DNA of 64,000 nucleotides from Anaerotruncus colihominis (GTDB lineage: Bacteria > Bacillota > Clostridia > Oscillospirales > Ruminococcaceae): the NCBI GenBank assembly GCA_025146135.1, contig CP102255.1, forward strand, positions 3,100,001-3,164,000, in the 5' to 3' direction. A model generated the notes under the pieces. That model saw only the letters and a list, made by a program, of their open reading frames with translations, made no database searches and was not told where the DNA came from. A program made the translations under genes and the position numbers. Positions 1 through 64,000 of this stretch are shown here, piece after piece (within the stretch, counting starts at the first letter, position 1; each line of letters starts with the position of its first letter).

Positions 1-43
1 CAAACAGAATGGCGAGTATTTGTTTCTGCGGCAAATCGATCAT
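1..43 (-). CDS. scpB: ScpB N-terminus (partial, runs off the left edge)
   Basis: The first 14 codons read MIDLPQKQILAILF, as expected for the start of ScpB, the winged-helix partner of ScpA in the SMC-ScpAB condensin that compacts and segregates chromosomes. The ATG overlaps the TGA of scpA (ATGA), and an AGGAGG lies 7 nt upstream inside scpA. The scpA-scpB order is the usual one in Bacillota. The assignment rests mostly on position; too few residues are visible to confirm it from sequence alone. Confidence 0.75.
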   Translation of the reverse strand, partial: MIDLPQKQILAILF

Positions 44-774
44 GTCGGTGCCTCCTGTTGCTGCCTTGCCCGGCCGCCGCGCTCAAACGAAACCTGGCCG
101 CCGTCGACCGTGATGCGGCGCGCCTTGACAAGCTCCAGCACCGCCAGAAACGTAGCGACAAGCTCGCTGCGGTCCGTGCTGGTCAAAAACAGGCTCTCAT
201 ACGGCGCGCTGCCTGTCCGGTAAAGCCCGCGCAGGATATGCAGAATCCGGCTGCCGACCGATACAACGCGGCGCGCCACAATTCCTGAAAAGGCGCGCAC
301 CGGCGGCGGCAGCCGCCGAGCGCCGCGCCCGGCCGCATCGCGGTACGCGTCATAGAGGATCTGAGGGGAATGCGTCAGCCTGTACGAATGGTCAGCCGGC
401 AGCTTCATCGGCTGCCGCGCGAAATTCAGATATAACCGGCTGAGCGCGCCAAGCTGCGCAGCCACCCGCTGACAGACCTGGTACTCCAAAAGCTGTCCCT
501 GCAATTCGGCCTTGAGCTTGACGCCCTCCTCCTCGTGGCGCGGCAGCAGCATCGCTGTTTTGATATATACAAGCCGGGCGGCCATCTCCAGAAATTCGCT
601 GGCGATTTCCAGGTCGTCCTGCCCCATCGCGTCAATATAGGCCAGATACTGCTCGAGCAACGCCGAAATCTCAATATCGCAGATATCGAGCTTATGCTTT
701 TGAATCAGATACAAAAGCAGATCGAGCGGGCCTTCAAATTCGCCCGTCTTAAACTGAGGCTTTTCCATGCTCAC
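40..774 (-). CDS. scpA: Segregation and condensation protein A
   Basis: ScpA is the kleisin subunit of the SMC-ScpAB complex. It bridges the SMC heads with its N- and C-terminal domains and binds ScpB in the middle. The 244-aa product has the family's typical length and the characteristic N-terminal block FEGPLDLLLYLIQKHKLDI, with a C-terminal winged-helix-like region ending in a Gln-rich tail. I chose the GTG start (GTG AGC ATG GAA) because GGGGATG lies 8 nt upstream and the start overlaps the TGA of the upstream M50 protease; the ATG two codons later is the alternative. It is co-transcribed with the M50 gene and scpB. Confidence 0.93.
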   Translation of the reverse strand: MSMEKPQFKTGEFEGPLDLLLYLIQKHKLDICDIEISALLEQYLAYIDAMGQDDLEIASEFLEMAARLVYIKTAMLLPRHEEEGVKLKAELQGQLLEYQVCQRVAAQLGALSRLYLNFARQPMKLPADHSYRLTHSPQILYDAYRDAAGRGARRLPPPVRAFSGIVARRVVSVGSRILHILRGLYRTGSAPYESLFLTSTDRSELVATFLAVLELVKARRITVDGGQVSFERGGRARQQQEAPT

Positions 775-1445
775 AGGATCATCCCCGCGATCACATTAAC
801 AAAGCCGGTCAGAAAATTCAGCCCCTTAAACAGCAGGTTGCTCAGGAACATCAGCGGTACATTGAGCGCGCCGCTCACGACGAGTACTAGCAGAACGATG
901 TAGATGACCTGCTGGTACTGGCGCACCTTGTACTCCCATTTGGCCGGTACAAAAAAGGTGAGGATGGAAAAGCCGTCGAGCGGCGGCACCGGCAGAAGGT
1001 TAAACACCGCGAGAGATACATTGATAGACGCCATTGTGATGAAAACCCATTCCAAAATCGCCAGCGCCCCGCCTGTATTCGTCACCAGGATAACAACCAT
1101 CAAAATTTTGGCGGCCAGCAGCGAAAGCAGCGCCAGGATCACATTGGCAGCCGGACCGGCCAGCGACGTGAGCGCCATGCCCGCGCGCATGGAAATGCGG
1201 CGGTCAAAGCGCCGCGGATCGACCGGCACAGGCTTGGCCCACCCGAACCGCTGCGTCAAAATCAGCATCAGCGCGCCGATTGGGTCGAGATGGCGCAGGG
1301 GATTCAGATCAAGCCTTCCCTGGCGCGCGGCTGTGTCGTCTCCAAGCTTATACGCCATCCAGGCATGGGCAAATTCATGCGCCGGCAGCGATGTAACCAG
1401 CACGATCAATGTCACAAAAAAAGTCTGCATATCAAAAATTCCCAT
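771..1445 (-). CDS. Site-2-protease-like M50 membrane metallopeptidase
   Basis: This is a 224-aa polytopic membrane protein with the zinc-binding HEFAH at residues 23-27 in the first membrane segment, and a second-site NLLPVPPLDGF block (Asp158) that supplies the third metal ligand. Both are diagnostic of the small rhomboid-like S2P/M50 family (YwhC type) that usually precedes scpA in Bacillota. An in-frame extension of 54 codons is open upstream, but MGIFDMQTFF is preferred: GGAAAGG precedes it and the extension is basic and not conserved-looking. Its substrate is unknown. The gene heads the operon driven by the promoter at 1513-1541. Confidence 0.88.
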   Translation of the reverse strand: MGIFDMQTFFVTLIVLVTSLPAHEFAHAWMAYKLGDDTAARQGRLDLNPLRHLDPIGALMLILTQRFGWAKPVPVDPRRFDRRISMRAGMALTSLAGPAANVILALLSLLAAKILMVVILVTNTGGALAILEWVFITMASINVSLAVFNLLPVPPLDGFSILTFFVPAKWEYKVRQYQQVIYIVLLVLVVSGALNVPLMFLSNLLFKGLNFLTGFVNVIAGMIL

Positions 1446-1512
1446 ATCCGCGCCTTTCCGGGAGAGGATGTACCCCGCTCCCCATCCTTCATAATGGTAA
1501 TGATCATGGATT

Positions 1513-1541
1513 ATTATACCGATTCCCGACGTAAAATACAA
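1513..1541 (-). promoter_or_regulatory. Sigma-A promoter for M50-scpA-scpB
   Basis: On the minus strand TTGTAT and TATAAT are separated by 17 bp, 68 bp before the M50 start. It is divergent from the rpmB promoter. Confidence 0.75.
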
Positions 1542-1601
1542 GCGGATTCGCCCGAAATCAGCGCGCCGTGCTGTCAAAATGAAAATTTTGCAAAAAAGCC
1601 C

Positions 1602-1630
1602 TTGCATTCATCCGGCAAATCTGATAGAAT
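1602..1630 (+). promoter_or_regulatory. Sigma-A promoter for rpmB
   Basis: TTGCAT, 17-bp spacer, TAGAAT, about 50 bp before the rpmB start. Confidence 0.75.
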
Positions 1631-1681
1631 ACCACTGTTGACTTTAAAAACAGAATGGAAAAGATAGAGGAGGTGCAGAAC

Positions 1682-1870
1682 ATGGCAAAATGCGATATCT
1701 GCGGTAAAGGCGTAACGTTCGGAATCAGGGTTTCTCACTCGCACAGGCGCTCCAACAGGGCGTGGAAGCCCAACGTACAGCGCGTCAAGGCGCTTGTAGA
1801 CGGGACCCCCCGCCACATCTATGCCTGCACCCGCTGCCTGCGTTCCGATAAGGTTCAGCGCGCGCTGTAA
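1682..1870 (+). CDS. rpmB: 50S ribosomal protein L28
   Basis: L28 is a small component of the large ribosomal subunit. The 62-aa product starts MAKCDICGKG and carries two CxxC pairs (C4/C7 and C47/C50), so it is the zinc-ribbon form. The N-terminal CDICGKG and the SHSHRRSNRAWKPN stretch are typical. The open frame extends nine codons upstream, but the ATG used here has GGAGG at ideal distance. The gene is monocistronic, with its own promoter and a strong terminator just after the stop. Confidence 0.97.
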   Translation: MAKCDICGKGVTFGIRVSHSHRRSNRAWKPNVQRVKALVDGTPRHIYACTRCLRSDKVQRAL

Positions 1871-1887
1871 GCCAACTGCAATTTGAG

Positions 1888-1914
1888 AGGACGCCGCAAA
1901 GCGGCGTCCTTTTT
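1888..1914 (+). terminator. Intrinsic terminator of rpmB
   Basis: A perfect 10-bp stem AGGACGCCGC/GCGGCGTCCT with an AAA loop, followed by TTTT. Confidence 0.9.
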
Positions 1915-1954
1915 GTATCCGCGGCGCACTTCCTGCATTTGCGACAGCATGGCG

Positions 1955-1963
1955 TGCTATGAT
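1955..1963 (+). promoter_or_regulatory. Possible extended -10 element for the SDR gene
   Basis: TGC-TATGAT is an extended -10 motif about 80 bp before the SDR start. The only candidate -35 (TTGCGA, 1939-1944) is too close at 13 bp, so recognition would have to rest on the extended -10. Confidence 0.35.
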
Positions 1964-2042
1964 ATTTCTGGCTGTTTGGCCGCCCTTGTTTTCAGGGTAA
2001 GGCCCTGACGGCTGATAAAAAAAGAGGTAAGAGGTAATTGGC

Positions 2043-2798
2043 ATGCGAAAAGCATTGATCACCGGAGCAAGCTCCGGTCTTGGGCGTGATCTGGCGCGGG
2101 TTCTCAGCGGACGCGGCTACGATCTGATTCTCGTCGCGCGCCGCCGCGACCGGCTCGAGGCGCTCGCGCGCACGCTGCCGACTAAGGCGCACATCATCTG
2201 CGCGGACCTGTCAGACGCCGGCCGCTGCAAAGCTCTGTACGATGAAACGCGCAGCGAACGCATCGACCTGCTTATCAACAACGCCGGGTTCGGCCAGTTC
2301 GGCGCCTTCTGCGAAACGCAGCTCGATACGGAGCTGCGGATGATCGATACAAACATCCGCGCCGTGCATATACTGACCAAACTGTTCCTGCGCGATTTGA
2401 TCGCACGGGACAGCGGTTATATTCTCAATGTGGCCTCGATGGCCGGTTTTATGCCGGGTCCCGGCATGGCCTGCTACTACGCGACAAAAGCGTATGTCCT
2501 GCGCCTGACGCAGTCGATTAGCGAGGAGCTGCGCCGCCGCAAGAGTGCCGTCTATATCGGCGCGCTCTGTCCCGGTCCAGTCGACACGGAGTTTAGCGCA
2601 ACGGCCGATGTGCATTTTCGCATGCCGTCTCTGCCGAGCGTCGAGGTCGCATCCTATGCGGTCGATCAGATGTTCCGCCGCAAGCGGCTGATCATCCCCG
2701 GCAAGCCGATGAAAATCATGAAGTTCGCTGCTCGCCTCGCTCCGGAATCGCTGCTTGCGCGTGCCTGCGGGTTCGTAAACCACTCCCGGCATTTTTGA
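2043..2798 (+). CDS. Short-chain dehydrogenase/reductase (DltE/YqjQ-like)
   Basis: This is a classical SDR of 251 aa. The dinucleotide-binding GASSGLG is at residues 8-14, the NNAG structural motif near residue 79, and the catalytic Ser (NVASMAG) and YYATK follow in the expected order. The basic residues after strand 2 (ARRRDR) favour NADP(H). The best family fit is the uncharacterised Bacillota DltE/YqjQ-type oxidoreductases; the substrate cannot be read from sequence. A GAGG-type ribosome-binding site precedes the ATG. The last codons and the TGA stop lie inside a dispersed repeat (CATTTTTGAAAAAAG), so the repeat fixes the C-terminus. Confidence 0.87.
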   Translation: MRKALITGASSGLGRDLARVLSGRGYDLILVARRRDRLEALARTLPTKAHIICADLSDAGRCKALYDETRSERIDLLINNAGFGQFGAFCETQLDTELRMIDTNIRAVHILTKLFLRDLIARDSGYILNVASMAGFMPGPGMACYYATKAYVLRLTQSISEELRRRKSAVYIGALCPGPVDTEFSATADVHFRMPSLPSVEVASYAVDQMFRRKRLIIPGKPMKIMKFAARLAPESLLARACGFVNHSRHF

Positions 2799-2992
2799 AA
2801 AAAGCCTCAGCAAAAAACTTCATACCTTTTTTGAAAAAAGGTATGCCAAAAAACTTTCCGGCCTTTTTGAAAAAGGCCTCGGCGAAAAACTTTAGTCGGC
2901 TGCGCCGCGAACAGTGGGGCGGGCGCTGCGCTGATACAGGCTGCGCCGCCAACAATGGAGCGGGCGCTGTGTTTATACAGGCTGCACCTGCC
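2785..2992 (+). repeat. Family A dispersed repeat: three hairpins plus a tandem GC box
   Basis: Three copies of a T-rich hairpin unit follow one another: GGC-TTTTTGAAAAA-GCC, then CATACC...GGTATG, then GGCC...GGCC. Each is followed by the conserved tail GC(A/G)AAAAACTT. The last unit runs into CGGCTGCGCCGCGAACAGTG, and that ~42-bp box is repeated once in tandem. Corresponding stems differ in sequence but keep pairing. The same unit occurs behind Hrb, ppdK, prs and spoIIQ. It may terminate transcription. Confidence 0.85.
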
Positions 2993-3070
2993 CCAGGGTT
3001 GGGTCCATGGGATAGGGGCGGCCCGTCTCTGTCCCGTGAGGCGCGAAAAGGGGCGCTGCCGTATCCTCAC

Positions 3071-3279
3071 AAAATAAAACATCCGCCGCAGGTTAGGGCT
3101 TGTTTGAAAATAGAGGAATTGCCGGATTTTTCGCAGACAGCAGGAGAATACAAGGCAAAAAACACAGGAATCCTTTCGGATTCCGAGGCTTTTTAACGCT
3201 GGATTCACCGCTGTTTGTAGAAAAAGACGGTATTTCCGATTTTTCAAACAGCCCCTAGACGCGGCGGATGTTTTATTTT
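3071..3279. repeat. 209-nt imperfect palindrome (foldback MITE-like element)
   Basis: The outer 19 bp (AAAATAAAACATCCGCCGC) are repeated perfectly in inverse orientation at the other end. Inside them come imperfect arms TTAGGGCTTGTTTGAAAA / CTAGGGGCTGTTTGAAAA. Further matching blocks lead in to a GGAATCC-TTTC-GGATTCC apex exactly in the middle. It lies between the convergent SDR and gpsA genes. Solo ends of similar sequence occur near 36350-36371 and 59855-59887. No protein is encoded. Confidence 0.85.
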
Positions 3280-3294
3280 TTAAAGGCCCCTCTC

Positions 3295-4308
3295 TTAGCG
3301 GCTGAGGAGCCAAATGACCTCGGATTCATGCCGCTTGGGCCGGCCCATCAGGTCGCGGATCGCGGCGTCGGAACGCTTGCCCTCATACAGCACGGCGTAG
3401 ACCTCCCGGATAATCGGCATCTCCACGCCGGCGCGCTGCGCCAGCTCCCAGGCGCATTTTGCCGCCGTGTAGCCCTCAACGGTCATCCCCACTTCGTCGA
3501 TGGCCTCCTGTGCCGTTTTGCCCTGCCCGATCAGGATACCCGCGCGCCGGTTGCGCGAATGCATCGACGTGCAGGTTACGATCAAATCGCCGATGCCGGA
3601 AAGCCCCGCGAACGTCTCCGTCGACGCGCCCATCGCCACGCCCAGCCGCGCAATCTCGGTAATGCCGCGCGTCATCAGCGCCGCTTTCGAATTGTCGCCA
3701 AGCCCAAGCCCGTCAGCCGTGCCGGCCGCGAGCGCAATGACATTTTTCAGCGCGCCTCCAAGCTCGACGCCCGTCACATCGTCGTTGACATAAATGCGCA
3801 GCGTCGGGTTCATCAGCGTGTCTTGCACAAATTCCGCAGCCGCGCGGCTGCGCGACGCGGCGACAACCGTCGTCGGGACGCCGCGCGCAACCTCCTCGGC
3901 ATGGGAAGGGCCGGAAAGGATGACGACGCTGTTTTCCGGCAGCTCCTCGCAGATCACCTGCGAGAGCGTTTTAAGCGTCCCTGTTTCAAAGCCCTTTGAC
4001 ACGCATGTCACAACCGTATCACGGCCGACGCGTCCCTTGATGGACGCGCAGACGCCGCGCACAGCGAACGACGGCGTCGCCACGATCACCAGCGGCGCGC
4101 CGACCGTCTGCGGAAGCTCCCAAACCATCCTGACTGTCTCCGGAATTTTCACGCCGGGCAAAAGCTTCTTATGCTCCCGCGCGGCGGACAGTGTCTCGAT
4201 CTCCTGCTGAAATGGTGAATACAGCGTTACGTCATGTCCATTCTGCGCACACATGATGGCCAGGGCCGTGCCAAAGCCGCCCGCGCCGAGAATCAAAATT
4301 TCTGCCAT
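3295..4308 (-). CDS. gpsA: Glycerol-3-phosphate dehydrogenase [NAD(P)+]
   Basis: GpsA reduces dihydroxyacetone phosphate to sn-glycerol 3-phosphate, the backbone for phospholipids. The 337-aa product begins with the Rossmann motif GAGGFGTA at residues 8-15 and contains the conserved substrate-domain block GVELGGALKNVIALAAG with the catalytic lysine. AGGAGG stands 6 nt before the chosen ATG; an upstream in-frame extension has no such site. It follows plsY at 16 nt, so G3P synthesis and its acylation are encoded together, behind der. Confidence 0.97.
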   Translation of the reverse strand: MAEILILGAGGFGTALAIMCAQNGHDVTLYSPFQQEIETLSAAREHKKLLPGVKIPETVRMVWELPQTVGAPLVIVATPSFAVRGVCASIKGRVGRDTVVTCVSKGFETGTLKTLSQVICEELPENSVVILSGPSHAEEVARGVPTTVVAASRSRAAAEFVQDTLMNPTLRIYVNDDVTGVELGGALKNVIALAAGTADGLGLGDNSKAALMTRGITEIARLGVAMGASTETFAGLSGIGDLIVTCTSMHSRNRRAGILIGQGKTAQEAIDEVGMTVEGYTAAKCAWELAQRAGVEMPIIREVYAVLYEGKRSDAAIRDLMGRPKRHESEVIWLLSR

Positions 4309-4324
4309 ACAGATCCTCCTGTCG

Positions 4325-4993
4325 TCAGCCTTCCTTTTTCTGCCCAAACCGGTATTCTGTCCCGGCGAGCAGGCGTTTGATATTTTCGCGGTGCATAAAA
4401 GCGCCCAGGCAGCTCATCAGCAGTGCGAACGCAAAGTTAAACAGAAGCGGCTGCCCCTCGATATAATTGATCAGCAGTGTGAAAAACGGAAACAGGATAT
4501 ACCCGATGATCACGGTGAGCGATACAATTTTTACGATGAATACAACCGGCAGGAGCAGCACGACTAACAGCGCAAACACAACCCAGTTGAGCATCAGCAC
4601 AACGCCCAGGCTTGTGAGCACGCCCTTGCCGCCCTTAAAGCCGAAATACAGCGGGAACAGGTGGCCAAGCACCACGAAAAAGCCCGCGATATAGCCGCCG
4701 TCAAGCACTGTAATCCCCGCCAACGTAAAGATCATGCGTCCGACCGCCACGGCGACAATCCCCTTGCCGAAATCACCGAGCGCCGTAAAGGCCGCCATTT
4801 TTTTACCGTAATTGCGCAGGATATTCGTCATACCGGCGTTGCCGCTGCCATGACGGCGCACATCGTCCTGTGCGCCGACGCGCGAAACGATCACCGCAAA
4901 GCTCACGCTGCCGATCAGATAAGCCGCCAGCGCGACAATCGCCGCAAAAGACCAGAACTTCACGCTCAATGATATCACACCCCTTATCATCAT
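4325..4993 (-). CDS. plsY: Acyl-phosphate:glycerol-3-phosphate acyltransferase
   Basis: PlsY transfers an acyl group from acyl phosphate to G3P in the membrane, the first step of phosphatidate synthesis in Bacillota. The ~222-aa product has the family signature AAYLIGSVSFAVIVSR near the N-terminus, the HGSGNAGMTNILRNYGK loop, and a FKGGKGVLTSLGV block, with five or so hydrophobic segments. Start choice is uncertain: ATGATG at 4993 has a weak site, while TTG at 4969 (LSVKFWSF) has AAGGGG about 10 nt upstream. It is coupled to gpsA downstream and der upstream. Confidence 0.95.
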   Translation of the reverse strand: MMIRGVISLSVKFWSFAAIVALAAYLIGSVSFAVIVSRVGAQDDVRRHGSGNAGMTNILRNYGKKMAAFTALGDFGKGIVAVAVGRMIFTLAGITVLDGGYIAGFFVVLGHLFPLYFGFKGGKGVLTSLGVVLMLNWVVFALLVVLLLPVVFIVKIVSLTVIIGYILFPFFTLLINYIEGQPLLFNFAFALLMSCLGAFMHRENIKRLLAGTEYRFGQKKEG

Positions 4994-5011
4994 TCCGTCG
5001 GTTTATGGGCG

Positions 5012-6340
5012 TTACCGTTTTTTATCGCCGCGCTCACGCACCACAATGCGGATTGGCGTACCGGACAGGCCGAATGTTTCACGGATCTGATTTTCCAGGT
5101 AACGCTGATAGGAAAAATGAAACAGCTCGCTGTTGTTGCAGAAAAATACAAACGTCGGCGGGCGTGTCGCCGCCTGCGTACAGAAATAGATGCGCAGGCG
5201 CTTTCCCTTATCCGTCGGCGGTTGTACGCGCGCCGTGGCCACGGACAGCATATCGTTGAGCCGTCCCGTGGAGATGCGCATCGCGTTCTGACTGTTAACA
5301 TATTGTATCTGCTCAAACAGCTTATCGATACGCTGTCCCGTCATCGCCGAGATAAACAGAATCGGCGCGTAGGACATGAAGGAAAAATCCGTCTCCAGCT
5401 TTTTGCGGAACGTCTGCATCGTTTTGCCGTCCTTTTCAATCGCGTCCCACTTGTTGACGGCGACAATACAGCCCTTGCCGCGTTCATGCGCGTAGCCGGC
5501 GATCTTGCTGTCCTGTTCGGTAAAGCCGACCGTCGCGTCGATCATGATAACGCACACGTCGCTGCGGTCGACCGCCATATATGCGCGCAGCACGCTGTAC
5601 CGCTCGATCTGCTCCTCGACGCGCGACTTGCGCCGGATGCCGGCCGTATCGATGAACACAAAACGGCCGTATTCGTTTTCGACAACCGTGTCGACGGCGT
5701 CGCGCGTTGTGCCCGCCATGTCGGAGACAATCGAACGCTCCTCGCCCGCCACGCGGTTGACAAGCGACGATTTGCCAACGTTCGGCTTGCCGATAACGGC
5801 GACCTTTACATACTCTTCGCCGTACTCGTCGGCGCGGTTAAAATCGATATGCGCATAACACGCATCGAGCAGGTCGCCGGTGCCGTGTCCATGCACGGAC
5901 GACACGGCGATCGGGTCGCCGAGGCCGAGGTTGTAAAACTCGTAAAAATCGGGCGGCACATCGCCGAGACGGTCGCATTTATTGACCGCCAGCACCACAG
6001 GCTTGCCGCTTTTTTGCAGCATCACAGCGACGTCCTGGTCGGTCGCCGTCACGCCTGACTGGATATCCGTCACAAGAATAATCACATCGGCGCTGTCGAT
6101 GGCAAGCTGCGCCTGGCGGCGCATCTGCGAAAGGATTTTGTCAGTAGAATACGGCTCGATGCCGCCCGTATCGACAAGCATGACCGTCTTGGCGCGCCAC
6201 TCGCATTCATAATAGACGCGATCGCGCGTCACGCCGGGCGTATCCTCCACGATGGATATGCGCGCACCCGCCAGCTTATTAAAAAGAGTCGATTTTCCCA
6301 CGTTGGGCCGACCTACAATTGCAATCAATGGTTTACTCAT
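5012..6340 (-). CDS. der: Ribosome-assembly GTPase Der (EngA)
   Basis: Der is an essential GTPase with two tandem G domains that acts in 50S maturation. The 442-aa product has the first P-loop GRPNVGKST at residues 10-18 with DTPG and NKCD, and a second P-loop GKPNVGKSS near residue 185 with DTAG and NKWD. A C-terminal KH-like domain ends in a basic tail. It is the central gene of the leftward DUF512-der-plsY-gpsA cluster, an arrangement common in Clostridia; only 18 nt separate it from plsY. Confidence 0.97.
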   Translation of the reverse strand: MSKPLIAIVGRPNVGKSTLFNKLAGARISIVEDTPGVTRDRVYYECEWRAKTVMLVDTGGIEPYSTDKILSQMRRQAQLAIDSADVIILVTDIQSGVTATDQDVAVMLQKSGKPVVLAVNKCDRLGDVPPDFYEFYNLGLGDPIAVSSVHGHGTGDLLDACYAHIDFNRADEYGEEYVKVAVIGKPNVGKSSLVNRVAGEERSIVSDMAGTTRDAVDTVVENEYGRFVFIDTAGIRRKSRVEEQIERYSVLRAYMAVDRSDVCVIMIDATVGFTEQDSKIAGYAHERGKGCIVAVNKWDAIEKDGKTMQTFRKKLETDFSFMSYAPILFISAMTGQRIDKLFEQIQYVNSQNAMRISTGRLNDMLSVATARVQPPTDKGKRLRIYFCTQAATRPPTFVFFCNNSELFHFSYQRYLENQIRETFGLSGTPIRIVVRERGDKKR

Positions 6341-6405
6341 CCGTCTGTTCCTTTCCGACGCCCGCCACGCGGGCTGTCAAGGGGGCTGTTGACCATCAAA
6401 ACACC

Positions 6406-7710
6406 TCAGCCGCGCCCGGTCATCGCGTCATAGAGCGCGTAGCCGTCGTTGTCGACGGCGCAAAGCCTGACGCCAAGCGTTCTTTCTACCTCATCGGCCG
6501 TCACATCGTCCAGAAAACGGTCGCGTTCATGCCGCAGCATGACCGATGGGATCAGCAGCCGCCCGCCAATCGGCGCGCCGCCGAGCTGCCCGATCAGATC
6601 ACGCCCGGTGATAAGCCCCGCCACAGTGATCGTCTCGCCGAAAAAGCGGTTGACGATTGGGCGCACGTCGACCGTCACGCCGGGATGGCGCTGCATCGCG
6701 CGCGCGGCCAGCCTTTTTAAAAGCGGCGCGGCGGCGACGCCAGTCGCCAGCGTGGCGCTGGCAGGCGCTGCGTCCTCGCCGTCGAGCGCGAGCGCCGAGG
6801 AAAATTCACTCTCCAAAAGCGTCAGCAGGCCGACGCCGTTGTCAAGCTGGTCAAAGTCGCCGTAATATTCGACGTCCGGGAGCGGGCGGCCCGCTATGAG
6901 AAAAAATTCGTCGGATGGATACGCCGTGCGCGCCGCGCCGCGCGCGATCTGGCGCGCGGCAAACCGTTCAATGATATCGATTGTGCGCGCCGCACCCTCG
7001 CTTGTAAAGGGCTTGAGAGCAGGCAGCCCGTCTCGGTACTTTGTCAGCCCGACCGGCACGCACGCGATGCTTTGGAGGTTCGGCCCGAGCGCGTCGAGGT
7101 CGCAAAGCGTCCGCTCGAGCGCCGCGCCGTCGTTCAGCCCCGGACACAGCACAAGCTGCGCGTTGACGCGGATACCGGCCCCGGTCAGGCGGCCGATATA
7201 GCGCAGGCTGCCGGCCGCATGAGGATTTTTCATAAGCTGTACGCGCAGCGCCGGGTCGGTTGTATGGACAGAAATATTGACCGGAGAGATGCGCATCTTT
7301 ATAATACGGTCTATATCGGCATCCGTCAAGTTGGTCAGGGTAATATAATTGCCGAACAGAAACGACATGCGGCTGTCGTCATCCTTAAAATAGAGCGAAT
7401 CGCGCATACCGGGCGGCATCTGATCGACGAAACAAAACACGCATTTGTTTTTGCAGGTATGCTGCCTGTCCATCAGATACGTTTCAAACTCCAGCCCGAT
7501 GTCGTCGTATTCGCCCTTTGAAATGCGCGCGGTAAAGGGCTTGCCCGCGCGAAGCAGCTCAAGCGTGATGCGGCGGCTTGTCACATAGAAGCGGTAATCG
7601 AGCACATCGGCAATCGGATGCCTGTCGACGGCCAGCAGCGTATCTCCCGGACGGATGCCCGCACGCGCCGCGTATGACGCCGGCTCGACGCTTTGAATCA
7701 GGACTGGCAT
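6406..7710 (-). CDS. DUF512 radical-SAM/PDZ protein
   Basis: The 434-aa protein begins with a PDZ-like segment (PASYAARAGIRPGDTLLAVD). It then has a radical-SAM-type cysteine cluster CKNKCVFC and ends in the DUF512 domain (SVMLRHERDRFLDDVT). The cluster CxxxCxxC binds a 4Fe-4S centre; the reaction is not known. This family almost always sits directly upstream of der in Clostridia, as here (65 nt). The start MPVLIQSVEP was chosen because GGGAG precedes it; the frame stays open 32 codons further with unconvincing sequence. Confidence 0.9.
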   Translation of the reverse strand: MPVLIQSVEPASYAARAGIRPGDTLLAVDRHPIADVLDYRFYVTSRRITLELLRAGKPFTARISKGEYDDIGLEFETYLMDRQHTCKNKCVFCFVDQMPPGMRDSLYFKDDDSRMSFLFGNYITLTNLTDADIDRIIKMRISPVNISVHTTDPALRVQLMKNPHAAGSLRYIGRLTGAGIRVNAQLVLCPGLNDGAALERTLCDLDALGPNLQSIACVPVGLTKYRDGLPALKPFTSEGAARTIDIIERFAARQIARGAARTAYPSDEFFLIAGRPLPDVEYYGDFDQLDNGVGLLTLLESEFSSALALDGEDAAPASATLATGVAAAPLLKRLAARAMQRHPGVTVDVRPIVNRFFGETITVAGLITGRDLIGQLGGAPIGGRLLIPSVMLRHERDRFLDDVTADEVERTLGVRLCAVDNDGYALYDAMTGRG

Positions 7711-7800
7711 TTTTTTACACTCCCATGATGCGGCCTGTGCGCACAGATTCCACGGCCGCACGCCGCAGGCGGCGCACGGCCGGTTTGCAATGCGTCTGTA

Positions 7801-7831
7801 AAACAAAAAGAGGCGGAATTCCTTCCGCCTC
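7801..7831 (-). terminator. Terminator of the DUF177-rpmF transcript
   Basis: A GAGGCGGAA/TTCCGCCTC stem. Read on the minus strand it is followed by a TTTTTGTTT tract, 18 nt beyond the rpmF stop. Confidence 0.85.
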
Positions 7832-7848
7832 CATCGTCACCGGCGTGC

Positions 7849-8031
7849 TTACGCCTCGACCTTGATCACTTCACGATCCTTGTAGTAGCCGCAGCTCGGG
7901 CAAACCCTGTGGGGTGTTTTCAGTTCGCCGCAGTGAGTGCACTTCGAGAACGCGGGGGCCTCCAGCTTCCAGACGTTGGAACGTCTTTTGTTTTTGCGTG
8001 CTTTCGAGCTTTTCCTCTTTGGTACTGCCAT
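7849..8031 (-). CDS. rpmF: 50S ribosomal protein L32
   Basis: The 60-aa product MAVPKRKSSKARKNKRRSN is the canonical N-terminus of L32. Two CxxC pairs (CTHC and CPSC) show the zinc-ribbon form. It lies 75 nt behind the DUF177 gene, the usual bacterial pairing, and is followed at once by a terminator. In many bacteria rpmF is transcribed together with DUF177 and fatty-acid genes; here only the first part of that linkage is kept. Confidence 0.97.
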   Translation of the reverse strand: MAVPKRKSSKARKNKRRSNVWKLEAPAFSKCTHCGELKTPHRVCPSCGYYKDREVIKVEA

Positions 8032-8106
8032 CTTAGGGCGCCTCCTTTTCGTGGTCGTATGTCAGGACATACCGCGCCCGCAGGGCGCGGGCATTCTTTT
8101 TTTCAC

Positions 8107-8604
8107 TTATTCGTCCAGCAGCTCCCGCAGCTTATCGAGCCGTGGGTCGCGCTGGGAGCGGTCGCAGCCGCAATCCCCTTCGTTGAGATTTGCGCCGCAG
8201 ACAGGACAAAGCCCCTTGCAGCTTTCGACGCACAAGACCGAGGTGGGGAGTTCGAGGAGAATATCGGCGGTAGCCAGCTCTGCCAAATCAAGCTGCCCGT
8301 CCGATACTACTATATACTCATCGTTGTCCTCACGGTTCAGGGATAAAACCGCCGTGTGCGTGAATTCCAGATGCTGCGGGCGCGACAGCGGCGTAAGACA
8401 CCGATCGCATACCGCGCCGAGCACGAAATCCGCCTGATAGCCAATGCTGACGATCCCCGCACGGTTCTGCGCGCGCCCGGCGATCCTGACAGGGCCTTCA
8501 AACAGCCTGTCCCCGTGCCGCTTCACGTCCGCAAGGTCCACTTCGCCGGAAAAATCCTGCGCGCGGCCTGGATTGTCAAACAGCTCGGAAAGATCGACCT
8601 TCAT
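8107..8604 (-). CDS. yceD: DUF177 (YceD) protein
   Basis: This is a 165-aa member of the DUF177/YceD family, which is tied to large-subunit rRNA metabolism and almost invariably precedes rpmF. Cysteines CDRC in the middle and CPVCG with CGC near the C-terminus are typical of the Clostridial members. The start MKVDLSELFD has GGAG 8 nt upstream; a much longer in-frame extension passes through the promoter and is therefore not translated. Confidence 0.9.
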   Translation of the reverse strand: MKVDLSELFDNPGRAQDFSGEVDLADVKRHGDRLFEGPVRIAGRAQNRAGIVSIGYQADFVLGAVCDRCLTPLSRPQHLEFTHTAVLSLNREDNDEYIVVSDGQLDLAELATADILLELPTSVLCVESCKGLCPVCGANLNEGDCGCDRSQRDPRLDKLRELLDE

Positions 8605-8642
8605 ACTGCATACTCCGTTCAGGGTTCGATACTCAGGGACTG

Positions 8643-8677
8643 CATTTGCGGATTTGGACCCACTGCCCCCGCAAATG
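8643..8677 (-). promoter_or_regulatory. Hairpin in the 5' leader of yceD-rpmF
   Basis: CATTTGCGG and CCGCAAATG form a perfect 9-bp stem with a 17-nt loop, starting just after the expected transcription start. It could protect the transcript end or be a control site; nothing shows which. Confidence 0.5.
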
Positions 8678-8688
8678 TCACGAAGTTT

Positions 8689-8717
8689 ATTATACCCAAT
8701 TTTGTATTGCCTGTCAA
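8689..8717 (-). promoter_or_regulatory. Consensus sigma-A promoter of yceD-rpmF
   Basis: TTGACA, 17-bp spacer, TATAAT on the minus strand: a perfect match to the housekeeping consensus. Confidence 0.92.
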
Positions 8718-8865
8718 GATCTTCCCCATAAAACTTCACGGCGGTCCGTACACCGCGATGAACGCAAAACCACCTGCGCGCAAAGGGTACCCGCATCGCG
8801 TCCGGCCGCCCGTCGGGGGCAGGCAAACGGCGGGGAGACCTTTTTTCTGCGCAGAAGCACAGGGA

Positions 8866-8900
8866 AAAACCGCCGCGCCGCATTTTCATGCGGCGCGGCG
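8866..8900 (-). terminator. Terminator behind the P-loop gene and pgi
   Basis: A perfect 13-bp GC stem (CGCCGCGCCGCAT and its complement) with a 4-nt loop, followed on the minus strand by TTTTT. Confidence 0.92.
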
Positions 8901-8927
8901 TCAGATTATCCCGTTGTATCGCGCGGC

Positions 8928-9338
8928 TCAGATGATATACTGATGCACGCGCTCAGGCAGGTCGGATTTATCGCAGGAGACTGTAAACGTCATCGTCGCG
9001 CCGTTTTCGCCGAGCAGCCTGGCCAAACGGTCGATCATAACGGCAAACGCCTCGAAATCCTTGCCGCCGATTTTGAACGTGGCGTCGACGAACACCTCGG
9101 TAATATCGTAATTGCCTGCAAACAGGCCGCTGAAAAAGCCATAGAACATTTCAAAGCCGGAGACGGCGTAATCCTCAATATCGATCAAACGCGCCTGATG
9201 ACTCACGTCAAATTTGAGCGTGTTGCCCTTTTCAACGCAGACCACGTTTCCTTTCGAGGTTTTAACGGCGTCGTTGACCATGTCGATCAGCCTTTTGGTT
9301 TTGCCGGAACCCTTGTTGCCGACGATCAGCTTAATCAT
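8928..9338 (-). CDS. Small P-loop ATPase-like protein of unknown function
   Basis: The 136-aa protein opens with a clear Walker A, GNKGSGKT at residues 7-14, after a short beta strand, like small kinases or twitching-type ATPases. A candidate Walker B is EVFVDATF. I do not recognise a named family. It lies 50 nt behind pgi on the same strand, with GGGAGG before the ATG, so it is probably the second gene of a pgi operon ending at the strong terminator beyond. Whether it hydrolyses nucleotide is unknown. Confidence 0.75.
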   Translation of the reverse strand: MIKLIVGNKGSGKTKRLIDMVNDAVKTSKGNVVCVEKGNTLKFDVSHQARLIDIEDYAVSGFEMFYGFFSGLFAGNYDITEVFVDATFKIGGKDFEAFAVMIDRLARLLGENGATMTFTVSCDKSDLPERVHQYII

Positions 9339-9388
9339 ATGAAATTCCTCCCAATATATAAATTTTGGAATCCTGCTGCTTTTCTGTG

Positions 9389-10726
9389 TCAGCCGAGCTG
9401 CGCCTCCAGCGCCGCCCGCTCACTCTCATAGCCCGGCTTGCCGAGCAGTGCGAACATATTTTTCTTATAGCTCTCAACGCCCGGCTGGTCAAATGGATTG
9501 ACGCCGAGCAGATAGCCGCTGATTGCACACGCCTTTTCAAAGAAATAAACCATATAGCCGAATTCATGCTCGTTGATTTCGGGCACCTCAAGGAGCATAT
9601 TCGGGACGCCGCCCTGCGTATGCGCCAGCACCGTACCCTGCATCGCCTTGCGGTTGACAACCGACATGTTCTGATTCGACAGGAAATTCAACCCGTCCAG
9701 ATTTTCCGGATCGTCCTTCACAAAGAACTCTTTCGACGGCTTCTGGATATCGACAACCGTCTCAAAGAGCATCCGGCTGCCCTCCTGGATAAACTGACCC
9801 ATCGAATGCAGATCGGTCGAAAAGACGACGGACGCCGGGAAAATCCCCTTCTGGTCCTTGCCCTCGCTCTCGCCAAAAAGCTGCTTATACCATTCGTTCA
9901 TCATCGCAAACGCAGGCTCGTAGCTGACAAGCAGCTCGACCGCCTTGCCCTTGCGGTAAAGGATGTTGCGGTAAGCGGCGTACTTGTAGCAGTCGTTTGT
10001 GCACAGATCGTCGTTGTCGAGCGCCTTCATCGCATCGGCCGCGCCAGCCATGACGGCGTCGATATCGATGCCCGCGACAGCCATCGGCAGCAGGCCCACG
10101 GCCGTCAGCACGGAGTAGCGGCCGCCGACATCGTCGGCGATCACAAACGTCTCGTACCCTTCGCGGTCGGACAGCTCTTTGAGCGTGCCGCGCGCCTTGT
10201 CGGTCGTCGCGTAAATGCGGCTTTTCGCGCCGTCGCGGCCGTACCGCTGCTCAAGCAGCTCACGGAACACACGGAACGCGAGCGCCGGCTCGGTCGTGGT
10301 GCCGGATTTGGAGATAATGTTCACCGAAACGCGCTTGCCTTCGCACAGCGCGAGGATTGTGTTCAGATAATCGGGGCTGATGCTGTTGCCGACAAAATAG
10401 ATGTCAGGCGTGTCCTTTTTCAGGTTGTTATAATAGGGGCTGCGCAGCAATTCAAGCGCCGCGCGCGCGCCCAGATAGGAACCGCCGATCCCGATGACGA
10501 GCAGAATGTCGCTGTCCTCCCGGATGCGCGCCGCCGCCGCCTTGATCCGCGCGAATTCGCCGCGGTCATAGTCGGCGGGCAGCGTGGTCCAGCCGAGAAA
10601 ATCGTTTCCAAGTCCCGTTTTCTCGGACAGGACCCGGTGCGCCGCTTTTACCTGCGGCTCGATCGCCCGCAGTTCGTGTTCATTTACAAAGCCCTTGAGA
10701 TATTTGCTGTTCAGCTTGATTGCCAT
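9389..10726 (-). CDS. pgi: Glucose-6-phosphate isomerase
   Basis: Pgi interconverts glucose 6-phosphate and fructose 6-phosphate. The 445-aa length matches the short Bacillota form. Recognisable blocks are the sugar-phosphate site [14 protein letters not shown], the [15 protein letters not shown] phosphate loop, and the [14 protein letters not shown] motif near the C-terminus with the catalytic lysine. GGAAGG lies upstream of the chosen ATG. It has its own promoter in the gap behind the carboxypeptidase gene. Confidence 0.97.
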
Positions 10727-10805
10727 GTCCAGGACTTCCTTCCCATTTTTACGTTGTACAAATCGCACAATTCGACACGCGATGTATTCGGTCTTTCTTA
10801 CACAT

Positions 10806-10834
10806 ATTGTACCTGATTTGCACTTCTTTTTCAA
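10806..10834 (-). promoter_or_regulatory. Sigma-A promoter for pgi
   Basis: TTGAAA, 17-bp spacer, TACAAT on the minus strand, about 80 bp before the pgi start. Confidence 0.8.
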
Positions 10835-10865
10835 GCCTTTTCCTGTCATTCGGCGCAAAAAGCTT

Positions 10866-12041
10866 TCAGATCTGCACAAGCGCGCGCAGGAGCATACTCA
10901 GCGCGCGCGGCGCCGTCATCCGGTCGACCGCGTCGGCCGCGACAAGATCGTATTCGCACAGCTTGCTCCCTTCGATATGGACAACGACCCGTCCAAGCAG
11001 CTGCCCTGTCTCAACGGGCGCCTGTACGTCCGGCAGCAGCGTAACGTCCTGTTTGACCGCGTCCTTGTCGGCGGTACGTACGATCACATAGCCCGGCGTC
11101 TCGGACAAAACCCCGACCTGGGGTGCGACGCCGCCGCGCACCGGCACGGGCGCAAGCTCCTCCAGCGGCGGCAGCTCGACGCGCGTATAGTTTGCAAAAC
11201 CGTAGTCGAGCAGTCCGCGCGCCGCGGAAAACCGTTCCGCCGACGTGGGGCTGCCGAGCGTTACAGCGATGAGCGACAGGCCGCCGCGCGTCGCGCTCGC
11301 GCTCAGGCAGCTGCCTGCGCCGTCCGTCGTCCCGGTTTTAAGCCCCGTGCAGCCGTCGTAAAAACGCACCAGCTTATTTGTGTTGACAAGCTGCGTGGCT
11401 CCGCCGCGCAGCTCGGACATCCACGTGCCCGAATACTCTGTGATTTTCGGATAAGCAAGCAAAGCGCGGCTCATCGCCGCGATATCGCGCGCCGTCGTCA
11501 GATGTCCGTCGGCGTCAAGCCCCGTCGCATTGACAAAGTGCGTGTTCGTCATGCCAAGCTGTGCCGCCTTCTCGTTCATCAGGGCGACGAACGCCTCTTC
11601 GCTGCCCGCCACATGCTCGGCCAGCGCGACGGACGCGTCGTTGGCGCTCGAGATCGCGGCCGCCTTGAGCAGATCGTCGACCGAAAGCTGTTCGCCCGCT
11701 TTAAACCAGATCTGCGATCCGCCCATCGACTGCGCATGTTCGGAGCACGTCACCATGTCGCCAAGCGCGATCTGCCCGCTGTCGAGCGCCTCCATCACGA
11801 GCAGCAGCGTCATCACCTTTGTGATCGACGCGGGCGGCAATTGCTCGTCGGCGTTTTTTTCAAAAAGCACCCGTCCCGTGCTCTGTTCAATGAGAATCGC
11901 CGAACGGGCCGGCAGCGAATCGTCGGCCGCCGCGGCCGTTTCCAGCGCCGTCAAATCGGCTTCATCCTCCGCAAAGACCGGCGCCGCCGCCGCAAACATT
12001 ATGACTGCCGCCAGGAAAACAGCGGCGAGCTTTTTGGCCAT
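10866..12041 (-). CDS. D-alanyl-D-alanine carboxypeptidase (PBP5/DacF type)
   Basis: This is a secreted penicillin-binding protein that trims the terminal D-Ala from peptidoglycan stem peptides. A signal peptide ends near [10 protein letters not shown] (residues ~17-25). The three catalytic motifs are intact: SITK with Ser72, SAN at 132-134, and KTG at 235-237. A PBP5-type C-terminal beta domain follows. At 391 aa it is the usual size. There is no downstream partner; the pgi promoter starts 30 bp beyond the stop. A second, diverged carboxypeptidase is encoded at 22906. Confidence 0.94.
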
Positions 12042-12265
12042 AGTCGCACACCTCTCGCATCGTCGTTCAGAGCCTGTTCGCAGGCCCCCGTGGTATCATA
12101 TGTATGCGCGGCGCGGGCCGAACATGTTTACGAACGAAGCTGCGAGGCTTAAAAAACGCGTTTCATCGCGTTCCAGCCCGGCGAATGCCGGCCCTGGGAA
12201 CAACGCTGCGGGCGGTCTGTACGGGGAGCATACGGATTTCGCGCTTTGTAAACCACAGCGGCACG

Positions 12266-12401
12266 CCAAACAAAAGGGCGCGGCAGTGCCGCGCCCTTTC
12301 CGCTGCTTTTGCGCACCGGATCTATAAAGGTGTGCCGCGGACCCCTCGCTCAGTCTGTGTGGGAAACAAGAAGCGGACATCTCTTACAAGGCCCGCGGCG
12401 C
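12266..12401 (-). ncRNA. Independently transcribed ~136-nt small RNA (6S-like candidate)
   Basis: A near-consensus minus-strand promoter is followed, with no open frame, by about 100 nt of folded sequence. It then ends in a 12-bp terminator stem (AAAGGGCGCGGC and its complement) with TTTTGTTT. The 5' end contains GCCGCGG, which pairs with CCGCGGC some 50 nt later and closes a large, weakly paired bubble. That single long hairpin with a bubble resembles 6S RNA, but I cannot verify a 6S consensus from memory. The promoter-RNA-terminator layout is the firm part. Confidence 0.62.
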
Positions 12402-12406
12402 CTACT

Positions 12407-12435
12407 ATTTTACCCCTGTTTTGTACTAAAATCAA
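12407..12435 (-). promoter_or_regulatory. Sigma-A promoter of the small RNA
   Basis: TTGATT, 17-bp spacer, TAAAAT on the minus strand. Confidence 0.75.
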
Positions 12436-12481
12436 GATGCAAACTTGTGATTTTCATATGATAAGGGATGACATCATGAGC

Positions 12482-12495
12482 GTCCGGTTACGGAC
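12482..12495. promoter_or_regulatory. Short inverted repeat before the XRE gene
   Basis: GTCCG-GTTA-CGGAC, 25 bp upstream of the regulator start. It is a possible autoregulatory operator; there is no direct evidence. Confidence 0.3.
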
Positions 12496-12520
12496 ACACC
12501 AGCGACATCGGGGGTGAACT

Positions 12521-12733
12521 ATGTATCGCTATCGCAGGCTGCGCGACCTGCGCGACGATCACGATATGGTGCAAAAGCAGGTCGCAGCCGTCCTTGGCAC
12601 GTCCCAAAAGCAGTACAGCCGGTGGGAAACCGGCACCAGCGAAATCCCTGCGCATCATCTGATCGCATTGGCGCGTTTTTACGGCGTAACAACCGATTAT
12701 CTGCTTGGACTCTCCGACAAGATGGAACCTTAA
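12521..12733 (+). CDS. XRE-family helix-turn-helix regulator
   Basis: The 70-aa protein is a single Cro/CI-type HTH domain. QKQVAAVLGTSQKQYSRWETG covers the two helices of the DNA-binding motif, and IPAHHLIALARFYGVTTDYLLGLSD is the usual closing region. There is no ligand-binding domain. Such one-domain regulators often bind next to their own gene; a small inverted repeat lies just upstream. GGGGGTG is the ribosome-binding site. It is convergent with the HPr-like gene and shares its terminator. The target is unknown. Confidence 0.88.
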   Translation: MYRYRRLRDLRDDHDMVQKQVAAVLGTSQKQYSRWETGTSEIPAHHLIALARFYGVTTDYLLGLSDKMEP

Positions 12734-12748
12734 AAAGCCCTGAAACTC

Positions 12749-12780
12749 AAAAAAGCGGCCGCTTGGGCGGCCGCTTTTTT
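12749..12780. terminator. Bidirectional terminator between XRE and HPr-like genes
   Basis: A 14-bp perfect stem AAAAAAGCGGCCGC/GCGGCCGCTTTTTT with a TTGG loop serves both convergent genes. Confidence 0.93.
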
Positions 12781-12823
12781 CATGCGGGGAGCGCCCCCGC
12801 TGTCTGTGCCTTCTATCCGGCGG

Positions 12824-13054
12824 TCATTCAATGATGAACGGCTTTACCTCGCCAAGGAACTCGGGGCAATTGTCCGCGTAAATCTCCATCTTGATCGGTT
12901 TGGACAGATCGAGCGAGAAAATGCCCATGATCGACTTCGCGTCGACGGCATAGCGCCCGGAGATGAGATCAACATCGAAATCGTACTTCGAGACGGTGTT
13001 GACAAAGCTTTTCACATCGTTGATGGTGTCGAGCCTGATAATCACTGATTTCAT
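12824..13054 (-). CDS. HPr-like protein lacking the phosphorylatable histidine
   Basis: The 76-aa product aligns with HPr/Crh of the phosphotransferase system. AVDAKSIMGIFSLDLSKPI matches the region around regulatory Ser46 (here Ser41). The NxxGLHARPA loop that carries His15 is replaced by LDTINDVKSFVN, with no histidine. It therefore cannot pass phosphate to EII proteins through His15 but could still be phosphorylated by HPr kinase, as Crh is in Bacillus. AAGGAGG precedes the ATG. It is monocistronic with its own strong promoter. Confidence 0.85.
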   Translation of the reverse strand: MKSVIIRLDTINDVKSFVNTVSKYDFDVDLISGRYAVDAKSIMGIFSLDLSKPIKMEIYADNCPEFLGEVKPFIIE

Positions 13055-13111
13055 TCGTTATGTCCTCCTTCTTCTGAACATATGACTTATTTCTGTTTTT
13101 CCTACAATTCC

Positions 13112-13140
13112 ACTATATCAGCGCCCATTCTTTAAGTCAA
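13112..13140 (-). promoter_or_regulatory. Sigma-A promoter of the HPr-like gene
   Basis: TTGACT, 17-bp spacer, TATAGT on the minus strand. Its -35 lies 7 bp from the -35 of the divergent mtaB promoter. Confidence 0.82.
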
Positions 13141-13147
13141 CTGCTTA

Positions 13148-13176
13148 TTGTATTTGTTTTAGAAATTCATTATAAT
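13148..13176 (+). promoter_or_regulatory. Sigma-A promoter of mtaB-purL
   Basis: TTGTAT, 17-bp spacer, TATAAT, 84 bp before the mtaB start. Confidence 0.78.
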
Positions 13177-13259
13177 ATGTGTATCCTGCCGCATCGCGCG
13201 GCTTGTTTGTTGTGCAACATGCACATGCAAATTCAGTCGAATTTGGACGGAGTGTATAA

Positions 13260-14585
13260 ATGAAAGCTGCCTTTTACACCCTGGGCTGCAAGGTGAACCA
13301 GTACGAGGCGCAGATCCTCGCGCAGCAGTTCGCCGACGCCGGCTACGAAATTGTGCCGCCGGAAGCGCCCGCCGACGTCTATGTCGTCAATTCCTGCACC
13401 GTCACCGCCTCCGGCGACCAGAAAACGCGCCGCGTGCTGCGCCGTTTCCGCACGCTTTGCCCGGACGCCACCGTCGTGCTGACGGGCTGTTACCCGCAGG
13501 CGTTCCCGGACGACGCCGCGCGCCTGGCCGAAGCCGACGTGATCGCCGGCGCGCGCGACCGCGCGGCCCTCGTCGAGCTTGTGCGCCGGGCGCGCGAAAC
13601 GCGCGGGCGCATCGTCGCCGTCGCGCCGCACGAGCGCGGCGAGCCGTTCGAGCCGATGCGCGCGGCCGCCTTCCGCGAGCGCACGCGCGCCTTCGTCAAA
13701 ATCGAGGACGGCTGCGACCGCTACTGCGCCTACTGCATCATCCCGCAGGCGCGCGGCCCCGTGCGCTCCAAGCCGCCCGGGGAGCTGCGCGCCGAGCTTG
13801 AAGGGCTGGCGCGCGCCGGCTACCGCGAGGCGGTGCTTGTCGGGATCAACCTGCCGTCCTACGGGCGCGAGCTTGGGCTGCGCCTGATCGACGCGGTGGA
13901 GCTTGCCTGCGCGGTCGGCGGCATCGAACGCGTGCGGCTCGGCTCGCTCGAGCCGGAGCTGCTCACCGACGACGATATCGCGCGCATGGCGCGGCAGCCA
14001 AAGCTCTGCCCGCAGTTTCACCTGTCGCTGCAAAGCGGCTGCGACGCGACGCTTGCGCGCATGCGCCGCCACTATGACACCGCCGAATACATGCGGATCG
14101 TGCGGGCGCTGCGCGCGCATTTTGAAAACTGTGCGATCACAACCGACGTGATGGTCGGCTTTCCCGGCGAAACGGACGCGGAATTTGGGCAGTCGCTCTG
14201 CTTTGTCGAATCGCTCGGGCTTGCAAAGGCCCACGTGTTCGCCTATTCGCGCCGCCCAGGCACGCGCGCGGCGGACATGCCCGGCCAGCTTCCGGGCGCT
14301 GTCAAGGAGGCGCGCAGCGCGCGCATGATCGAAGCGACGGACCGCACGCGCGCCGCCTTCCTGGCCGGGCAGGCCGGGCGAACGGTCGGCGTGCTCTTTG
14401 AGACGCGCGACGGCGGCGCGTTCGACGGATATGCCGAAAATTACACGCCTGTGCGCGTCTTTACCGACGAGGACCTGCGCGGCCAAATCCGCCGCGTTCT
14501 GATCACATCCGCCGACGGCGCCCGGTGTGTGGGCACGCTTGCGCCGGACGCGCGGCACGACTGTATGTTGGAGGGAAACACATGA
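13260..14585 (+). CDS. mtaB: tRNA t6A37 methylthiotransferase MtaB
   Basis: MtaB inserts a methylthio group into t6A at position 37 of tRNAs. The 441-aa protein has the three expected parts. The N-terminal UPF0004 domain has cysteines in GCKVNQYE, NSCTVT and TGCYPQ. The radical-SAM domain has CDRYCAYC. A C-terminal TRAM-like region follows. The GC content at third codon positions is very high here and in purL. The stop overlaps the purL start (ATGA), so the two are translationally coupled, which is an unusual pairing by function. Confidence 0.95.
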   Translation: MKAAFYTLGCKVNQYEAQILAQQFADAGYEIVPPEAPADVYVVNSCTVTASGDQKTRRVLRRFRTLCPDATVVLTGCYPQAFPDDAARLAEADVIAGARDRAALVELVRRARETRGRIVAVAPHERGEPFEPMRAAAFRERTRAFVKIEDGCDRYCAYCIIPQARGPVRSKPPGELRAELEGLARAGYREAVLVGINLPSYGRELGLRLIDAVELACAVGGIERVRLGSLEPELLTDDDIARMARQPKLCPQFHLSLQSGCDATLARMRRHYDTAEYMRIVRALRAHFENCAITTDVMVGFPGETDAEFGQSLCFVESLGLAKAHVFAYSRRPGTRAADMPGQLPGAVKEARSARMIEATDRTRAAFLAGQAGRTVGVLFETRDGGAFDGYAENYTPVRVFTDEDLRGQIRRVLITSADGARCVGTLAPDARHDCMLEGNT

Positions 14586-17500
14586 GCGTCTATCGCATCT
14601 ACGTGGAAAAAAAGCAACCCTTTGCCGTCGAGGCGGCCGGCGTGCTCGCCGACATCCGCACCGTTCTGGGGCTTGGCTGTGTCGAGCGTGTGCGCATCCT
14701 CAATCGCTATGACGTCGAGCATATCGACGAAGCCGACTTCCAAAGCGCGCGCAGCACCATTTTTTCCGAGCCGCAGGTCGACCTGACCTACGACGAGCTG
14801 CCCGCGCCGGCCGAAAACGAGCGCGTGTTCGCCGTCGAATACCTGCCCGGCCAGTTCGACCAGCGCGCCGATTCGTGCGCGCAGTGCATCGCGCTCGCCT
14901 TTGCAAAGCCGCGGCCGGCCGTGCGCACGGCGCGCGTATTTATCCTGTCCGGCCAAATCGGCGGCGAGGCGCTCGAGCAGATCGAGCGATACCTTGTCAA
15001 CCCGGTCGAAAGCCGCCTTGCCTCGCTTGAAAAGCCAAAGACGCTCGATACGCGCTATGATATCCCGACGACGGTCGAGACGCTCGACGGCTTTACAGAG
15101 CTTGACGCGGCGGGGCTGCGCGGCTTTGTCGAACAGTACGGCCTGGCGATGGACGAAAGCGACATCGCCTTCTGCCAGGACTACTTTAAAAATACGGAGC
15201 GCCGCGACCCGACGATCACGGAGATCCGCATGATCGACACCTACTGGTCGGACCACTGCCGCCATACGACGTTTTTGACGCACATTGAAAACGTGCGCAT
15301 CGAAACGCCTTACATCCGCGAGAGCTTCGAAAAATATCAAAAGCTGCGCGCAGAGCTTTACGCCGACAAGGACAAGCCGATGACGCTGATGGACCTGGCT
15401 GTGATCGGCGCGAAGGCGCTGCGGGCGCAGGGTTTGCTCGGCGATCTCGACGAAAGCGAGGAAATCAATGCCTGTTCCGTGAAAATCAAGGTCGACGTCG
15501 ACGGCGAGGACCAGGACTGGCTGCTCATGTTCAAAAACGAAACGCACAACCACCCGACGGAGATCGAGCCGTTCGGCGGCGCGGCGACCTGCCTGGGCGG
15601 CGCGATCCGCGACCCGCTTTCCGGGCGCAGCTATGTCTATCAGGCGATGCGTGTGACCGGCGCGGCCGACCCGACCGTCCCGCTGTCCGAAACGCTGCCC
15701 GGCAAGCTGCCGCAGCGTAAAATCGTCACGACGGCCGCTGCGGGGTACAGCTCCTACGGCAACCAGATCGGGCTGGCGACCGGCCACGTCGCGGAGGTCT
15801 ATCATCCCGGCTACGCGGCCAAGCGCCTTGAAATCGGCGCGGTCATCGGCGCGGCGCCGGCCGCGCATGTCGTGCGCGAGCGCCCCGTGCCGGGCGACAT
15901 TGTGATCCTGCTCGGCGGGCGCACGGGGCGCGACGGCTGCGGCGGCGCGACCGGCTCGTCGAAATCGCACACGCTCCAATCGCTCGAAAGCTGCGGGGCC
16001 GAGGTGCAGAAGGGCAACCCGCCGATCGAGCGCAAGCTTCAGCGCCTGTTTAGAAACGGCGAGGCCACGCGCATGATCCGCCGCTGCAACGATTTCGGCG
16101 CGGGCGGCGTATCCGTGGCCGTCGGCGAGCTGGCCGACGGGCTGCGCATCAACCTGGACGCCGTGCCGAAAAAATACGACGGCCTCGACGGCACGGAGCT
16201 TGCCATCTCCGAATCGCAGGAGCGCATGGCCGTCGTCGTCGCGCCGGAGCATGTCGAACCGTTCATCGCGCTTGCGCGCGCCGAGAACCTCGAGGCGACC
16301 GTCGTCGCCGAGGTGACGGCCGAGCCGCGTCTCGTGATGGACTGGAACGGCCGGAAAATTGTCGATCTGTCGCGCGCCTTTCTCAATTCAAACGGCGCGC
16401 CCAAGCGTACCGACATCGAAATCGAGCCGCCGCTCGCCTATGCGCGCCCCCGGTCGGAAGCGCCGCTGCGTGAAAAATGGCTTTCCATGATGGGCGATCT
16501 CAATGTCTGCTCCCAGAAGGGCCTTGTCGAGCGGTTTGATTCCACAATCGGCGCGGGCACCGTATTGATGCCGTTCGGTGGTGAAGCGCAGCTGACGCCC
16601 GCGCAGGCGATGGCCGCGAAAATCCCGGTGCCCGGCGGCGAAACGACGACCGTCTCGCTGATGGGGTGGGGCTTTAATCCCGGCGCCTGCGCGGCCAGCC
16701 CCTATCACGGGGCGATGGACGCGGTGGTGGAATCCGTCGCGAAGATCGTCGCGGCCGGCGGCAGCCGCCGGCGCTGCTGGCTGACGTTCCAGGAATACTT
16801 TGAGCGCACAAAGAACGACCCGAAGCGTTGGGGCAAGCCGATGGCCGCGCTGCTCGGCGCGCTTGAGGCGCAGCTTCAGCTTGGGATCGGTTCGATCGGC
16901 GGGAAGGACTCCATGTCCGGTACGTTCGAATCGCTCGACGTGCCGCCGACGCTCGTCTCCTTCGCCGTATCCGTCGCCAACCAGGCGAATATCATCTCCC
17001 CTGAATTTAAACATGCGGGCAGCCGTGTCTACCTGCTCGCGCCCGCGTATGACGAATACCGTCTGCCGGTCTTTGAATCGGTCAAGGCGGTCTTTGACAC
17101 CGTCGAGCGCCTGATCGCCGAAAAGCGCGTTGTTTCCGCCTGGACGCTTGGCTACGGCGGGGTGTGCGAGGGCGTCACAAAGATGTGCTTCGGCAACCGC
17201 CTCGGCTTCGACTTTGCGGCGACCTTCGACGACGCCGCCCTGTTCGAGCCGATGTACGGCGCGTTCCTGCTCGAAGCGCCCGAGCCGATCGAAGGGCTTG
17301 CATGCATCGGGACCGTTTCGCCCGCCTACACGATCCGCTACGGCTTCGACCTTCTGCCGCTCGACGATATCCAGGAGGAATGGGAGGAGCGGTTGCAGCC
17401 CGTGTTCCCATATCTCAAGCCGACCGGCGGCAGCGCGCCCGTATACAGCGCCGCGCCGGCCGCGCCGCAGCGCGCGGCCGTATCCGTCGCACGCCCGCGC

Positions 17501-18289
17501 GTGCTGATCCCGGTGTTCCCCGGCACAAACTGCGAGTACGATACGGCGCGCGCCTTCGAGCGCGCGGGTGCGCGGGCGGATATCTTTGTGGTGCGCAACC
17601 TGACGGCGGCCGATATCGCCGAAAGCGCGGCCGCTTTCTCAGAAGCGGTGGGACGCGCGCAGATCATCGCGCTGCCGGGCGGCTTCTCCGGCGGCGACGA
17701 GCCGGACGGCTCGGCCAAATTTATTACGGCGTTCCTGCGCGGCCCGGCTGTGCGCGATGCGGTCATGGAGCTGCTCAAAAACCGCGACGGCCTGATGTGC
17801 GGCATCTGCAACGGGTTCCAGGCGCTTATCAAGCTCGGGCTTGTCCCCTACGGCGAGATCCGCGACATGGATGAAAACTGCGCGACGCTCACCTACAATT
17901 CGATCGGCCGCCATCAGAGCATGCTGGTGCGCACGCGTATCGCCTCCAACCGCTCGCCGTGGCTCGCGGGCATGTCTGTCGGCGATATCCATACGATCGC
18001 AATCTCGCACGGTGAAGGCCGCTTTGTCGCGCCGCCGGCTCTGCTTGAAACGCTTGCGCAAAACGGCCAGATCGCCACGCAGTATGTCGACCCCGACGGC
18101 CAGCCCACGCTCGATATCCGCTACAACCCGAACGGTTCAATCGGCGCGGTCGAAGGCATCACCTCGCCCGACGGGCGCGTGCTTGGTAAAATGGGCCATT
18201 CGGAGCGCAGCGGCGGCGGGCTTTACAAGAATGTGCCGGGCGACAAGTTCCAGGATTTGTTTTCCGGGGCCGTCCGCTATTTCCAATAA
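14582..18289 (+). CDS. purL: Phosphoribosylformylglycinamidine synthase, single-chain
   Basis: PurL makes FGAM from FGAR, glutamine and ATP in purine synthesis. At 1235 aa it is the fused form, with an N-terminal PurS-like part, two AIR-synthase-like halves (FKNETHNHPTEIEPFGGAAT; GGKDSMSGTFE) and a C-terminal class I glutaminase. The nucleophilic Cys is in MCGICNGFQALIKLG, and SHGEGRFV carries the catalytic His/Glu. This matches the long Clostridial-type PurL rather than the split PurS/PurQ/PurL set. It overlaps mtaB by 4 nt. No other pur gene is nearby, and no purine riboswitch is visible in front. Confidence 0.97.
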   Translation: MSVYRIYVEKKQPFAVEAAGVLADIRTVLGLGCVERVRILNRYDVEHIDEADFQSARSTIFSEPQVDLTYDELPAPAENERVFAVEYLPGQFDQRADSCAQCIALAFAKPRPAVRTARVFILSGQIGGEALEQIERYLVNPVESRLASLEKPKTLDTRYDIPTTVETLDGFTELDAAGLRGFVEQYGLAMDESDIAFCQDYFKNTERRDPTITEIRMIDTYWSDHCRHTTFLTHIENVRIETPYIRESFEKYQKLRAELYADKDKPMTLMDLAVIGAKALRAQGLLGDLDESEEINACSVKIKVDVDGEDQDWLLMFKNETHNHPTEIEPFGGAATCLGGAIRDPLSGRSYVYQAMRVTGAADPTVPLSETLPGKLPQRKIVTTAAAGYSSYGNQIGLATGHVAEVYHPGYAAKRLEIGAVIGAAPAAHVVRERPVPGDIVILLGGRTGRDGCGGATGSSKSHTLQSLESCGAEVQKGNPPIERKLQRLFRNGEATRMIRRCNDFGAGGVSVAVGELADGLRINLDAVPKKYDGLDGTELAISESQERMAVVVAPEHVEPFIALARAENLEATVVAEVTAEPRLVMDWNGRKIVDLSRAFLNSNGAPKRTDIEIEPPLAYARPRSEAPLREKWLSMMGDLNVCSQKGLVERFDSTIGAGTVLMPFGGEAQLTPAQAMAAKIPVPGGETTTVSLMGWGFNPGACAASPYHGAMDAVVESVAKIVAAGGSRRRCWLTFQEYFERTKNDPKRWGKPMAALLGALEAQLQLGIGSIGGKDSMSGTFESLDVPPTLVSFAVSVANQANIISPEFKHAGSRVYLLAPAYDEYRLPVFESVKAVFDTVERLIAEKRVVSAWTLGYGGVCEGVTKMCFGNRLGFDFAATFDDAALFEPMYGAFLLEAPEPIEGLACIGTVSPAYTIRYGFDLLPLDDIQEEWEERLQPVFPYLKPTGGSAPVYSAAPAAPQRAAVSVARPRVLIPVFPGTNCEYDTARAFERAGARADIFVVRNLTAADIAESAAAFSEAVGRAQIIALPGGFSGGDEPDGSAKFITAFLRGPAVRDAVMELLKNRDGLMCGICNGFQALIKLGLVPYGEIRDMDENCATLTYNSIGRHQSMLVRTRIASNRSPWLAGMSVGDIHTIAISHGEGRFVAPPALLETLAQNGQIATQYVDPDGQPTLDIRYNPNGSIGAVEGITSPDGRVLGKMGHSERSGGGLYKNVPGDKFQDLFSGAVRYFQ

Positions 18290-18320
18290 ATTTGCCCCGG
18301 CGCGGTTAACCTAAATTACA

Positions 18321-18366
18321 GGAGCCTGTTTAAAGGAGCAAAGCCTTTAAGCAGGCTTTGCTCCTA
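18321..18366 (+). promoter_or_regulatory. Two mutually exclusive hairpins between purL and the VTT gene
   Basis: GCCTGTTTAAAGG (18324-18336) can pair over 13 bp, with one G.U, with CCTTTAAGCAGGC (18344-18356). Alternatively GGAGCAAAGCC (18335-18345) pairs over 11 bp with GGCTTTGCTCC (18354-18364). Both share bases, so only one can form. The outer sequence resembles the recurring AGGAGCCTGTTT repeat end. It could be a read-through switch or a repeat remnant. Confidence 0.55.
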
Positions 18367-18389
18367 TTCTATCGGAAGGATTGTTCGTC

Positions 18390-19100
18390 ATGAAGGACAG
18401 GAAAAAACGCCTGCTGTGGACGCTCGCAGGCTGCGCGGCGGCAGCCCTGCTGGCGGCGGCCGTATGGCTTGTCATCCGATACTACCCGCAGATCAAGGGC
18501 CTGATGCAGCCAGAAAACATGGAGCGTTTCCGGGCGCTGCTCGATTCGTTCGGCATCGCCGGCGCGCTCGTTTTGATCGCTATCCAGACCGCGCAGGTGC
18601 TGTCCGGCGTCATCCCGGCGCTGCCCATCCAGCTTGCGGCCGGGCTGACATACGGACCGTTCGGCGGCCTGGCGATCTGCATGACAGGCATCTTCATTGG
18701 AAGTACAATCGTATTTCTGCTCGTCAAGCGGTTCGGGCGGCCGCTGATCGACCGCGTCTTTTCCAAAGAGCGCCAGTCCAAGCTTGCTTTTCTCGACAAC
18801 ACAGACCGTTTGGGCACAGTCGTATTCATCCTATACCTGATCCCCGCGCTGCCGAAGGATGTTTTCACATATCTGGCTGCGCTTACGCCGCTCACCTTCC
18901 GGCGTTTCATCTGCATCTCGATGGTCGCGCGCATTCCGATGATTTTCTGCGACACCTTTGCAAGCGGTGCATTGATCGAGGGCAATTACAAAAGCGCCGT
19001 TATGATGTTCGTTGTTGCTGCTATTTTGGGAATCTTTGGTATGCTGCTAGCGCCCAGGCTTGCAAAGATTTTTGAAAAACGCGCGCGCCGCAAACGGTAG
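18390..19100 (+). CDS. TVP38/TMEM64 (VTT/DedA-like) membrane protein
   Basis: The 236-aa integral membrane protein has a charged N-terminus, a first membrane helix (residues ~9-28) and the VTT core. The core includes IPALPIQLAAGLTYGPFGG and the re-entrant block GIFIGSTIVFLLVKRFGRPL, then YLIPALPKDVFTYLAALTPL. It ends in a strongly basic tail. Family members act as lipid scramblases or flippases in some organisms; the cargo here is unknown. The ATG follows AAGGA at 9 nt. It lies 100 nt behind purL with an unusual double hairpin in between. Confidence 0.9.
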   Translation: MKDRKKRLLWTLAGCAAAALLAAAVWLVIRYYPQIKGLMQPENMERFRALLDSFGIAGALVLIAIQTAQVLSGVIPALPIQLAAGLTYGPFGGLAICMTGIFIGSTIVFLLVKRFGRPLIDRVFSKERQSKLAFLDNTDRLGTVVFILYLIPALPKDVFTYLAALTPLTFRRFICISMVARIPMIFCDTFASGALIEGNYKSAVMMFVVAAILGIFGMLLAPRLAKIFEKRARRKR

Positions 19101-19241
19101 GCTGCGGTTCAGGATACCGCTGTTTACATATGTGAACTTTTTTGTGCCTTTTTTCCAGTTTTATAGTTTGTTATTCCTCCAAATTTTTATATATTTTTCT
19201 TGCGTATATGTACAAAATCACATGAAACTTTCATTCACACC

Positions 19242-19270
19242 TTGCTTTGTTGATGGAAATACTCTATAAT
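19242..19270 (+). promoter_or_regulatory. Sigma-A promoter for the CheX gene
   Basis: TTGCTT, 17-bp spacer, TATAAT. An AGGTAT/ATACCT inverted repeat (19347-19367) lies in the ~120-nt leader. The AT-rich stretch 19100-19240 shows nothing else. Confidence 0.7.
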
Positions 19271-19389
19271 AAAGGTAGATTGATATGGAGTGTTTCCACA
19301 AATTGGTTACGAACCTGCTAAGTCATAAAAATGAGGTCTGCAAAATAGGTATTACTCTCAGATACCTGATGAAAAAGTGAGGCGTTATC

Positions 19390-19863
19390 ATGGGCGGCGC
19401 AGATAGGCTGGATGAACACGCACTTGAGGAACTGATCCACCGGACTGTTGTCGATATCACACGGCAGATCGCTAAAATTGATCTGCGGCTATGCAGCCAG
19501 GATCCCGATCCTGCCAACGAATTGTGCACGCTGCACACAACCATTGACGGCGATTACCACACCGAGTTGGTCTTGCATGCGGATCGTGCGCTTTTACATA
19601 GACTGACTGAAAATATGATGGAGGCTAAAACAACAGACCCTGAGGATATGGAGGAATATTCCAAGGAATTTTTCAATGTTCTCTGCGGTCATATTGTTTC
19701 GGAAATATTCCGGCGGACAAAACTGCCCGCTAGATTTCATACACCTTGCTTTGCCTATGGCGATACGGACGAGGAAAAGGCCAAGGATAAAATACGCATT
19801 CGTTATGCCAGCGATCAGGCGGAACGCGCCGAATTGCTGCATGATAAAATCGCTTTTGAATAG
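19390..19863 (+). CDS. CheX-like CheY-P phosphatase
   Basis: The 157-aa protein resembles CheX, which dephosphorylates CheY-type receivers. The key ExxN motif is present as EFFN (Glu93, Asn96) in a helix followed by LCGHIVSEIFRR, and the remainder fits the CheX fold. No membrane segment or signal peptide is seen. The response regulator gene follows at 223 nt, separated by a repeat element, so the pair may be one signalling unit. Neither CheA nor receptors nor flagellar genes are in the window. The level of similarity leaves some doubt. Confidence 0.72.
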   Translation: MGGADRLDEHALEELIHRTVVDITRQIAKIDLRLCSQDPDPANELCTLHTTIDGDYHTELVLHADRALLHRLTENMMEAKTTDPEDMEEYSKEFFNVLCGHIVSEIFRRTKLPARFHTPCFAYGDTDEEKAKDKIRIRYASDQAERAELLHDKIAFE

Positions 19864-19888
19864 CAGTGTTTTATGCCTATGGATACAG

Positions 19889-20063
19889 TTTTTAGAACCT
19901 GTATTCGTAACTGGGGAATGCTGGACGGGCGGGGATTTTTCCCGTCGGACAAGAAAATTTTCCGCAGCCATACTGATGACGTATGAATAAGAGCAAACGG
20001 CGCTGTATGGTGGGAAAGGGTTGCCCAGGCAGTGTCCAACGGTAGTGAATACGGGTTTTAAAA
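19889..20063. repeat. Family B MITE-like element, copy 1 (175 bp)
   Basis: The ends are inverted repeats: TTTTTAGAACCTGTATTCG on the left and the complement of TTTTAAAACCCGTATTCAC on the right. The interior includes GAATGCTGGACGGGCG, shared with the copy at 36286. It inserts between the CheX and CheY genes, and its right end runs into the CheY ribosome-binding site. No reading frame of interest. Confidence 0.8.
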
Positions 20064-20086
20064 TCAGGAAAGGAGTTTCTTCAACC

Positions 20087-20452
20087 TTGGGAAAAAGCGT
20101 TATGGTTGTGGATGATTCCCGTGTCGTCCACACTGAAATGAAAAAGCTGCTCGCTGATACCGACTTCGAAATCGTCGGATGTTGCCGCAGCGGTGAGGAA
20201 GCAATTGCTTTTTACGGTGAACACAAGCCCGATCTTGTGACTATGGATATCATTATGCCCGGTATGGACGGCTTGGCCGCTGCGCGCGCCATCATCGGCA
20301 ACTGGCCGGACGCGCGCATCATCATGGTTTCATCACTCGCCTATGACGATACAATCGATGAATCGGTTAAAATCGGTGCAAAAGGTTTTATCTTTAAGCC
20401 GCTTGAACGCACGCAGCTGATCCATGCGCTGGAGCACGCGCTGACGATTTGA
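20087..20452 (+). CDS. Stand-alone CheY-like response regulator
   Basis: A 121-aa receiver domain without an output domain. The acidic pair is Asp9/Asp10 (VVDDSR), the phosphorylation site Asp54 (TMDIIMPGMDG), the switch Ser82/Ser83, and the conserved Lys104 (FIFKPLE). TTG is taken as start because AGGAAAGGAG ends 11 nt before it; the ATG five codons later would cut into the first strand. It follows a CheX-like gene, its likely phosphatase. Targets and kinase are not encoded nearby. Confidence 0.9.
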   Translation: MGKSVMVVDDSRVVHTEMKKLLADTDFEIVGCCRSGEEAIAFYGEHKPDLVTMDIIMPGMDGLAAARAIIGNWPDARIIMVSSLAYDDTIDESVKIGAKGFIFKPLERTQLIHALEHALTI

Positions 20453-20465
20453 CAGTATGAAGGCC

Positions 20466-20500
20466 AAAAAGAGGGGACAAATGTCCCCTCTTTTTTATTT
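20466..20500. terminator. Bidirectional terminator between CheY and the phosphoesterase gene
   Basis: AAAAAGAGGGGAC pairs with GTCCCCTCTTTTT around an AAAT loop. T tracts lie on both sides. Confidence 0.92.
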
Positions 20501-20513
20501 CCATCCAGCGCAT

Positions 20514-21188
20514 TCAGCGCATTGCCTTGAGCGGTACAATCTGCTGATAGACAGCGCGGTGCTTTGGCGGGATCACCTTATCTAAATGGCAACCACCGAA
20601 AAACCACTGCTTATAGCGCACAGTTTTGGACAGCTCGTCAAAAAAGGCAAGCATCTGGTTGGTGTGCAGGCTGTCCATATTGAGAAACCCTTTGACAATC
20701 GACGACGCCTCGTGTGTAATGATGTAATCGACAACATGGCCGCACCGTTCCAGCGTCTCGCGCGCGCGCGCAAGCTCCTGCTGCGTGGGCAGCTCGCCCG
20801 GCCACCAGGTCTGTCCCTCTATGCGCGTATCGGCGTCAAAGCTCTCCCCGCCGCCGAATGTAAAAATCTGATCGCTTTCAATGGTATAAACCTCCCCGCG
20901 CAGCAAATGGTAGCAGCGGCCGCTGATCTGCCGGGCGCGCCCACCGCAGAAATCGACGGGCGGATATGTATCGAGCAGGGAAAGGTTGTCGTGCGTGCCT
21001 TCAATAAACAAAACCTGATAGGGCCGCTTGCCAATCCATTTCAGCACCTGCTGCTCCTTTTTCGAACCGTCCCACACGAACCCAAAGTCACCGCAGACAA
21101 TCAGCGTATCGCCTTTTTTCAGCTTTTTTGCTTCCTTCCCCTTGAAGCGGTCGAGATCGGCGTGTATATCGCCGGTCACATAGATCAT
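20514..21188 (-). CDS. Calcineurin-like phosphoesterase with altered metal-site residues
   Basis: The 224-aa protein has the metallophosphoesterase layout: GDIHADLDRF (D7, H9), CGDFGFVWDG (D34), EGTHDN at 63-68, THE further on, and FFGGCHLD near the end. In most relatives the third and last motifs read GNHE/D and GHxH. Here the Asn is Thr and the first His of the last motif is Gly, so metal binding may be weakened. AAGGGGAG precedes the ATG. It lies 25 nt behind metY and is probably co-transcribed. Substrate unknown. Confidence 0.82.
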   Translation of the reverse strand: MIYVTGDIHADLDRFKGKEAKKLKKGDTLIVCGDFGFVWDGSKKEQQVLKWIGKRPYQVLFIEGTHDNLSLLDTYPPVDFCGGRARQISGRCYHLLRGEVYTIESDQIFTFGGGESFDADTRIEGQTWWPGELPTQQELARARETLERCGHVVDYIITHEASSIVKGFLNMDSLHTNQMLAFFDELSKTVRYKQWFFGGCHLDKVIPPKHRAVYQQIVPLKAMR

Positions 21189-21213
21189 ACGTTTGCGCTC
21201 CCCTTTTGGACAG

Positions 21214-22509
21214 TTATTTTGCGGCGGCGATCGCCTGATCCAGATCCGCAATCAAATCGGCCGGATCCTCCAGCCCGACCGACAGGCGCACTGTTTCCGG
21301 CCGGATACCGCTTTCAGCGAGCTGCCCGTCGGAAAGCTGGCTGTGCGTCGTGCTGGCGGGATGGCTGATAAGGGTACGCGCATCGCCGACATTGGTAACA
21401 TGCATGATCAGTTCAAGCGAATCGATCAGTCTGGCTCCGCGCTCCCGTCCGCCATGCAGGCCAAAGGTAAAGACGCCGCCTGCGCCCTTGGGCAGATACC
21501 TCTGCACGCGGTCGTAATACCGGCTTGACTCCAGCCCCGGATAGTTGACAAAAGCCACATCGGGATGCGCCTTTAGATGGCGGGCTATTTCCAACGCGCT
21601 GTCGCTGATGCGGCGCATACGCAGCGACAGCGTCTCGATGCCCTGCATGATCAAAAATGCGTTGAGCGGCGCGCAGCACGCGCCAAGGTCGCGCAGCATC
21701 ATCGTGCGCAGGCGTGTGATAAAGCCTGCCTTGCCGCAGTCCTTGGCAAATACAACGCCGTGATAGCTGACATCCGGCTCATTATAAAGCGGGAACCGTG
21801 GATTTCCACTGAAATCAAAGGTACCCGCGTCGGTCACAATTCCGCACATCGCCGTGCCGTGCCCGCCCAGGAATTTGGTCGCAGAGTGTATTACAAAGTC
21901 GGCGCCATATTCGATTGGGCGCTGGAGATACGGCGTTGTGAACGTCGAATCAACGACCATCGGAATGCCATGGCGGTGCGCAATTTCAGCAATCGCACCG
22001 ATATCCGCGACATTCGCATTCGGGTTTCCAATCCCCTCCACAAAAAACGCCTTTGTTCGCTCGTTAACCGCCGCTTCCCAGGCGTCGAGGTCATCCGGAT
22101 CGACAAAACGCACCTTGATGCCGATGCGGTCAAGCGTAACGCCCATCATATTAATCGCGCCGCCGTAAATACAAATCGACGAAACGATCTCATCGCCTGC
22201 GCCCGCCAGGTTCAAAAACGTGTTGAACATCACCGCATGTCCCGACGACATCGCCAGCGCGCCGATTCCGCCATCGAGCGCCGCGATGCGGCGCTCGAGC
22301 GCATCGACCGTCGGATCGCTCATGCGCGAATAGATGTTGCCTGCCTCTTTAAGCTCAAACAGGCGCGCTGCATGGTCCACGCTGTCGAACGTATAGGCCG
22401 TTGTCTGGTAAATCGGCAGAGCAACTGCGTGCGTGTCCGGGTCCGGCTGCGTACCGGCATGAACCATAAGCGTGTCAAAGCCATAATTTTTTCCTTTAAA
22501 TTCAAGCAT
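21214..22509 (-). CDS. metY: O-acetylhomoserine sulfhydrylase (Cys/Met metabolism PLP enzyme)
   Basis: A 431-aa member of the gamma-family PLP enzymes. The cofactor lysine lies in HSATKFLGGHG, the substrate-binding YSRMSDPTVDALERRIAALDGG is intact, and the C-terminal VGDARTLISHPASTTHSQLS block is typical of O-acetylhomoserine aminocarboxypropyltransferase (MetY). It makes homocysteine from O-acetylhomoserine and sulfide; closely related lyases cannot be fully excluded. AAGGAGG precedes the ATG. No SAM riboswitch or T-box is visible in the short leader. Homocysteine would feed the methyltransferase at 39726. Confidence 0.92.
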   Translation of the reverse strand: MLEFKGKNYGFDTLMVHAGTQPDPDTHAVALPIYQTTAYTFDSVDHAARLFELKEAGNIYSRMSDPTVDALERRIAALDGGIGALAMSSGHAVMFNTFLNLAGAGDEIVSSICIYGGAINMMGVTLDRIGIKVRFVDPDDLDAWEAAVNERTKAFFVEGIGNPNANVADIGAIAEIAHRHGIPMVVDSTFTTPYLQRPIEYGADFVIHSATKFLGGHGTAMCGIVTDAGTFDFSGNPRFPLYNEPDVSYHGVVFAKDCGKAGFITRLRTMMLRDLGACCAPLNAFLIMQGIETLSLRMRRISDSALEIARHLKAHPDVAFVNYPGLESSRYYDRVQRYLPKGAGGVFTFGLHGGRERGARLIDSLELIMHVTNVGDARTLISHPASTTHSQLSDGQLAESGIRPETVRLSVGLEDPADLIADLDQAIAAAK

Positions 22510-22671
22510 CTGCCAGCCTCCTTGAAAACACACAAAATTCATCGAAAATTGTCTTTTCTTTTCGGGCGCGGTTTGGTATACTATGGGTAGTATTTGCCAA
22601 TCCTATCATGCAATCGCAGCTTAACCGCCACTGACACAGTGCATGCGGCTTCTTTATGCCAGGCGAAAGAT

Positions 22672-22768
22672 AAAATTGGCCATGCCGGGCGGAAGCGGGC
22701 TGCGCCCGCGCATCGCCCTGGCCATCATGGGGGTAAAATAAACGCTTTGCGTTTATTTTACCATATTT
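22672..22768 (+). repeat. Family C repeat, copy 1
   Basis: The module GCGGAAGCGGGCTGCGCCCG-CGCATCGCCCTGGCCAT is followed by a perfect 14-bp hairpin GGTAAAATAAACGC/GCGTTTATTTTACC with a TTT loop. It lies between the divergent metY and carboxypeptidase genes. Confidence 0.82.
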
Positions 22769-22905
22769 TAATTTTTCCTGCAATGCAGGATTTACTGATT
22801 AACCTCGCGCGCTTGAATCCGGCCGAGAAGCAGCGCGATTCGATGCAGGGCCGCTTTGCGGCTTTTTAGTCCCGTTTCCGGCGGCGGGAGAATGGAATTT
22901 GAACG

Positions 22906-24408
22906 ATGAAAAAAATACTCGCGTTTTTGGCCGCGCTGACGGTCGTCTGCTCCGCTTTAACCGCGCCCGTTTTTGCCGATGAATCAAGCTCTGCCGTGTC
23001 GCAGGCGTCGTCGGACAGTGCCGCCGCTTCGGGCGGGTCCTCCTCATCCGCACTGGCGGATAGGGAAAGTGTCTCCGCCGACAATGAAGGCGCCGATTCA
23101 GCGTCACTATATACGCCTCCCGATGAGGACCTTTTGCAGTCGCGGGGCATTTTTATGCTCAACATCGACTCCGGAGAGCGCGTATATGAGCGCAATTCAC
23201 AGGACAAAATCCACCCTGCGTCCCTGACAAAGATTATGACAGCCATCGTGGCGCTCGAGAGCGGCCACGACCTCAAAGCGGAAACGACCGACCTGAAGGT
23301 GTATATTCAAAATTACATCTACAATCAGCAGGCCGGCGGCGGCGGTATCTATCAGGGCGACCAGTATGTACTGTACGATCTGCTCAACGCGATGCTGATT
23401 CAATCGGTCAACGAAGCTTCCATGATGATCGCCGATTATATCGGCAACGGCAGCATTGAGGACTTTGTCGCGATGATGAATCAGAAGGCCAAGGAAATCG
23501 GTGCGATGAACACTCATTTCGGCAATCCATCGGGCCTGTATGTAGAGAGCGAGGAGAGCTATACGACCGCCTATGATATGGCGCTTATCGCGCAGTATGC
23601 CATGCAGAACAATGATTTTGCCGAAATTGTATCGCGTACAGCCTATACCTCGCAGCCCACAACCCGCTATCCTGAAGGCATCACCTGGACCACCACAAAT
23701 AAAATGATGATCCCCAACCAGTGGGAGGGCTATTATTACGAGGGCATCAAGGGTATCAAAACAGGCAGCCTGCCCGATCAGGACGTTATCAATTTCGTTT
23801 CTACCGCGACACGCGACGGATATACCTATCTGCTCGTCTGCCTCGGAGCGCCCTACCGCAGCCCCGATACACAGGAAATCTATCAGTATAACCTTGCTTT
23901 TAAGGATACAGAACGTTTGTATAACTGGGCGTTTGACACTTTCTCTGTCAAAACGTTGATGAAGCGCGGCACAAAGGTGGCGGGCGTCAACGTTCGCATG
24001 TCATGGGATGAGGATTATGTCGATCTGCTCGCCGATGAAAGTTTCGCGCGCCTTGTCCCCAAAAACGCCACAGAGGACGATATCGAGCCGCGAGTTGAAA
24101 TCTACAACGCGGTTGAAAAGCCCATCCGCGGCCAGAAGGGAAAGACTGAACAATTTATCGACGCGCCGATCGAAAAAGGCCAGGAGGTCGGCGTCGTTCA
24201 TTTGTACTTCCAGGGCGAGGAGATCGGCAAGGTGCCGCTGGTCGCCTCCAAAACGATTGAACGCAGTCAGGCGCTCTATTATATAGAGCAAATCAAGAGC
24301 TTTTTTAACACCTTTATTTTCAAATTTGTCCTCACGCTTGTTATTATTCTGATCGTGTTGTATACAGCCCTGATGATTGTGCGCAACCATAACCGGCGCC
24401 GTTATTAA
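22906..24408 (+). CDS. dacF: Membrane-anchored D-alanyl-D-alanine carboxypeptidase
   Basis: This is a 500-aa low-molecular-mass penicillin-binding protein with a signal peptide (residues 1-24), a long Ser/Ala-rich linker (25-70), and the catalytic motifs SLTK (Ser106), SVN (167-169) and KTG (285-287). A C-terminal transmembrane helix (~467-490) ends in HNRRRY. The anchor and linker distinguish it from the PBP5-like protein at 10866. The gene symbol is assigned by type only. The ribosome-binding site is weak (GGGAG 15 nt upstream). A strong terminator follows. Confidence 0.92.
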   Translation: MKKILAFLAALTVVCSALTAPVFADESSSAVSQASSDSAAASGGSSSSALADRESVSADNEGADSASLYTPPDEDLLQSRGIFMLNIDSGERVYERNSQDKIHPASLTKIMTAIVALESGHDLKAETTDLKVYIQNYIYNQQAGGGGIYQGDQYVLYDLLNAMLIQSVNEASMMIADYIGNGSIEDFVAMMNQKAKEIGAMNTHFGNPSGLYVESEESYTTAYDMALIAQYAMQNNDFAEIVSRTAYTSQPTTRYPEGITWTTTNKMMIPNQWEGYYYEGIKGIKTGSLPDQDVINFVSTATRDGYTYLLVCLGAPYRSPDTQEIYQYNLAFKDTERLYNWAFDTFSVKTLMKRGTKVAGVNVRMSWDEDYVDLLADESFARLVPKNATEDDIEPRVEIYNAVEKPIRGQKGKTEQFIDAPIEKGQEVGVVHLYFQGEEIGKVPLVASKTIERSQALYYIEQIKSFFNTFIFKFVLTLVIILIVLYTALMIVRNHNRRRY

Positions 24409-24460
24409 AACCGGCGCCGGCGGCCTCCGCAGCAGCGGCCGCGGCCACGCAAGTAACTAT

Positions 24461-24503
24461 GCACAAAAAAGCCCGCTCCCTTTTGGAGCGGGCTTTTTTG
24501 TGC
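24461..24503. terminator. Strong terminator after the anchored carboxypeptidase
   Basis: A perfect 19-bp stem starting GCACAAAAAAGCCCGCTCC, with a 5-nt loop and T6 within the descending arm. Confidence 0.95.
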
Positions 24504-24578
24504 AGGGATTCGTCCTCTTTCGCGCACTGATAAGACAGAACAGAAATGCTATCTATCACAAATGAAGGAGGATCTGAC

Positions 24579-25673
24579 ATGAAAAGGAGTTTTCTCCCGC
24601 TTTTTGCGGCAGGGCTTTCCCTTGCCGTGTTGTTGTCCGGATGCGGCGCAAGCTCTGGGAATGCGTCGCAAGCTACCGCCAGTGCCGCCGCATACCAGGA
24701 GATGCCCGCAGCAACGGAAACCGCTGTGGATTACAGCGCCGGCTTTTACGATGCCGCCGCGCCGGCGGCTGAAAATTACGATATGGATTATGGCAGCGAT
24801 GCGGCCGCCGGTGAAACCGCCGCTCCAAGCGGCGAAGGCGCTGCGCAGCAGGCGGCCGACACACAGCGCAAAATTATCAGGCACGCCAATATGACGCTGG
24901 AGACAAAGGCCTTCGATGAGGCGCTGCGGGAAATTGAATCGCTCGTGACGGGCAGCGGCGGTTATATCGAAAGTCAAAGTATCGATGGGCAAAGCCTGAG
25001 CTACCGCGGCGACTATTACGAGCGCAGCGCCTCCATCATGGCGCGTATCCCGGCGGAAAAACTCGACGAGGTCGCTTCCCAGGTCGGGACGCTGTGCAAC
25101 GTCGTCTCCCGCAGCGAATCGATGGATGACATTTCCGATACCTATTTCGACGCGCAGGCGCGTCTGGAAACGCTCAATATCCAGGAGGAACGCCTGCTTG
25201 CCATTCTGGAAAAAGCGGAAAGCCTGGAGGATGTCATCACGCTTGAAAGCGCCCTGAGCGATGTGCGCTATGAAATTGAATCGATCACGGCCTCCCTGCG
25301 GCGTATGGATTCCCAGGTGACATATTCGTATCTCAATATGGATTTGCGCGAAGTGCTTGAATATCAAAAGATCAGCGACCAGCCGCCTGCCTTCTCCACG
25401 CGGCTTTCCAATGCCTTCGCAGAAGGAATTGACTCGATCGTTGTCTCACTTGAGAACACGCTGCTTATCTGCGCGTCCGCCGGCCCGGTGCTGGTTGTAT
25501 GGCTGGTTATTCTCGGCCTGCTCGTCTGTGCGATCCTCCTGATCGTCCGCCGTGTTCAGCGGCGTGCGGAGCAAAGGCGCGCCGCCAGGAACGCCTCTGT
25601 GCAAAACGCCCGCGCCGACCAGCCGCCTGCCGTCAATATTCCTCCCAAGGAGCCTGAGGATAAGGTGAAATAG
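24579..25673 (+). CDS. DUF4349 lipoprotein with C-terminal membrane anchor
   Basis: A 364-aa protein with a lipobox LLSGC (Cys22), followed by an Ala/Gly/Ser/Glu-rich low-complexity segment to about residue 100. The DUF4349 domain follows (KIIRHANMTLETKAFDEAL...), including a predicted coiled-coil region (RLETLNIQEERLLAILEKAESL). A transmembrane helix sits at ~300-325 and the tail is basic and Pro-rich. Function unknown; such proteins sit at the outside of the membrane. AAGGAGG precedes the ATG. The 3' end lies in a family C hairpin. Confidence 0.87.
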   Translation: MKRSFLPLFAAGLSLAVLLSGCGASSGNASQATASAAAYQEMPAATETAVDYSAGFYDAAAPAAENYDMDYGSDAAAGETAAPSGEGAAQQAADTQRKIIRHANMTLETKAFDEALREIESLVTGSGGYIESQSIDGQSLSYRGDYYERSASIMARIPAEKLDEVASQVGTLCNVVSRSESMDDISDTYFDAQARLETLNIQEERLLAILEKAESLEDVITLESALSDVRYEIESITASLRRMDSQVTYSYLNMDLREVLEYQKISDQPPAFSTRLSNAFAEGIDSIVVSLENTLLICASAGPVLVVWLVILGLLVCAILLIVRRVQRRAEQRRAARNASVQNARADQPPAVNIPPKEPEDKVK

Positions 25674-25775
25674 CCGCTTTGCGGTTGTTTCACCTGTTAT
25701 GTCCAGGGCGATACGCGGGCATAGCCCGCTTACGCCCTGATGGGCAATTCTATCATGCCGCCTGATTGGGAGCCG
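25663..25775 (-). repeat. Family C repeat, copy 2 (minus orientation)
   Basis: Read on the minus strand, the GCGGGCTATGCCCGCGTATC-GCCCTGG module is followed by the hairpin GGTGAAACAACCGC/GCGGCTATTTCACC (12 of 14 pairs). The hairpin overlaps the stop codon of the DUF4349 gene, so the repeat again forms the 3' end of a gene. Confidence 0.8.
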
Positions 25776-25799
25776 TCTGTGCGGACCTTTCCGGCGCAG

Positions 25800-25836
25800 C
25801 GCCTTGACGCAGGGAAACCTGCGTCAAGGCGTTCTT
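25800..25836 (+). terminator. GNRA-looped hairpin, probable terminator
   Basis: A 14-bp perfect stem CGCCTTGACGCAGG/CCTGCGTCAAGGCG with a GAAA tetraloop, then TTCTTT. It lies about 130 nt behind the DUF4349 gene. Confidence 0.65.
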
Positions 25837-25851
25837 TGCATATATTTGCCT

Positions 25852-25913
25852 GAGAGCGTTTAGCATCTCCCCGCACCCGTCAATCCATGCACATTGAGAC
25901 GCTAAACAGGCTC
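25852..25913. repeat. Short inverted-repeat element before tetR
   Basis: GAGAGCGTTTAGC and GCTAAACAGGCTC bracket a 36-nt unique interior. The ends match the recurring AGAGCCTGTTT repeat end. It stops 11 bp before the tetR -35 box. Confidence 0.55.
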
Positions 25914-25924
25914 TTATTTCTCTC

Positions 25925-25953
25925 TTGACAAAAGGAGAGTTCCACGCTACAAT
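25925..25953 (+). promoter_or_regulatory. Sigma-A promoter of tetR
   Basis: TTGACA, 17-bp spacer, TACAAT. Confidence 0.88.
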
Positions 25954-25965
25954 ATAACAGCGATA

Positions 25966-25980
25966 TATAACAACGTTATA
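25966..25980. promoter_or_regulatory. Probable TetR operator
   Basis: TATAAC-AAC-GTTATA, a 15-bp palindrome 15 bp before the tetR start, with a further TATAAC half site at the -10 box (25953-25958). Position and symmetry suggest autoregulation. Confidence 0.55.
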
Positions 25981-25994
25981 AGCGAGGATATAAA

Positions 25995-26612
25995 ATGGGC
26001 GGCATGGAACAGACGACGCTGGAAATGATCCATACAGCGGCGAAAGCGGAATTTTTGAAAAAAGGTTTTCAATCCGCTTCCCTGCGCAACATCGTAAAGA
26101 CTGCCGGTGTTACAACCGGCGCGTTTTATGGCTACTATAAAAGCAAGGAAGCGTTGTTCGAGTCTCTGGTCCACGTTCACTACGATTTTATTATCAACCG
26201 CTTTAAGGACGCGCAAAGGCAGTTTGCCCAGCTTCCCCATGCGCAGCAGCCCGAAAATCTAAGCAGCATATCGGGCGCCAGTATGTTTGATATGCTCTAT
26301 TATGCCTATGCGCATTTGGAGGAATTCAAGCTGATTCTCTGCTGCTCGGAGGGAACACGTTTTTCCGGTTTGGTGGACGAGATGGTTGAGATTGAGGTCG
26401 AAGCCACCCATGCATACCAGATTGTTCTGCGGGAGCTTGGGCGCCCCTCGCCCAGAATCGATCCTAAGCTTGAGCATATTCTAATCACCGGGATGTTTCA
26501 TACCTTTTTCGAACTGATCATCCATGAAATGCCGCTTCCCGACGCGGAAAACTATCTGAAGGAAATGCGTGCTTTTTATACCGCCGGCTGGATGAAAATA
26601 ATGGGGCAGTGA
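25995..26612 (+). CDS. TetR/AcrR-family transcriptional regulator
   Basis: A 205-aa regulator with the N-terminal HTH GFQSASLRNIVKTAGVTTGAFYGYYKSKEALFESL, here described by its core: NIVKTAGVTTGAFYGYYKSK at ~36-55. A ligand-binding helical domain follows without recognisable cysteine or metal motifs. It has its own promoter and palindromic operator and lies directly before two ABC-exporter genes on the same strand. It therefore probably represses them in response to the exported compound. Terminator and palindrome separate it from the first transporter gene. Confidence 0.92.
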   Translation: MGGMEQTTLEMIHTAAKAEFLKKGFQSASLRNIVKTAGVTTGAFYGYYKSKEALFESLVHVHYDFIINRFKDAQRQFAQLPHAQQPENLSSISGASMFDMLYYAYAHLEEFKLILCCSEGTRFSGLVDEMVEIEVEATHAYQIVLRELGRPSPRIDPKLEHILITGMFHTFFELIIHEMPLPDAENYLKEMRAFYTAGWMKIMGQ

Positions 26613-26627
26613 CGCCCCATCATTTTT
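26601..26627 (+). terminator. Terminator overlapping the tetR stop
   Basis: ATGGGGC/GCCCCAT stem around the stop codon, followed by CATTTTTT. Confidence 0.75.
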
Positions 26628-26630
26628 TGC

Positions 26631-26658
26631 ATCTAAGTTAGCTGTAGCTAACTTAGAT
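26631..26658. promoter_or_regulatory. 28-bp perfect palindrome before the ABC exporter operon
   Basis: Arms of 12 bp (ATCTAAGTTAGC and its complement) surround TGTA. It is AT-rich and lacks a following T tract, so it looks like an operator rather than a terminator. It lies 66 bp before the first transporter gene. Its sequence differs from the tetR operator candidate. Confidence 0.6.
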
Positions 26659-26723
26659 TGGATATTTAAGGCCCCCTGGGCGCCTTTTTTATCATAAATG
26701 CAACGAACAGAGGAGGAATTTAC

Positions 26724-28493
26724 TTGAAAAAGCAATCGAACCTTTCACGTCTGCTGGCATATGCGGGAAAGCATAAGTACCTGACCTATGCCTCCTGGAT
26801 ATTATCCGCCGTCAGTGCGCTTATGGCGCTTGTCCCCTATTGGTACATATGGCGGATTATGAAGGAGGTATTGGAGACAGCGCCCAATTTTTCCCAGACG
26901 CAAAATCTGACACATAACGGTTGGATGGCTGTGCTCTGCGCGGTGCTTGCCGTGCTCGTCTACATCGCCGGCCTGATGTGCTCACACATGGGCGCGTTTC
27001 GGATCGCCACAAATCTGCGGATACAGACCATGCGGCACATTGTAAAGCTGCCGCTGGGATTCGCAGAAAGCTTTGGCAGCGGCAAGCTGCGCAAGATCGT
27101 CAATGAATCGAGCGCGGCGACGGAAACCTATCTGGCCCATCAGCTTCCGGACCGCGCCGGAGCCATCGCCACCCCCTGCGGCCTGCTGGTGCTTCTGTTC
27201 TCATTCGACTGGCGGCTGGGGCTTTTAAGCCTGGTCCCTGTCCTTCTGGGCTTCCTTATCATGATGAGCATGACCGGAGCAAACATGCAGCAGAAGATGA
27301 AGGAGTACCAAAACGCTTTGGATGATATGTCCAACGAAGCAGCGGAATACATCCGCGGGATAACGGTTGTAAAGACTTTCGGACAAACTATTTTTTCCTT
27401 TAAAAAATTTAAAGATTCCATCGACCGATATCAAAAATGGGTGATCGCCTATACCAAACAGATGCGAGCCCCCATGATGTTTTATACAGCCGCAATCAAC
27501 GGTGTGTTTGCATTTTTGATCGCAGGCGGATTGCTTTTTACACAAAACGGCGTTACAAGCGGCTTCTTGCTCAATCTAATCTTTTATATCATTATTACAC
27601 CCATAATTTCTGTTACCCTCACAAAAATTATGTTCCAGAGCGAAAATGCGATGATCGTGGATGATGCGCTTCAGAGAATCGATTCTGTCCTGAACCTGCA
27701 ACCGCTTGCCGAAGCCGCGCGGCCGCAGGCGCCGCAGGGCAGCTCCATAGAGCTGGAGCACGTGCGTTTCAGCTATGACGGCAAAAAGAATGCGCTGAAA
27801 AATATTTCCCTTTCCATCCCTGCCGGACAGACCGTCGCTTTTGTCGGACCTTCCGGCGGCGGAAAAACCACGCTCGCCAATATCATCTCCCGTTTCTTCG
27901 ATCCGCAAAGCGGCGTGGTAAAAATCGGCGGCGTCGATGTTCGTGATATTCCAAAGGAAGCGCTGATGAATACCGTTTCATTTGTATTTCAGAACAGCCG
28001 TCTCATTAAAGCATCCATTCTGGAAAATGTGCGGATGGGAAAACCATACGCAACGCGTCAGGAAGTTATGCGGGCGCTTGAAAACGCACAGTGTACGGAT
28101 ATTATAGAAAAACTGCCCAATGGGATTGACACCATTATCGGCACAAAGGGCGTCTATCTGTCCGGCGGCGAACAGCAGCGGATCGCTATCGCCCGCGTGA
28201 TGCTGAAGGATTCGCCAATCATCATTCTCGACGAGGCGACCGCTTTTGCCGATCCCGATAACGAGGCAAAGGTACAGACCGCTTTCTCAAGGCTCTCGAG
28301 AGGTAAGACCGTCATTATGATCGCACACCGGCTCTCCACCGTTGTTCATGCAGATCAAATCTATGTTGTAAAGGACGGGGAAATCGCAGAAAGCGGCACG
28401 TTCGATGAGCTGATTCGCCAAAACGGTATCTTCAACGGTATGTGGAATAATTATCAGACTTCCGTCCAATGGAAAGTCGCAAAGGAGGCGTGA
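26724..28493 (+). CDS. ABC exporter half-transporter 1 (TMD-NBD)
   Basis: A 589-aa fused membrane/ATPase subunit. Six transmembrane helices occupy the first ~320 residues (with FDWRLGLLSLVPVLLGF). The ATPase has Walker A GPSGGGKTT, Q loop, signature LSGGEQQR, Walker B IIILDEAT with the catalytic Glu, and the H loop MIAHRLS. It resembles the paired exporters of the YbtP/YbtQ or multidrug type; cargo is unknown. TTG is the start, with AGAGGAGG 8 nt upstream. The second half-transporter starts 5 nt after its stop, so a heterodimer is likely. Confidence 0.93.
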   Translation: MKKQSNLSRLLAYAGKHKYLTYASWILSAVSALMALVPYWYIWRIMKEVLETAPNFSQTQNLTHNGWMAVLCAVLAVLVYIAGLMCSHMGAFRIATNLRIQTMRHIVKLPLGFAESFGSGKLRKIVNESSAATETYLAHQLPDRAGAIATPCGLLVLLFSFDWRLGLLSLVPVLLGFLIMMSMTGANMQQKMKEYQNALDDMSNEAAEYIRGITVVKTFGQTIFSFKKFKDSIDRYQKWVIAYTKQMRAPMMFYTAAINGVFAFLIAGGLLFTQNGVTSGFLLNLIFYIIITPIISVTLTKIMFQSENAMIVDDALQRIDSVLNLQPLAEAARPQAPQGSSIELEHVRFSYDGKKNALKNISLSIPAGQTVAFVGPSGGGKTTLANIISRFFDPQSGVVKIGGVDVRDIPKEALMNTVSFVFQNSRLIKASILENVRMGKPYATRQEVMRALENAQCTDIIEKLPNGIDTIIGTKGVYLSGGEQQRIAIARVMLKDSPIIILDEATAFADPDNEAKVQTAFSRLSRGKTVIMIAHRLSTVVHADQIYVVKDGEIAESGTFDELIRQNGIFNGMWNNYQTSVQWKVAKEA

Positions 28494-28498
28494 CAGAG

Positions 28499-30229
28499 AT
28501 GATCAAGCAATTACAGAAAAAATACGCCTTGTCCCAACAGGGCGCAAAGGATCTTATCAAGGGCTGTATCGCATGTGTATTTCAAAATATATCGTTTATG
28601 TTTCCCGTTGGGCTTCTTTACAGTCTCGTCAGCGACCTGATGAGCGGCAATATCGGCGGCAAAGCGGGTCTGTATGCCGCCGGTTGCGTCCTCTGCATCG
28701 GATTGATTCTTTTGACCACCTGGTTTCAATATAACGCCACCTATTTCGCCACCTATGTAGAAAGCGGCGTGCGGCGCATCACTCTCGCCGAACAGCTTCG
28801 GAAAATCCCGCTTTCCTTTTTCGGCAAAAAGGACCTCGCCGATTTGACCAGTACCATCATGGCCGACTGTACCTTTTTGGAGCAGAGTTTTTCCCACTTT
28901 ATCCCCGAGCTGGCAGGTTCCATCATCTCCACCCTTCTGATCGCAATCGGACTATTTTCCTTTGACTGGCGCATGGCTATGGCCGCCCTGTGGGTTCTGC
29001 CGGTTTCCTTCGCCATTGTGGGATTCTCCGCAAAGGTTCAGGAGCGGCTGAACCAAAAGGCCATGGCCGCAAAGATGGCATGTGCCGATGGTATTCAGGA
29101 ATGCATCGAAACTGTACAGGATTTGAAAGCCAACAACGCGGAGCAGGCATATTTAACAGGATTGGAGACAAAAATCCGCGCTGTGGAAAGGCGCTCCATT
29201 ATCAATGAATTCGGCTTGGCCGCTTTTGTCGTCAGCGCCTCGCTCATCTTAAAGCTGGGTATCGCGACAGTTGCGCTTGTCGGTTCCGCTCTGCTGATTC
29301 GTGGAACGCTCGACGTTCTGACCTTCTTCATGTTTCTTCTGGTTGTATCGCGGCTTTATGATCCGCTGCAAAGCGCTCTGCAAAATTTAGCTGCGGTCAT
29401 CAGCACGCGCACCAATATCGCCCGTATGAATGAAATTCTCGATCATCCAATCCAGCAGGGCGAAAATAAACTGATCAACCAAGGCTGCGACATCACCTTT
29501 GACCATGTCGGTTTCTGCTATAACAGCGGCGAAACGGTACTGAAGGACGTCTCCTTCACCGCAAAACAGGGCGAGGTTACTGCTCTTGTCGGACCCTCCG
29601 GCGGCGGTAAAACCACGGTTTCCCGGCTGGCCTCCCGTTTTTGGGATATCAGCCGCGGGCGAATCACAGTAGGCGGTATGGATATCTCAAAGATCGATCC
29701 CGAATCCCTGCTTTCGCTGTATTCGATCGTCTTTCAGGATGTCACGCTGTTTGACAATACCATCCTGGAAAATATCCGCATCGGCAATCAAAACGCGACG
29801 GATGAACAGGTCATCGCCGCAGCAAAGCTGGCCAACTGCGATGAATTCGCTGAAAAACTGCCTGACAAATGGAACAGCATGATCGGTGAAAATGGCTGCG
29901 AACTGTCCGGCGGCGAACGGCAGCGTATTTCCATCGCGCGGGCATTTCTCAAGGACGCGCCGATTATCCTGCTGGATGAAGCCACAGCGTCCCTTGACGT
30001 TGAGAATGAAACGCTGATTCAATCTGCATTGTCGCGCCTCATTCAAAATAAGACCGTATTGGTCATCGCCCACCGGATGCGTACCATTGCCGGAGCCAAT
30101 CAGATCGTCGTACTGTCGGGCGGTGTTGTGGCGGAAAGCGGCACGCCGGAGGCGCTTTTGGAAAAGAAGGGAATCTATTTCCATATGACAGAGCTTCAAA
30201 AGGAGAGTCTAAGCTGGGCGCTGGAATAG
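28499..30229 (+). CDS. ABC exporter half-transporter 2 (TMD-NBD)
   Basis: A 576-aa partner of the preceding gene. It has the same architecture: membrane domain, then GPSGGGKTT, LSGGERQR, IILLDEATASLD and VIAHRMRT. Both ATP sites of the presumed heterodimer keep the catalytic glutamate, so neither is obviously degenerate. AAAGGAGG overlaps the end of the first gene. The operon stops at a strong bidirectional terminator shared with rplL. Control by the upstream TetR protein is inferred from position. Confidence 0.93.
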   Translation: MIKQLQKKYALSQQGAKDLIKGCIACVFQNISFMFPVGLLYSLVSDLMSGNIGGKAGLYAAGCVLCIGLILLTTWFQYNATYFATYVESGVRRITLAEQLRKIPLSFFGKKDLADLTSTIMADCTFLEQSFSHFIPELAGSIISTLLIAIGLFSFDWRMAMAALWVLPVSFAIVGFSAKVQERLNQKAMAAKMACADGIQECIETVQDLKANNAEQAYLTGLETKIRAVERRSIINEFGLAAFVVSASLILKLGIATVALVGSALLIRGTLDVLTFFMFLLVVSRLYDPLQSALQNLAAVISTRTNIARMNEILDHPIQQGENKLINQGCDITFDHVGFCYNSGETVLKDVSFTAKQGEVTALVGPSGGGKTTVSRLASRFWDISRGRITVGGMDISKIDPESLLSLYSIVFQDVTLFDNTILENIRIGNQNATDEQVIAAAKLANCDEFAEKLPDKWNSMIGENGCELSGGERQRISIARAFLKDAPIILLDEATASLDVENETLIQSALSRLIQNKTVLVIAHRMRTIAGANQIVVLSGGVVAESGTPEALLEKKGIYFHMTELQKESLSWALE

Positions 30230-30268
30230 ATTTTCAGGCCGCAACTCCGATCAGAAACGGCAAAATAA

Positions 30269-30304
30269 AAAGGCGCGCGTCCCCTCGCGGGGACGCGCGC
30301 CTTT
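30269..30304. terminator. Bidirectional terminator between the ABC operon and rplL
   Basis: A 16-bp perfect stem AAAGGCGCGCGTCCCC with a TCGC loop. T-rich flanks lie on both strands. Confidence 0.94.
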
Positions 30305-30317
30305 ATTTGAGATAATC

Positions 30318-30695
30318 TTATTTCAGCTCGACAGTCGCGCCGGCTTCCTCCAGCTTCGCCTTGATATCCTCGGCGTCAGCTTTGGAGATGCCCTCCTTGA
30401 CCGGCTTGGGAGCCTCGTCAACGAGCGCCTTGGCCTCTTTCAGGCCCAGGCCGGTGATCTCCTTAACCAGCTTGATGACGCCCATCTTGGAAGCGCCGGC
30501 GCTGGCCAGGATAACGTCAAACTCGGTCTTTTCAGCCTCGCCGCCGGCAGCAGCCGTCGCCGGGCCGGCAACCATAACCGGAGCCGCGGCGGAAACGCCG
30601 AACTCCTCCTCGATGGCCTTGACAAGCTCGTTCAGCTCAAGGACCGTGAGGGTTTTGATATCTTCTACAAACTTCAGAATTTTCTCAGAAGCCAT
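30318..30695 (-). CDS. rplL: 50S ribosomal protein L7/L12
   Basis: The 125-aa stalk protein recruits translation factors. It has the N-terminal dimerisation helices ([20 protein letters not shown]), the Ala/Gly-rich hinge, and the C-terminal factor-binding domain [20 protein letters not shown]...[16 protein letters not shown]. It lies 40 nt behind rplJ, with which it is made under L10-leader control. In most bacteria rpoB follows; here the next feature is a terminator and a convergent ABC operon. Confidence 0.98.
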
Positions 30696-30735
30696 GATCA
30701 GTTACCTCCTATAATCGTTTTCACACAGGCGCGCC

Positions 30736-31266
30736 TTATTCGGCGGCAGCTTCTTCGGCGGGTGCGCCCTCGCCGTTCTTCTCGGCGATCGCGTTGATCG
30801 CGACGGCCAGACCCCTGATGTTGCCCTGCAGCGCGCTGCACAGCATAGAGAGCAGCGTCTCCCTGTTCGGCAGCTTGCCCAGTTCGGCAACCTTCGCGGC
30901 GTCAATCACGCCGCCGTCGACAAAACCGGCTTTCACCGTGAATTTGTCCTTGTGATCTTCGGCGTACTTGGTCAGGATTTTGGCGGCGGCCACCGGATCG
31001 TCCTTGCTGACGGCAAGGGCAGTCGGCCCTTCCAGCACGGAATCAAGCGCCTCGTAACCGACCTGCTTGGCCGCGAAACGGAGCATGGTGTTCTTGACGA
31101 TCGAATATTCGACGCCAGCCTCCCGCAGTTCCTTGCGCAGCTTCGTGTCATCGGCGACAGTGATGCCTTTGTAATCGACCAGAACGCCGGCAGTCGCAGC
31201 CTTCAGCTTTTCAGTCAGCGCGACAACCTCGTCCTTTTTCCTCTGGAGAATCTTCTCGCTTGGCAA
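30736..31266 (-). CDS. rplJ: 50S ribosomal protein L10
   Basis: L10 anchors the L7/L12 dimers to 23S rRNA and represses its own operon by binding the leader. The 176-aa product begins MPSEKILQRKKDEVVALTEK, typical of the family, and has the rRNA-binding N-domain and a C-terminal helix with an Ala/Glu-rich tail. The start is TTG preceded by GGAGGTGAACGAAT. The leader with its attenuator lies immediately upstream. Confidence 0.97.
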   Translation of the reverse strand: MPSEKILQRKKDEVVALTEKLKAATAGVLVDYKGITVADDTKLRKELREAGVEYSIVKNTMLRFAAKQVGYEALDSVLEGPTALAVSKDDPVAAAKILTKYAEDHKDKFTVKAGFVDGGVIDAAKVAELGKLPNRETLLSMLCSALQGNIRGLAVAINAIAEKNGEGAPAEEAAAE

Positions 31267-31350
31267 ATTCGTTCACCTCCAAGTCGTTCATCAATCGGGC
31301 ACGCAGGCCCGGCGGCGGATGTCATCCGCCCGAAACCGTCCCGGCGCAAA

Positions 31351-31482
31351 CAAAAACGGCTCTTTCCACGGATGGAAAGAGCCTGTTAACCGCGTGAATA
31401 TACACGGATATCCGCACCTTTCCTCGGCAGGCAAGACAATGTGTCTTTTCTGTCCTTTTGGACACCTGCTGTCTTAGGACAG
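31351..31482 (-). promoter_or_regulatory. Ribosomal protein L10 leader with attenuator
   Basis: On the minus strand the leader carries AGACAGCAGGTGTCC and then TTGTCTTGCCTGCCGAGG, the paired elements of the L10-binding leader. After these comes a terminator hairpin GGCTCTTTCCA/TGGAAAGAGCC with a GTTTTTG tract (31351-31383). Excess L10 is expected to favour termination. About 85 nt separate the terminator from rplJ. Confidence 0.85.
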
Positions 31483-31488
31483 CTTTTA

Positions 31489-31517
31489 TAGTATACCATC
31501 CCGCTTGCGGGATGTCA
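31489..31517 (-). promoter_or_regulatory. Sigma-A promoter of rplJ-rplL with a palindromic spacer
   Basis: TTGACA, 17-bp spacer, TATACT on the minus strand. The spacer is almost wholly a palindrome, ATCCCGC-TT-GCGGGAT (31497-31512), which touches the -35 box. Confidence 0.85.
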
Positions 31518-31520
31518 AGA

Positions 31521-31550
31521 CGCTTTTGCGGGGCATGCGCCCCGCAAAAG
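31521..31550 (-). terminator. Hairpin behind rplA (terminator or processing site)
   Basis: A 13-bp perfect stem GCTTTTGCGGGGC/GCCCCGCAAAAGC with a 4-nt loop, 16 nt beyond the rplA stop. No T tract follows, so it may be an RNA-processing or partial-termination site rather than a full terminator. Confidence 0.6.
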
Positions 31551-31565
31551 CGAATCGATCAGCAA

Positions 31566-32258
31566 TTAAACGAACCGGCCAGGATTGATCTTGATGCCAG
31601 GCCCCATCGTCGTGGCGACGACGCAGCTCTTGACATACTGGCCCTTGGCGGCGGCGGGCTTCGCTTTTACAATCGCGCCGAGCAGCGTGTCGAAATTCTG
31701 CTGGAGCTTTTCGACGCCGAAGGAAACCTTGCCGATCGGGCAGTGGATGATATTGGTCTTGTCGAGCCTGTACTCGATTTTACCGGCCTTGGCCTCGGTG
31801 ACGGCGCGCGCGACATCCGGGGTGACGGTACCGGCCTTCGGGTTCGGCATCAGGCCGCGCGGTCCAAGTATCTTACCGAGACGGCCGACAATGCCCATCA
31901 TGTCGGGAGAGGCGATGACAACGTCGAACTCCATGAAGTTTTCCTTCTGGATACGCTCCATCAAATCCTCGCCGCCGACGATTTCAGCGCCAGCGTCGAT
32001 GGCGGCCTGAACCTTGTCGCCCTTGGCGAAAACCGCGACGCGCACCTTTTTGCCGGTGCCGTTGGGCAGCACGACGGCACCGCGGACCTGCTGGTCGGCA
32101 TGGCGGGAGTCAACGCCCAGGCGGACGTGCACCTCGACGGTTTCGTCGAACTTGGCCTTGCCGGTCTTTGTGCAGAGATCAAGCGCCTCCGCCGTATCAT
32201 ACAGCTTGAGGCTGTCAACCAGCTTCGCGCTGTCGGAATATTTCTTACCGTGTTTCAT
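31566..32258 (-). CDS. rplA: 50S ribosomal protein L1
   Basis: The 230-aa product has the L1 signature region [15 protein letters not shown]...[31 protein letters not shown], here recognised from [20 protein letters not shown]. It forms the mobile stalk at the E site and can repress the rplK-rplA m[17 protein letters not shown] precedes the ATG. It lies 57 nt behind rplK. Confidence 0.98.
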
Positions 32259-32315
32259 TCTGATATTTCCTCCTTAGAGTGGTCATTAGCGGATTGTTCC
32301 TCCCACCCGGGCGTT

Positions 32316-32741
32316 TCAGTCTGCGACTTCGATGCCCATGCTGCGGCATGTGCCGGCGATCATGCTGATCGCCGCGTCGATGCTCGCGGCATTGAGGTCC
32401 GGCATTTTTGTTTCCGCGATCTTCTGGAGCTGATCCTTCGTGATCTTGCCGACCTTTGTCTTGTTCGGCACGCCGGAACCGCTCTCAAGGTTCAGAGCCT
32501 TCTTGATCAGGACGGCCGCGGGCGGCGTCTTGGTGATGAAGCTGAACGAACGGTCGGCATAAACGGTGATGACGACCGGAATGATCATGCCCACATCGTT
32601 CTTGGTGCGCTCGTTGAATTCCTTTGTGAACGCCATGATGTTGACGCCATGCTGACCGAGCGCCGGGCCTACCGGCGGCGCGGGCGTTGCCTTGCCTGCC
32701 GGGATTTGCAGCTTGATATAGCCGACTACCTTCTGAGCCAT
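32316..32741 (-). CDS. rplK: 50S ribosomal protein L11
   Basis: The 141-aa product shows the L11 N-terminus [20 protein letters not shown] and [19 protein letters not shown]. The C-terminal rRNA-binding domain ([20 protein letters not shown]) is also present. L11 is part of the GTPase-associated centre. GGAGGTGCTTTTTA precedes the ATG. Order nusG-rplK-rplA is conventional. Confidence 0.98.
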
Positions 32742-32774
32742 TAAAAAGCACCTCCAAAATTAGTGGTTCCTGCC

Positions 32775-32819
32775 GGAACGGGCGGTCCCGTTCCTCCCAC
32801 AAGCCGGCTCGCGCCGGCT
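32775..32819 (-). promoter_or_regulatory. Two small stem-loops between nusG and rplK
   Basis: GGAACGGG/CCCGTTCC (8 bp) and AGCCGGC/GCCGGCT (7 bp) lie next to each other in the 112-nt gap. They may be a processing or attenuation site; no promoter is evident. Confidence 0.4.
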
Positions 32820-32853
32820 CATCGCCGGAATCGCACCGGCATCCTCAAAAAGA

Positions 32854-33378
32854 TTAATTCAGGGTTTCGACCTGGTCGAGTTCAAGCTCGACAGGCACGT
32901 CCTTGCCCATCATCGAAACGGTCACGCGTACAAGCGCGTCCTGAAGGTCGATTTCATCGACCGTGCCGATGAAGCCCTCCAGATAGCCGCCGCTCACGCG
33001 AACCGAATCGCCCACCGCGAAGTTGACCTCGATGTTGCGCTGCTCGACGCCCAGGCGCTGGACCTCCTCCTCGGTCAGCGGGACAGGCTTGCTGCCCGGA
33101 CCGACAAATCCGGTCACGCCGCGGATATTGCGCACAACATACCAGCTGTCGTCGGTCATAATCATTTTCACAAGCACATAGCCCGGAAAAATCTTGCGCT
33201 CGACCTCGCGTTTTTTGTTGTCCTTGATTTCCGTAACCGTTTGGGTGGGCACCTTCACCTCGCCGAACAGGTCGTGGAGTTTGCGGTTCTCAACCGCCTT
33301 TTCGATATTCGTGGCGACCTTGTTCTCATAACCGGAATAGGTGTGCACCACGTACCACCGCATTGCGGAATCAGACAT
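32854..33378 (-). CDS. nusG: Transcription antitermination factor NusG
   Basis: The 174-aa product has the NGN domain (RWYVVHTYSGYENKVATNIE; FPGYVLVKMIMTDDSWYVVR) and a C-terminal KOW domain (DSVRVSGGYLEGFIGTVDEI). NusG modulates pausing, couples RNA polymerase to the ribosome and recruits Rho. It lies 33 nt behind secE, the usual arrangement. Confidence 0.97.
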   Translation of the reverse strand: MSDSAMRWYVVHTYSGYENKVATNIEKAVENRKLHDLFGEVKVPTQTVTEIKDNKKREVERKIFPGYVLVKMIMTDDSWYVVRNIRGVTGFVGPGSKPVPLTEEEVQRLGVEQRNIEVNFAVGDSVRVSGGYLEGFIGTVDEIDLQDALVRVTVSMMGKDVPVELELDQVETLN

Positions 33379-33411
33379 GCGAATACCTCCCGCTCAAAGC
33401 CGTTATCCTTG

Positions 33412-33636
33412 TCACAGCAGTTTGACGAACAGGTCGAGCAGTCCTTTTGCAATCAGGTCCAGGCAGCCCACGAACACGGCGGCGATCACCACCATGACGA
33501 TGACGATGCCGGTATTGTTGACAATCTGCTTTTTGTCGGGCCAGACGACCTTTTTGGTTTCGCCCTTGATATCCTTGAAAAACTTCTTGGCGCGTGCGAT
33601 GAAACCGGGTTTTTTCTGTGCTGCGCTATCTGCCAT
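33412..33636 (-). CDS. secE: Preprotein translocase subunit SecE
   Basis: The 74-aa protein has a charged amphipathic stretch FKDIKGETKKVVWPDKKQIV followed by one membrane helix (NTGIVIVMVVIAAVFVGCLD). This is exactly the short SecE of Bacillota. It clamps SecY in the translocon. rpmG lies 21 nt upstream and nusG downstream. Confidence 0.96.
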   Translation of the reverse strand: MADSAAQKKPGFIARAKKFFKDIKGETKKVVWPDKKQIVNNTGIVIVMVVIAAVFVGCLDLIAKGLLDLFVKLL

Positions 33637-33657
33637 GGTAAAGCCCGCCTTTCATCA

Positions 33658-33807
33658 TCACTTTGTTTCCCTGTGAAGGGTGTGCTTGCGGCAGAACTTG
33701 CAGTATTTGTTCATCTCAAGTCTGTCGGGATCGTTTTTCTTGTTTTTCATCTTGTTGTAGTTGCGCTGTTTGCACTCCGTGCAGGCCAGAGTAATCTTCA
33801 CTCTCAT
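33658..33807 (-). CDS. rpmG: 50S ribosomal protein L33 (zinc form)
   Basis: This short 49-aa gene starts [18 protein letters not shown] and ends in HTLHRETK. Two CxxC pairs (CTEC, CKFC) show the zinc-binding form of L33. AGGAGG stands 9 nt before the ATG. It opens the rpmG-secE-nusG-rplK-rplA unit, as in many Bacillota. Confidence 0.96.
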
Positions 33808-33908
33808 GTTATCGGCACCTCCTGATTATACCGGATTTTTTTGCCTCCCTCGTAAAGGAAACACATGGTTTTTGGACATAAAAAAATAACCCTTTTAGAG
33901 GTGTCCTT

Positions 33909-33937
33909 ATCATAGCACAGCCAGCCTGTCCCGTCAA
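33909..33937 (-). promoter_or_regulatory. Sigma-A promoter of rpmG-secE-nusG-rplKA
   Basis: TTGACG, 17-bp spacer ending in TGC (extended -10), TATGAT on the minus strand. A second TATAAT closer to rpmG lacks a good -35. Confidence 0.85.
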
Positions 33938-33991
33938 GGGGCAAAAGCGGCATTTTTTACCGATTTCACACGTTTTTTTACACGGCGCCCG

Positions 33992-34930
33992 CTACAGATA
34001 CCCCGCCGCGCCAAGCCCGAAAATCCACAGAAACATTGTCAGTACGGAAAACAGGGAGGTGAACACCACCAGATGCCCGGCCAGATCCGCGTCGGAGTCC
34101 ATCGACTGCGCCATGTTGAACGACGAGGCGGCCGTCGGCGCGATGAGCATGCTGACAAGGCCGACCAGCTCGACGCCGCGAAAGCCCGCCAGGATACAGA
34201 CCGGCAGCGCCAGCGCAGGAACGAGCGCAAGCCGGCAGACGACGGCCGCGGCGATCTGGCGCAGGTTGCCGCGCACAGCGCCGAAATTGAACAGGCCGCC
34301 CAGCACAATCAGCGTCAGCGGCGTGGCGCAGCGCGTCAGGTCGCGCACGGCCGATTCGACAAACCCGGGCAGGCGCACGCCGAACAGCAGCGTCGCCAGG
34401 GCGGCCGCCGCAGCGATAATATACGGATTGGCCGCGACGCTGCGCGCCAACGCTTTGAAGCGCACGCGGCCGCCGCGGAATATTTCAAGCACAATCACCG
34501 CCAGAACATTGTAAAACGGCACGACGGCGGCCACCAGAAGCGAAATCGGCCCGATGTTGCCCTCGCCGCACAGCGCCGTGCCGATCGCCGTGCCGAAGAT
34601 GACAAAGTTTGTGCGGCCGATCCCCTGAATCATCGCGCCGCGCCGTTTATCCGACTTTTCAAAGCGCGGGACCGTTAAAAACAGGATTCCCCAGATCGCC
34701 ATCTGGAGCAAAAACGCAAACCCGAGCAGACGCGGGTTGAATACATCCGCCACATCCGCCGTATAGATATTATAATAGAGGAGCAGCGACAAAAACACCT
34801 TAAAGCAGACGTTGTTGAGCCGCTCGAGCGCCCCGCGGTCCAGAAGGCCCCCTATGCGCAGCAGGCAGCCGAGCGCCAGCATCAGAAACATCGGAGCCAC
34901 CACGTTGACCGCCGTTTGCAGGCTTTGCAT
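33992..34930 (-). CDS. AEC-family (auxin efflux carrier-like) transporter
   Basis: A 312-aa membrane protein with about ten hydrophobic segments arranged as two repeats. The N-terminus MQSLQTAVNVVAPMFLMLALGCLLR and the GRTNFVIFGTAIGTALCGEG region fit the AEC family. Such carriers move small organic acids such as malate or malonate; specificity cannot be read. It is monocistronic with its own promoter, opposite in orientation to ddl and behind the ribosomal promoter region. Confidence 0.88.
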   Translation of the reverse strand: MQSLQTAVNVVAPMFLMLALGCLLRIGGLLDRGALERLNNVCFKVFLSLLLYYNIYTADVADVFNPRLLGFAFLLQMAIWGILFLTVPRFEKSDKRRGAMIQGIGRTNFVIFGTAIGTALCGEGNIGPISLLVAAVVPFYNVLAVIVLEIFRGGRVRFKALARSVAANPYIIAAAAALATLLFGVRLPGFVESAVRDLTRCATPLTLIVLGGLFNFGAVRGNLRQIAAAVVCRLALVPALALPVCILAGFRGVELVGLVSMLIAPTAASSFNMAQSMDSDADLAGHLVVFTSLFSVLTMFLWIFGLGAAGYL

Positions 34931-34960
34931 GCTTCCCGCCCCCCAGACCTTGTTTTCTCC

Positions 34961-34989
34961 ATAGTACCCGGGCGCGCGGACAAAGTCAA
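34961..34989 (-). promoter_or_regulatory. Sigma-A promoter of the AEC transporter
   Basis: TTGACT, 17-bp GC-rich spacer, TACTAT on the minus strand, 30 bp before the start. Confidence 0.78.
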
Positions 34990-35056
34990 GCTGTGCGTTT
35001 GTGATTTTCGATCATTTTCGCAGGCATGACCGTTGAAATCCATACAGGTTTCCTCA

Positions 35057-35085
35057 TTGCGGACTATCGGCGATTGTGCTAGAAT
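35057..35085 (+). promoter_or_regulatory. Sigma-A promoter of ddl
   Basis: TTGCGG, 17-bp spacer ending in TGC, TAGAAT. Confidence 0.72.
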
Positions 35086-35173
35086 ATAATTTGATTAATT
35101 ATGAAATAAAAAACGCGTCTGCACTGGCGGGCGTCCCGGAGGGCATCCGGGAGACGAATGCGGAGGGATTTTC

Positions 35174-36247
35174 TTGGGCAAAAAAACAGTGGCGGTTTTG
35201 TTCGGGTCCATTTCAAGCGAATATGAGGTTTCGCTGCGTTCAGCCGCTTCCGTGCTGCGCAACATCCCGCGCGACCGCTACGACGTTGTGATGCTCGGCA
35301 TTACAAAGGACGGGCGTTGGTTCGAATACGCCGGTTCCATCGACGATATCGAATCGGACCGCTGGCTGCAAAACGGTCCGGTCACGCCGGCTTTTATCAG
35401 CCCGGACCGCGGGGCCGGCGGAATCCTGCGCCTTTTGCCCGATGGGCCGCAACCCGTCGCCGTTGACGCTGTGTTCCCCGTGCTGCACGGCGAGCACAGC
35501 GAGGACGGCGCCATCCAGGGGCTGCTTGAGATGGCGGGGCTTGCCTATGTCGGCTGCGGTGTGCTCGCCTCGGCCGCCTGTATGGACAAGGCGGTCACGC
35601 ATACCATCCTGGAAGCCGCCGGCATTGAAATGACGCCCTATACGGTTTTGACGCGCGGCGCGCTCGCGCATTTTGACGAGACGGAGCGTATGCTCGCTGC
35701 AAAACACGGCTATCCGATGTTTATCAAGCCGGCCAACACCGGTTCCTCTGTCGGCGTGGGTAAGGCGAAGGACGCCGGCGGGCTGTGCGCGGCGCTTTCG
35801 GAGGCGTTTCGCTTTGACCGCAAGGTGATTGCCGAGACGGCTGTCGTTGGCGATGAGCTGGAATGCGCCGTGCTCGGCAACTTCGACCGCGCCGAAGCGT
35901 CCTGTGTCGGAGAGATTGTGCCGCGCCATGAGTTTTATGATTACAGCGGCAAGTACCTCGACGATTCGACCGATCTGTATATCCCGGCGCGCATCTCCGG
36001 CGAGGCGTCCGAGCGCATCCGGCAGACGGCTGTGCGCGCCTTCGCGGCGATGGGCTGCACCGGCCTTTCGCGCGTCGATTTCTTTTTGACGCGCGAGGGA
36101 CGTGTCGTGCTCAATGAGATCAACACGCTGCCGGGATTCACATCGATCTCCATGTATCCAAAGCTGTTCGAAGCCGTGGGCCTGCCTTATCCGGAGCTGA
36201 TCTCCCGGCTGATCGAGCTGGCGTTTGAAAAGCATACAGACATTTGA
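35174..36247 (+). CDS. ddl: D-alanine--D-alanine ligase
   Basis: Ddl joins two D-alanines for the peptidoglycan stem. The 357-aa ATP-grasp protein has the N-terminal FGSISSEYEVSLRSA, the HGEHSEDGAIQGLLEMAG loop, the KPANTGSSVGVGK ATP site, and the C-terminal VVLNEINTLPGFTSISMYPK with the metal ligands. The omega-loop reads YDYSGKYLDD. The start is TTG with GGAGGG 8 nt upstream. A D-Ala-D-Ser ligase of VanG type is a less likely alternative; no other van genes are present. murI follows after a repeat element. Confidence 0.93.
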   Translation: MGKKTVAVLFGSISSEYEVSLRSAASVLRNIPRDRYDVVMLGITKDGRWFEYAGSIDDIESDRWLQNGPVTPAFISPDRGAGGILRLLPDGPQPVAVDAVFPVLHGEHSEDGAIQGLLEMAGLAYVGCGVLASAACMDKAVTHTILEAAGIEMTPYTVLTRGALAHFDETERMLAAKHGYPMFIKPANTGSSVGVGKAKDAGGLCAALSEAFRFDRKVIAETAVVGDELECAVLGNFDRAEASCVGEIVPRHEFYDYSGKYLDDSTDLYIPARISGEASERIRQTAVRAFAAMGCTGLSRVDFFLTREGRVVLNEINTLPGFTSISMYPKLFEAVGLPYPELISRLIELAFEKHTDI

Positions 36248-36285
36248 TTCGTCAAGCCGGCATTGACGTGTCGCCGCGCGTCCTG

Positions 36286-36436
36286 TTCAGAACCTGTATT
36301 CACAGCCGGAGGATGCTGGACGGGCGAGAGATTTTGTAACCGATCAAGGCCAATTTTTCAAATAGCCCCTAACGTGGAACGGGGCAAAAGGCCCGCCTGG
36401 ATAGCGTTTGGCGGCTGCAAATACAGGCTCTTAAAA
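36286..36436. repeat. Family B MITE-like element, copy 2
   Basis: The left end AGAACCTGTATTCACAGCC is matched by the inverse of GGCTGCAAATACAGGCTCT at the right, 150 bp apart. Inside are GGATGCTGGACGGGCG (shared with copy 1) and TTTTTCAAATAGCCCCTAAC, an end resembling that of the 3.1-kb palindrome. The right end adjoins the murI ribosome-binding site. Confidence 0.8.
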
Positions 36437-36452
36437 GGAAAGGGGTGCCATT

Positions 36453-37262
36453 ATGGATCAACGCGCCATCGGCGTCTTTGACTCGGGGCTTGGCGGGCTG
36501 ACCACCGTCCGTGAGCTGCGCCGGCTTCTGCCGGAGGAGCACATCATCTATTTCGGCGATACCGGGCGCGTGCCGTATGGCAGCCGCGGACGCGAAATTA
36601 TCCGCAAATACGCGGTGCAGGACATCCGTTTCCTGCGCCGGTTTGATGTAAAAATCATCATCGCGGCGTGCGGCACGGTCAGTTCCGTTATCACGCCTGA
36701 AATCGTGGAATCGGCCGGGGTCCCCTTTTCCGGCGTCGTGCTGCCGGCCGCGCAGGCAGCGTGCGCCGCCTCCACCAACGGACGCATCGGCGTCATCGGC
36801 ACGGCCGCGACGCTGCGCTCCGGCGCCTATGGACGGGCCATCCGCGGCATCCGTCCGGACGCGCACACCTTCGGCAACGCCTGCCCGCTGTTTGTACCGC
36901 TTGTGGAAAACGGCTTTATCCAGCCGGACAATGAGATCACCATCAAGGTCGCGCAGACCTATCTTCAGCCGATGATTGAAAACGAGGTCGACACGCTGAT
37001 CCTCGGCTGTACGCATTATCCGCTGATCCGCCCCGTCATCGACCGCCTGCTCCGCTCACGCGTCACGCTCATCGATTCCGGCGCGCAGGTGGCGCGGTGG
37101 GCGCAAACGCTGCTCACGCGCGAGGACATGCTTGGCGCTGGAAACGGCGGCGCGGAATATTATGTCAGCGATTCGCCGGAGATGTTTATCGAAACGGCGG
37201 GGATTTTTCTCGGGGAGGATGTTCACGGCAATGTCACGCAAATCGACCTTGACACGCTCTGA
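36453..37262 (+). CDS. murI: Glutamate racemase
   Basis: MurI supplies D-glutamate for peptidoglycan. The 269-aa product has GVFDSGLGGLTTVREL at the N-terminus, GDTGRVPYG, and the two catalytic cysteines Cys73 (AACGTVSS) and Cys186 (GCTHYP). The first motif usually reads ACNT; here Asn is Gly, a change I believe occurs in some relatives. AAAGGGG precedes the ATG. It follows ddl, so two D-amino-acid steps of wall synthesis are side by side. Confidence 0.95.
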   Translation: MDQRAIGVFDSGLGGLTTVRELRRLLPEEHIIYFGDTGRVPYGSRGREIIRKYAVQDIRFLRRFDVKIIIAACGTVSSVITPEIVESAGVPFSGVVLPAAQAACAASTNGRIGVIGTAATLRSGAYGRAIRGIRPDAHTFGNACPLFVPLVENGFIQPDNEITIKVAQTYLQPMIENEVDTLILGCTHYPLIRPVIDRLLRSRVTLIDSGAQVARWAQTLLTREDMLGAGNGGAEYYVSDSPEMFIETAGIFLGEDVHGNVTQIDLDTL

Positions 37263-37353
37263 CCGCCTTTTGGAGCCTGTCCGGACCGTGCGCCGGCGCA
37301 AAAGCGCGGCATGCACGCAGAACGCGCCGACGCGCGGGAAAAGGATGTTATTT

Positions 37354-37782
37354 ATGAAAAAGGACGTTATCATCGAGATCCGGGGCGTCTACCGGCAGGA
37401 GGGCGACGAGGACGAGATCGAGCTGTTTACAACCGGTTCCTATTATAAGCGAAACGGCAATTATTTTATCGCTTATGACGAATCGGAGGCGACCGGCTTC
37501 GAAGGCACGCGCACGCTTTTAAAGGTGGAAAGCAACGACCGTGTGACGCTTTCGCGCAGCGGCGCGTCCAAAAGCCAGCTCATCATTGAGCGCGGCGTGC
37601 GCCATCAGTGTCATTACGACACCGGTTACGGCGCTATGACCATCGGCGTTTCAGGCGACCGCATCGTTTCGCATCTCGACGACAACGGCGGCAGGCTTGA
37701 ATTTGCCTATTCCCTTGACGTCAACACGCTGCTTGCGAGTGAAAACGCCGTCTATATCAATGTGCGCGAGCAGCCGCAGTAA
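37354..37782 (+). CDS. DUF1934 (YwiB-like) protein
   Basis: A 142-aa beta-rich protein of the DUF1934/YwiB family. The start MKKDVIIEIRGVYRQEGDEDEIEL and the end VYINVREQPQ are family-like, and the middle carries the usual SQLIIERGVRHQCHYDT stretch. It is soluble, of unknown function, and commonly sits directly before argS, as here. AAGGA precedes the ATG. The TAA stop overlaps the left end of a family B element. Confidence 0.88.
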   Translation: MKKDVIIEIRGVYRQEGDEDEIELFTTGSYYKRNGNYFIAYDESEATGFEGTRTLLKVESNDRVTLSRSGASKSQLIIERGVRHQCHYDTGYGAMTIGVSGDRIVSHLDDNGGRLEFAYSLDVNTLLASENAVYINVREQPQ

Positions 37783-37937
37783 GAACCTGTATTCACAGCC
37801 GTTGAATACCGCCCAGGCGGGTCTTTTGTCCCCCTGTGGTAAATTTTCTTGCCGGGCGACAGCCCGACTGCAAAAATTTGCCTTGGCCTGGCCCCCCTCA
37901 TCTGTCCGGCATCCTTCGGCTGTAATGCAGGTTCCAA
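37781..37937. repeat. Family B MITE-like element, copy 3
   Basis: AAGAACCTGTATTCACAGCC at the left is mirrored by GGCTGTAATGCAGGTTCCAA at the right, 157 bp apart. Its first bases supply the TAA stop of the DUF1934 gene. The interior is different from copies 1 and 2 apart from GC-rich blocks. Confidence 0.78.
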
Positions 37938-37985
37938 GCGCATTTTTTCAGAAAACAGAAATTTCCAGAACAGGATGTGTAATAC

Positions 37986-39680
37986 ATGACTAATCCGGTT
38001 TCCCAGGCAAAACAAGATATCGCGGTCCTGCTTGACGGCGCGCTTGAGCGCGCCGTCGAATCGGGCGCCCTGCCGGCCGCGTCCGAACTGCCCGATTTTG
38101 TCGTCGAGATCCCGGCGGACACGTCGCACGGGGACTTTGCCTCCAACATTGCCATGGCGTGCGCGCGCCCGTTCAAATGCGCGCCGCGCAAAATCGCCGA
38201 GGCCATCTGCGCCGCCCTCGACCTGACCGGCACCGTTTTTGAGCGCGTTGAGATCGCTGGGCCGGGCTTCATCAACTTCTTTTTAAGCCCCCGCTGGTTC
38301 GCTGACGTTGTGAAAAGTGTGCTCTCGGCCGGCGCGGACTATGGCCGCACGGACTACGGGCGCGGCGAAAAGGTGCAGGTCGAGTTCGTATCGGCCAATC
38401 CGACCGGCCCGATGCATATGGGCAACGCGCGCGGCGGCGCGCTTGGCGACTGCCTGGCTGCCGCGCTCGACTGGTCGGGGCATAATGTAACGCGTGAATT
38501 CTACGTCAATGACGCTGGCAATCAGATTGAAAAGTTCGGCTGCTCGCTGGAGGCCCGCTACTTACAGATTTTTAAGGGCGAGGACGCCGTCGCCTTCCCG
38601 GAGGACGGCTATCACGGCGACGATATCCGCGAACGCGCGCAGCAGTTCGCCGACCAGTTCGGCGACCGCTTCGTCGAGTCCGATTCAGCCGCGCGCAGGC
38701 AGGCGCTCGTCGATTTCGCGCTTCCGCGCAACATTGAAAAGCTCAAGGCGGACCTGGAACGCTACCGCATCCATTACGACGTGTGGTTTCGCGAAAGCGA
38801 GCTGCACCACGGCGCGATTGACGAGGCGATCCGTGTGCTCACCGCGCGCGGCATGACCTATGAGCAGGACGGCGCGCTTTGGTACCGCGCCACTGAAAAC
38901 GGCGGCGAAAAGGATGAGGTGCTCGTGCGCGCCAACGGCTTTCCGACGTATTTCGCGGCCGATATCGCCTATCATTATAATAAGTTTGCCGTGCGAGGCT
39001 TTGAGCGCGTCATCAATGTTTGGGGCGCCGACCACCACGGCCATGTGGCGCGGCTCAAGGGCGCGATGGACGCCATTGGTCTGAACGGGGACAGGCTTGA
39101 CATTGTGCTCATGCAGTTTGTGCGCCTGATGCAGGACGGCAAGCCCGTCAAGATGTCCAAACGCACAGGCAAGGCGATTTCACTCACCGATCTGATCGAA
39201 GAAGTGCCCGTCGACGCGGCGCGTTTCCTCTTTAACATGCGCGAACCCAATTCGATGGTCGACTTTGACCTGGATCTTGCGGTCGAACAGTCGATGCAGA
39301 ACCCGGTCTACTATGTCCAGTATGCGCATGCGCGCATCTGCTCGCTGCTTAAAAAGCTGGAGGACGAGGGCGTCGCGCCGCGGGCCTGTACGTATGACGA
39401 GCTGTGCGCCCTGCGCGCGCCCGAGGAAATCGAGCTGATCCGCACGCTGGCGCGTTTCCCGCAGGAAATTATTGATTCTGTGCGTGGTTACGATCCGGCG
39501 CGCCTGACAAAATACGCCACCGATCTGGCGACCGTGTTCCATAAGCATTATACAGTTCACCGCGTGCGCGGCGAAGCGGAACCGCTGATGCAGGCGCGGC
39601 TGAACCTCTATCTGGCAACGCGCACTGTGATCGCAAATGTTCTGGGGATGCTCAAGATCACTGTTCCCGAGAGCATGTAA
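37986..39680 (+). CDS. argS: Arginyl-tRNA synthetase
   Basis: This class I synthetase charges tRNA-Arg. The 564-aa product has an N-terminal additional domain, the HIGH equivalent HMGN (ANPTGPMHMGNARGGALGD), KMSKR at the expected place (GKPVKMSKRTGKAISL), and the C-terminal anticodon-binding helical domain ending LGMLKITVPESM. The length is typical. It follows DUF1934, the usual neighbour. Confidence 0.98.
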   Translation: MTNPVSQAKQDIAVLLDGALERAVESGALPAASELPDFVVEIPADTSHGDFASNIAMACARPFKCAPRKIAEAICAALDLTGTVFERVEIAGPGFINFFLSPRWFADVVKSVLSAGADYGRTDYGRGEKVQVEFVSANPTGPMHMGNARGGALGDCLAAALDWSGHNVTREFYVNDAGNQIEKFGCSLEARYLQIFKGEDAVAFPEDGYHGDDIRERAQQFADQFGDRFVESDSAARRQALVDFALPRNIEKLKADLERYRIHYDVWFRESELHHGAIDEAIRVLTARGMTYEQDGALWYRATENGGEKDEVLVRANGFPTYFAADIAYHYNKFAVRGFERVINVWGADHHGHVARLKGAMDAIGLNGDRLDIVLMQFVRLMQDGKPVKMSKRTGKAISLTDLIEEVPVDAARFLFNMREPNSMVDFDLDLAVEQSMQNPVYYVQYAHARICSLLKKLEDEGVAPRACTYDELCALRAPEEIELIRTLARFPQEIIDSVRGYDPARLTKYATDLATVFHKHYTVHRVRGEAEPLMQARLNLYLATRTVIANVLGMLKITVPESM

Positions 39681-39725
39681 CAACAACGGACCCCGCATCC
39701 GAGGGGCTGTTTGGGAGGACTGACT

Positions 39726-40946
39726 ATGACGACAGATCAAAACGGACGATTACGCCTGCCGCTGTTGCTTGACGGGGCGACAGGCACGGAGTATATGAAG
39801 GCGGGGCTGCCGTCGGGCGTCTGCGTTGAACAGTGGGCCGCCGAGCATCCCGACGTTGTGGCGCGCGTGGCGCGCGGCTACGCGGACGCGGGCAGCGACA
39901 TCGTCTACGCGCCGACGTTCCTGGCCAATGCCGGCAATCTGAAAAATTACGGCCTCAGCGAGCAGGTGATCCCGCTCAACAGAAAGATTGTATCCACTGT
40001 TAAGCAGGCGCTCGCCGGCCGGGATGTGCTGGTAGCCGGCGACATGTCCACAACGGGCCTGATGTGCGAGCCGTTCGGTGAAACAGAATTTGTCCATCTG
40101 ATCGGCATTTACGCCGAACAGGCGTCGGCGCTGGCCGACGCAGGAGCCGAACTGCTTGTGATCGAGACGATGAGCGCGCTTTCTGAATGCCGCGCGGCGG
40201 TCATCGCGGCGCGGCAGACAGGGCTTCCTGTCTTTTTGACCATGACCGTCGATGCCGAGGGGCGCACCATGTGGGGCGACGATGTGCTCGCTTCAATGAT
40301 CGTTTTGCAGGACATGGGGATCAGCGCGTTTGGGCTGAACTGTTCACAAGGGCCGGACGATATGGTCCCGCTGTTTGAGCGCATCGCGCCATATGCAAAG
40401 CTGCCGCTGATCGCAAAGCCGAATGCTGGCGAGCCGCCGCTTTCTCCGGTGCAGTTCTGCGACAAATGCGCGCGCCTGATGCGGCGCGGCGTCAAAATTA
40501 TCGGCGGTTGCTGCGGGACAACGCCTGAATACGTCTCTGCGCTGCGCCATATGATTGACAGCTTTGACATTGGCCGCGTAAACATCGCGCCCGCCGGCTA
40601 TGATATTCTGGCCGCGGGACGCAATGTTTACTATCTTGACAACGATCTGGAATATTCCAAACCGATCGCCTGTGAGATCGACATGGCCGATGCGCTGCTT
40701 GAGGCTTCGCATGAGAGCTGCGACGCGGTGCTGATCCATCTTGATACGCCGGACGACGGATACCGTTTCTCGCTCAACGCGCATATGGTCGATATGCCGG
40801 TTGCGTTTGAATCGGAGTCGCTGGAGGCGCTTGACGCCGCGCTGCTGCATTACAACGGCAAGGCGCTCGTCGTTTCCACCTCGTGCGAGCTTGAGCGCGA
40901 GGTGCTTGAGGAGGTAGCGGCGCGTTACGGCGCTGTCGTGCTGTAA
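39726..40946 (+). CDS. Homocysteine S-methyltransferase family protein
   Basis: The 406-aa protein has the zinc-dependent homocysteine methyltransferase barrel: DGATGTEYMKAG at the start, and the zinc cysteines in GLNCSQGP and GGCCGTTP. About 110 further residues do not resemble the pterin or cobalamin modules of full MetH. It probably methylates homocysteine to methionine, either with a methyl donor of its own or together with separate modules not in this window. GGGAGGACTGACT precedes the ATG. It follows argS after 45 nt. Confidence 0.87.
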   Translation: MTTDQNGRLRLPLLLDGATGTEYMKAGLPSGVCVEQWAAEHPDVVARVARGYADAGSDIVYAPTFLANAGNLKNYGLSEQVIPLNRKIVSTVKQALAGRDVLVAGDMSTTGLMCEPFGETEFVHLIGIYAEQASALADAGAELLVIETMSALSECRAAVIAARQTGLPVFLTMTVDAEGRTMWGDDVLASMIVLQDMGISAFGLNCSQGPDDMVPLFERIAPYAKLPLIAKPNAGEPPLSPVQFCDKCARLMRRGVKIIGGCCGTTPEYVSALRHMIDSFDIGRVNIAPAGYDILAAGRNVYYLDNDLEYSKPIACEIDMADALLEASHESCDAVLIHLDTPDDGYRFSLNAHMVDMPVAFESESLEALDAALLHYNGKALVVSTSCELEREVLEEVAARYGAVVL

Positions 40947-40988
40947 GTTTTATCGGGACTGATTACCAAATATAAGGAGGACGGCAAA

Positions 40989-41612
40989 ATGGATTTACAA
41001 GCATTTTTCAAGATGTCTTATGGCCTTTATGTTTTAAGCGCCGCGTTTGACGGCAAGCAGAACGGCTGCATTGTCAATACGGTCACACAGGTGACCGCCG
41101 AGCCGCCGAAGGCTACGGTCGCCGTTTCCAAGCAGAATCTGACGACCGAACTAATCGAACAATCGGGATTTTTCAACGCTGTCCCGCTGACGGAAAAGGC
41201 GACCATGGATCTGATCGGGCGCTTTGGCTTTCGCAGCGGCCGCGAGGAGGACAAGTTTTCCGGCCTGGAGCACGGCGTGGACGCGCACGGCGTCTGGTAT
41301 CCGACGCAGAACGCCGCGGCGATGTTCTCGTTTAAAGTGATCGGCAAGCTCGACCTCGATACGCATGTGCTGTTCGTCGGAAAGGCCGTCGAGGCCGTCA
41401 AGCTGTCCGACGATCCGGTCATGACTTACGACTATTACCACCGCGTCAAAAAGGGCGAGACGCCTCCGAACGCGCCGTCCTACAAAAAGCCGGAACAGAA
41501 AACCGGTTGGCGCTGCAAGATCTGCGGCTACGTCTATGAGGGCGAGGAGTTGCCCCCGGATTACATCTGCCCGATCTGCAAAAAGCCCGCTTCTTTCTTC
41601 GAAAAGCTTTAG
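40989..41612 (+). CDS. Flavin reductase-rubredoxin fusion (Hrb-type)
   Basis: A 207-aa two-domain protein. Residues 1-150 are an FMN-binding flavin-reductase-like domain (FKMSYGLYVLSAAFDGKQNG). The last ~40 residues are a rubredoxin with CKICGYVYEG and CPICKKPASFF providing the four Fe ligands. High-molecular-weight rubredoxins of this type pass electrons to flavodiiron proteins for O2 or NO removal in anaerobes. AAGGAGG precedes the ATG. The TAG stop lies in family A repeat sequence (GAAAAGCTTTAGCCGGCTGC). Confidence 0.94.
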   Translation: MDLQAFFKMSYGLYVLSAAFDGKQNGCIVNTVTQVTAEPPKATVAVSKQNLTTELIEQSGFFNAVPLTEKATMDLIGRFGFRSGREEDKFSGLEHGVDAHGVWYPTQNAAAMFSFKVIGKLDLDTHVLFVGKAVEAVKLSDDPVMTYDYYHRVKKGETPPNAPSYKKPEQKTGWRCKICGYVYEGEELPPDYICPICKKPASFFEKL

Positions 41613-41941
41613 CCGGCTGCGCTCCAGCCTTTTTGAAAAAAGGCCTCGGCGAAAAACTTTAATCGGCTGCGCCGCGAACAGAAGGCTTGGCGCATCGCAG
41701 TCAAAAGTTTTCGCCCGCCTTTTTTAAAAGGCGGCGGGTGAGAAAAAAGGCAAGACCCTCGTGGGTCTTGCCTTTTTTCGAGGGCAGCGCCCTTTTCCCC
41801 AGGCCGCAGCCCTCATAAAAGCGCGGCCCACAGGCCGCAAGAGCCTGTTCAGACGCAGGGCCTTGCGGCAGCAGGAGGCGTGACAGACGCCGCGCGGCTG
41901 GCGCGCCTCCTGCCGCCCCGCGTCTCCGAAAGAAACGCCGC
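41599..41941 (+). repeat. Composite structured repeat, copy 1
   Basis: In order it has a family A hairpin (GCCTTTTTGAAAAAAGGC), the CGGCTGCGCCGCGAAC box, and a GCCTTTT/AAAAGGC stem. Stem S1 is 16 bp (AAAAAAGGCAAGACCC, loop TCGT; 41743-41778). Next come a CGAGGGCAGCGCCC block and a GGCCGC/GCGGCC stem. Stem S2 (41865-41916) consists of GCGGCAG..GGAGGCG and CGCCTCCTGCCGC around the loop TGACAGACGCC-GCGC-GGCTGG. Copy 2 is behind ppdK. S1 can also terminate transcription of the Hrb gene. Confidence 0.85.
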
Positions 41942-42004
41942 GCAGAACCCGGCCGGCCCATCCGAATGGATGGGCCGGCCTTGTTAAACCCCGCACGTCC
42001 GCAA

Positions 42005-42541
42005 TTAAAGCGCGGCGCCTTTTTTCGGAACAAACAGATGCGACAGATCCGCGCCCTCAAGCTCGAGGAGCTTTATTTTATTTTTGATCCCCCCGGCATA
42101 CCCGGTCAGGCTGCCGTCCATCCCGACGACGCGGTGACACGGGATGATAATGGAAATCGGATTGTGCCCCACGGCGCCGCCGACCGCCTGGCTGGACATG
42201 CTCTCCCTGCCCATCCGGGCGGCTGCGCGCCCCGCCAGCTCGCCATAGGTTGTATATGTACCATAGGGAATTTCGCACAGCAGCGTCCAGACGATCCGGC
42301 GGAATTCGCTGCCTTTCGGCATAAGCGTAAGGCTTGAGGCAGATGGGCGGCGGCCCGCAAAATAGGCGTCCAGCCATTTACACGCAGCGCGCAGCTCCGG
42401 ACGGTCAGGCTCCTGCACCGGTTCTTCTGAAAGACCGGCCGCAAAATATTTCTGTCCCTCCAGCCAAAGCCCTGTCAGCCCGCCGTCCTGACAGGTCAGC
42501 AGCAGGCGTCCCACGGGTGACGGATACCACATCGAATACAT
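42005..42541 (-). CDS. ogt: Methylated-DNA--[protein]-cysteine S-methyltransferase
   Basis: A 178-aa suicide enzyme that removes alkyl groups from O6-alkylguanine. The acceptor cysteine is in IIPCHRVVGMDGSLTGYAGG, preceded by the HTH region YGTYTTYGELAGRA and VGGAVGHNPI. The N-terminal domain is short, so it is of the Ogt/MGMT stand-alone type, not Ada. AAGGAGG lies 11 nt before the ATG. It is monocistronic between the composite repeat and the prsA terminator. Confidence 0.94.
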   Translation of the reverse strand: MYSMWYPSPVGRLLLTCQDGGLTGLWLEGQKYFAAGLSEEPVQEPDRPELRAACKWLDAYFAGRRPSASSLTLMPKGSEFRRIVWTLLCEIPYGTYTTYGELAGRAAARMGRESMSSQAVGGAVGHNPISIIIPCHRVVGMDGSLTGYAGGIKNKIKLLELEGADLSHLFVPKKGAAL

Positions 42542-42571
42542 CACGGCAAAACCCCTCCTTATAAAAAGTCT

Positions 42572-42606
42572 AAAGCGGCCCATCCTGCGATGGGCCGCTT
42601 TCTTTA
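42572..42606. terminator. Terminator of the prsA-like gene
   Basis: A 12-bp perfect stem AAAGCGGCCCAT with a 6-nt loop. On the minus strand it ends AGACTTTTTAT. It overlaps the end region of prsA. Confidence 0.85.
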
Positions 42607-43677
42607 AATCTTGATCTTCTCCGGTGTGTACCGCTTGAGCGCGGCGTCGTTATAGGTAACGTCCGACAGCGAATCAGCCCACTGCGCGACCTGATCGCTG
42701 AACGCGTCGCTGCGCAGCGCGCTGACCAGAGAAGTCCTGTATGCGGTGAAATCGGCCTCGTTTTCACTGATATCATAACGGACAAACAGGTATATCGTCG
42801 TATCAGTTTCCACCTTGGTCGGCACGCCATAAGAAGCGTTGAATACAGCATCGGTCATCTCGTCGGTATACGGCGAACTGTCGCGGCTGAAGATCGTAAA
42901 CGATTCGCCGGATGCAGGCTTTTCAAGAGATTCGTTTCCAGTGATCTCCTTTTTCGCCTCATAGACGACGTTTTCCATCTCCTCAAGCGTTGTCGCCGCC
43001 TTCGCCTGTTCGAGGTACTTGTCGATCAAATCGGACGCTTTCTGTTTGGCTTCATCAGCCTTTGCCTGCGCGTCGCCGCTGGATTCGGAGCTTGACGACG
43101 AGGCGCTGCTGTTATACGTTGCCGGGATCACAAGGATTTTTGCATAGTCGTTATAAAACTTATCCTTCAATTCCTGCTCGGGCACAGCGTCCGTACCGCC
43201 TTCACCGTAGATTGCCTGAAAAATCTGCGATCGTTTCGCGCCGTTGAGGTAACTGAGCACATACGATTCGCGCGACACGCCGTTTGCCTGGTATGTTTCC
43301 CCGACATACGCCCAGAACTGATCTACATTCTGTTCAATCGCCGCTGTATCCGCATCGGAGACAGTCAGTCCCATCTCCGCGAATTTCCGCTCGATTGCGA
43401 TATATTCGTGAAGCTGCTGCTGCGCATCCTCAGTGATCTTTTGCGACACGCTGACGCCGTCGATCTGCTCCTTGAGCGGATCCTTAACCTCCGCATCAAG
43501 CTGTGACACAATGGTCGTATAGGAACTGATCAGCTTGTCGATGTAAACGCCCGCCGGGACAGTCGTTTCGCCATATTTGGCCACCCATTTTGTATCCTCG
43601 CCGGTCGAACACGCCGCGAGGCCGCTTACCATAAGCACAGCCGCGCCAAGCGCCGCCAGTCTTTTCGCAACATTCAT
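42604..43677 (-). CDS. PrsA/SurA-like extracellular foldase lipoprotein
   Basis: A 357-aa lipoprotein (lipobox SGLAAC near residue 23) with a SurA-like N-terminal helical region and a C-terminal helical part, joined by a Ser/Ala/Lys-rich linker (YNSSASSSSSESSGDAQAKA). No clear parvulin domain is visible, so chaperone activity without isomerase activity is possible. It follows mfd as prsA-like genes often do in Clostridia. GGAGGACGATCAAA precedes the ATG. It has its own promoter. Confidence 0.82.
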   Translation of the reverse strand: MNVAKRLAALGAAVLMVSGLAACSTGEDTKWVAKYGETTVPAGVYIDKLISSYTTIVSQLDAEVKDPLKEQIDGVSVSQKITEDAQQQLHEYIAIERKFAEMGLTVSDADTAAIEQNVDQFWAYVGETYQANGVSRESYVLSYLNGAKRSQIFQAIYGEGGTDAVPEQELKDKFYNDYAKILVIPATYNSSASSSSSESSGDAQAKADEAKQKASDLIDKYLEQAKAATTLEEMENVVYEAKKEITGNESLEKPASGESFTIFSRDSSPYTDEMTDAVFNASYGVPTKVETDTTIYLFVRYDISENEADFTAYRTSLVSALRSDAFSDQVAQWADSLSDVTYNDAALKRYTPEKIKI

Positions 43678-43724
43678 TTTGATCGTCCTCCTGTTTGGGA
43701 TTATGCCCCATTACATACCATGAT

Positions 43725-43753
43725 ATTATACAACGCCCGCTTTCAAAAGTCCA
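43725..43753 (-). promoter_or_regulatory. Sigma-A promoter of the prsA-like gene
   Basis: TGGACT, 17-bp spacer, TATAAT on the minus strand. Confidence 0.7.
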
Positions 43754-43856
43754 TATTAAAAATTGGCCGAACCGGCATACGGCGCGGTTTTTGTACCTTT
43801 AACCGTAACGGGCTCCTGCCGTCACGTATGCCGCGCGGCAATAGCGCCCGCCGGCC

Positions 43857-46800
43857 CTATGCCGGTTCCCTGCCGTCCTTCATGGCGGCGAGCGCCTCGC
43901 GGATCGTATCAAGCGGCTGCGCGCCCTTCTGCATTTTGACAGTGATGTACGGCTTGCTGCCTGCGCTCACAAGCACGCGCCCGCGCAGCTTGACTGCTAG
44001 GCTTCCGGCACGCGCCATATCCATGACCTCCGGATAAAGCAGCACCGCGTCGCCGCGCTGCGATATCTCCCTGATTCCCATCAGGGACGCCGTGTTGCGC
44101 ACCAGCGCGACATCGACAAGCCCTTTAACCGCCTCCGGCGGGTCGCCGAAGCGGTCGATCAGCTCGTCGATCAAATCCATCGCGTCGTCCTCGTTCTGAA
44201 TCGACGCAATCTTTTTATAAATATCAATGCGCTGCGCGAGATTGTCGATATAATCCTCCGGGATATGCGCGCCGACACGCACATCGACCATGCATTCCGC
44301 CGCGGCCTGCGCAGGCGTTTCACCGCGCTGCTGCGCGACCGCCTCGGAAAGCATTTTTAAATACATATCGTAACCGACGGCCTCCATGTGGCCGTGCTGC
44401 TGCGCGCCGAGGATATTGCCCGCGCCGCGGATTTCAAGATCGCGCATGGCGATGCGGAACCCCGAGCCGAACGTCGTAAACTCACGGATGGCCGCCAGCC
44501 GCTTGGAGGCGACGTCGCTTAACTGCTTATCGCGGCGGAAGGTCAGATAGGCGAACGCGCGGCGGTTGGACCGGCCCACGCGCCCGCGAAGCTGATAGAG
44601 CTGCGAAAGGCCCATGCGGTCGGCGTCCTCGATGATCAGCGTGTTGCAGTTGGGCACATCGACGCCTGTTTCGATGATCGTCGTGCAGACAAGGATATCG
44701 ACCTCGTAATCAAGCAGTTGCCGCCAGACGCGCGAAAGCTGTTCCTCCGTCATCTTGCCGTGCGCCGTCACAATGCGCGCCTGCGGCACAAGCTGCTTGA
44801 TGCGGTACGCGCACGAATCGATCGATTCGACCCGGTTGTGCAGGTAGAATACCTGTCCGCCGCGCCGCAGCTCGCGCTCGATTGCCTGCGCGACGACGCC
44901 CCAATCGTGTTCCACCACATACGTCTGCACCGGATGACGGTCCTGCGGCGCCTCCTCGATCACCGACATGTCACGGATGCCTGACATCGCCATATTGAGC
45001 GTGCGCGGAATCGGCGTCGCTGAGAGTGTCAGCACATCGACCGCCGCGCGGATTTCCTTAAACTTCTCCTTGTGGCGTACGCCGAACCGCTGCTCCTCGT
45101 CGATGATGGCAAGCCCAAGATCCTTGAACTTCACATCGTCCTGCACCAAACGGTGCGTACCGATCACGATATCGATTTCCCCGCGCCGCAATTCGTCAAG
45201 CACCTGCTTTTGCTCGCGCGGCGACCGAAAGCGCGACAACAGATCCACCTTGACTGGAAAGCCCTCCATACGGCGTGTGACCGTCTGGTAATGCTGCCAT
45301 GCCAGGATTGTCGTCGGCACCAGCAGCGCGCACTGCTTTCCATCCATCACGCATTTGAAGGCGGCGCGCAGCGCGACCTCTGTCTTTCCAAAGCCGACAT
45401 CGCCGCACAGCAGCCGGTCCATCGGTACGGACGACTCCATATCGGCTTTGATCTCATCGATACAGCGCAATTGATCGTCCGTTTCGTCGTAGGCAAAGCG
45501 GCGTTCGAAGTCGTTCTGCCAATCGGTGTCCGGCGAAAACGCGTATCCCTTGACCGCCATACGCTTCGCGTACAGCTCGGTCAGCTCCTTGGCCATATCC
45601 TCAACGGCCTTTTTCACGCGCTGGCGCGTCTTTTGCCACTCAATCGAATTGAGCTTGCTAAGGCGCACGTTCGCATCGTCGCGCATACCGATATATTTGC
45701 TCACCAGATCAAGCTGCGTCACCGGCACGAACAGCGTATCCGTACCCGCGTAGCGTATTTTGATATAATCCTTGACAACGCCCTGGATATCGCGTTTAAC
45801 AATCCCCTCGAACACGCCGATGCCGTGGGCCGTGTGCACAACATAATCGCCCGGGGTCAGATCGCTGATGTCGCGCAGCTTCTTGCCCTCTTTGGGCCGC
45901 GGCTTGCGCCGGCCCGACTGCGCGACGGTCTTTGCCTGCGAGATGACGGCAAGCTTGATATCGGGGTACTCCATGCCGGCGCTCATACTGGCCGGCACCA
46001 CGCGCACGCCGCCGGGCTTTAAATCCGTCAGATCGCCGCTCTGCACGGCGGGCAGGCCGGCGCGCGTCAGATCCTCCGCCAGCGAGGCGGCCGCGCGCTC
46101 GGTTCCGGCAAACACCGCCACGCGGTAGCCGCGCCCGATATATTCCCGCACGTCCTCGCGCAGCAGGGAAAATTCGCCGCTCCACGAGGAAAGCTGGACC
46201 GCACGGATATCGACCATATCGCGCAGCGGGATATCGCCGACCGACCGGGCGAATGTGTCGAGCAGCACCGTGTTCGACTGCGCCGCATGCCGCTGCAAGT
46301 CGACAAAGTCCTCTGCGAAACGGTCGCACCCTTTAAAGAGGACGCCCTCCTCCAAAAGGATTTTGACGTCCTCGTTTTGCTGCCACTGGACAGTTTTTAG
46401 CGACTCGCGGCAATTGGCAGTATCGCATAAAAATAACGCCGCCTTTGGCATATAATCGAACAGCGTGGCAGGCTCCGGGTAAAGCAGCGGCATCCACCGG
46501 TCAAGGCTCTGCGGCAGCACGCCGTTTTCAATCTGTTCAATCTCCTGCGCCAGCTTTTCCTTTGCACGCTTGCCCTGCGTGCCGCGCAGCCCCTTCGCCG
46601 CGGATTCCAAAAGCTTTACAAGGCGCGCCGGGCTGTCCGCGACCACCTCGGCCGCAGGCGTGATATCGACGCGCTTGACCGTGTCCACGCGCCGCTGCGT
46701 ATCGGTCTTGAACGTGGAGATCGTATCGATCTCATCGCCCCAGAATTCGATGCGGAACGGGTCCGGCATATGCGGCGGTGAAAAATCCAAAATCCCGCCG

Positions 46801-47330
46801 CGCTGTGAAAACTGGCACACGCCGTCAACCTGGTCGCAGCGCGTATAGCCGGCCGCGACGAGAAACGCGATCAGCTCCTTGATATCGTACTGGCCGCCGG
46901 ACTCGATTGTGCGCGTGCGCGCGGAGAGCACGGACGGCGGCATGGTATATTGAAGCGCGGCCTGCGCCGACGCGGCTACAATGCGCGCATCGCCCGCGCG
47001 CAGCCGCCCGAGCACCGCCAGGCGCGCATGCTCATATTCGTGTGAAACGCCCTGCACATCATAAAACGTCGGCTCGCGCGACGGATACTGCACCGCCGTG
47101 CCGGCGCCCGCCATGATATTGATATCCTCGCAGATGCGCACAGCGGCGGCTTCGTCAGGAACAATCACAAGCCCGCCCATTTGGAGCAGGCCCGTGATTG
47201 AAACGACCAACTGCGCCTTGTGTACGGCCGAAAGCCCTGTTGCGAGCACCGGCGTCGCATGGCCGGCAACCGCGCCTTTGACGCGTTCAAACGCATCCAT
47301 CCCGCTCAGAAGGCTCTCAAAGCCCTTCAT
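43857..47330 (-). CDS. mfd: Transcription-repair coupling factor
   Basis: Mfd removes stalled RNA polymerase and recruits UvrA. The 1157-aa protein has the UvrB-like N-terminal region, the RNA-polymerase-interaction domain (DLTPGDYVVHTAHGIGVFEG), and a RecG-like translocase with Walker A CGDVGFGKTEVA, DEEQ and LSATPIPRTLNMA. The C-terminal TRCF domain is also present. MKGFESLLSG was chosen as start, with GGGGGGAAAGG upstream. It lies 32 nt behind pth. Confidence 0.97.
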   Translation of the reverse strand: MKGFESLLSGMDAFERVKGAVAGHATPVLATGLSAVHKAQLVVSITGLLQMGGLVIVPDEAAAVRICEDINIMAGAGTAVQYPSREPTFYDVQGVSHEYEHARLAVLGRLRAGDARIVAASAQAALQYTMPPSVLSARTRTIESGGQYDIKELIAFLVAAGYTRCDQVDGVCQFSQRGGILDFSPPHMPDPFRIEFWGDEIDTISTFKTDTQRRVDTVKRVDITPAAEVVADSPARLVKLLESAAKGLRGTQGKRAKEKLAQEIEQIENGVLPQSLDRWMPLLYPEPATLFDYMPKAALFLCDTANCRESLKTVQWQQNEDVKILLEEGVLFKGCDRFAEDFVDLQRHAAQSNTVLLDTFARSVGDIPLRDMVDIRAVQLSSWSGEFSLLREDVREYIGRGYRVAVFAGTERAAASLAEDLTRAGLPAVQSGDLTDLKPGGVRVVPASMSAGMEYPDIKLAVISQAKTVAQSGRRKPRPKEGKKLRDISDLTPGDYVVHTAHGIGVFEGIVKRDIQGVVKDYIKIRYAGTDTLFVPVTQLDLVSKYIGMRDDANVRLSKLNSIEWQKTRQRVKKAVEDMAKELTELYAKRMAVKGYAFSPDTDWQNDFERRFAYDETDDQLRCIDEIKADMESSVPMDRLLCGDVGFGKTEVALRAAFKCVMDGKQCALLVPTTILAWQHYQTVTRRMEGFPVKVDLLSRFRSPREQKQVLDELRRGEIDIVIGTHRLVQDDVKFKDLGLAIIDEEQRFGVRHKEKFKEIRAAVDVLTLSATPIPRTLNMAMSGIRDMSVIEEAPQDRHPVQTYVVEHDWGVVAQAIERELRRGGQVFYLHNRVESIDSCAYRIKQLVPQARIVTAHGKMTEEQLSRVWRQLLDYEVDILVCTTIIETGVDVPNCNTLIIEDADRMGLSQLYQLRGRVGRSNRRAFAYLTFRRDKQLSDVASKRLAAIREFTTFGSGFRIAMRDLEIRGAGNILGAQQHGHMEAVGYDMYLKMLSEAVAQQRGETPAQAAAECMVDVRVGAHIPEDYIDNLAQRIDIYKKIASIQNEDDAMDLIDELIDRFGDPPEAVKGLVDVALVRNTASLMGIREISQRGDAVLLYPEVMDMARAGSLAVKLRGRVLVSAGSKPYITVKMQKGAQPLDTIREALAAMKDGREPA

Positions 47331-47362
47331 CCGCGCCTTTCCCCCCTTTGGCACGCCCCGCT

Positions 47363-47974
47363 TTATGCATTGTAGCGGTTCATCGCCTCATCAATTTTCC
47401 CCTCTATGATCAACTGCGCCGCTTCGGCGGCGCGTTCATACGCCTTGTCCATCGTATCCGCCAGCTCCTTTGGGAACTTCCCAAGCACCCATGCCGCCAG
47501 ATCGTATCCGGGATGCGGCTTTTTTCCCACGCCGATTTTTATACGCGGGAAGGTATCCTTCCCTGTTAAATATATCATGTTTTTAATCCCGTTATGACCG
47601 CCGTCGCTGCCCTGCCGCCGGATACGCAGCCGTCCGGGATCCAGGCTCACGTCGTCGAACAGAACCAGCACGCGTTCGGCCGGGATTTTATAAAACTGCA
47701 TCGCTTCCCGTACAGCCTCGCCGGAACAGTTCATAAATGTCGACGGTTTCATCAAAAGTACGCGCTGTCCGCCAAAGGTTGTATCAGCGCACAGCGATTT
47801 AAATTTCAGGCGGTCGATTTTAACGCCGCATTTGCCGGCGATGCGCTCCACCGCGCAAAAGCCCGCGTTGTGGCGCGTGTTTTCATAGTCGCGGCCGGGA
47901 TTTCCCAGCCCGACGGCAATCCACTCTACCGGACCCGCCGGTATGGCGGCCGGTTTTGAAAACCAGTTAAACAA
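47363..47974 (-). CDS. pth: Peptidyl-tRNA hydrolase
   Basis: Pth frees tRNA from prematurely released peptidyl-tRNA. The 203-aa product has VGLGNPGRDYENTRHNAGF with the catalytic His, KPSTFMNCSGEAV, and FDDVSLDPGRLRIRRQGSDG-GHNG. The first ~18 residues are a short extension (MFNWFSKPAAIPAGPVEW) compared with most Pth. The TTG start has AAAGGG 8 nt upstream. It belongs to the glmU-prs-pth-mfd order, though 288 nt of repeats separate it from prs. Confidence 0.96.
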   Translation of the reverse strand: MFNWFSKPAAIPAGPVEWIAVGLGNPGRDYENTRHNAGFCAVERIAGKCGVKIDRLKFKSLCADTTFGGQRVLLMKPSTFMNCSGEAVREAMQFYKIPAERVLVLFDDVSLDPGRLRIRRQGSDGGHNGIKNMIYLTGKDTFPRIKIGVGKKPHPGYDLAAWVLGKFPKELADTMDKAYERAAEAAQLIIEGKIDEAMNRYNA

Positions 47975-47984
47975 TCAAACATCC

Positions 47985-48262
47985 CTTTCTTTTGGCGCGC
48001 GCGACCCGTGCGCGGGTCGCCCACCGCCGACCGCTGCGCTTGCCCGGCCGGCTATTCGGGGCTTTCCGGCGGCTATAGCCGCCGGGCGCGGACAAGCCGC
48101 GGCTGCGCCCCTCAGCGCGCCTCATAAGGGGAGGGCCGGCGGCCCTCCCCTTATGTTATCCCCGCCTCTGTTTGGCGCGATCGCATCGGACGCGCGCCCG
48201 GGGCGCAGCCGACTAAAGTTTTTTGCCGAGGCTTTTCTTTAAAAAAAGCCGGGAAAGCGGGA
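47985..48262 (-). repeat. Repeat-rich spacer between prs and pth
   Basis: On the minus strand, directly behind prs, comes a family A unit (CGGCTTTTTTTAAAGAAAAGCC, then TCGGCAAAAAACTTTAGTCG; 48200-48258). Then comes a perfect 15-bp stem CATAAGGGGAGGGCC with a GGC loop (48123-48155). A 20-bp perfect palindrome CCGGCGGCTATAGCCGCCGG follows (48066-48085), then a GCGACCCG/CGGGTCGC stem (48008-48026). TTGTCCGCG and GGCTATNGCCGCCGG blocks recur in the ppdK leader. Confidence 0.75.
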
Positions 48263-49225
48263 TTAGCCGAACAGGGGCGAAACGGGCTTATCCTGATAGA
48301 TGCGTTCGATGGCCTCCGCAAAGACGGGGGCGACGGACAGCATCGTGATTTTATCGAGCAGCTTATCCGGCCCGACCGGAATTGTATCGAGCAGGACAAG
48401 CTCCCTGATGCAACTGTCGCGGATACGGTCAATAGCCGGGCCTGACAGCACGCCGTGCGTCGCACAGGCGTAAACTTCCGCCGCCCCGCCCTTTTCCAAA
48501 ACTGCCTGGGCGGCGTTTACGAGCGTGCCGGCCGTATCGATCATATCGTCGACCAAGATAACGCGTTTATCCTTTACGTCGCCGATGATGTTCATTACCT
48601 CGGATACATTGGCGCGCTGCCGGCGCTTATCTACAATGGCAAGCGGAGCGTCAAGCCGTTCTGCGAATTTACGCGCGCGCGTGACAGAGCCGAGATCCGG
48701 GGAAACGACGACAAGTTCCCGGCGCTCCTGCCTGCCAAAGCGCGAGCCGAAATACGGCGCCAGCAGCGGCACGCCGAGCAGGTGGTCGACCGGGATATCA
48801 AAAAAGCCCTGGATCTGCGCGGCGTGCAGGTCCATTGTCAAAACGCGGTCAGCGCCGGCTGTAGAGATCAGGTTTGCGCACAACTTTGCGGAGATCGGCT
48901 CGCGAGCCTTGACTTTGCGGTCCTGGCGCGCATAGCCGAAATAGGGAACGACTGCTGTGATGCGTCCGGCGGACGCGCGCCGGAATGCGTCGATCATGAT
49001 GAGCAGCTCCATCAGATTGTCATTGACCGGGCAGCAGGTCGACTGCACGACGAACACGTCCGAGCCGCGCACCGATTCGCCGATATTGACCGAAATTTCA
49101 CCGTCGGAAAAATGGCGCACCTCGCTCTTGCCGAGCGGGAGGCCGAGGTGCCGCGCCATCTGGGCGGCAACGCTTGGGTTCGCGTTTGCCGTAAAAATCT
49201 TGATATCCTTGCCGTGGATGTTCAT
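48263..49225 (-). CDS. prs: Ribose-phosphate pyrophosphokinase
   Basis: Prs makes PRPP for nucleotides, His and Trp. The 320-aa class I enzyme has [20 protein letters not shown] and the PRPP-binding loop [18 protein letters not shown], with typical N- and C-terminal ends. GGGAGG precedes the ATG. It lies 32 nt behind glmU, the common Bacillota pair. Its stop is followed immediately by a family A hairpin, which may define the transcript end. Confidence 0.97.
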
Positions 49226-49257
49226 CAGGCTTTACCTCCCATGCGCTTTTGGCGCAA

Positions 49258-50649
49258 TTATTTTTTTCCGCCCTTGAAATTGATATTCCGGTCCGACCAG
49301 CCCTCCTTGATCTGCTGCCGTACACGTCCGATCGCGAGCGCCCCGTCGGGCACGTCGGCGTCGACGGTTGTACCGGCGGCCGTGTAAGCGCCCGTTCCCA
49401 CGCGCACCGGCGGCACCAGGTTGGTGTTGCAGCCGATGAAAGCGCGGTCGCCCACAACCGTGCGGAATTTATGGTTGCCGTCGTAGTTGGCAGTCACGAC
49501 GCCGCAGCCGAAATTGCAGTCGCAGCCCACGTCGCTGTCGCCGATATACGTCAGATGCGCCAGGGAGGTGCGGTCGCCGATGGTTGAATTTTTGATCTCC
49601 ACAAAATCGCCGATCTTCACGCCGTCGCCGATATGGCTGTCCGGCCTTAGCTGTGTAAACGGGCCGATCCGCGTGCCGCTGCCAACCGTCGAATCGGTGA
49701 TGTAAGAGGCGAGCACGCGTGTATCGGCGCCGATGATGGAATTTTCAACATATGAATTCGGCCCGATCACGCTGTGCGCCCCGATCCGGGTGTTCCCGCG
49801 CAGCACCGTGCCCGGCAAAACCTGCGCGTCGTGTTCAATCTGCACATCGGGCGCGATCATCACGCCGTCAAAGCACGGGATATCGACGCCGTTGTCCAGA
49901 TGTCGCTCCAGCACGCGCATCCGCGCGATTTCATTAAGCGTCCGCAACTGCCTGCGGTCGTTGGCGCCGAGCGTCATATCCGCATCCGCACAGACAAACG
50001 CGCCGGCGCGCAGGCCCGCCGCGTTCGAGGCGGCCACCGTGTCGGTCAGATAATATTCGCCCTGCGCGTTTTTGGGCGTCAGCCCTTCCAGAGCTTTGGC
50101 AAGGAACGCGGCGTCAAACCAATAGGCCCCGGAGTTGATCTCGCAAACAGCGCGCTGCGCTTCATCGGCATCCCTCTCCTCAACAACCGCAGCGACAGCG
50201 CCGTCTTCGCCGCGGATGACGCGCCCATAGCCGAACGGGTCGTCCAGACGCGCCGACAAAAGAGTGACGGCGTTTTTCTGCGCGCGGTGCATGTCTAGCG
50301 CGCCGCGCAGCGCCTGCGGCTCTACGAACGGCGCGTCGCCGTTTAAAACGAGCACGTCGCCGCCGGCGCGGTACGCCTCGGCGGCCATCATGGCCGCGTG
50401 GCCCGTACCGCGCCGCTCTGTCTGACAGACAAGCCGGCAGGCCGGCGCGGCCGCCTCAAGAAGTTCGGCGTTGGCGCCGGCGACCACCCATATTTCATCG
50501 ATGCCAGCAGCGCGGCAGGCGTCCTCCACCCATTTGAGCATCGGTTTGAAAAGCACCTCGCACAGCGCCTTGGGGCGGTCGGACTTCATGCGTTTCCCGT
50601 CGCCCGCCGCCAGGATCACGGCGCAGACGCGCCTGGATTGTTCGTTCAA
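49258..50649 (-). CDS. glmU: Bifunctional UDP-GlcNAc pyrophosphorylase / GlcN-1-P acetyltransferase
   Basis: GlmU makes UDP-GlcNAc for cell-wall synthesis in two steps. The 463-aa product has the uridylyltransferase signature LAAGDGKRMKSDRPKAL at the N-terminus. From about residue 250 a left-handed beta-helix of hexapeptide repeats follows, with the acetyltransferase region YIGDSDVGCDCNFGCGVVTANYDG. It starts with TTG (GGAGAG 5 nt upstream). It heads glmU-prs. Confidence 0.97.
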   Translation of the reverse strand: MNEQSRRVCAVILAAGDGKRMKSDRPKALCEVLFKPMLKWVEDACRAAGIDEIWVVAGANAELLEAAAPACRLVCQTERRGTGHAAMMAAEAYRAGGDVLVLNGDAPFVEPQALRGALDMHRAQKNAVTLLSARLDDPFGYGRVIRGEDGAVAAVVEERDADEAQRAVCEINSGAYWFDAAFLAKALEGLTPKNAQGEYYLTDTVAASNAAGLRAGAFVCADADMTLGANDRRQLRTLNEIARMRVLERHLDNGVDIPCFDGVMIAPDVQIEHDAQVLPGTVLRGNTRIGAHSVIGPNSYVENSIIGADTRVLASYITDSTVGSGTRIGPFTQLRPDSHIGDGVKIGDFVEIKNSTIGDRTSLAHLTYIGDSDVGCDCNFGCGVVTANYDGNHKFRTVVGDRAFIGCNTNLVPPVRVGTGAYTAAGTTVDADVPDGALAIGRVRQQIKEGWSDRNINFKGGKK

Positions 50650-50700
50650 ATTCTCTCCGCCTTTCCGCCGGGCAGCGCCCGGGATTGATGAACTGATTCT

Positions 50701-50729
50701 ATTATGTCAACTTTTCAGATGCTTTTCAA
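50701..50729 (-). promoter_or_regulatory. Sigma-A promoter of glmU-prs
   Basis: TTGAAA, 17-bp spacer, CATAAT on the minus strand. Confidence 0.75.
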
Positions 50730-50815
50730 GAGAGTTCGCGGGGATTTTGGCGCCATCTTAAAATTATTTTGTATAAAAAAGGATGAGGGGGGTGGTAAAT
50801 CCGGGCAAAGCTTGT

Positions 50816-50821
50816 TATAAT
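50816..50821 (+). promoter_or_regulatory. Probable -10 box for the ppdK transcript
   Basis: TATAAT about 290 bp before ppdK. The region 17 bp upstream (TGGTAA) is a poor -35. If used, the transcript would contain the whole structured leader. Confidence 0.4.
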
Positions 50822-50835
50822 AATAATCGGCCTGT

Positions 50836-51082
50836 TAGGACCTGTTTTGAAAAGGGAGGATCCGCATCCCCAAAAAGGCGGCTTTGATTTTTAAAACAGG
50901 TTCCTTGTGTACGTGGACACCGTCCGCGGATCAGGCATACCCGACGCGCCGCGCGTTTGTCCGCGGGCTATGGCCGCCGGGTATGGGTCATCTGCGGATG
51001 GGTCCAAAAATACGCGGCGTTTTGAAAGGCTCCGCTCCGCCCACCGGCGGCTGCGGCGCGAATAGGGCCGCCTTTCAAACGC
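50836..51082 (+). promoter_or_regulatory. Highly structured ppdK 5' leader
   Basis: Three units are visible. First is a 70-bp inverted-repeat element (AGGACCTGTTTTGAA ... TTAAAACAGGTTCCT). The second is a long stem of three coaxial helices: TGGAC/GTCCA, CCGCGGAT/ATCTGCGG (one G.U) and CATACCCG/CGGGTATG, with internal loops CAGG/GGTC (50914-51006). The third is GCGTTTTGAAAGGC/GCCTTTCAAACGC (51017-51082), which ends 12 nt before the ribosome-binding site. I do not recognise a known riboswitch class. Confidence 0.6.
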
Positions 51083-51108
51083 TCAAAAACAATGGAGGTA
51101 GATCAATC

Positions 51109-53736
<2,628 letters not shown>

Positions 53737-53745
53737 TTTCAATAG

Positions 53746-53779
53746 GGCCTCCGTCTTTTCGACGGAGGCCTCCCTTTTT
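53746..53779 (+). terminator. Terminator of ppdK
   Basis: A 10-bp stem GGCCTCCGTC/GACGGAGGCC with a TTTTC loop, then CCCTTTTTC. Confidence 0.92.
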
Positions 53780-53789
53780 CCCGCTTTTT

Positions 53790-54205
53790 CCCGCTTTTTT
53801 GAAAAAAGCTTGGCAAAAAACTTTAGCCGGCTGCGCCGCGAACAGTGGGACGGGCGCATCGCAATTAAAAGTTTTCGCCCGCCTTTTTCAAAAGGCGGCG
53901 GGTGAGACGGCGGCCAAGGCCCCTCGCGGGTTTTGGCCGCCGTCGAGGGCAGCGCCCTTTCTCCGGGCCGCAGCCCTCATAAAAACGCGGCCCGCAGGCC
54001 GCAAGAATCCTGTTCAGGCGCTTCGCCCGCCCCAAGCAAAATCCGTGACAGACGCCATGCGGCTGGACGCGGATTTTGCAAACTTCTGCTTCCCGCTTTT
54101 TGAAAAAAAGCTTGGCAAAAAACCTTAGCCGGCTGCGCCGCGAACAGTGGGACGGGTTTCAGCATTTATGCAGGCTGCGCCGCGAACAATGGGATGGGCG
54201 CTACG
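53790..54205 (+). repeat. Composite structured repeat, copy 2
   Basis: Same order as copy 1: a family A hairpin (CTTTTTTGAAAAAAG), the CGGCTGCGCCGCGAACAGTG box, a GCCTTTTTCAAAAGGC stem, and S1 (53907-53943). S1 has arms ACGGCGGCCAAGGCCC and GGGTTTTGGCCGCCGT: 16 pairs, two of them G.U. Then come GAGGGCAGCGCCC and GGGCCGC/GCGGCCC. S2 (54036-54079) is GCAAAATCCG/CGGATTTTGC around TGACAGACGCC-ATGC-GGCTGG. A second family A hairpin and two tandem GC boxes follow (54090-54205). Confidence 0.85.
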
Positions 54206-54262
54206 TGAAAAGGAGCGAACAAATACGTCTGCTGTGCCGTACAAAGGCAGATGAGACAAGTC

Positions 54263-54291
54263 TTGCAATGGCGGGCGCTTTTTACTATAAT
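54263..54291 (+). promoter_or_regulatory. Sigma-A promoter of the rodA-fhs-tsaEB-rpiB-upp run
   Basis: TTGCAA, 17-bp spacer, TATAAT, about 140 bp before rodA. No terminator is seen until after upp, so the genes may be one transcript. Confidence 0.8.
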
Positions 54292-54428
54292 ATAAAGGAT
54301 AGCCGCGCCCGCGGCGCGGACAATCCGGCGCTTTGCATGTTTGTCCGCTGGATGCCCGAAACTGCGGCCGCGGAAATTTAAGACAGGCCCTCGCAGGCTT
54401 TGCGCGGGAAGCCAGAAAGATATCCTCT

Positions 54429-55565
54429 ATGAAAAGCTTATTCCGAGTGATCTCCCATTATATACGTCATACCGACCGTTGGCTCTGGCTGCTCTGTCTG
54501 GGGCTGTCCGCATTCAGCGTTGTTTTACTCTGCGGCATCCATTTTTATGGCTCGCCGGTCAACGCCGCTTCCGTGGGCCTGCGGACCATCGCCGTACAGG
54601 CGGGCGCCGCTGTTGGCGGCGCGGCCTGCGCCGTCTTTTTATCCACATTCGATTACAAAACCCTTGGCAAGCTCTGGAAGCTGCATGTGCCGGCTGCATA
54701 TGGACTGGTGCTGCTAACCTTTGTCATCGGTGTCGGCACGCCGGAGCGCCCTGAGGACCGTTCCTGGCTGCGGATGCCTGGCGGCATGACGCTTCAGCCG
54801 ACGGAGCTGCTCAAAATTTCATTTATTCTTGCGTTCGCCTATCACCTGTATATTTTGCGTGAACAGATCAACCGTCCCCAGAATGTTCTGGCGCTCTGCC
54901 TGCATGGCGCTGCTCCTGTCCTGCTGGTGCATTTCCAGGGGGACGACGGCACGGCGCTGGCTATTGCGATCATCTTTATATTCATGATATTCGCAGCCGG
55001 CGTTAACTGGCGTTACATCCTCGCTGCGATTGCGGCCGTATCCGCAGCCGCGCCGCTTGTATGGACGCATATCATGAACGACGACCAACGTGGAAGAATT
55101 CTGGCTCTGTTCATGCCGGACGCCGCCTTGGGCTATCAACAGGATCAGGCGCGTCTGGCGATCGGATCAGGCTTGGTATGGGGCAAGGGAATCTTTGCGG
55201 ACGGGCATGTATACGTGCCGATCATATCCAGCGATTTTATGTTTTCCTTCATCGCCGAGTCGCTCGGCTTTGTCGGCAGCCTTGCAACGATCGCAGCAAT
55301 CATCGCGCTCTGCTGCAAGCTGCTTCATGACGCGCGGCTGGCCGAGGACACCCTTGGCCGGCAGATCTGTATCGGCGTGTTCGCCATGATCGCCGGGCAG
55401 TCCATCGTTAACATCGGCATGAACCTGACTGTTCTTCCGGTCATCGGCATTACCCTGCCTTTTTTGTCCTATGGCGGATCATCGGTGCTCGCAAGCTATC
55501 TTGGCATCGGAATCGCGCTTTCGGTCTATATGCACAGCACCAAGAATTTGTTCAGCGGCAATTAG
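54429..55565 (+). CDS. rodA: RodA/FtsW-family (SEDS) peptidoglycan polymerase
   Basis: A 378-aa polytopic protein of the SEDS family, which polymerises lipid II at the membrane. It has LRMPGGMTLQPTELLKISFIL (Asn of the usual QPSE region replaced by Thr context), DDGTALAIAIIFIFM with the catalytic-type Asp, YQQDQARLAIGSGLVWGKG, and the closing LPFLSYGGSSVLASYLGIG. RodA rather than FtsW is preferred from the YQQ and GSG region, but this is not certain. The ribosome-binding site is poor (AGAAAG). A matching class B PBP is not in the window. Confidence 0.88.
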   Translation: MKSLFRVISHYIRHTDRWLWLLCLGLSAFSVVLLCGIHFYGSPVNAASVGLRTIAVQAGAAVGGAACAVFLSTFDYKTLGKLWKLHVPAAYGLVLLTFVIGVGTPERPEDRSWLRMPGGMTLQPTELLKISFILAFAYHLYILREQINRPQNVLALCLHGAAPVLLVHFQGDDGTALAIAIIFIFMIFAAGVNWRYILAAIAAVSAAAPLVWTHIMNDDQRGRILALFMPDAALGYQQDQARLAIGSGLVWGKGIFADGHVYVPIISSDFMFSFIAESLGFVGSLATIAAIIALCCKLLHDARLAEDTLGRQICIGVFAMIAGQSIVNIGMNLTVLPVIGITLPFLSYGGSSVLASYLGIGIALSVYMHSTKNLFSGN

Positions 55566-55617
55566 ATGCTTCTAATAATATGTTTGCGGCCGGTTCGGCC
55601 TTGAAAGGAAGGATCGC

Positions 55618-57285
55618 ATGAAATCTGACATTGAAATCGCACAGGCAGCCCCTATGCTGCCGATTACTGAGATCGCCGGCCGTCTCGGCATTCTGCCGGA
55701 GGAACTGGAGCCGTATGGCCGCTTTAAAGCCAAGCTTTCGGAATCCATCTTTTCGCGGCTTTCCGAGCGGCCGGACGGCAAGCTTGTGCTTGTTACAGCC
55801 ATCAATCCCACCCCGGCCGGCGAAGGCAAAACGACAACGACCGTTGGACTTGGACAAGCGATGAAGAAGATCGGCAAAAACGCTGTCATTGCGCTGCGCG
55901 AGCCGTCGCTCGGCCCGGTGTTCGGCATCAAGGGCGGCGCAGCCGGCGGCGGCTATGCGCAGGTGGTCCCGATGGAGGACATCAATCTTCATTTTACTGG
56001 CGATATGCATGCGATCACCGCCTCCAACAACCTGCTCTGCGCCCTGCTGGACAATCATCTCCAACAGGGCAACGCACTTGGGATCGACCAGCGCCGGATC
56101 CTGATCAAGCGCTGTATGGATATGAACGACCGCGCGCTGCGCAATATTGTCGTAGGACTTGGCGGCCGCGTCAATGGCGTGCCGCGCGAGGATGGCTTTA
56201 TGATTACGGTCGCGTCCGAGGTAATGGCAATCCTCTGTCTCGCCGCTGACCTGGCCGATCTGAAAAAACGTCTTGGCGACATCCTTGTGGCCTACACCTT
56301 CGACCAGAAGCCTGTCTATGCCCGCGATTTGCAGGCGCACGGCGCGATGGCCGCGCTTCTTAAAGACGCGCTCAAGCCGAACCTTGTTCAAACGCTTGAA
56401 AATACTCCGGCGCTTATGCATGGCGGCCCGTTTGCAAATATCGCGCACGGCTGCAACTCCGTGCGCGCGACAAAGCTCGCGCTCAAGCTGGCCGATTATG
56501 TGATTACAGAGGCCGGCTTCGGTTCGGACCTCGGAGCTGAAAAGTTTATGGATATCAAATGCCGCTGCGCGGGGCTTGCGCCGTCGGCGGTTGTGCTGGT
56601 CGCGACGGTGCGCGCGCTCAAATATAACGGCGGCGTGCCCAAGGCCGAAACAGCGCGCCCGGACGAGGCGGCGCTGCGGCGCGGGCTTGTCAACCTGGCG
56701 GCGCATGTCGAAAATATGCAGAAATACGGCGTGCCGGTTGTCGTGGCGATCAATCGCTTTGAAACGGACAGCGACGGGGAGCTGCAAATTCTGTCCGATT
56801 TCTGTGCGCACACGGGCTGCCGCTTTGCGCTGTCCGAGGTGTTCGCACACGGCGGTGACGGCGGCAAAGCGCTTGCCGAGGCCGTCGTCGAGGCGTGCGC
56901 AGAGCCGTCCGACTTTCATGTGCTTTATGACACGGCGCTGCCGGTCAAGGAGAAAATCGCCGCGATTGCAACACGGATCTATGGCGCGGGCGCTGTTGCC
57001 TACAGCGCGGCGGCCGATAAGATGATCGCTGAAATCGAGGCGCTCGGCAAATCCGATCTTCCGATCTGTATTGCAAAAACGCAGTACTCTCTTTCCGACG
57101 ATCCGTCCAGGCTCGGACGCCCGTCGGGCTTTACCCTGAACGTCAAGGAAATCCGCCTGTCCGCCGGTGCGGGCTTTATCGTTGTTTTAACCGGCGATAT
57201 CATGACGATGCCCGGCCTGCCCAAAGCGCCGGCCGCCTATCAAATCGACGTTGACGCTGATGGACGTATCTGCGGGCTGTTCTGA
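55618..57285 (+). CDS. fhs: Formate--tetrahydrofolate ligase
   Basis: Fhs activates formate to 10-formyl-THF with ATP; it feeds purine and Met-tRNA formylation and, in acetogens, the methyl branch of the Wood-Ljungdahl pathway. The 555-aa product has the P-loop-like [17 protein letters not shown] near residue 68 and the typical [15 protein letters not shown] and [17 protein letters not shown] regions. GAAAGGAAGG precedes the ATG. No other Wood-Ljungdahl gene is near, so a general one-carbon role is more likely. Confidence 0.98.
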
Positions 57286-57322
57286 TATATTGCAAACCAA
57301 CAAGAATAGGGAGCGTTTTTGA

Positions 57323-57748
57323 TTGACCGAATTTACCAGCCACAGCGTCCAGGAGACGGAACAGTTCGCCGCGCATTGCGCGGCGAAGCTGCGCGCGGGC
57401 GACGTGCTCGCCTGCCGCGGCGGCATGGGCATGGGCAAGACGGCGTTCGCGCGCGGTTTGGCGCGCGGTCTGGGCCTGAGCGACGAAGTCTCAAGCCCAA
57501 CCTTCGCGCTCGTGCAGGAATACACACACGGTCCGCTGCCGCTTTTTCACTTTGACCTGTACCGTATCCGGGATGTGTATGATCTTGAATCGACCGGTTT
57601 TTACGACTATCTCGACCGCGGCGGCGTCCTGTTTATCGAATGGAGCGAAAATGCAGCCGGGGCGCTGCCGCCGGAAACCATATGCGTATGCTTCGAGCGG
57701 ATTGACGACGATACGCGTTTGATCATGCTGGAAGGAGGTCCCTTTTGA
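57323..57748 (+). CDS. tsaE: tRNA t6A biosynthesis ATPase TsaE
   Basis: TsaE is the ATPase that resets the TsaB-TsaD complex during t6A37 formation. The 141-aa product has Walker A GGMGMGKTAFARGL (residues ~33-46), SSPTFALVQEY, and HFDLYRI with the conserved Asp/Tyr. The TTG start has AGGGAG about 10 nt upstream. Its stop overlaps the tsaB start by one base. The product t6A is the substrate of MtaB encoded at 13260. Confidence 0.95.
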   Translation: MTEFTSHSVQETEQFAAHCAAKLRAGDVLACRGGMGMGKTAFARGLARGLGLSDEVSSPTFALVQEYTHGPLPLFHFDLYRIRDVYDLESTGFYDYLDRGGVLFIEWSENAAGALPPETICVCFERIDDDTRLIMLEGGPF

Positions 57749-58470
57749 TGCGTATCCTTGCCGTTGACACCTCGTCCCAATCGGCTTCATGCGCCCTCAC
57801 TGAGGACGGCCGCCTGCTCGGCGAATGCTTTACGAATGTCCGCCTGACACATTCGCAGACGCTGATGCCGATGATCGAGGGGCTGTTTGCCCAAACGCAA
57901 ACCAGCATTGAATCCGTCGATCTGTTTGCTGTTACAGAAGGGCCCGGCTCCTTTACTGGCCTGCGCATCGGGCTGTCCGCCGTCAAGGGCATGGCGCACG
58001 CGCTCGGCCGCGCTTGTGCCGGCATCTCCACGCTCGAGGCGCTCGCCTGGAACCTGTGCGGTATCCCCTGCGTTGTCGCGCCTGTTCTGGATGCGCGATG
58101 CAATCAGGTCTATACGGCGCTGTTTCGCTGGACAGACAATGGTCTGGAGCGTCTTTTCGCCGACGAGGCTATTGCGCTCGACACGCTCGCCGAGCGGCTT
58201 GAAAATTTGGAAACGCCGCTATTTCTTGTTGGAGACGGAGCGCAAATGTGCTATAATAAATTGAATGGGCGTTTGCAGAGCCTGCGGCTGCCCACGCCCG
58301 CGCTGCTTTATGCGCGCGCGTCCTCAGCCGCGCTGGCTGCTGCGCAGCGCGCAGCTACAGCCGTGCCGCCCGCTGCGCTCGCCCCTGTCTATCTGCGTCT
58401 GCCGCAGGCCGAACGGGAACGTCTGGCCAAAGCCGGCGGCGCTCCATCATCAGGAAGGGAAGGATGTTAA
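57748..58470 (+). CDS. tsaB: tRNA t6A biosynthesis protein TsaB
   Basis: TsaB is the scaffold partner of TsaD in t6A37 synthesis. The 240-aa product has the ASKHA-fold start MRILAVDTSSQSASCALTED and the GPGSFTGLRIGLSAVKGMA signature. GGAAGGAGG stands 9 nt before the ATG, within tsaE. The C-terminal third is Ala-rich. TsaD itself, and the often adjacent rimI, are not in the window; rpiB follows with an overlap. Confidence 0.95.
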   Translation: MRILAVDTSSQSASCALTEDGRLLGECFTNVRLTHSQTLMPMIEGLFAQTQTSIESVDLFAVTEGPGSFTGLRIGLSAVKGMAHALGRACAGISTLEALAWNLCGIPCVVAPVLDARCNQVYTALFRWTDNGLERLFADEAIALDTLAERLENLETPLFLVGDGAQMCYNKLNGRLQSLRLPTPALLYARASSAALAAAQRAATAVPPAALAPVYLRLPQAERERLAKAGGAPSSGREGC

Positions 58471-58910
58471 TGATGCTCGCACTTGCAGCCGACCACGGCG
58501 GCTTTGCTCTCAAAGAGGAGGTCAAGGCCTGGCTTGATGAACAACAGATCCCCTATAAGGATTTCGGTACACACGACGGTGCGTCCTGTGACTACGCCGA
58601 TATGGCCGCGCCCGCCTGCGACGCGGTTATTTCCGGTGACTGTGACAAGGCGCTTTTATTCTGCGGAACGGGCATCGGTATTTCAATGGCCGCCAATAAG
58701 ATCAAGGGTATACGGGCGGCCTGCTGCTCCGATTACTTCAGCGCCAAATATACGCGCCTGCACAACGATGCGAACGTGCTGTGCATGGGCGGCCGTGTGA
58801 TCGGTCCCGGCGCGGCGATTGAGCTGATCGACGTATTTTTACACACTGAGTTTGAGGGCGGCCGCCATCAGCGCCGCATTGATAAGATCGCCGCTTTGGA
58901 AAACCGCTGA
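58470..58910 (+). CDS. rpiB: Ribose-5-phosphate isomerase B
   Basis: RpiB interconverts ribose 5-phosphate and ribulose 5-phosphate. The 146-aa product has AADHGGFALK, the CGTGIGISMAANKIKGIRAA loop and the closing basic tail, all typical; the catalytic Cys lies in LFCGTG. The ATG overlaps the TAA of tsaB (TAATG); further ATGs two codons before and one after are possible. Ribose 5-phosphate feeds PRPP and so the next gene, upp. Confidence 0.95.
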   Translation: MMLALAADHGGFALKEEVKAWLDEQQIPYKDFGTHDGASCDYADMAAPACDAVISGDCDKALLFCGTGIGISMAANKIKGIRAACCSDYFSAKYTRLHNDANVLCMGGRVIGPGAAIELIDVFLHTEFEGGRHQRRIDKIAALENR

Positions 58911-58985
58911 ACATGCGTTTCTGACTGTTAAAAATAATGACCCGGGGCGCCGCATGGCCGCCCTGCTTACAGGAGGATCATCAAT

Positions 58986-59615
58986 ATGGCTAAACCGTTT
59001 ATTATGGACCATCCGCTGATTCAGCACAAGATTACGCTGCTGCGTGACAAGAACACTGGTTCCAAGGAGTTCCGCGAGCTGATTAATGAAATTGCCATGC
59101 TCATGTGCTATGAAGCGACACGAGACATGCCCATGAAAACCGTCGAGGTTGAAACGCCGATCTGTGTGGCGAAATCAAAAGTGATTTCCGGACGCAAGGT
59201 TGCGTTTGTCCCGATTCTTCGCGCAGGGCTTGGCATGGTCGACGGACTGCTTTCGCTTGTCCCCGCGGCGAAGGTCGGACATATTGGTATGTATCGAGAT
59301 CCCGATACGCACCAGCCTGTTGAATATTACTGCAAGCTGCCGTCCGACGTGCAGGAACGCGATATCATTGTGCTTGACCCGATGCTTGCTACCGGCGGTT
59401 CGGCCATTGACGCGATCAACCAGCTCAAAGAGCACGGTTGCACCAGCATGAAATTTATGTGCATCATTGCCGCGCCCGAGGGGCTTGCTGCGATGGAAAA
59501 AGCGCATCCGGATGTTCAGGTCTATGTCGGCGCGCTTGACGAACGCTTAAACGACCATATGTACATTGTTCCCGGCCTTGGTGACGCCGGCGACCGTATT
59601 TTTGGTACAAAGTAA
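58986..59615 (+). CDS. upp: Uracil phosphoribosyltransferase
   Basis: Upp salvages uracil to UMP with PRPP. The 209-aa product has [20 protein letters not shown] near the start, [12 protein letters not shown], the PRPP loop [12 protein letters not shown] and the C-terminal uracil-binding [21 protein letters not shown] precedes the ATG. It follows rpiB at 75 nt and ends with a strong terminator. The rpiB-upp pairing is common in Bacillota. Confidence 0.98.
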
Positions 59616-59697
59616 ATCTGCATAAAATCTTTCCGGGGACGCGAACTGCCTGAAAAAGACAGCCCGCGTCCCTGAATCCTGTATCTGCTGCTGAATA

Positions 59698-59742
59698 AAA
59701 AAAGCGCCGCTTGGAAAGCTATTCCCAAGCGGCGCTTTTTTG
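59698..59742 (+). terminator. Terminator of upp
   Basis: A 17-bp perfect stem AAAAAAGCGCCGCTTGG with a 10-nt loop, ending in T6. Confidence 0.95.
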
Positions 59743-59854
59743 TTCGGTCCCTTGCCTGCCACATAAAACGCCGCCCTCTCAGGTCATATAAGCTTGCGCG
59801 CGGATCATCAAAATCCAGATGGTGTTTAAGAAACTGAAAGCGCCGGTTTTTTGT

Positions 59855-59887
59855 GCAGGCGGCAAATTTCTATTTTTTAAACAGGTC
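59855..59887 (-). repeat. Solo end of the 3.1-kb palindromic repeat
   Basis: On the minus strand GGACCTGTTTAAAAAATAG followed by AAATTTGCCG matches the left arm at 3097-3125. No partner end is evident nearby; the rest of 59743-59854 shows nothing else. Confidence 0.5.
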
Positions 59888-59913
59888 CAAAGCCGCGCCG
59901 GAAAGGAGAACGC

Positions 59914-60264
59914 ATGAAAAAGCTGAAATTTATCGTAACCGGCGCGGCAGCCGGGCTGCTCAATGGGCTGTTTGGAGCCGGCGGCGGTATGGTCGTTGTA
60001 CCGATGCTCCAGCGTGACGGCCTGTCGGCACAGCGCGCTCATGCGACATCGATCGCAGTCATCCTGCCGCTGTCCATCGCAAGCAGCCTGCTCTATCTGA
60101 CACGTGGCTATATCGATCTGGCCGCCGCGGCACGATTCATACCGTTCGGGCTGTTTGGCGCCTGGCTTGGCACGCTGCTTTTGCCGCGTATTAAGACCGT
60201 ATGGCTGCACCGCATTTTTGGCGCGATTGTGCTCTATTCGGCCGTGCGTCTGCTTTTGCAATGA
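59914..60264 (+). CDS. TSUP (TauE/SafE) half-transporter, N-terminal type
   Basis: A 116-aa membrane protein with about four hydrophobic segments. FIVTGAAAGLLNGLFGAGGGMVVVP is the signature of the first TSUP repeat. Full TauE/SafE transporters have ~250 aa with two such repeats; this one stops after one. The next gene supplies a second repeat and overlaps by 4 nt (ATGA), so the two chains probably form one heterodimeric exporter of a sulfonate, sulfite or other organic anion. GAAAGGAG precedes the ATG. Confidence 0.87.
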   Translation: MKKLKFIVTGAAAGLLNGLFGAGGGMVVVPMLQRDGLSAQRAHATSIAVILPLSIASSLLYLTRGYIDLAAAARFIPFGLFGAWLGTLLLPRIKTVWLHRIFGAIVLYSAVRLLLQ

Positions 60265-60614
60265 GCTGGCCTGTCATCATCGTTGTATCGCTCACAAGTG
60301 GTTTGCTCGGTTCGCTTGGCATGGGCGCCGGGGCGGTGCTGCTGCTTTATCTGCGTGTATTCGGCGGTGCCGGCCAGTTTGAAGCGCAGGGGATCAATCT
60401 GATTTTCTTTCTACCGATCGCCGCACTTTCCATTGTATTACACGCACGCAACGGACTGGTTAGCTGGAAAGCTGCAGGGATCTGTATCCTGGCGGGACTA
60501 CCGGCTGTGCTGCTCGGCGTTTGGCTTGGCGGGCTTGCGGGCGACGGCCTTTTAAGCAAATTATTTGCCGGGCTATTGCTGATCATCGGCGTGCGTGAAT
60601 TATTTCAAAAATAA
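60261..60614 (+). CDS. TSUP (TauE/SafE) half-transporter, second half
   Basis: A 117-aa partner of the preceding gene with four hydrophobic segments; TSGLLGSLGMGAGAVLLLYL is a second TSUP repeat motif. It starts with its own Met (MSWPVIIVVSL) in a different frame from the first gene, and both ends look intact. A simple recent frameshift of a fused gene is therefore unlikely. Such adjacent half-genes occur in other Clostridia. No regulator lies nearby. Confidence 0.86.
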   Translation: MSWPVIIVVSLTSGLLGSLGMGAGAVLLLYLRVFGGAGQFEAQGINLIFFLPIAALSIVLHARNGLVSWKAAGICILAGLPAVLLGVWLGGLAGDGLLSKLFAGLLLIIGVRELFQK

Positions 60615-60646
60615 ATGAGCAAAGTGCGAAAGAAAATTTGGCAAAG

Positions 60647-60676
60647 GTATAAACAGATTCACAAGGGTTCAAAATA
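60647..60676 (+). promoter_or_regulatory. Possible sigma-F promoter of the spoIIQ-like gene
   Basis: GTATA, 15 bp, GTTCAAAATA resembles the forespore sigma-F pattern (GTATA, 15 bp, GGNNANANT) except for the second G of the -10. No good sigma-A promoter is present. Confidence 0.45.
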
Positions 60677-60699
60677 ATACCGGAGGTGTTAACCACAAA

Positions 60700-61494
60700 A
60701 TGAATGATTCGTATAATCCTAAGAGCAAATTCAGTAAATTCATGGCAGGCAAAGGTTTTTACATCGCGCTTGCAATTTGTGTTGTCGGCGCGGGAACTGC
60801 GGCATGGGTCGCTGTTGACAAAACGATCGACCGAATCGATCAAAACAACAATGAGATTATTGAGCAGCAGCAAACCCCTTCCTCTGCCAGTACGCCGGAG
60901 CCGACCTATGGTTTCCCCGATTTGGAGGAAGCCGGAAAAGCGCAGAGCGGCGTTGGCGTAGACAACAGCAAGCCGTCCGCTTCCTCCTCCTCATCTACTG
61001 CTTCCTCGTCACCTTCCGCAGCGGCGCCCGCTGCCTCCGAGCCATCCGCCGAGGTCAAGGCGCAGCCCGAACCGCAGCCGTCCTCCTTCATTTTGCCGCT
61101 CTCCGGAGAAATTTTCGCTCCGTATAGCAACAATGAACTTGTGAAGAATGTCACGCTCAAGGAATGGCGCACGCATGACGGCATCGACATCAAAGCTGAA
61201 AAAGGCGCGTCTGTTAAGGCTGCCTGCGACGGCAAGGTAAGCGCCGTGCGCGATGATCCTCTTATGGGTATGACTGTTGAGATCACGCATCACGACGATA
61301 TCGTTTCCATTTACTGCGGCCTTGACAAGAACGTGCTTGTTAAGGAAGGCGATACCGTTCAAGTCGGACAGGCAATCGGCGCTGTCGGCGAGATCCCCTC
61401 TGAAATCGCGCTTGATCCGCATCTGCACTTCGCCATGAAGGTCGCCGGCAAATGGGCCGATCCGCTTAAAACCATGGGCAAGGTCACTGAGTAA
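60700..61494 (+). CDS. spoIIQ: SpoIIQ-like M23 metallopeptidase
   Basis: A 264-aa protein with one N-terminal membrane helix (~20-39), a Ser/Ala/Pro-rich linker (60-128) and a C-terminal M23 domain. The zinc ligands are all present: THDGID (His159, Asp163) and HLHF (His241, His243). That architecture fits SpoIIQ, the forespore partner of SpoIIIAH in engulfment; clostridial SpoIIQ keeps the active site, unlike Bacillus. spoIID lies 2.4 kb away, and a sigma-F-like promoter precedes. A different wall hydrolase remains possible. Confidence 0.75.
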   Translation: MNDSYNPKSKFSKFMAGKGFYIALAICVVGAGTAAWVAVDKTIDRIDQNNNEIIEQQQTPSSASTPEPTYGFPDLEEAGKAQSGVGVDNSKPSASSSSSTASSSPSAAAPAASEPSAEVKAQPEPQPSSFILPLSGEIFAPYSNNELVKNVTLKEWRTHDGIDIKAEKGASVKAACDGKVSAVRDDPLMGMTVEITHHDDIVSIYCGLDKNVLVKEGDTVQVGQAIGAVGEIPSEIALDPHLHFAMKVAGKWADPLKTMGKVTE

Positions 61495-61499
61495 CGCTC

Positions 61500-61710
61500 C
61501 CGCTTTTTCGGCCTTTTTTAAAAAAAGGCCTCAGCAAAAAACGTTCCGGCCTTTTTGAAAAAAGGCCTCGGCGAAAAACTTAGTTCGGCTGTGCCGCAAA
61601 CAGTGGGACAGGCGCTGCGTTTATACAGGCCGTGCCGCAACAAACGGCTGCACAGGTAAACCCGTCATAAGCAAAAGCCAAGCCCTCACAGGCTTGGCTT
61701 TTCTCATAAG
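61500..61710 (+). repeat. Family A repeat with S1-like stem behind spoIIQ
   Basis: Two T-rich hairpins (GGCCTTTTTTAAAAAAAGGCC and GGCCTTTTTGAAAAAAGGCC, each with the AAAAACTT-type tail) are followed by the GGCTGTGCCGCAAACAGTGG box in two tandem copies. Then comes a 12-bp stem AAAAGCCAAGCC/GGCTTGGCTTTT whose apex CCCTCACAGG resembles the S1 apex of the composite repeats. The S2 part is missing. The last stem can act as terminator. Confidence 0.8.
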
Positions 61711-61743
61711 ATGAGAACCTGGCGCTTATAGGCAACACCGTGA

Positions 61744-62304
61744 TTATATCCGGGTCAGTTTTCCATCCCGAAATTGGTACGTCTGTCCATCAAGCACCGT
61801 CGTATAAGTATTGTCGAGCGACTGCTTTTGAATGATGCGCGTCGGCGCGCAGACAGCTACGGAATGCGGCGGCATATCCGTATAGACCACAGCATTGGCG
61901 CCAATGCGGCAGTGATCGCCGATCGTGACGCAGCCAATAATTTTCGCGCCCGCTCCGATATAAACGTGATCGCCGATCACCGGCGCGCCCTCGCCCTTAC
62001 TGCCAGGCAGGTTGTTCGAGCCGATCGTCACCTGTTGAAAAATGGTGACGTCCCGGCCAATCTTCGCTTCATTCGAAATAAAAATACCCTGCCATCCATG
62101 CGGCAGGCATGGCTTGCCTGCAAAGGTGCTGGGCAAACCGACAAAGCAGCCCCGACGCAAAAAGTAATGGCCGTATACAAGCCGAAGCAAACGGTTTGGA
62201 TGCGTCTGTAAATATGCCTTCAAACCCCATATCGAATGGAAACGCAGCATAGCGTATGCCGTTAAAAATGGGCGCAGGATTGAAAATATAAATTCTTTAA
62301 GCAC
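61744..62304 (-). CDS. Hexapeptide-repeat acetyltransferase (serine acetyltransferase-like)
   Basis: The 186-aa protein has a helical N-terminus and then left-handed beta-helix repeats (IFISNEAKIGRDVTIFQQVT, GDHVYIGAGAKIIGCVTIGD). The catalytic-type His is missing from the usual HQxVT (here FQQVT). It belongs to the serine or polysaccharide O-acetyltransferase type. The GTG start has GGGAGG 7 nt upstream; the frame is open further upstream. The substrate is unknown. It is on the same strand as srtB, with a terminator between. Confidence 0.82.
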   Translation of the reverse strand: MLKEFIFSILRPFLTAYAMLRFHSIWGLKAYLQTHPNRLLRLVYGHYFLRRGCFVGLPSTFAGKPCLPHGWQGIFISNEAKIGRDVTIFQQVTIGSNNLPGSKGEGAPVIGDHVYIGAGAKIIGCVTIGDHCRIGANAVVYTDMPPHSVAVCAPTRIIQKQSLDNTYTTVLDGQTYQFRDGKLTRI

Positions 62305-62381
62305 AGATTTCCTCCCAAGGGCCGCAGGCCGCCAAACGCGCCTGTAAAGGTTTCGCACGGATTTTGCATTCTGAGGGATAC

Positions 62382-62411
62382 AAAATCCCCTCCTGTAGGA
62401 GGGGATTTTTT
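62382..62411 (-). terminator. Terminator of the sortase gene
   Basis: AAAATCCCCTCC/GGAGGGGATTTT stem with a TGTA loop; on the minus strand it ends in a T-rich arm, 12 nt beyond the sortase stop. Confidence 0.85.
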
Positions 62412-62422
62412 CATTTGACAAA

Positions 62423-63565
62423 TCAACTGACCTTTTTTGCCATTACGACGAAGCGCTGATTATCTCCAGGTCCAAGGACGCGCGTACAGGTCGAAAGCGT
62501 CACAATCTGGTCGTTCGCTCCAACCGACACGCCAAAATCGTGGATACTCTTAGCCTTCGCGGTGCTGATAATCTGATCTACAACAGCGCCGTCCGCATAG
62601 TTGTAGCCAAAGCTCAAATCCGTGTAGAACACTGTAAACACCTGATAAAGGTGATCGCCGCCTGTAGTTGCGATTCTTATGTATGGATTCTGTTTTGCAA
62701 AGGTCGCATCGTCATATGCGGCGAGCTGCGCAAACATTACATCAGCGGGATTGCCGATACGCACAGGCCTCCAGCAGTTTGTCCAGTTATGGCCATACAA
62801 AACCAGATTGCGCGAGGTTACTTCGCCGCTGGAATCGAAACGCGTATCTGCGTCAGCCCAGATAACGCCGTTGCGGCTCGGCTCCTTATAATAGCCAAGG
62901 CTTGTATAATAGTTGGTATTCGTATGATAAACAAGCGGATAGCTGATATTTGTATTGGGAACAGTGATCCAACCAAACACATCGGAGTTTACCGCTTTCC
63001 AGGCATCGATATCACCTGCCGCAGGCGGCGTATTGACAGGATTCTCCTGGTAATCCTTCGCACGCGATTTGATCAGCCGGGAAAGCTGGTCGGCTGTTAC
63101 CGGCGTAAAGCGCGTCGCACCTGCAAGCGCATCAACGCTTGTATCGGATGATGTCGAAGCGGCTGCCACCTGTGTAGTCTGAACAGCCGATACATCCGGC
63201 GGCGCTTCAGGCATCGACATATCGCCCACAGGTTCTTGATCTTCGGCAGCGCCGTCCGGCGCTGCCGGCTCCGGATCGGATACATCCGATCCGGAACTGA
63301 ACGGACTGGATACGTCTGCATCACCCTGCGAAACAGCCGCGACAGGCTCCCGCCGCTCAATGCTGTCTCCGCTTGAAAGCGCCGCAAACAGTCCCCATCC
63401 GCCTGCTACAACAGCCAATGCGATCACCGCGAGCGAAGCGCGGTTACGCAGTGCGCGCGGGACGGCGCGATTGGTCGTATACCATTCCACAAAATCTTTG
63501 AAAGCCGTCTTGATGCCGACGCAAAAATAAAAAATTCCGCGCAGCACTTTTTTCAACAAATTCAT
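62423..63565 (-). CDS. srtB: Class B-type sortase with long extracellular linker
   Basis: A 380-aa sortase with a basic N-terminus, one membrane helix (~44-63), and a ~130-residue Ser/Asp/Pro/Ala-rich stalk. The catalytic domain has His259 (LYGHNW), Cys360 (TLSTC) and Arg371 (QRFVVMAK). TLSTC and the spacing to Arg fit class B. Sortase attaches surface proteins to the wall, but no LPXTG/NPQTN-type substrate is encoded in the window. The region upstream is family C repeat. Confidence 0.9.
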   Translation of the reverse strand: MNLLKKVLRGIFYFCVGIKTAFKDFVEWYTTNRAVPRALRNRASLAVIALAVVAGGWGLFAALSSGDSIERREPVAAVSQGDADVSSPFSSGSDVSDPEPAAPDGAAEDQEPVGDMSMPEAPPDVSAVQTTQVAAASTSSDTSVDALAGATRFTPVTADQLSRLIKSRAKDYQENPVNTPPAAGDIDAWKAVNSDVFGWITVPNTNISYPLVYHTNTNYYTSLGYYKEPSRNGVIWADADTRFDSSGEVTSRNLVLYGHNWTNCWRPVRIGNPADVMFAQLAAYDDATFAKQNPYIRIATTGGDHLYQVFTVFYTDLSFGYNYADGAVVDQIISTAKAKSIHDFGVSVGANDQIVTLSTCTRVLGPGDNQRFVVMAKKVS

Positions 63566-63639
63566 AGAATACCCTCTTTATCTTTTTTTCACATGCCTGT
63601 ATTGCCGCCAGACACGATATGAAACACGGTACCGTTGAC

Positions 63640-63834
63640 CAGCGGGCGGCAGCGGGCCGCGCCCGCATATCGCCCTGGCCATAAACTCGGTATAATAACC
63701 GCTCTGCGGTTATTATACCATGTCCGCGAAGCGGCATGGTATAATTGGCCATCATGGCGGAAGCGGGCCGCGCCCGCGTATCGCCTTGGCCATAAGATGG
63801 TATAATAACCGCTCTGCGGTTATTATACCATAAC
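63640..63834 (+). repeat. Family C repeat, copies 3 and 4 in tandem
   Basis: Two units of the module GCGGGCCGCGCCCGC-TATCGCC(C/T)TGGCCAT are each followed by the perfect hairpin GGTATAATAACCGC-TCT-GCGGTTATTATACC. Between them GGTATAATTGGCCATCATGG joins the units. Stems differ from copy 1 at two paired positions, both compensated. It lies between spoIID and srtB on the minus strand. Confidence 0.85.
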
Positions 63835-63918
63835 CTCACAAAATTGTGGAGGGGAAATTAAATAGAAATTTCGGGAAAATTTCCATTATCCCCTGTCGAA
63901 TTCCGCCATATGGCAGGA

Positions 63919-64000
63919 TCAGCGCACACGGCATCCGGGGTAATAGTGCTCAAGGATTTCAATATAATCCCATCCCTCCTCGTTTGCATAGAGGTTTGCC
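63919..64000 (-). CDS. spoIID: SpoIID C-terminus (partial, runs off the right edge)
   Basis: The last 26 codons read ANLYANEEGWDYIEILEHYY-PGCRVR before TGA. The block A..G.DY.eIL.hYYPG is the C-terminal end of SpoIID/LytB-type amidase-enhancer proteins; SpoIID is the lytic transglycosylase of engulfment. Its nearness to the SpoIIQ-like gene fits clostridial order. Only the end is visible, so a vegetative LytB relative cannot be excluded. Confidence 0.7.
   Translation of the reverse strand, partial: ANLYANEEGWDYIEILEHYYPGCRVR

Follow-up and report, generated by a model that had tools for sequence, protein, structure and literature searches.

A dispersed multi-hairpin repeat in Anaerotruncus with compensated stems, largely kept loops and a terminator-like hairpin slot

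Dispersed palindromic repeats whose stems vary while their pairing is retained have a precedent. REP families, in the passages of PMC3733652 that deal with them, include sub-families whose stems carry alternative residues that remain complementary; G.T pairing is frequent in REP and is taken in those passages as a hint of transcription and of function as RNA. The same source groups the EFAR elements of Enterococcus faecalis with RUP, NEMIS and ERIC as bacterial MITEs (PMC3733652). Among streptococcal repeats, passages of PMC3049150 describe BOX as a composite of the modules boxA, boxB and boxC and SPRITE as a terminator-like repeat enriched between convergent genes, and in them over-representation between convergent genes in pneumococcus is read as tolerated insertion.

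The window analyzed here is a 64-kb stretch (G000:C1:3100001-3164000) of a 3.56-Mb genome (G000), and it contains two copies of a composite repeat that are 80% identical over 283 bp, with their parts in the same order. A first-pass annotation of the sequence had already placed both copies correctly and in this shared order; it had set the extent of the first at 41599-41941, which holds for the shared part but not for 41914-41941, which the copies do not have in common. On the + strand the order is the left block, AAAAGTTTTCG with hairpin H0, then S1, H2, H3, H3b, a linker and S2 (Table 1). S1 and S2 had been described earlier; H0, H2 and H3 are extra hairpins in the shared region, and their stems are nearly invariant among the 16 long copies found in G000. 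Both window copies of S1 have 17 pairs, one outer G-C pair more than the 16 first counted, all of them Watson-Crick in copy 1 and two of them G.T in copy 2 as originally described. The paired change of the S1 arms between the copies likewise stands, and S2 changes its arms around a kept loop just as reported. The proposal that the loops are constant fits the S2 loop nearly (pairwise difference 0.14) but not the S1 loop, which varies (0.29). H3b is present in the 17 G000 and G003 copies of alignment A6 and absent from its four A. massiliensis copies. Copy 1 lies at a convergent and copy 2 at a tandem site, with Pfam matches in the neighboring genes on both sides of each.

Table 1. Positions in the window of the parts of the two copies and of one neighboring hairpin
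Feature	Copy	Position	Strand	Description
Left block	1	41624..41681	+	Hairpin CCAGCCTTTTTGAAAAAAGGCC.. plus CGGCTGCGCCGCGAACAG; separate repeat, also solo and tandem
H0	1	41703..41741	+	AAAAGTTTTCG + hairpin CCCGCC..GGCGGCGGG + TGA; order-wide core begins here
S1	1	41742..41779	+	Terminator-like 17-bp hairpin carrying A6 and T6 tracts; stem letters replaced from copy to copy
H2	1	41780..41794	+	Core hairpin GAGGGC(AGC)GCCCTT
H3	1	41801..41812	+	Core hairpin, CGCA loop
H3b	1	41823..41838	+	GCGGCC(CACA)GGCCGC
S2	1	41871..41913	+	GCAGGAGGCG..CGCCTCCTGC around kept TGACAGACGCC-GCGC-GGCTGG
Terminator-like hairpin just before copy 2		53745..53771	+	Separate; pattern match only; after upstream PEP-utilising-enzyme gene
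H0	2	53867..53905	+	From alignment; R2 model match
S1	2	53906..53944	+	GACGGCGGCCAAGGCCC(CTCGC)GGGTTTTGGCCGCCGTC; without T-tract
H2	2	53945..53958	+	From alignment
S2	2	54036..54079	+	GCAAAATCCG..CGCGGATTTTGC; loop kept

That no named family has this layout, as the first-pass annotation supposed, agrees with our searches. At gathering score the only Rfam match in the window is RF00557 (the ribosomal protein L10 leader), a familiar RNA that lies at 31344-31496 on the minus strand, away from the element, and in 12 loci carrying the order-wide form described below the core has no match. The best sub-threshold matches reach 29 bits against a cut-off of 60 and 29.7 against 75, and a known RNA family was therefore rejected at gathering and permissive thresholds alike, nothing coming near a cut-off. 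In open-licence PMC papers we found nothing on Anaerotruncus repeats or on this layout, and no name for it.

In G000 a covariance model (R1) built on the core with S1 detects 16 copies, of which 15 score 116-165 bits; the other, L016, has lost S1 and scores 62.8 bits. Anaerotruncus colihominis JM4-15 (G003), counted here as a second species, carries 27 S1-bearing copies, and copies in such numbers exclude chance. Searching a collection of species genomes for the S1 slot and its exact flanks gave 28 stretches, 24 of them from the species of G003 and of A. massiliensis AT3 (G009), in a collection from which records of the window's own genome were possibly left out; the remaining four, in distant bacteria, are taken as chance. 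The left block is a commoner repeat with 93 cores in G000 at no more than one mismatch, and 14 fetched loci where it stands alone are tandem sense (6), antisense (3), convergent (3), divergent (1) or open (1). Its cores lie on both strands (39 and 54) and appear by eye mixed in both halves of the genome, so that a replication-strand bias was rejected. The repeats crowd near the G000 origin (dnaA at position 1), and the interval 0.94-2.49 Mb, with bounds chosen post hoc, makes up 43% of the genome and holds 5 of the 93 left-block cores.

The first-pass annotation had argued from two copies that paired change implies selection on a folded form. Further copies bear this out, as compensation holds throughout the 41 S1-bearing copies of the two species, and additional backing comes from the slot hairpins of a third species and from a covarying order-wide core. 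Alignment A5 takes 38 of these 41 copies (30 distinct; L079, L083 and L084 were excluded for stem or loop length), and in it 508 of 509 S1 cells are paired, with double-sided change at 8 pairs and in 96 cells; the covariation score is 0.538, compared with 0.211 in shuffles, none of 500 of which reaches it, and at most 0.185 with the partner slid. For S2, alignment A4 likewise takes 38 of the same 41 (34 distinct; L007, L013 and one L063 copy were missed by the S2-loop regex), 96.2% of cells are paired with 47 double-change cells, and the score is 0.302 compared with 0.175 in shuffles (again reached by 0 of 500) and at most 0.115 when slid; at several pairs G.U occurs alongside G-C and A-U. Neither L014 nor L016 enters the S1 tables. 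In both hairpins the paired cells, the double-change cells and the score lie above shuffles, and the number of double-change pairs and the number of pair types do not.

The deviations from Watson-Crick pairing are asymmetric. Across 46 S1 hairpins from three species there are 721 Watson-Crick pairs, 57 G.T, one A.C and one other, the non-G.T mismatches falling in two hairpins, one in each. G.T outnumbers A.C by 40:1 among non-Watson-Crick cells in S1 and by 54:6 in S2, which has 16 other mismatches, counts in which many cells are inherited or lie in fixed columns and are not independent events. Such an excess indicates that it is the + strand that folds. Among 15 of the 16 G000 copies (without L016) the mean pairwise difference is 0.47 in the outer arms of S1 and 0.42 and 0.34 in those of S2, values comparable with the linker (0.45), the flank (0.55) and the gap between H2 and H3 (0.44), and it is 0.02-0.10 in H0, H2, H3, H3b and the inner S1 stem. 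As the outer arms of S1 and S2 differ like linkers and yet stay paired, the variable stems drift like free sequence; S1 as a fast-evolving special site was rejected, since its arms differ no more than free linkers and an excess rate is unneeded. Nine loci are orthologous between G000 and G003, six of them with the same S1 type and three (L010/L083, L013/L077 and L015/L084) with a different stem, in which both arms have changed between flanks that still align. The case for selection on a folded strand is strong where S1 and S2 are concerned, and for the core it is good. In A. colihominis JM4-15 a second repeat also has hairpins swapped at a fixed place (L064, L065, L072-L075 and L077, and the orthologous sites of L005 and L006), with the variants GGCGGCTATAGCCGCC, GGCGCTACAGCGCC and a longer one, and GACCC-GTGCGC-GGGTC versus CAATCC-GTGCGC-GGATTG; stem rewriting is thus not confined to the family studied here.

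Elsewhere in the Oscillospiraceae, the family of the element-bearing Anaerotruncus relatives, 10 of 118 other genomes contain weak R1 matches (29-41 bits); eight of nine such loci (L179-L187) resemble the core without S1, and L187 does not. L179, from another genus of the family, has a hairpin of unrelated sequence (CCGTGAACAAAGTTCACGG) after H0 and before H2, which gives the impression that the S1 slot was filled independently. We screened 26 loci by regex and pairing, used 13 of the candidates, excluding nested or near-identical ones and one that bears S1, and added L181, L183, L154 and L162 by hand, which gave alignment A7 of 17 cores from 11 genomes, in which 14 of 26 pairs show double changes. 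The model built from it (R2) contains no sequence from G000 or G003, and it matches the window at 41704-41796 (55.7 bits, ending before H3) and 53868-53980 (53.6 bits), with nothing above 17.9 bits elsewhere in the window. A covariance-model search of the order had been suggested by the first-pass annotation; run with R2 at E<=1e-5 under the stricter filters for large sets, it finds the core in 38 of 295 sampled genomes (G000 included), from 27 of 149 genera and eight family groups, the other 257 genomes being without a match at that threshold. In 12 counted genomes, two taken as Anaerotruncus relatives and the others because R2 had matched, core copies number 11, 17, 22, 27, 30, 33, 49, 56, 87, 88, 128 and at least 150.

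Alignment A9 (101 hits, 90 fetched loci, 94 distinct rows) has 97.5% of its 2422 cells paired and double changes in 21 of 26 pairs and 447 cells, with a score of 0.532 compared with 0.183 shuffled and at most 0.114 slid; the rows of A7 were mostly picked by H2/H3 pairing and those of A9 by a structure model, so that pairing is partly built into these figures. In 27 elements picked on H0 sequence alone, a triloop stem of at least 6 follows in 25 (21% of shuffles) and a tetraloop stem of at least 5 comes after the triloop in 17 (2.8% of shuffles), the following triloop hairpin being S1 rather than H2 in some of them. The commonest core loops are TTTTCAAAA-like, AGA/AGC/AAA/GGA and CGCA, and exceptions occur. 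At L188-L225 genus-specific further hairpins, recognized by eye, lie 3' of the core and have rewritten stems (TTTTGATTCCGG..CCGGAATCAAC; a CAGTCC-GG-TGGACTG module), and the full element may on this account span some 200-250 nt. In another genome (G010), part of H0 (TTTTCGCCCGCCTTTTTCAAAA-like) stands three times in tandem, telescoped, before one full hairpin at L041 and L091, as if by slippage. The original description stood but was too narrow: S1 is better described as a terminator-like cassette and the element as the Anaerotruncus form of an order-wide repeat.

We then considered the genic context of the copies, with genes called by codon models of our own. Among 98 core copies across the order, with contexts taken without Pfam checks, 36 are convergent, 36 tandem sense, 17 tandem antisense and 5 divergent, and 4 have no downstream gene called; the tandem copies favor the sense direction (36:17, p=0.013). 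The upstream gene runs the same way as the copy in 15 of 16 cases in G000, in 6 of 7 in G009 and in 26 of 30 in G003, where tandem duplicates are included. Within Anaerotruncus, five of six copies in G010 run with the upstream gene and in G002 and G005 six of eight H0 elements are opposed to it, and sense placement is thus no more than a tendency. A terminator-like hairpin follows the core in sense at 51 of 98 copies and stands on the other side at 14 of 98, a count that is no fair control because that side is mostly inside the upstream gene. An order-wide link between the following terminator and context was looked for and rejected (22 of 36 versus 17 of 36, p=0.34).

In G000 eight copies are convergent, seven tandem (all sense) and one divergent. 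Pfam matches support the genes on both sides at five convergent sites (L001, L002, L005, L006, L013), six tandem sites (L003, L008, L010, L012, L015, L016) and the divergent L011, and at L004, L007, L009 and L014 one flanking gene is without a match. A T-run of at least 4 ends S1 at all eight convergent but none of five tandem sites in G000 (p=0.0008) and at 8 of 11 convergent versus 1 of 13 tandem sites in G003 (p=0.002), or 19 of 22 versus 2 of 19 when G009 is pooled with both, in a test that combines related loci, including ortholog pairs and duplicated L063 and L066 copies, and that leaves aside five further copies at divergent or open sites. The exceptions are L068, tandem with a T-tract, and L073, L077 and L080, convergent without one; outside the S1 table, the tandem L016 has lost S1 and the tandem L014 has a broken T-run. 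On a tree of the elements built without S1 the T-tract changes state at least ten times, and hence it does not mark one subfamily; an underpowered independent-pairs test on supported branches gave means of 3.7 pairs for, 0.0 against and 2.3 undecided, with a median p of 0.125, which is not significant. The stem is kept in the 24 of 41 G000 and G003 copies whose S1 is without such a T-run, and every listed S1 without a T-tract still has 14-17 pairs. A mechanical terminator scan did not flag S1, since its T-run lies inside the stem. The genes on either side of L012, one NrdD-like and the other a 4Fe-4S radical-SAM gene, run in the same direction, and read-through would make sense there. S1 may be described as a terminator-like cassette with a T-tract that goes with gene orientation in G000 and G003, by way of association rather than demonstrated mechanism.

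The same slot in A. massiliensis, examined in a small set, holds quite different perfect or near-perfect terminator-type hairpins at the convergent L138, L087, L088 and L146, at the tandem L142 and at L094, where the context is open. No hairpin fills it at L139, L140 and L141 (tandem sense) or at L148 (tandem antisense). Three convergent sites are empty as well: two of these face an S1-bearing element, and the third, L147, has a terminator-like hairpin soon after the element.

The first-pass annotation had preferred RNA on account of G.U pairs, a preference that gains from the + strand excess of G.T over A.C and from the tendency of copies to follow genes in sense. From the sense placement and the S1 T-tract pattern we consider it likely that the folded strand is RNA. 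We accordingly propose, as somewhat the more probable reading, that the repeat is a dispersed mosaic multi-hairpin element that acts in folded form at mRNA 3' ends. Transcription of the upstream gene would run into the element, and the RNA would form a series of short hairpins. In most loops and a few linkers the sequence itself would matter and be largely kept, and many stems would need only to pair and could drift through paired changes. S1 is an additional hairpin that occupies a fixed slot in the A. colihominis group; between convergent genes it would keep its A-tract and T-tract as a bidirectional intrinsic terminator, and between genes of the same direction its outer stem would still pair without the T-tract, so that polymerase could pass and an RNA hairpin remain, perhaps as a block to 3' exonucleases or as a processing site. 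A more ambitious version, which we hold only tentatively and regard as doubtful, would make this an order-wide mRNA 3'-end family with at least 150 copies in the richest genome, in which the kept loops (about TTTTCAAAA, AGA/AGC and CGCA) would be read by a putative trans-acting factor and the orientation of the following gene would decide whether the terminator cassette is inserted or disarmed, as a modular gene-end code spread by copying.

The same features could be read in terms of mobile DNA, with the repeat processed as folded single-stranded DNA by an enzyme acting in trans (as in REP/RAYT-, IS200/IS605- or attC-like elements), the stems needing only to pair and the placement at gene ends reflecting tolerance of insertion there. 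Kept loops and free stems would suit structure-reading enzymes too. The many dispersed copies fit such a history, as do the G003 orthologous sites of L003, L011 and L016, where the core is absent and left-block repeats remain, and in the relevant passages of PMC3049150 a convergent-gene excess in pneumococcus received just this explanation. G000, however, has no match to the Y1 transposase domain PF01797, for which 5 of 14 control genomes are positive, and RAYT/IS200-type mobility was rejected on this ground; mobility alone also does not predict the tandem sense bias. No target duplication is clear by eye at the three aligned core-lacking sites, weak evidence as these are repeat arrays. Taken together, we judge the mobile-DNA explanation unlikely. 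Viral spread was likewise set aside after one exact-pattern scan of viral_contigs gave 0 matches, a weak result as the pattern is a single stem variant.

Two further accounts were considered. The copies might spread at random and have no function in the host, those whose S1 is a strong terminator surviving solely between convergent genes, as elsewhere S1 would silence the next gene. Such an insertion filter would fit both the association of T-tract and context and the low number of divergent sites (5 of 98 order-wide and 1 of 16 in G000), but it leaves unexplained why S1 without a T-tract retains its pairs and why the sense direction is favored, and it requires the T-tract to change at many sites, as the tree indicates; we consider it improbable. 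Alternatively, template switching in replication might copy one palindrome arm to the other without selection, with the loops constant because the copies are young or homogenized by recombination. The outer S1 pairs, in which both sides have changed and wobble intermediates are nearly absent, the divergence of the arms at about the level of linkers (0.47 versus 0.45), which is expected for neutral sequence, and the modules swapped or replaced at orthologous sites, including those of L005 and L006 in G003, where a different repeat with its own stem rewriting replaces the middle of the core, would all accord with this. Yet the predominance of G.T over A.C, even with cells that are not independent, would need a strand-specific tolerance, and G.U stands beside G-C and A-U at the same pairs in S2 and the core. 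The core loops and hairpin order moreover recur in genera that are too distant for youth or homogenization to account for them. Neutral upkeep thus seems to us marginally less probable still than the insertion filter.

If the proposed role at mRNA 3' ends is correct, a set of gut bacteria harbors a folded gene-end element so far undescribed, with copy numbers from tens to hundreds and with enough covariation for a family to be defined. As the S1 slot is terminator-like at some loci only, it offers a natural series in which the effects of hairpin and T-tract on transcript ends may be told apart, and whether repeats of the REP, BIME and BOX kind are selfish DNA, parts of RNAs or both would become testable.

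As to kind, we place the element with the dispersed palindromic and mosaic repeats (REP, BIME, BOX and SPRITE); as far as our searches reach, the family, its spread, its covariation and its context-dependent terminator slot appear to be new. It has many foldable intergenic copies, in line with REP/BIME-like elements in general, and with REP and BIME it shares dispersed intergenic palindromes and a mosaic of modules. Its unit, however, consists of three hairpins (~76 nt), in contrast to the single 20-40 bp palindrome of REP, we noticed neither a GTAG nor a CGTC tag in the element alignments, and, unlike in REP/RAYT systems, G000 is without a Y1 transposase gene. EFAR elements insert into stem-loops, and a portion of the target stems remains at their termini, which would likewise produce locus-specific paired arms. 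S1, in contrast, is flanked by constant sequence on both outer sides and is thus, as judged against the description of EFAR, not a terminal target remnant. At convergent sites S1 resembles a bidirectional intrinsic (Rho-independent) terminator in its A-tract, GC-rich stem and T-tract, but differs from such terminators in keeping the stem at the majority of copies where the T-run is missing and in being embedded in a conserved repeat. The likeness to BOX as a modular composite, and to SPRITE as a terminator-like repeat enriched between convergent genes, is drawn from their descriptions, and what sets the element apart from BOX, RUP and SPRITE is that a single slot is terminator-like or not according to context, in a repeat whose stems are rewritten and most of whose loops are kept.
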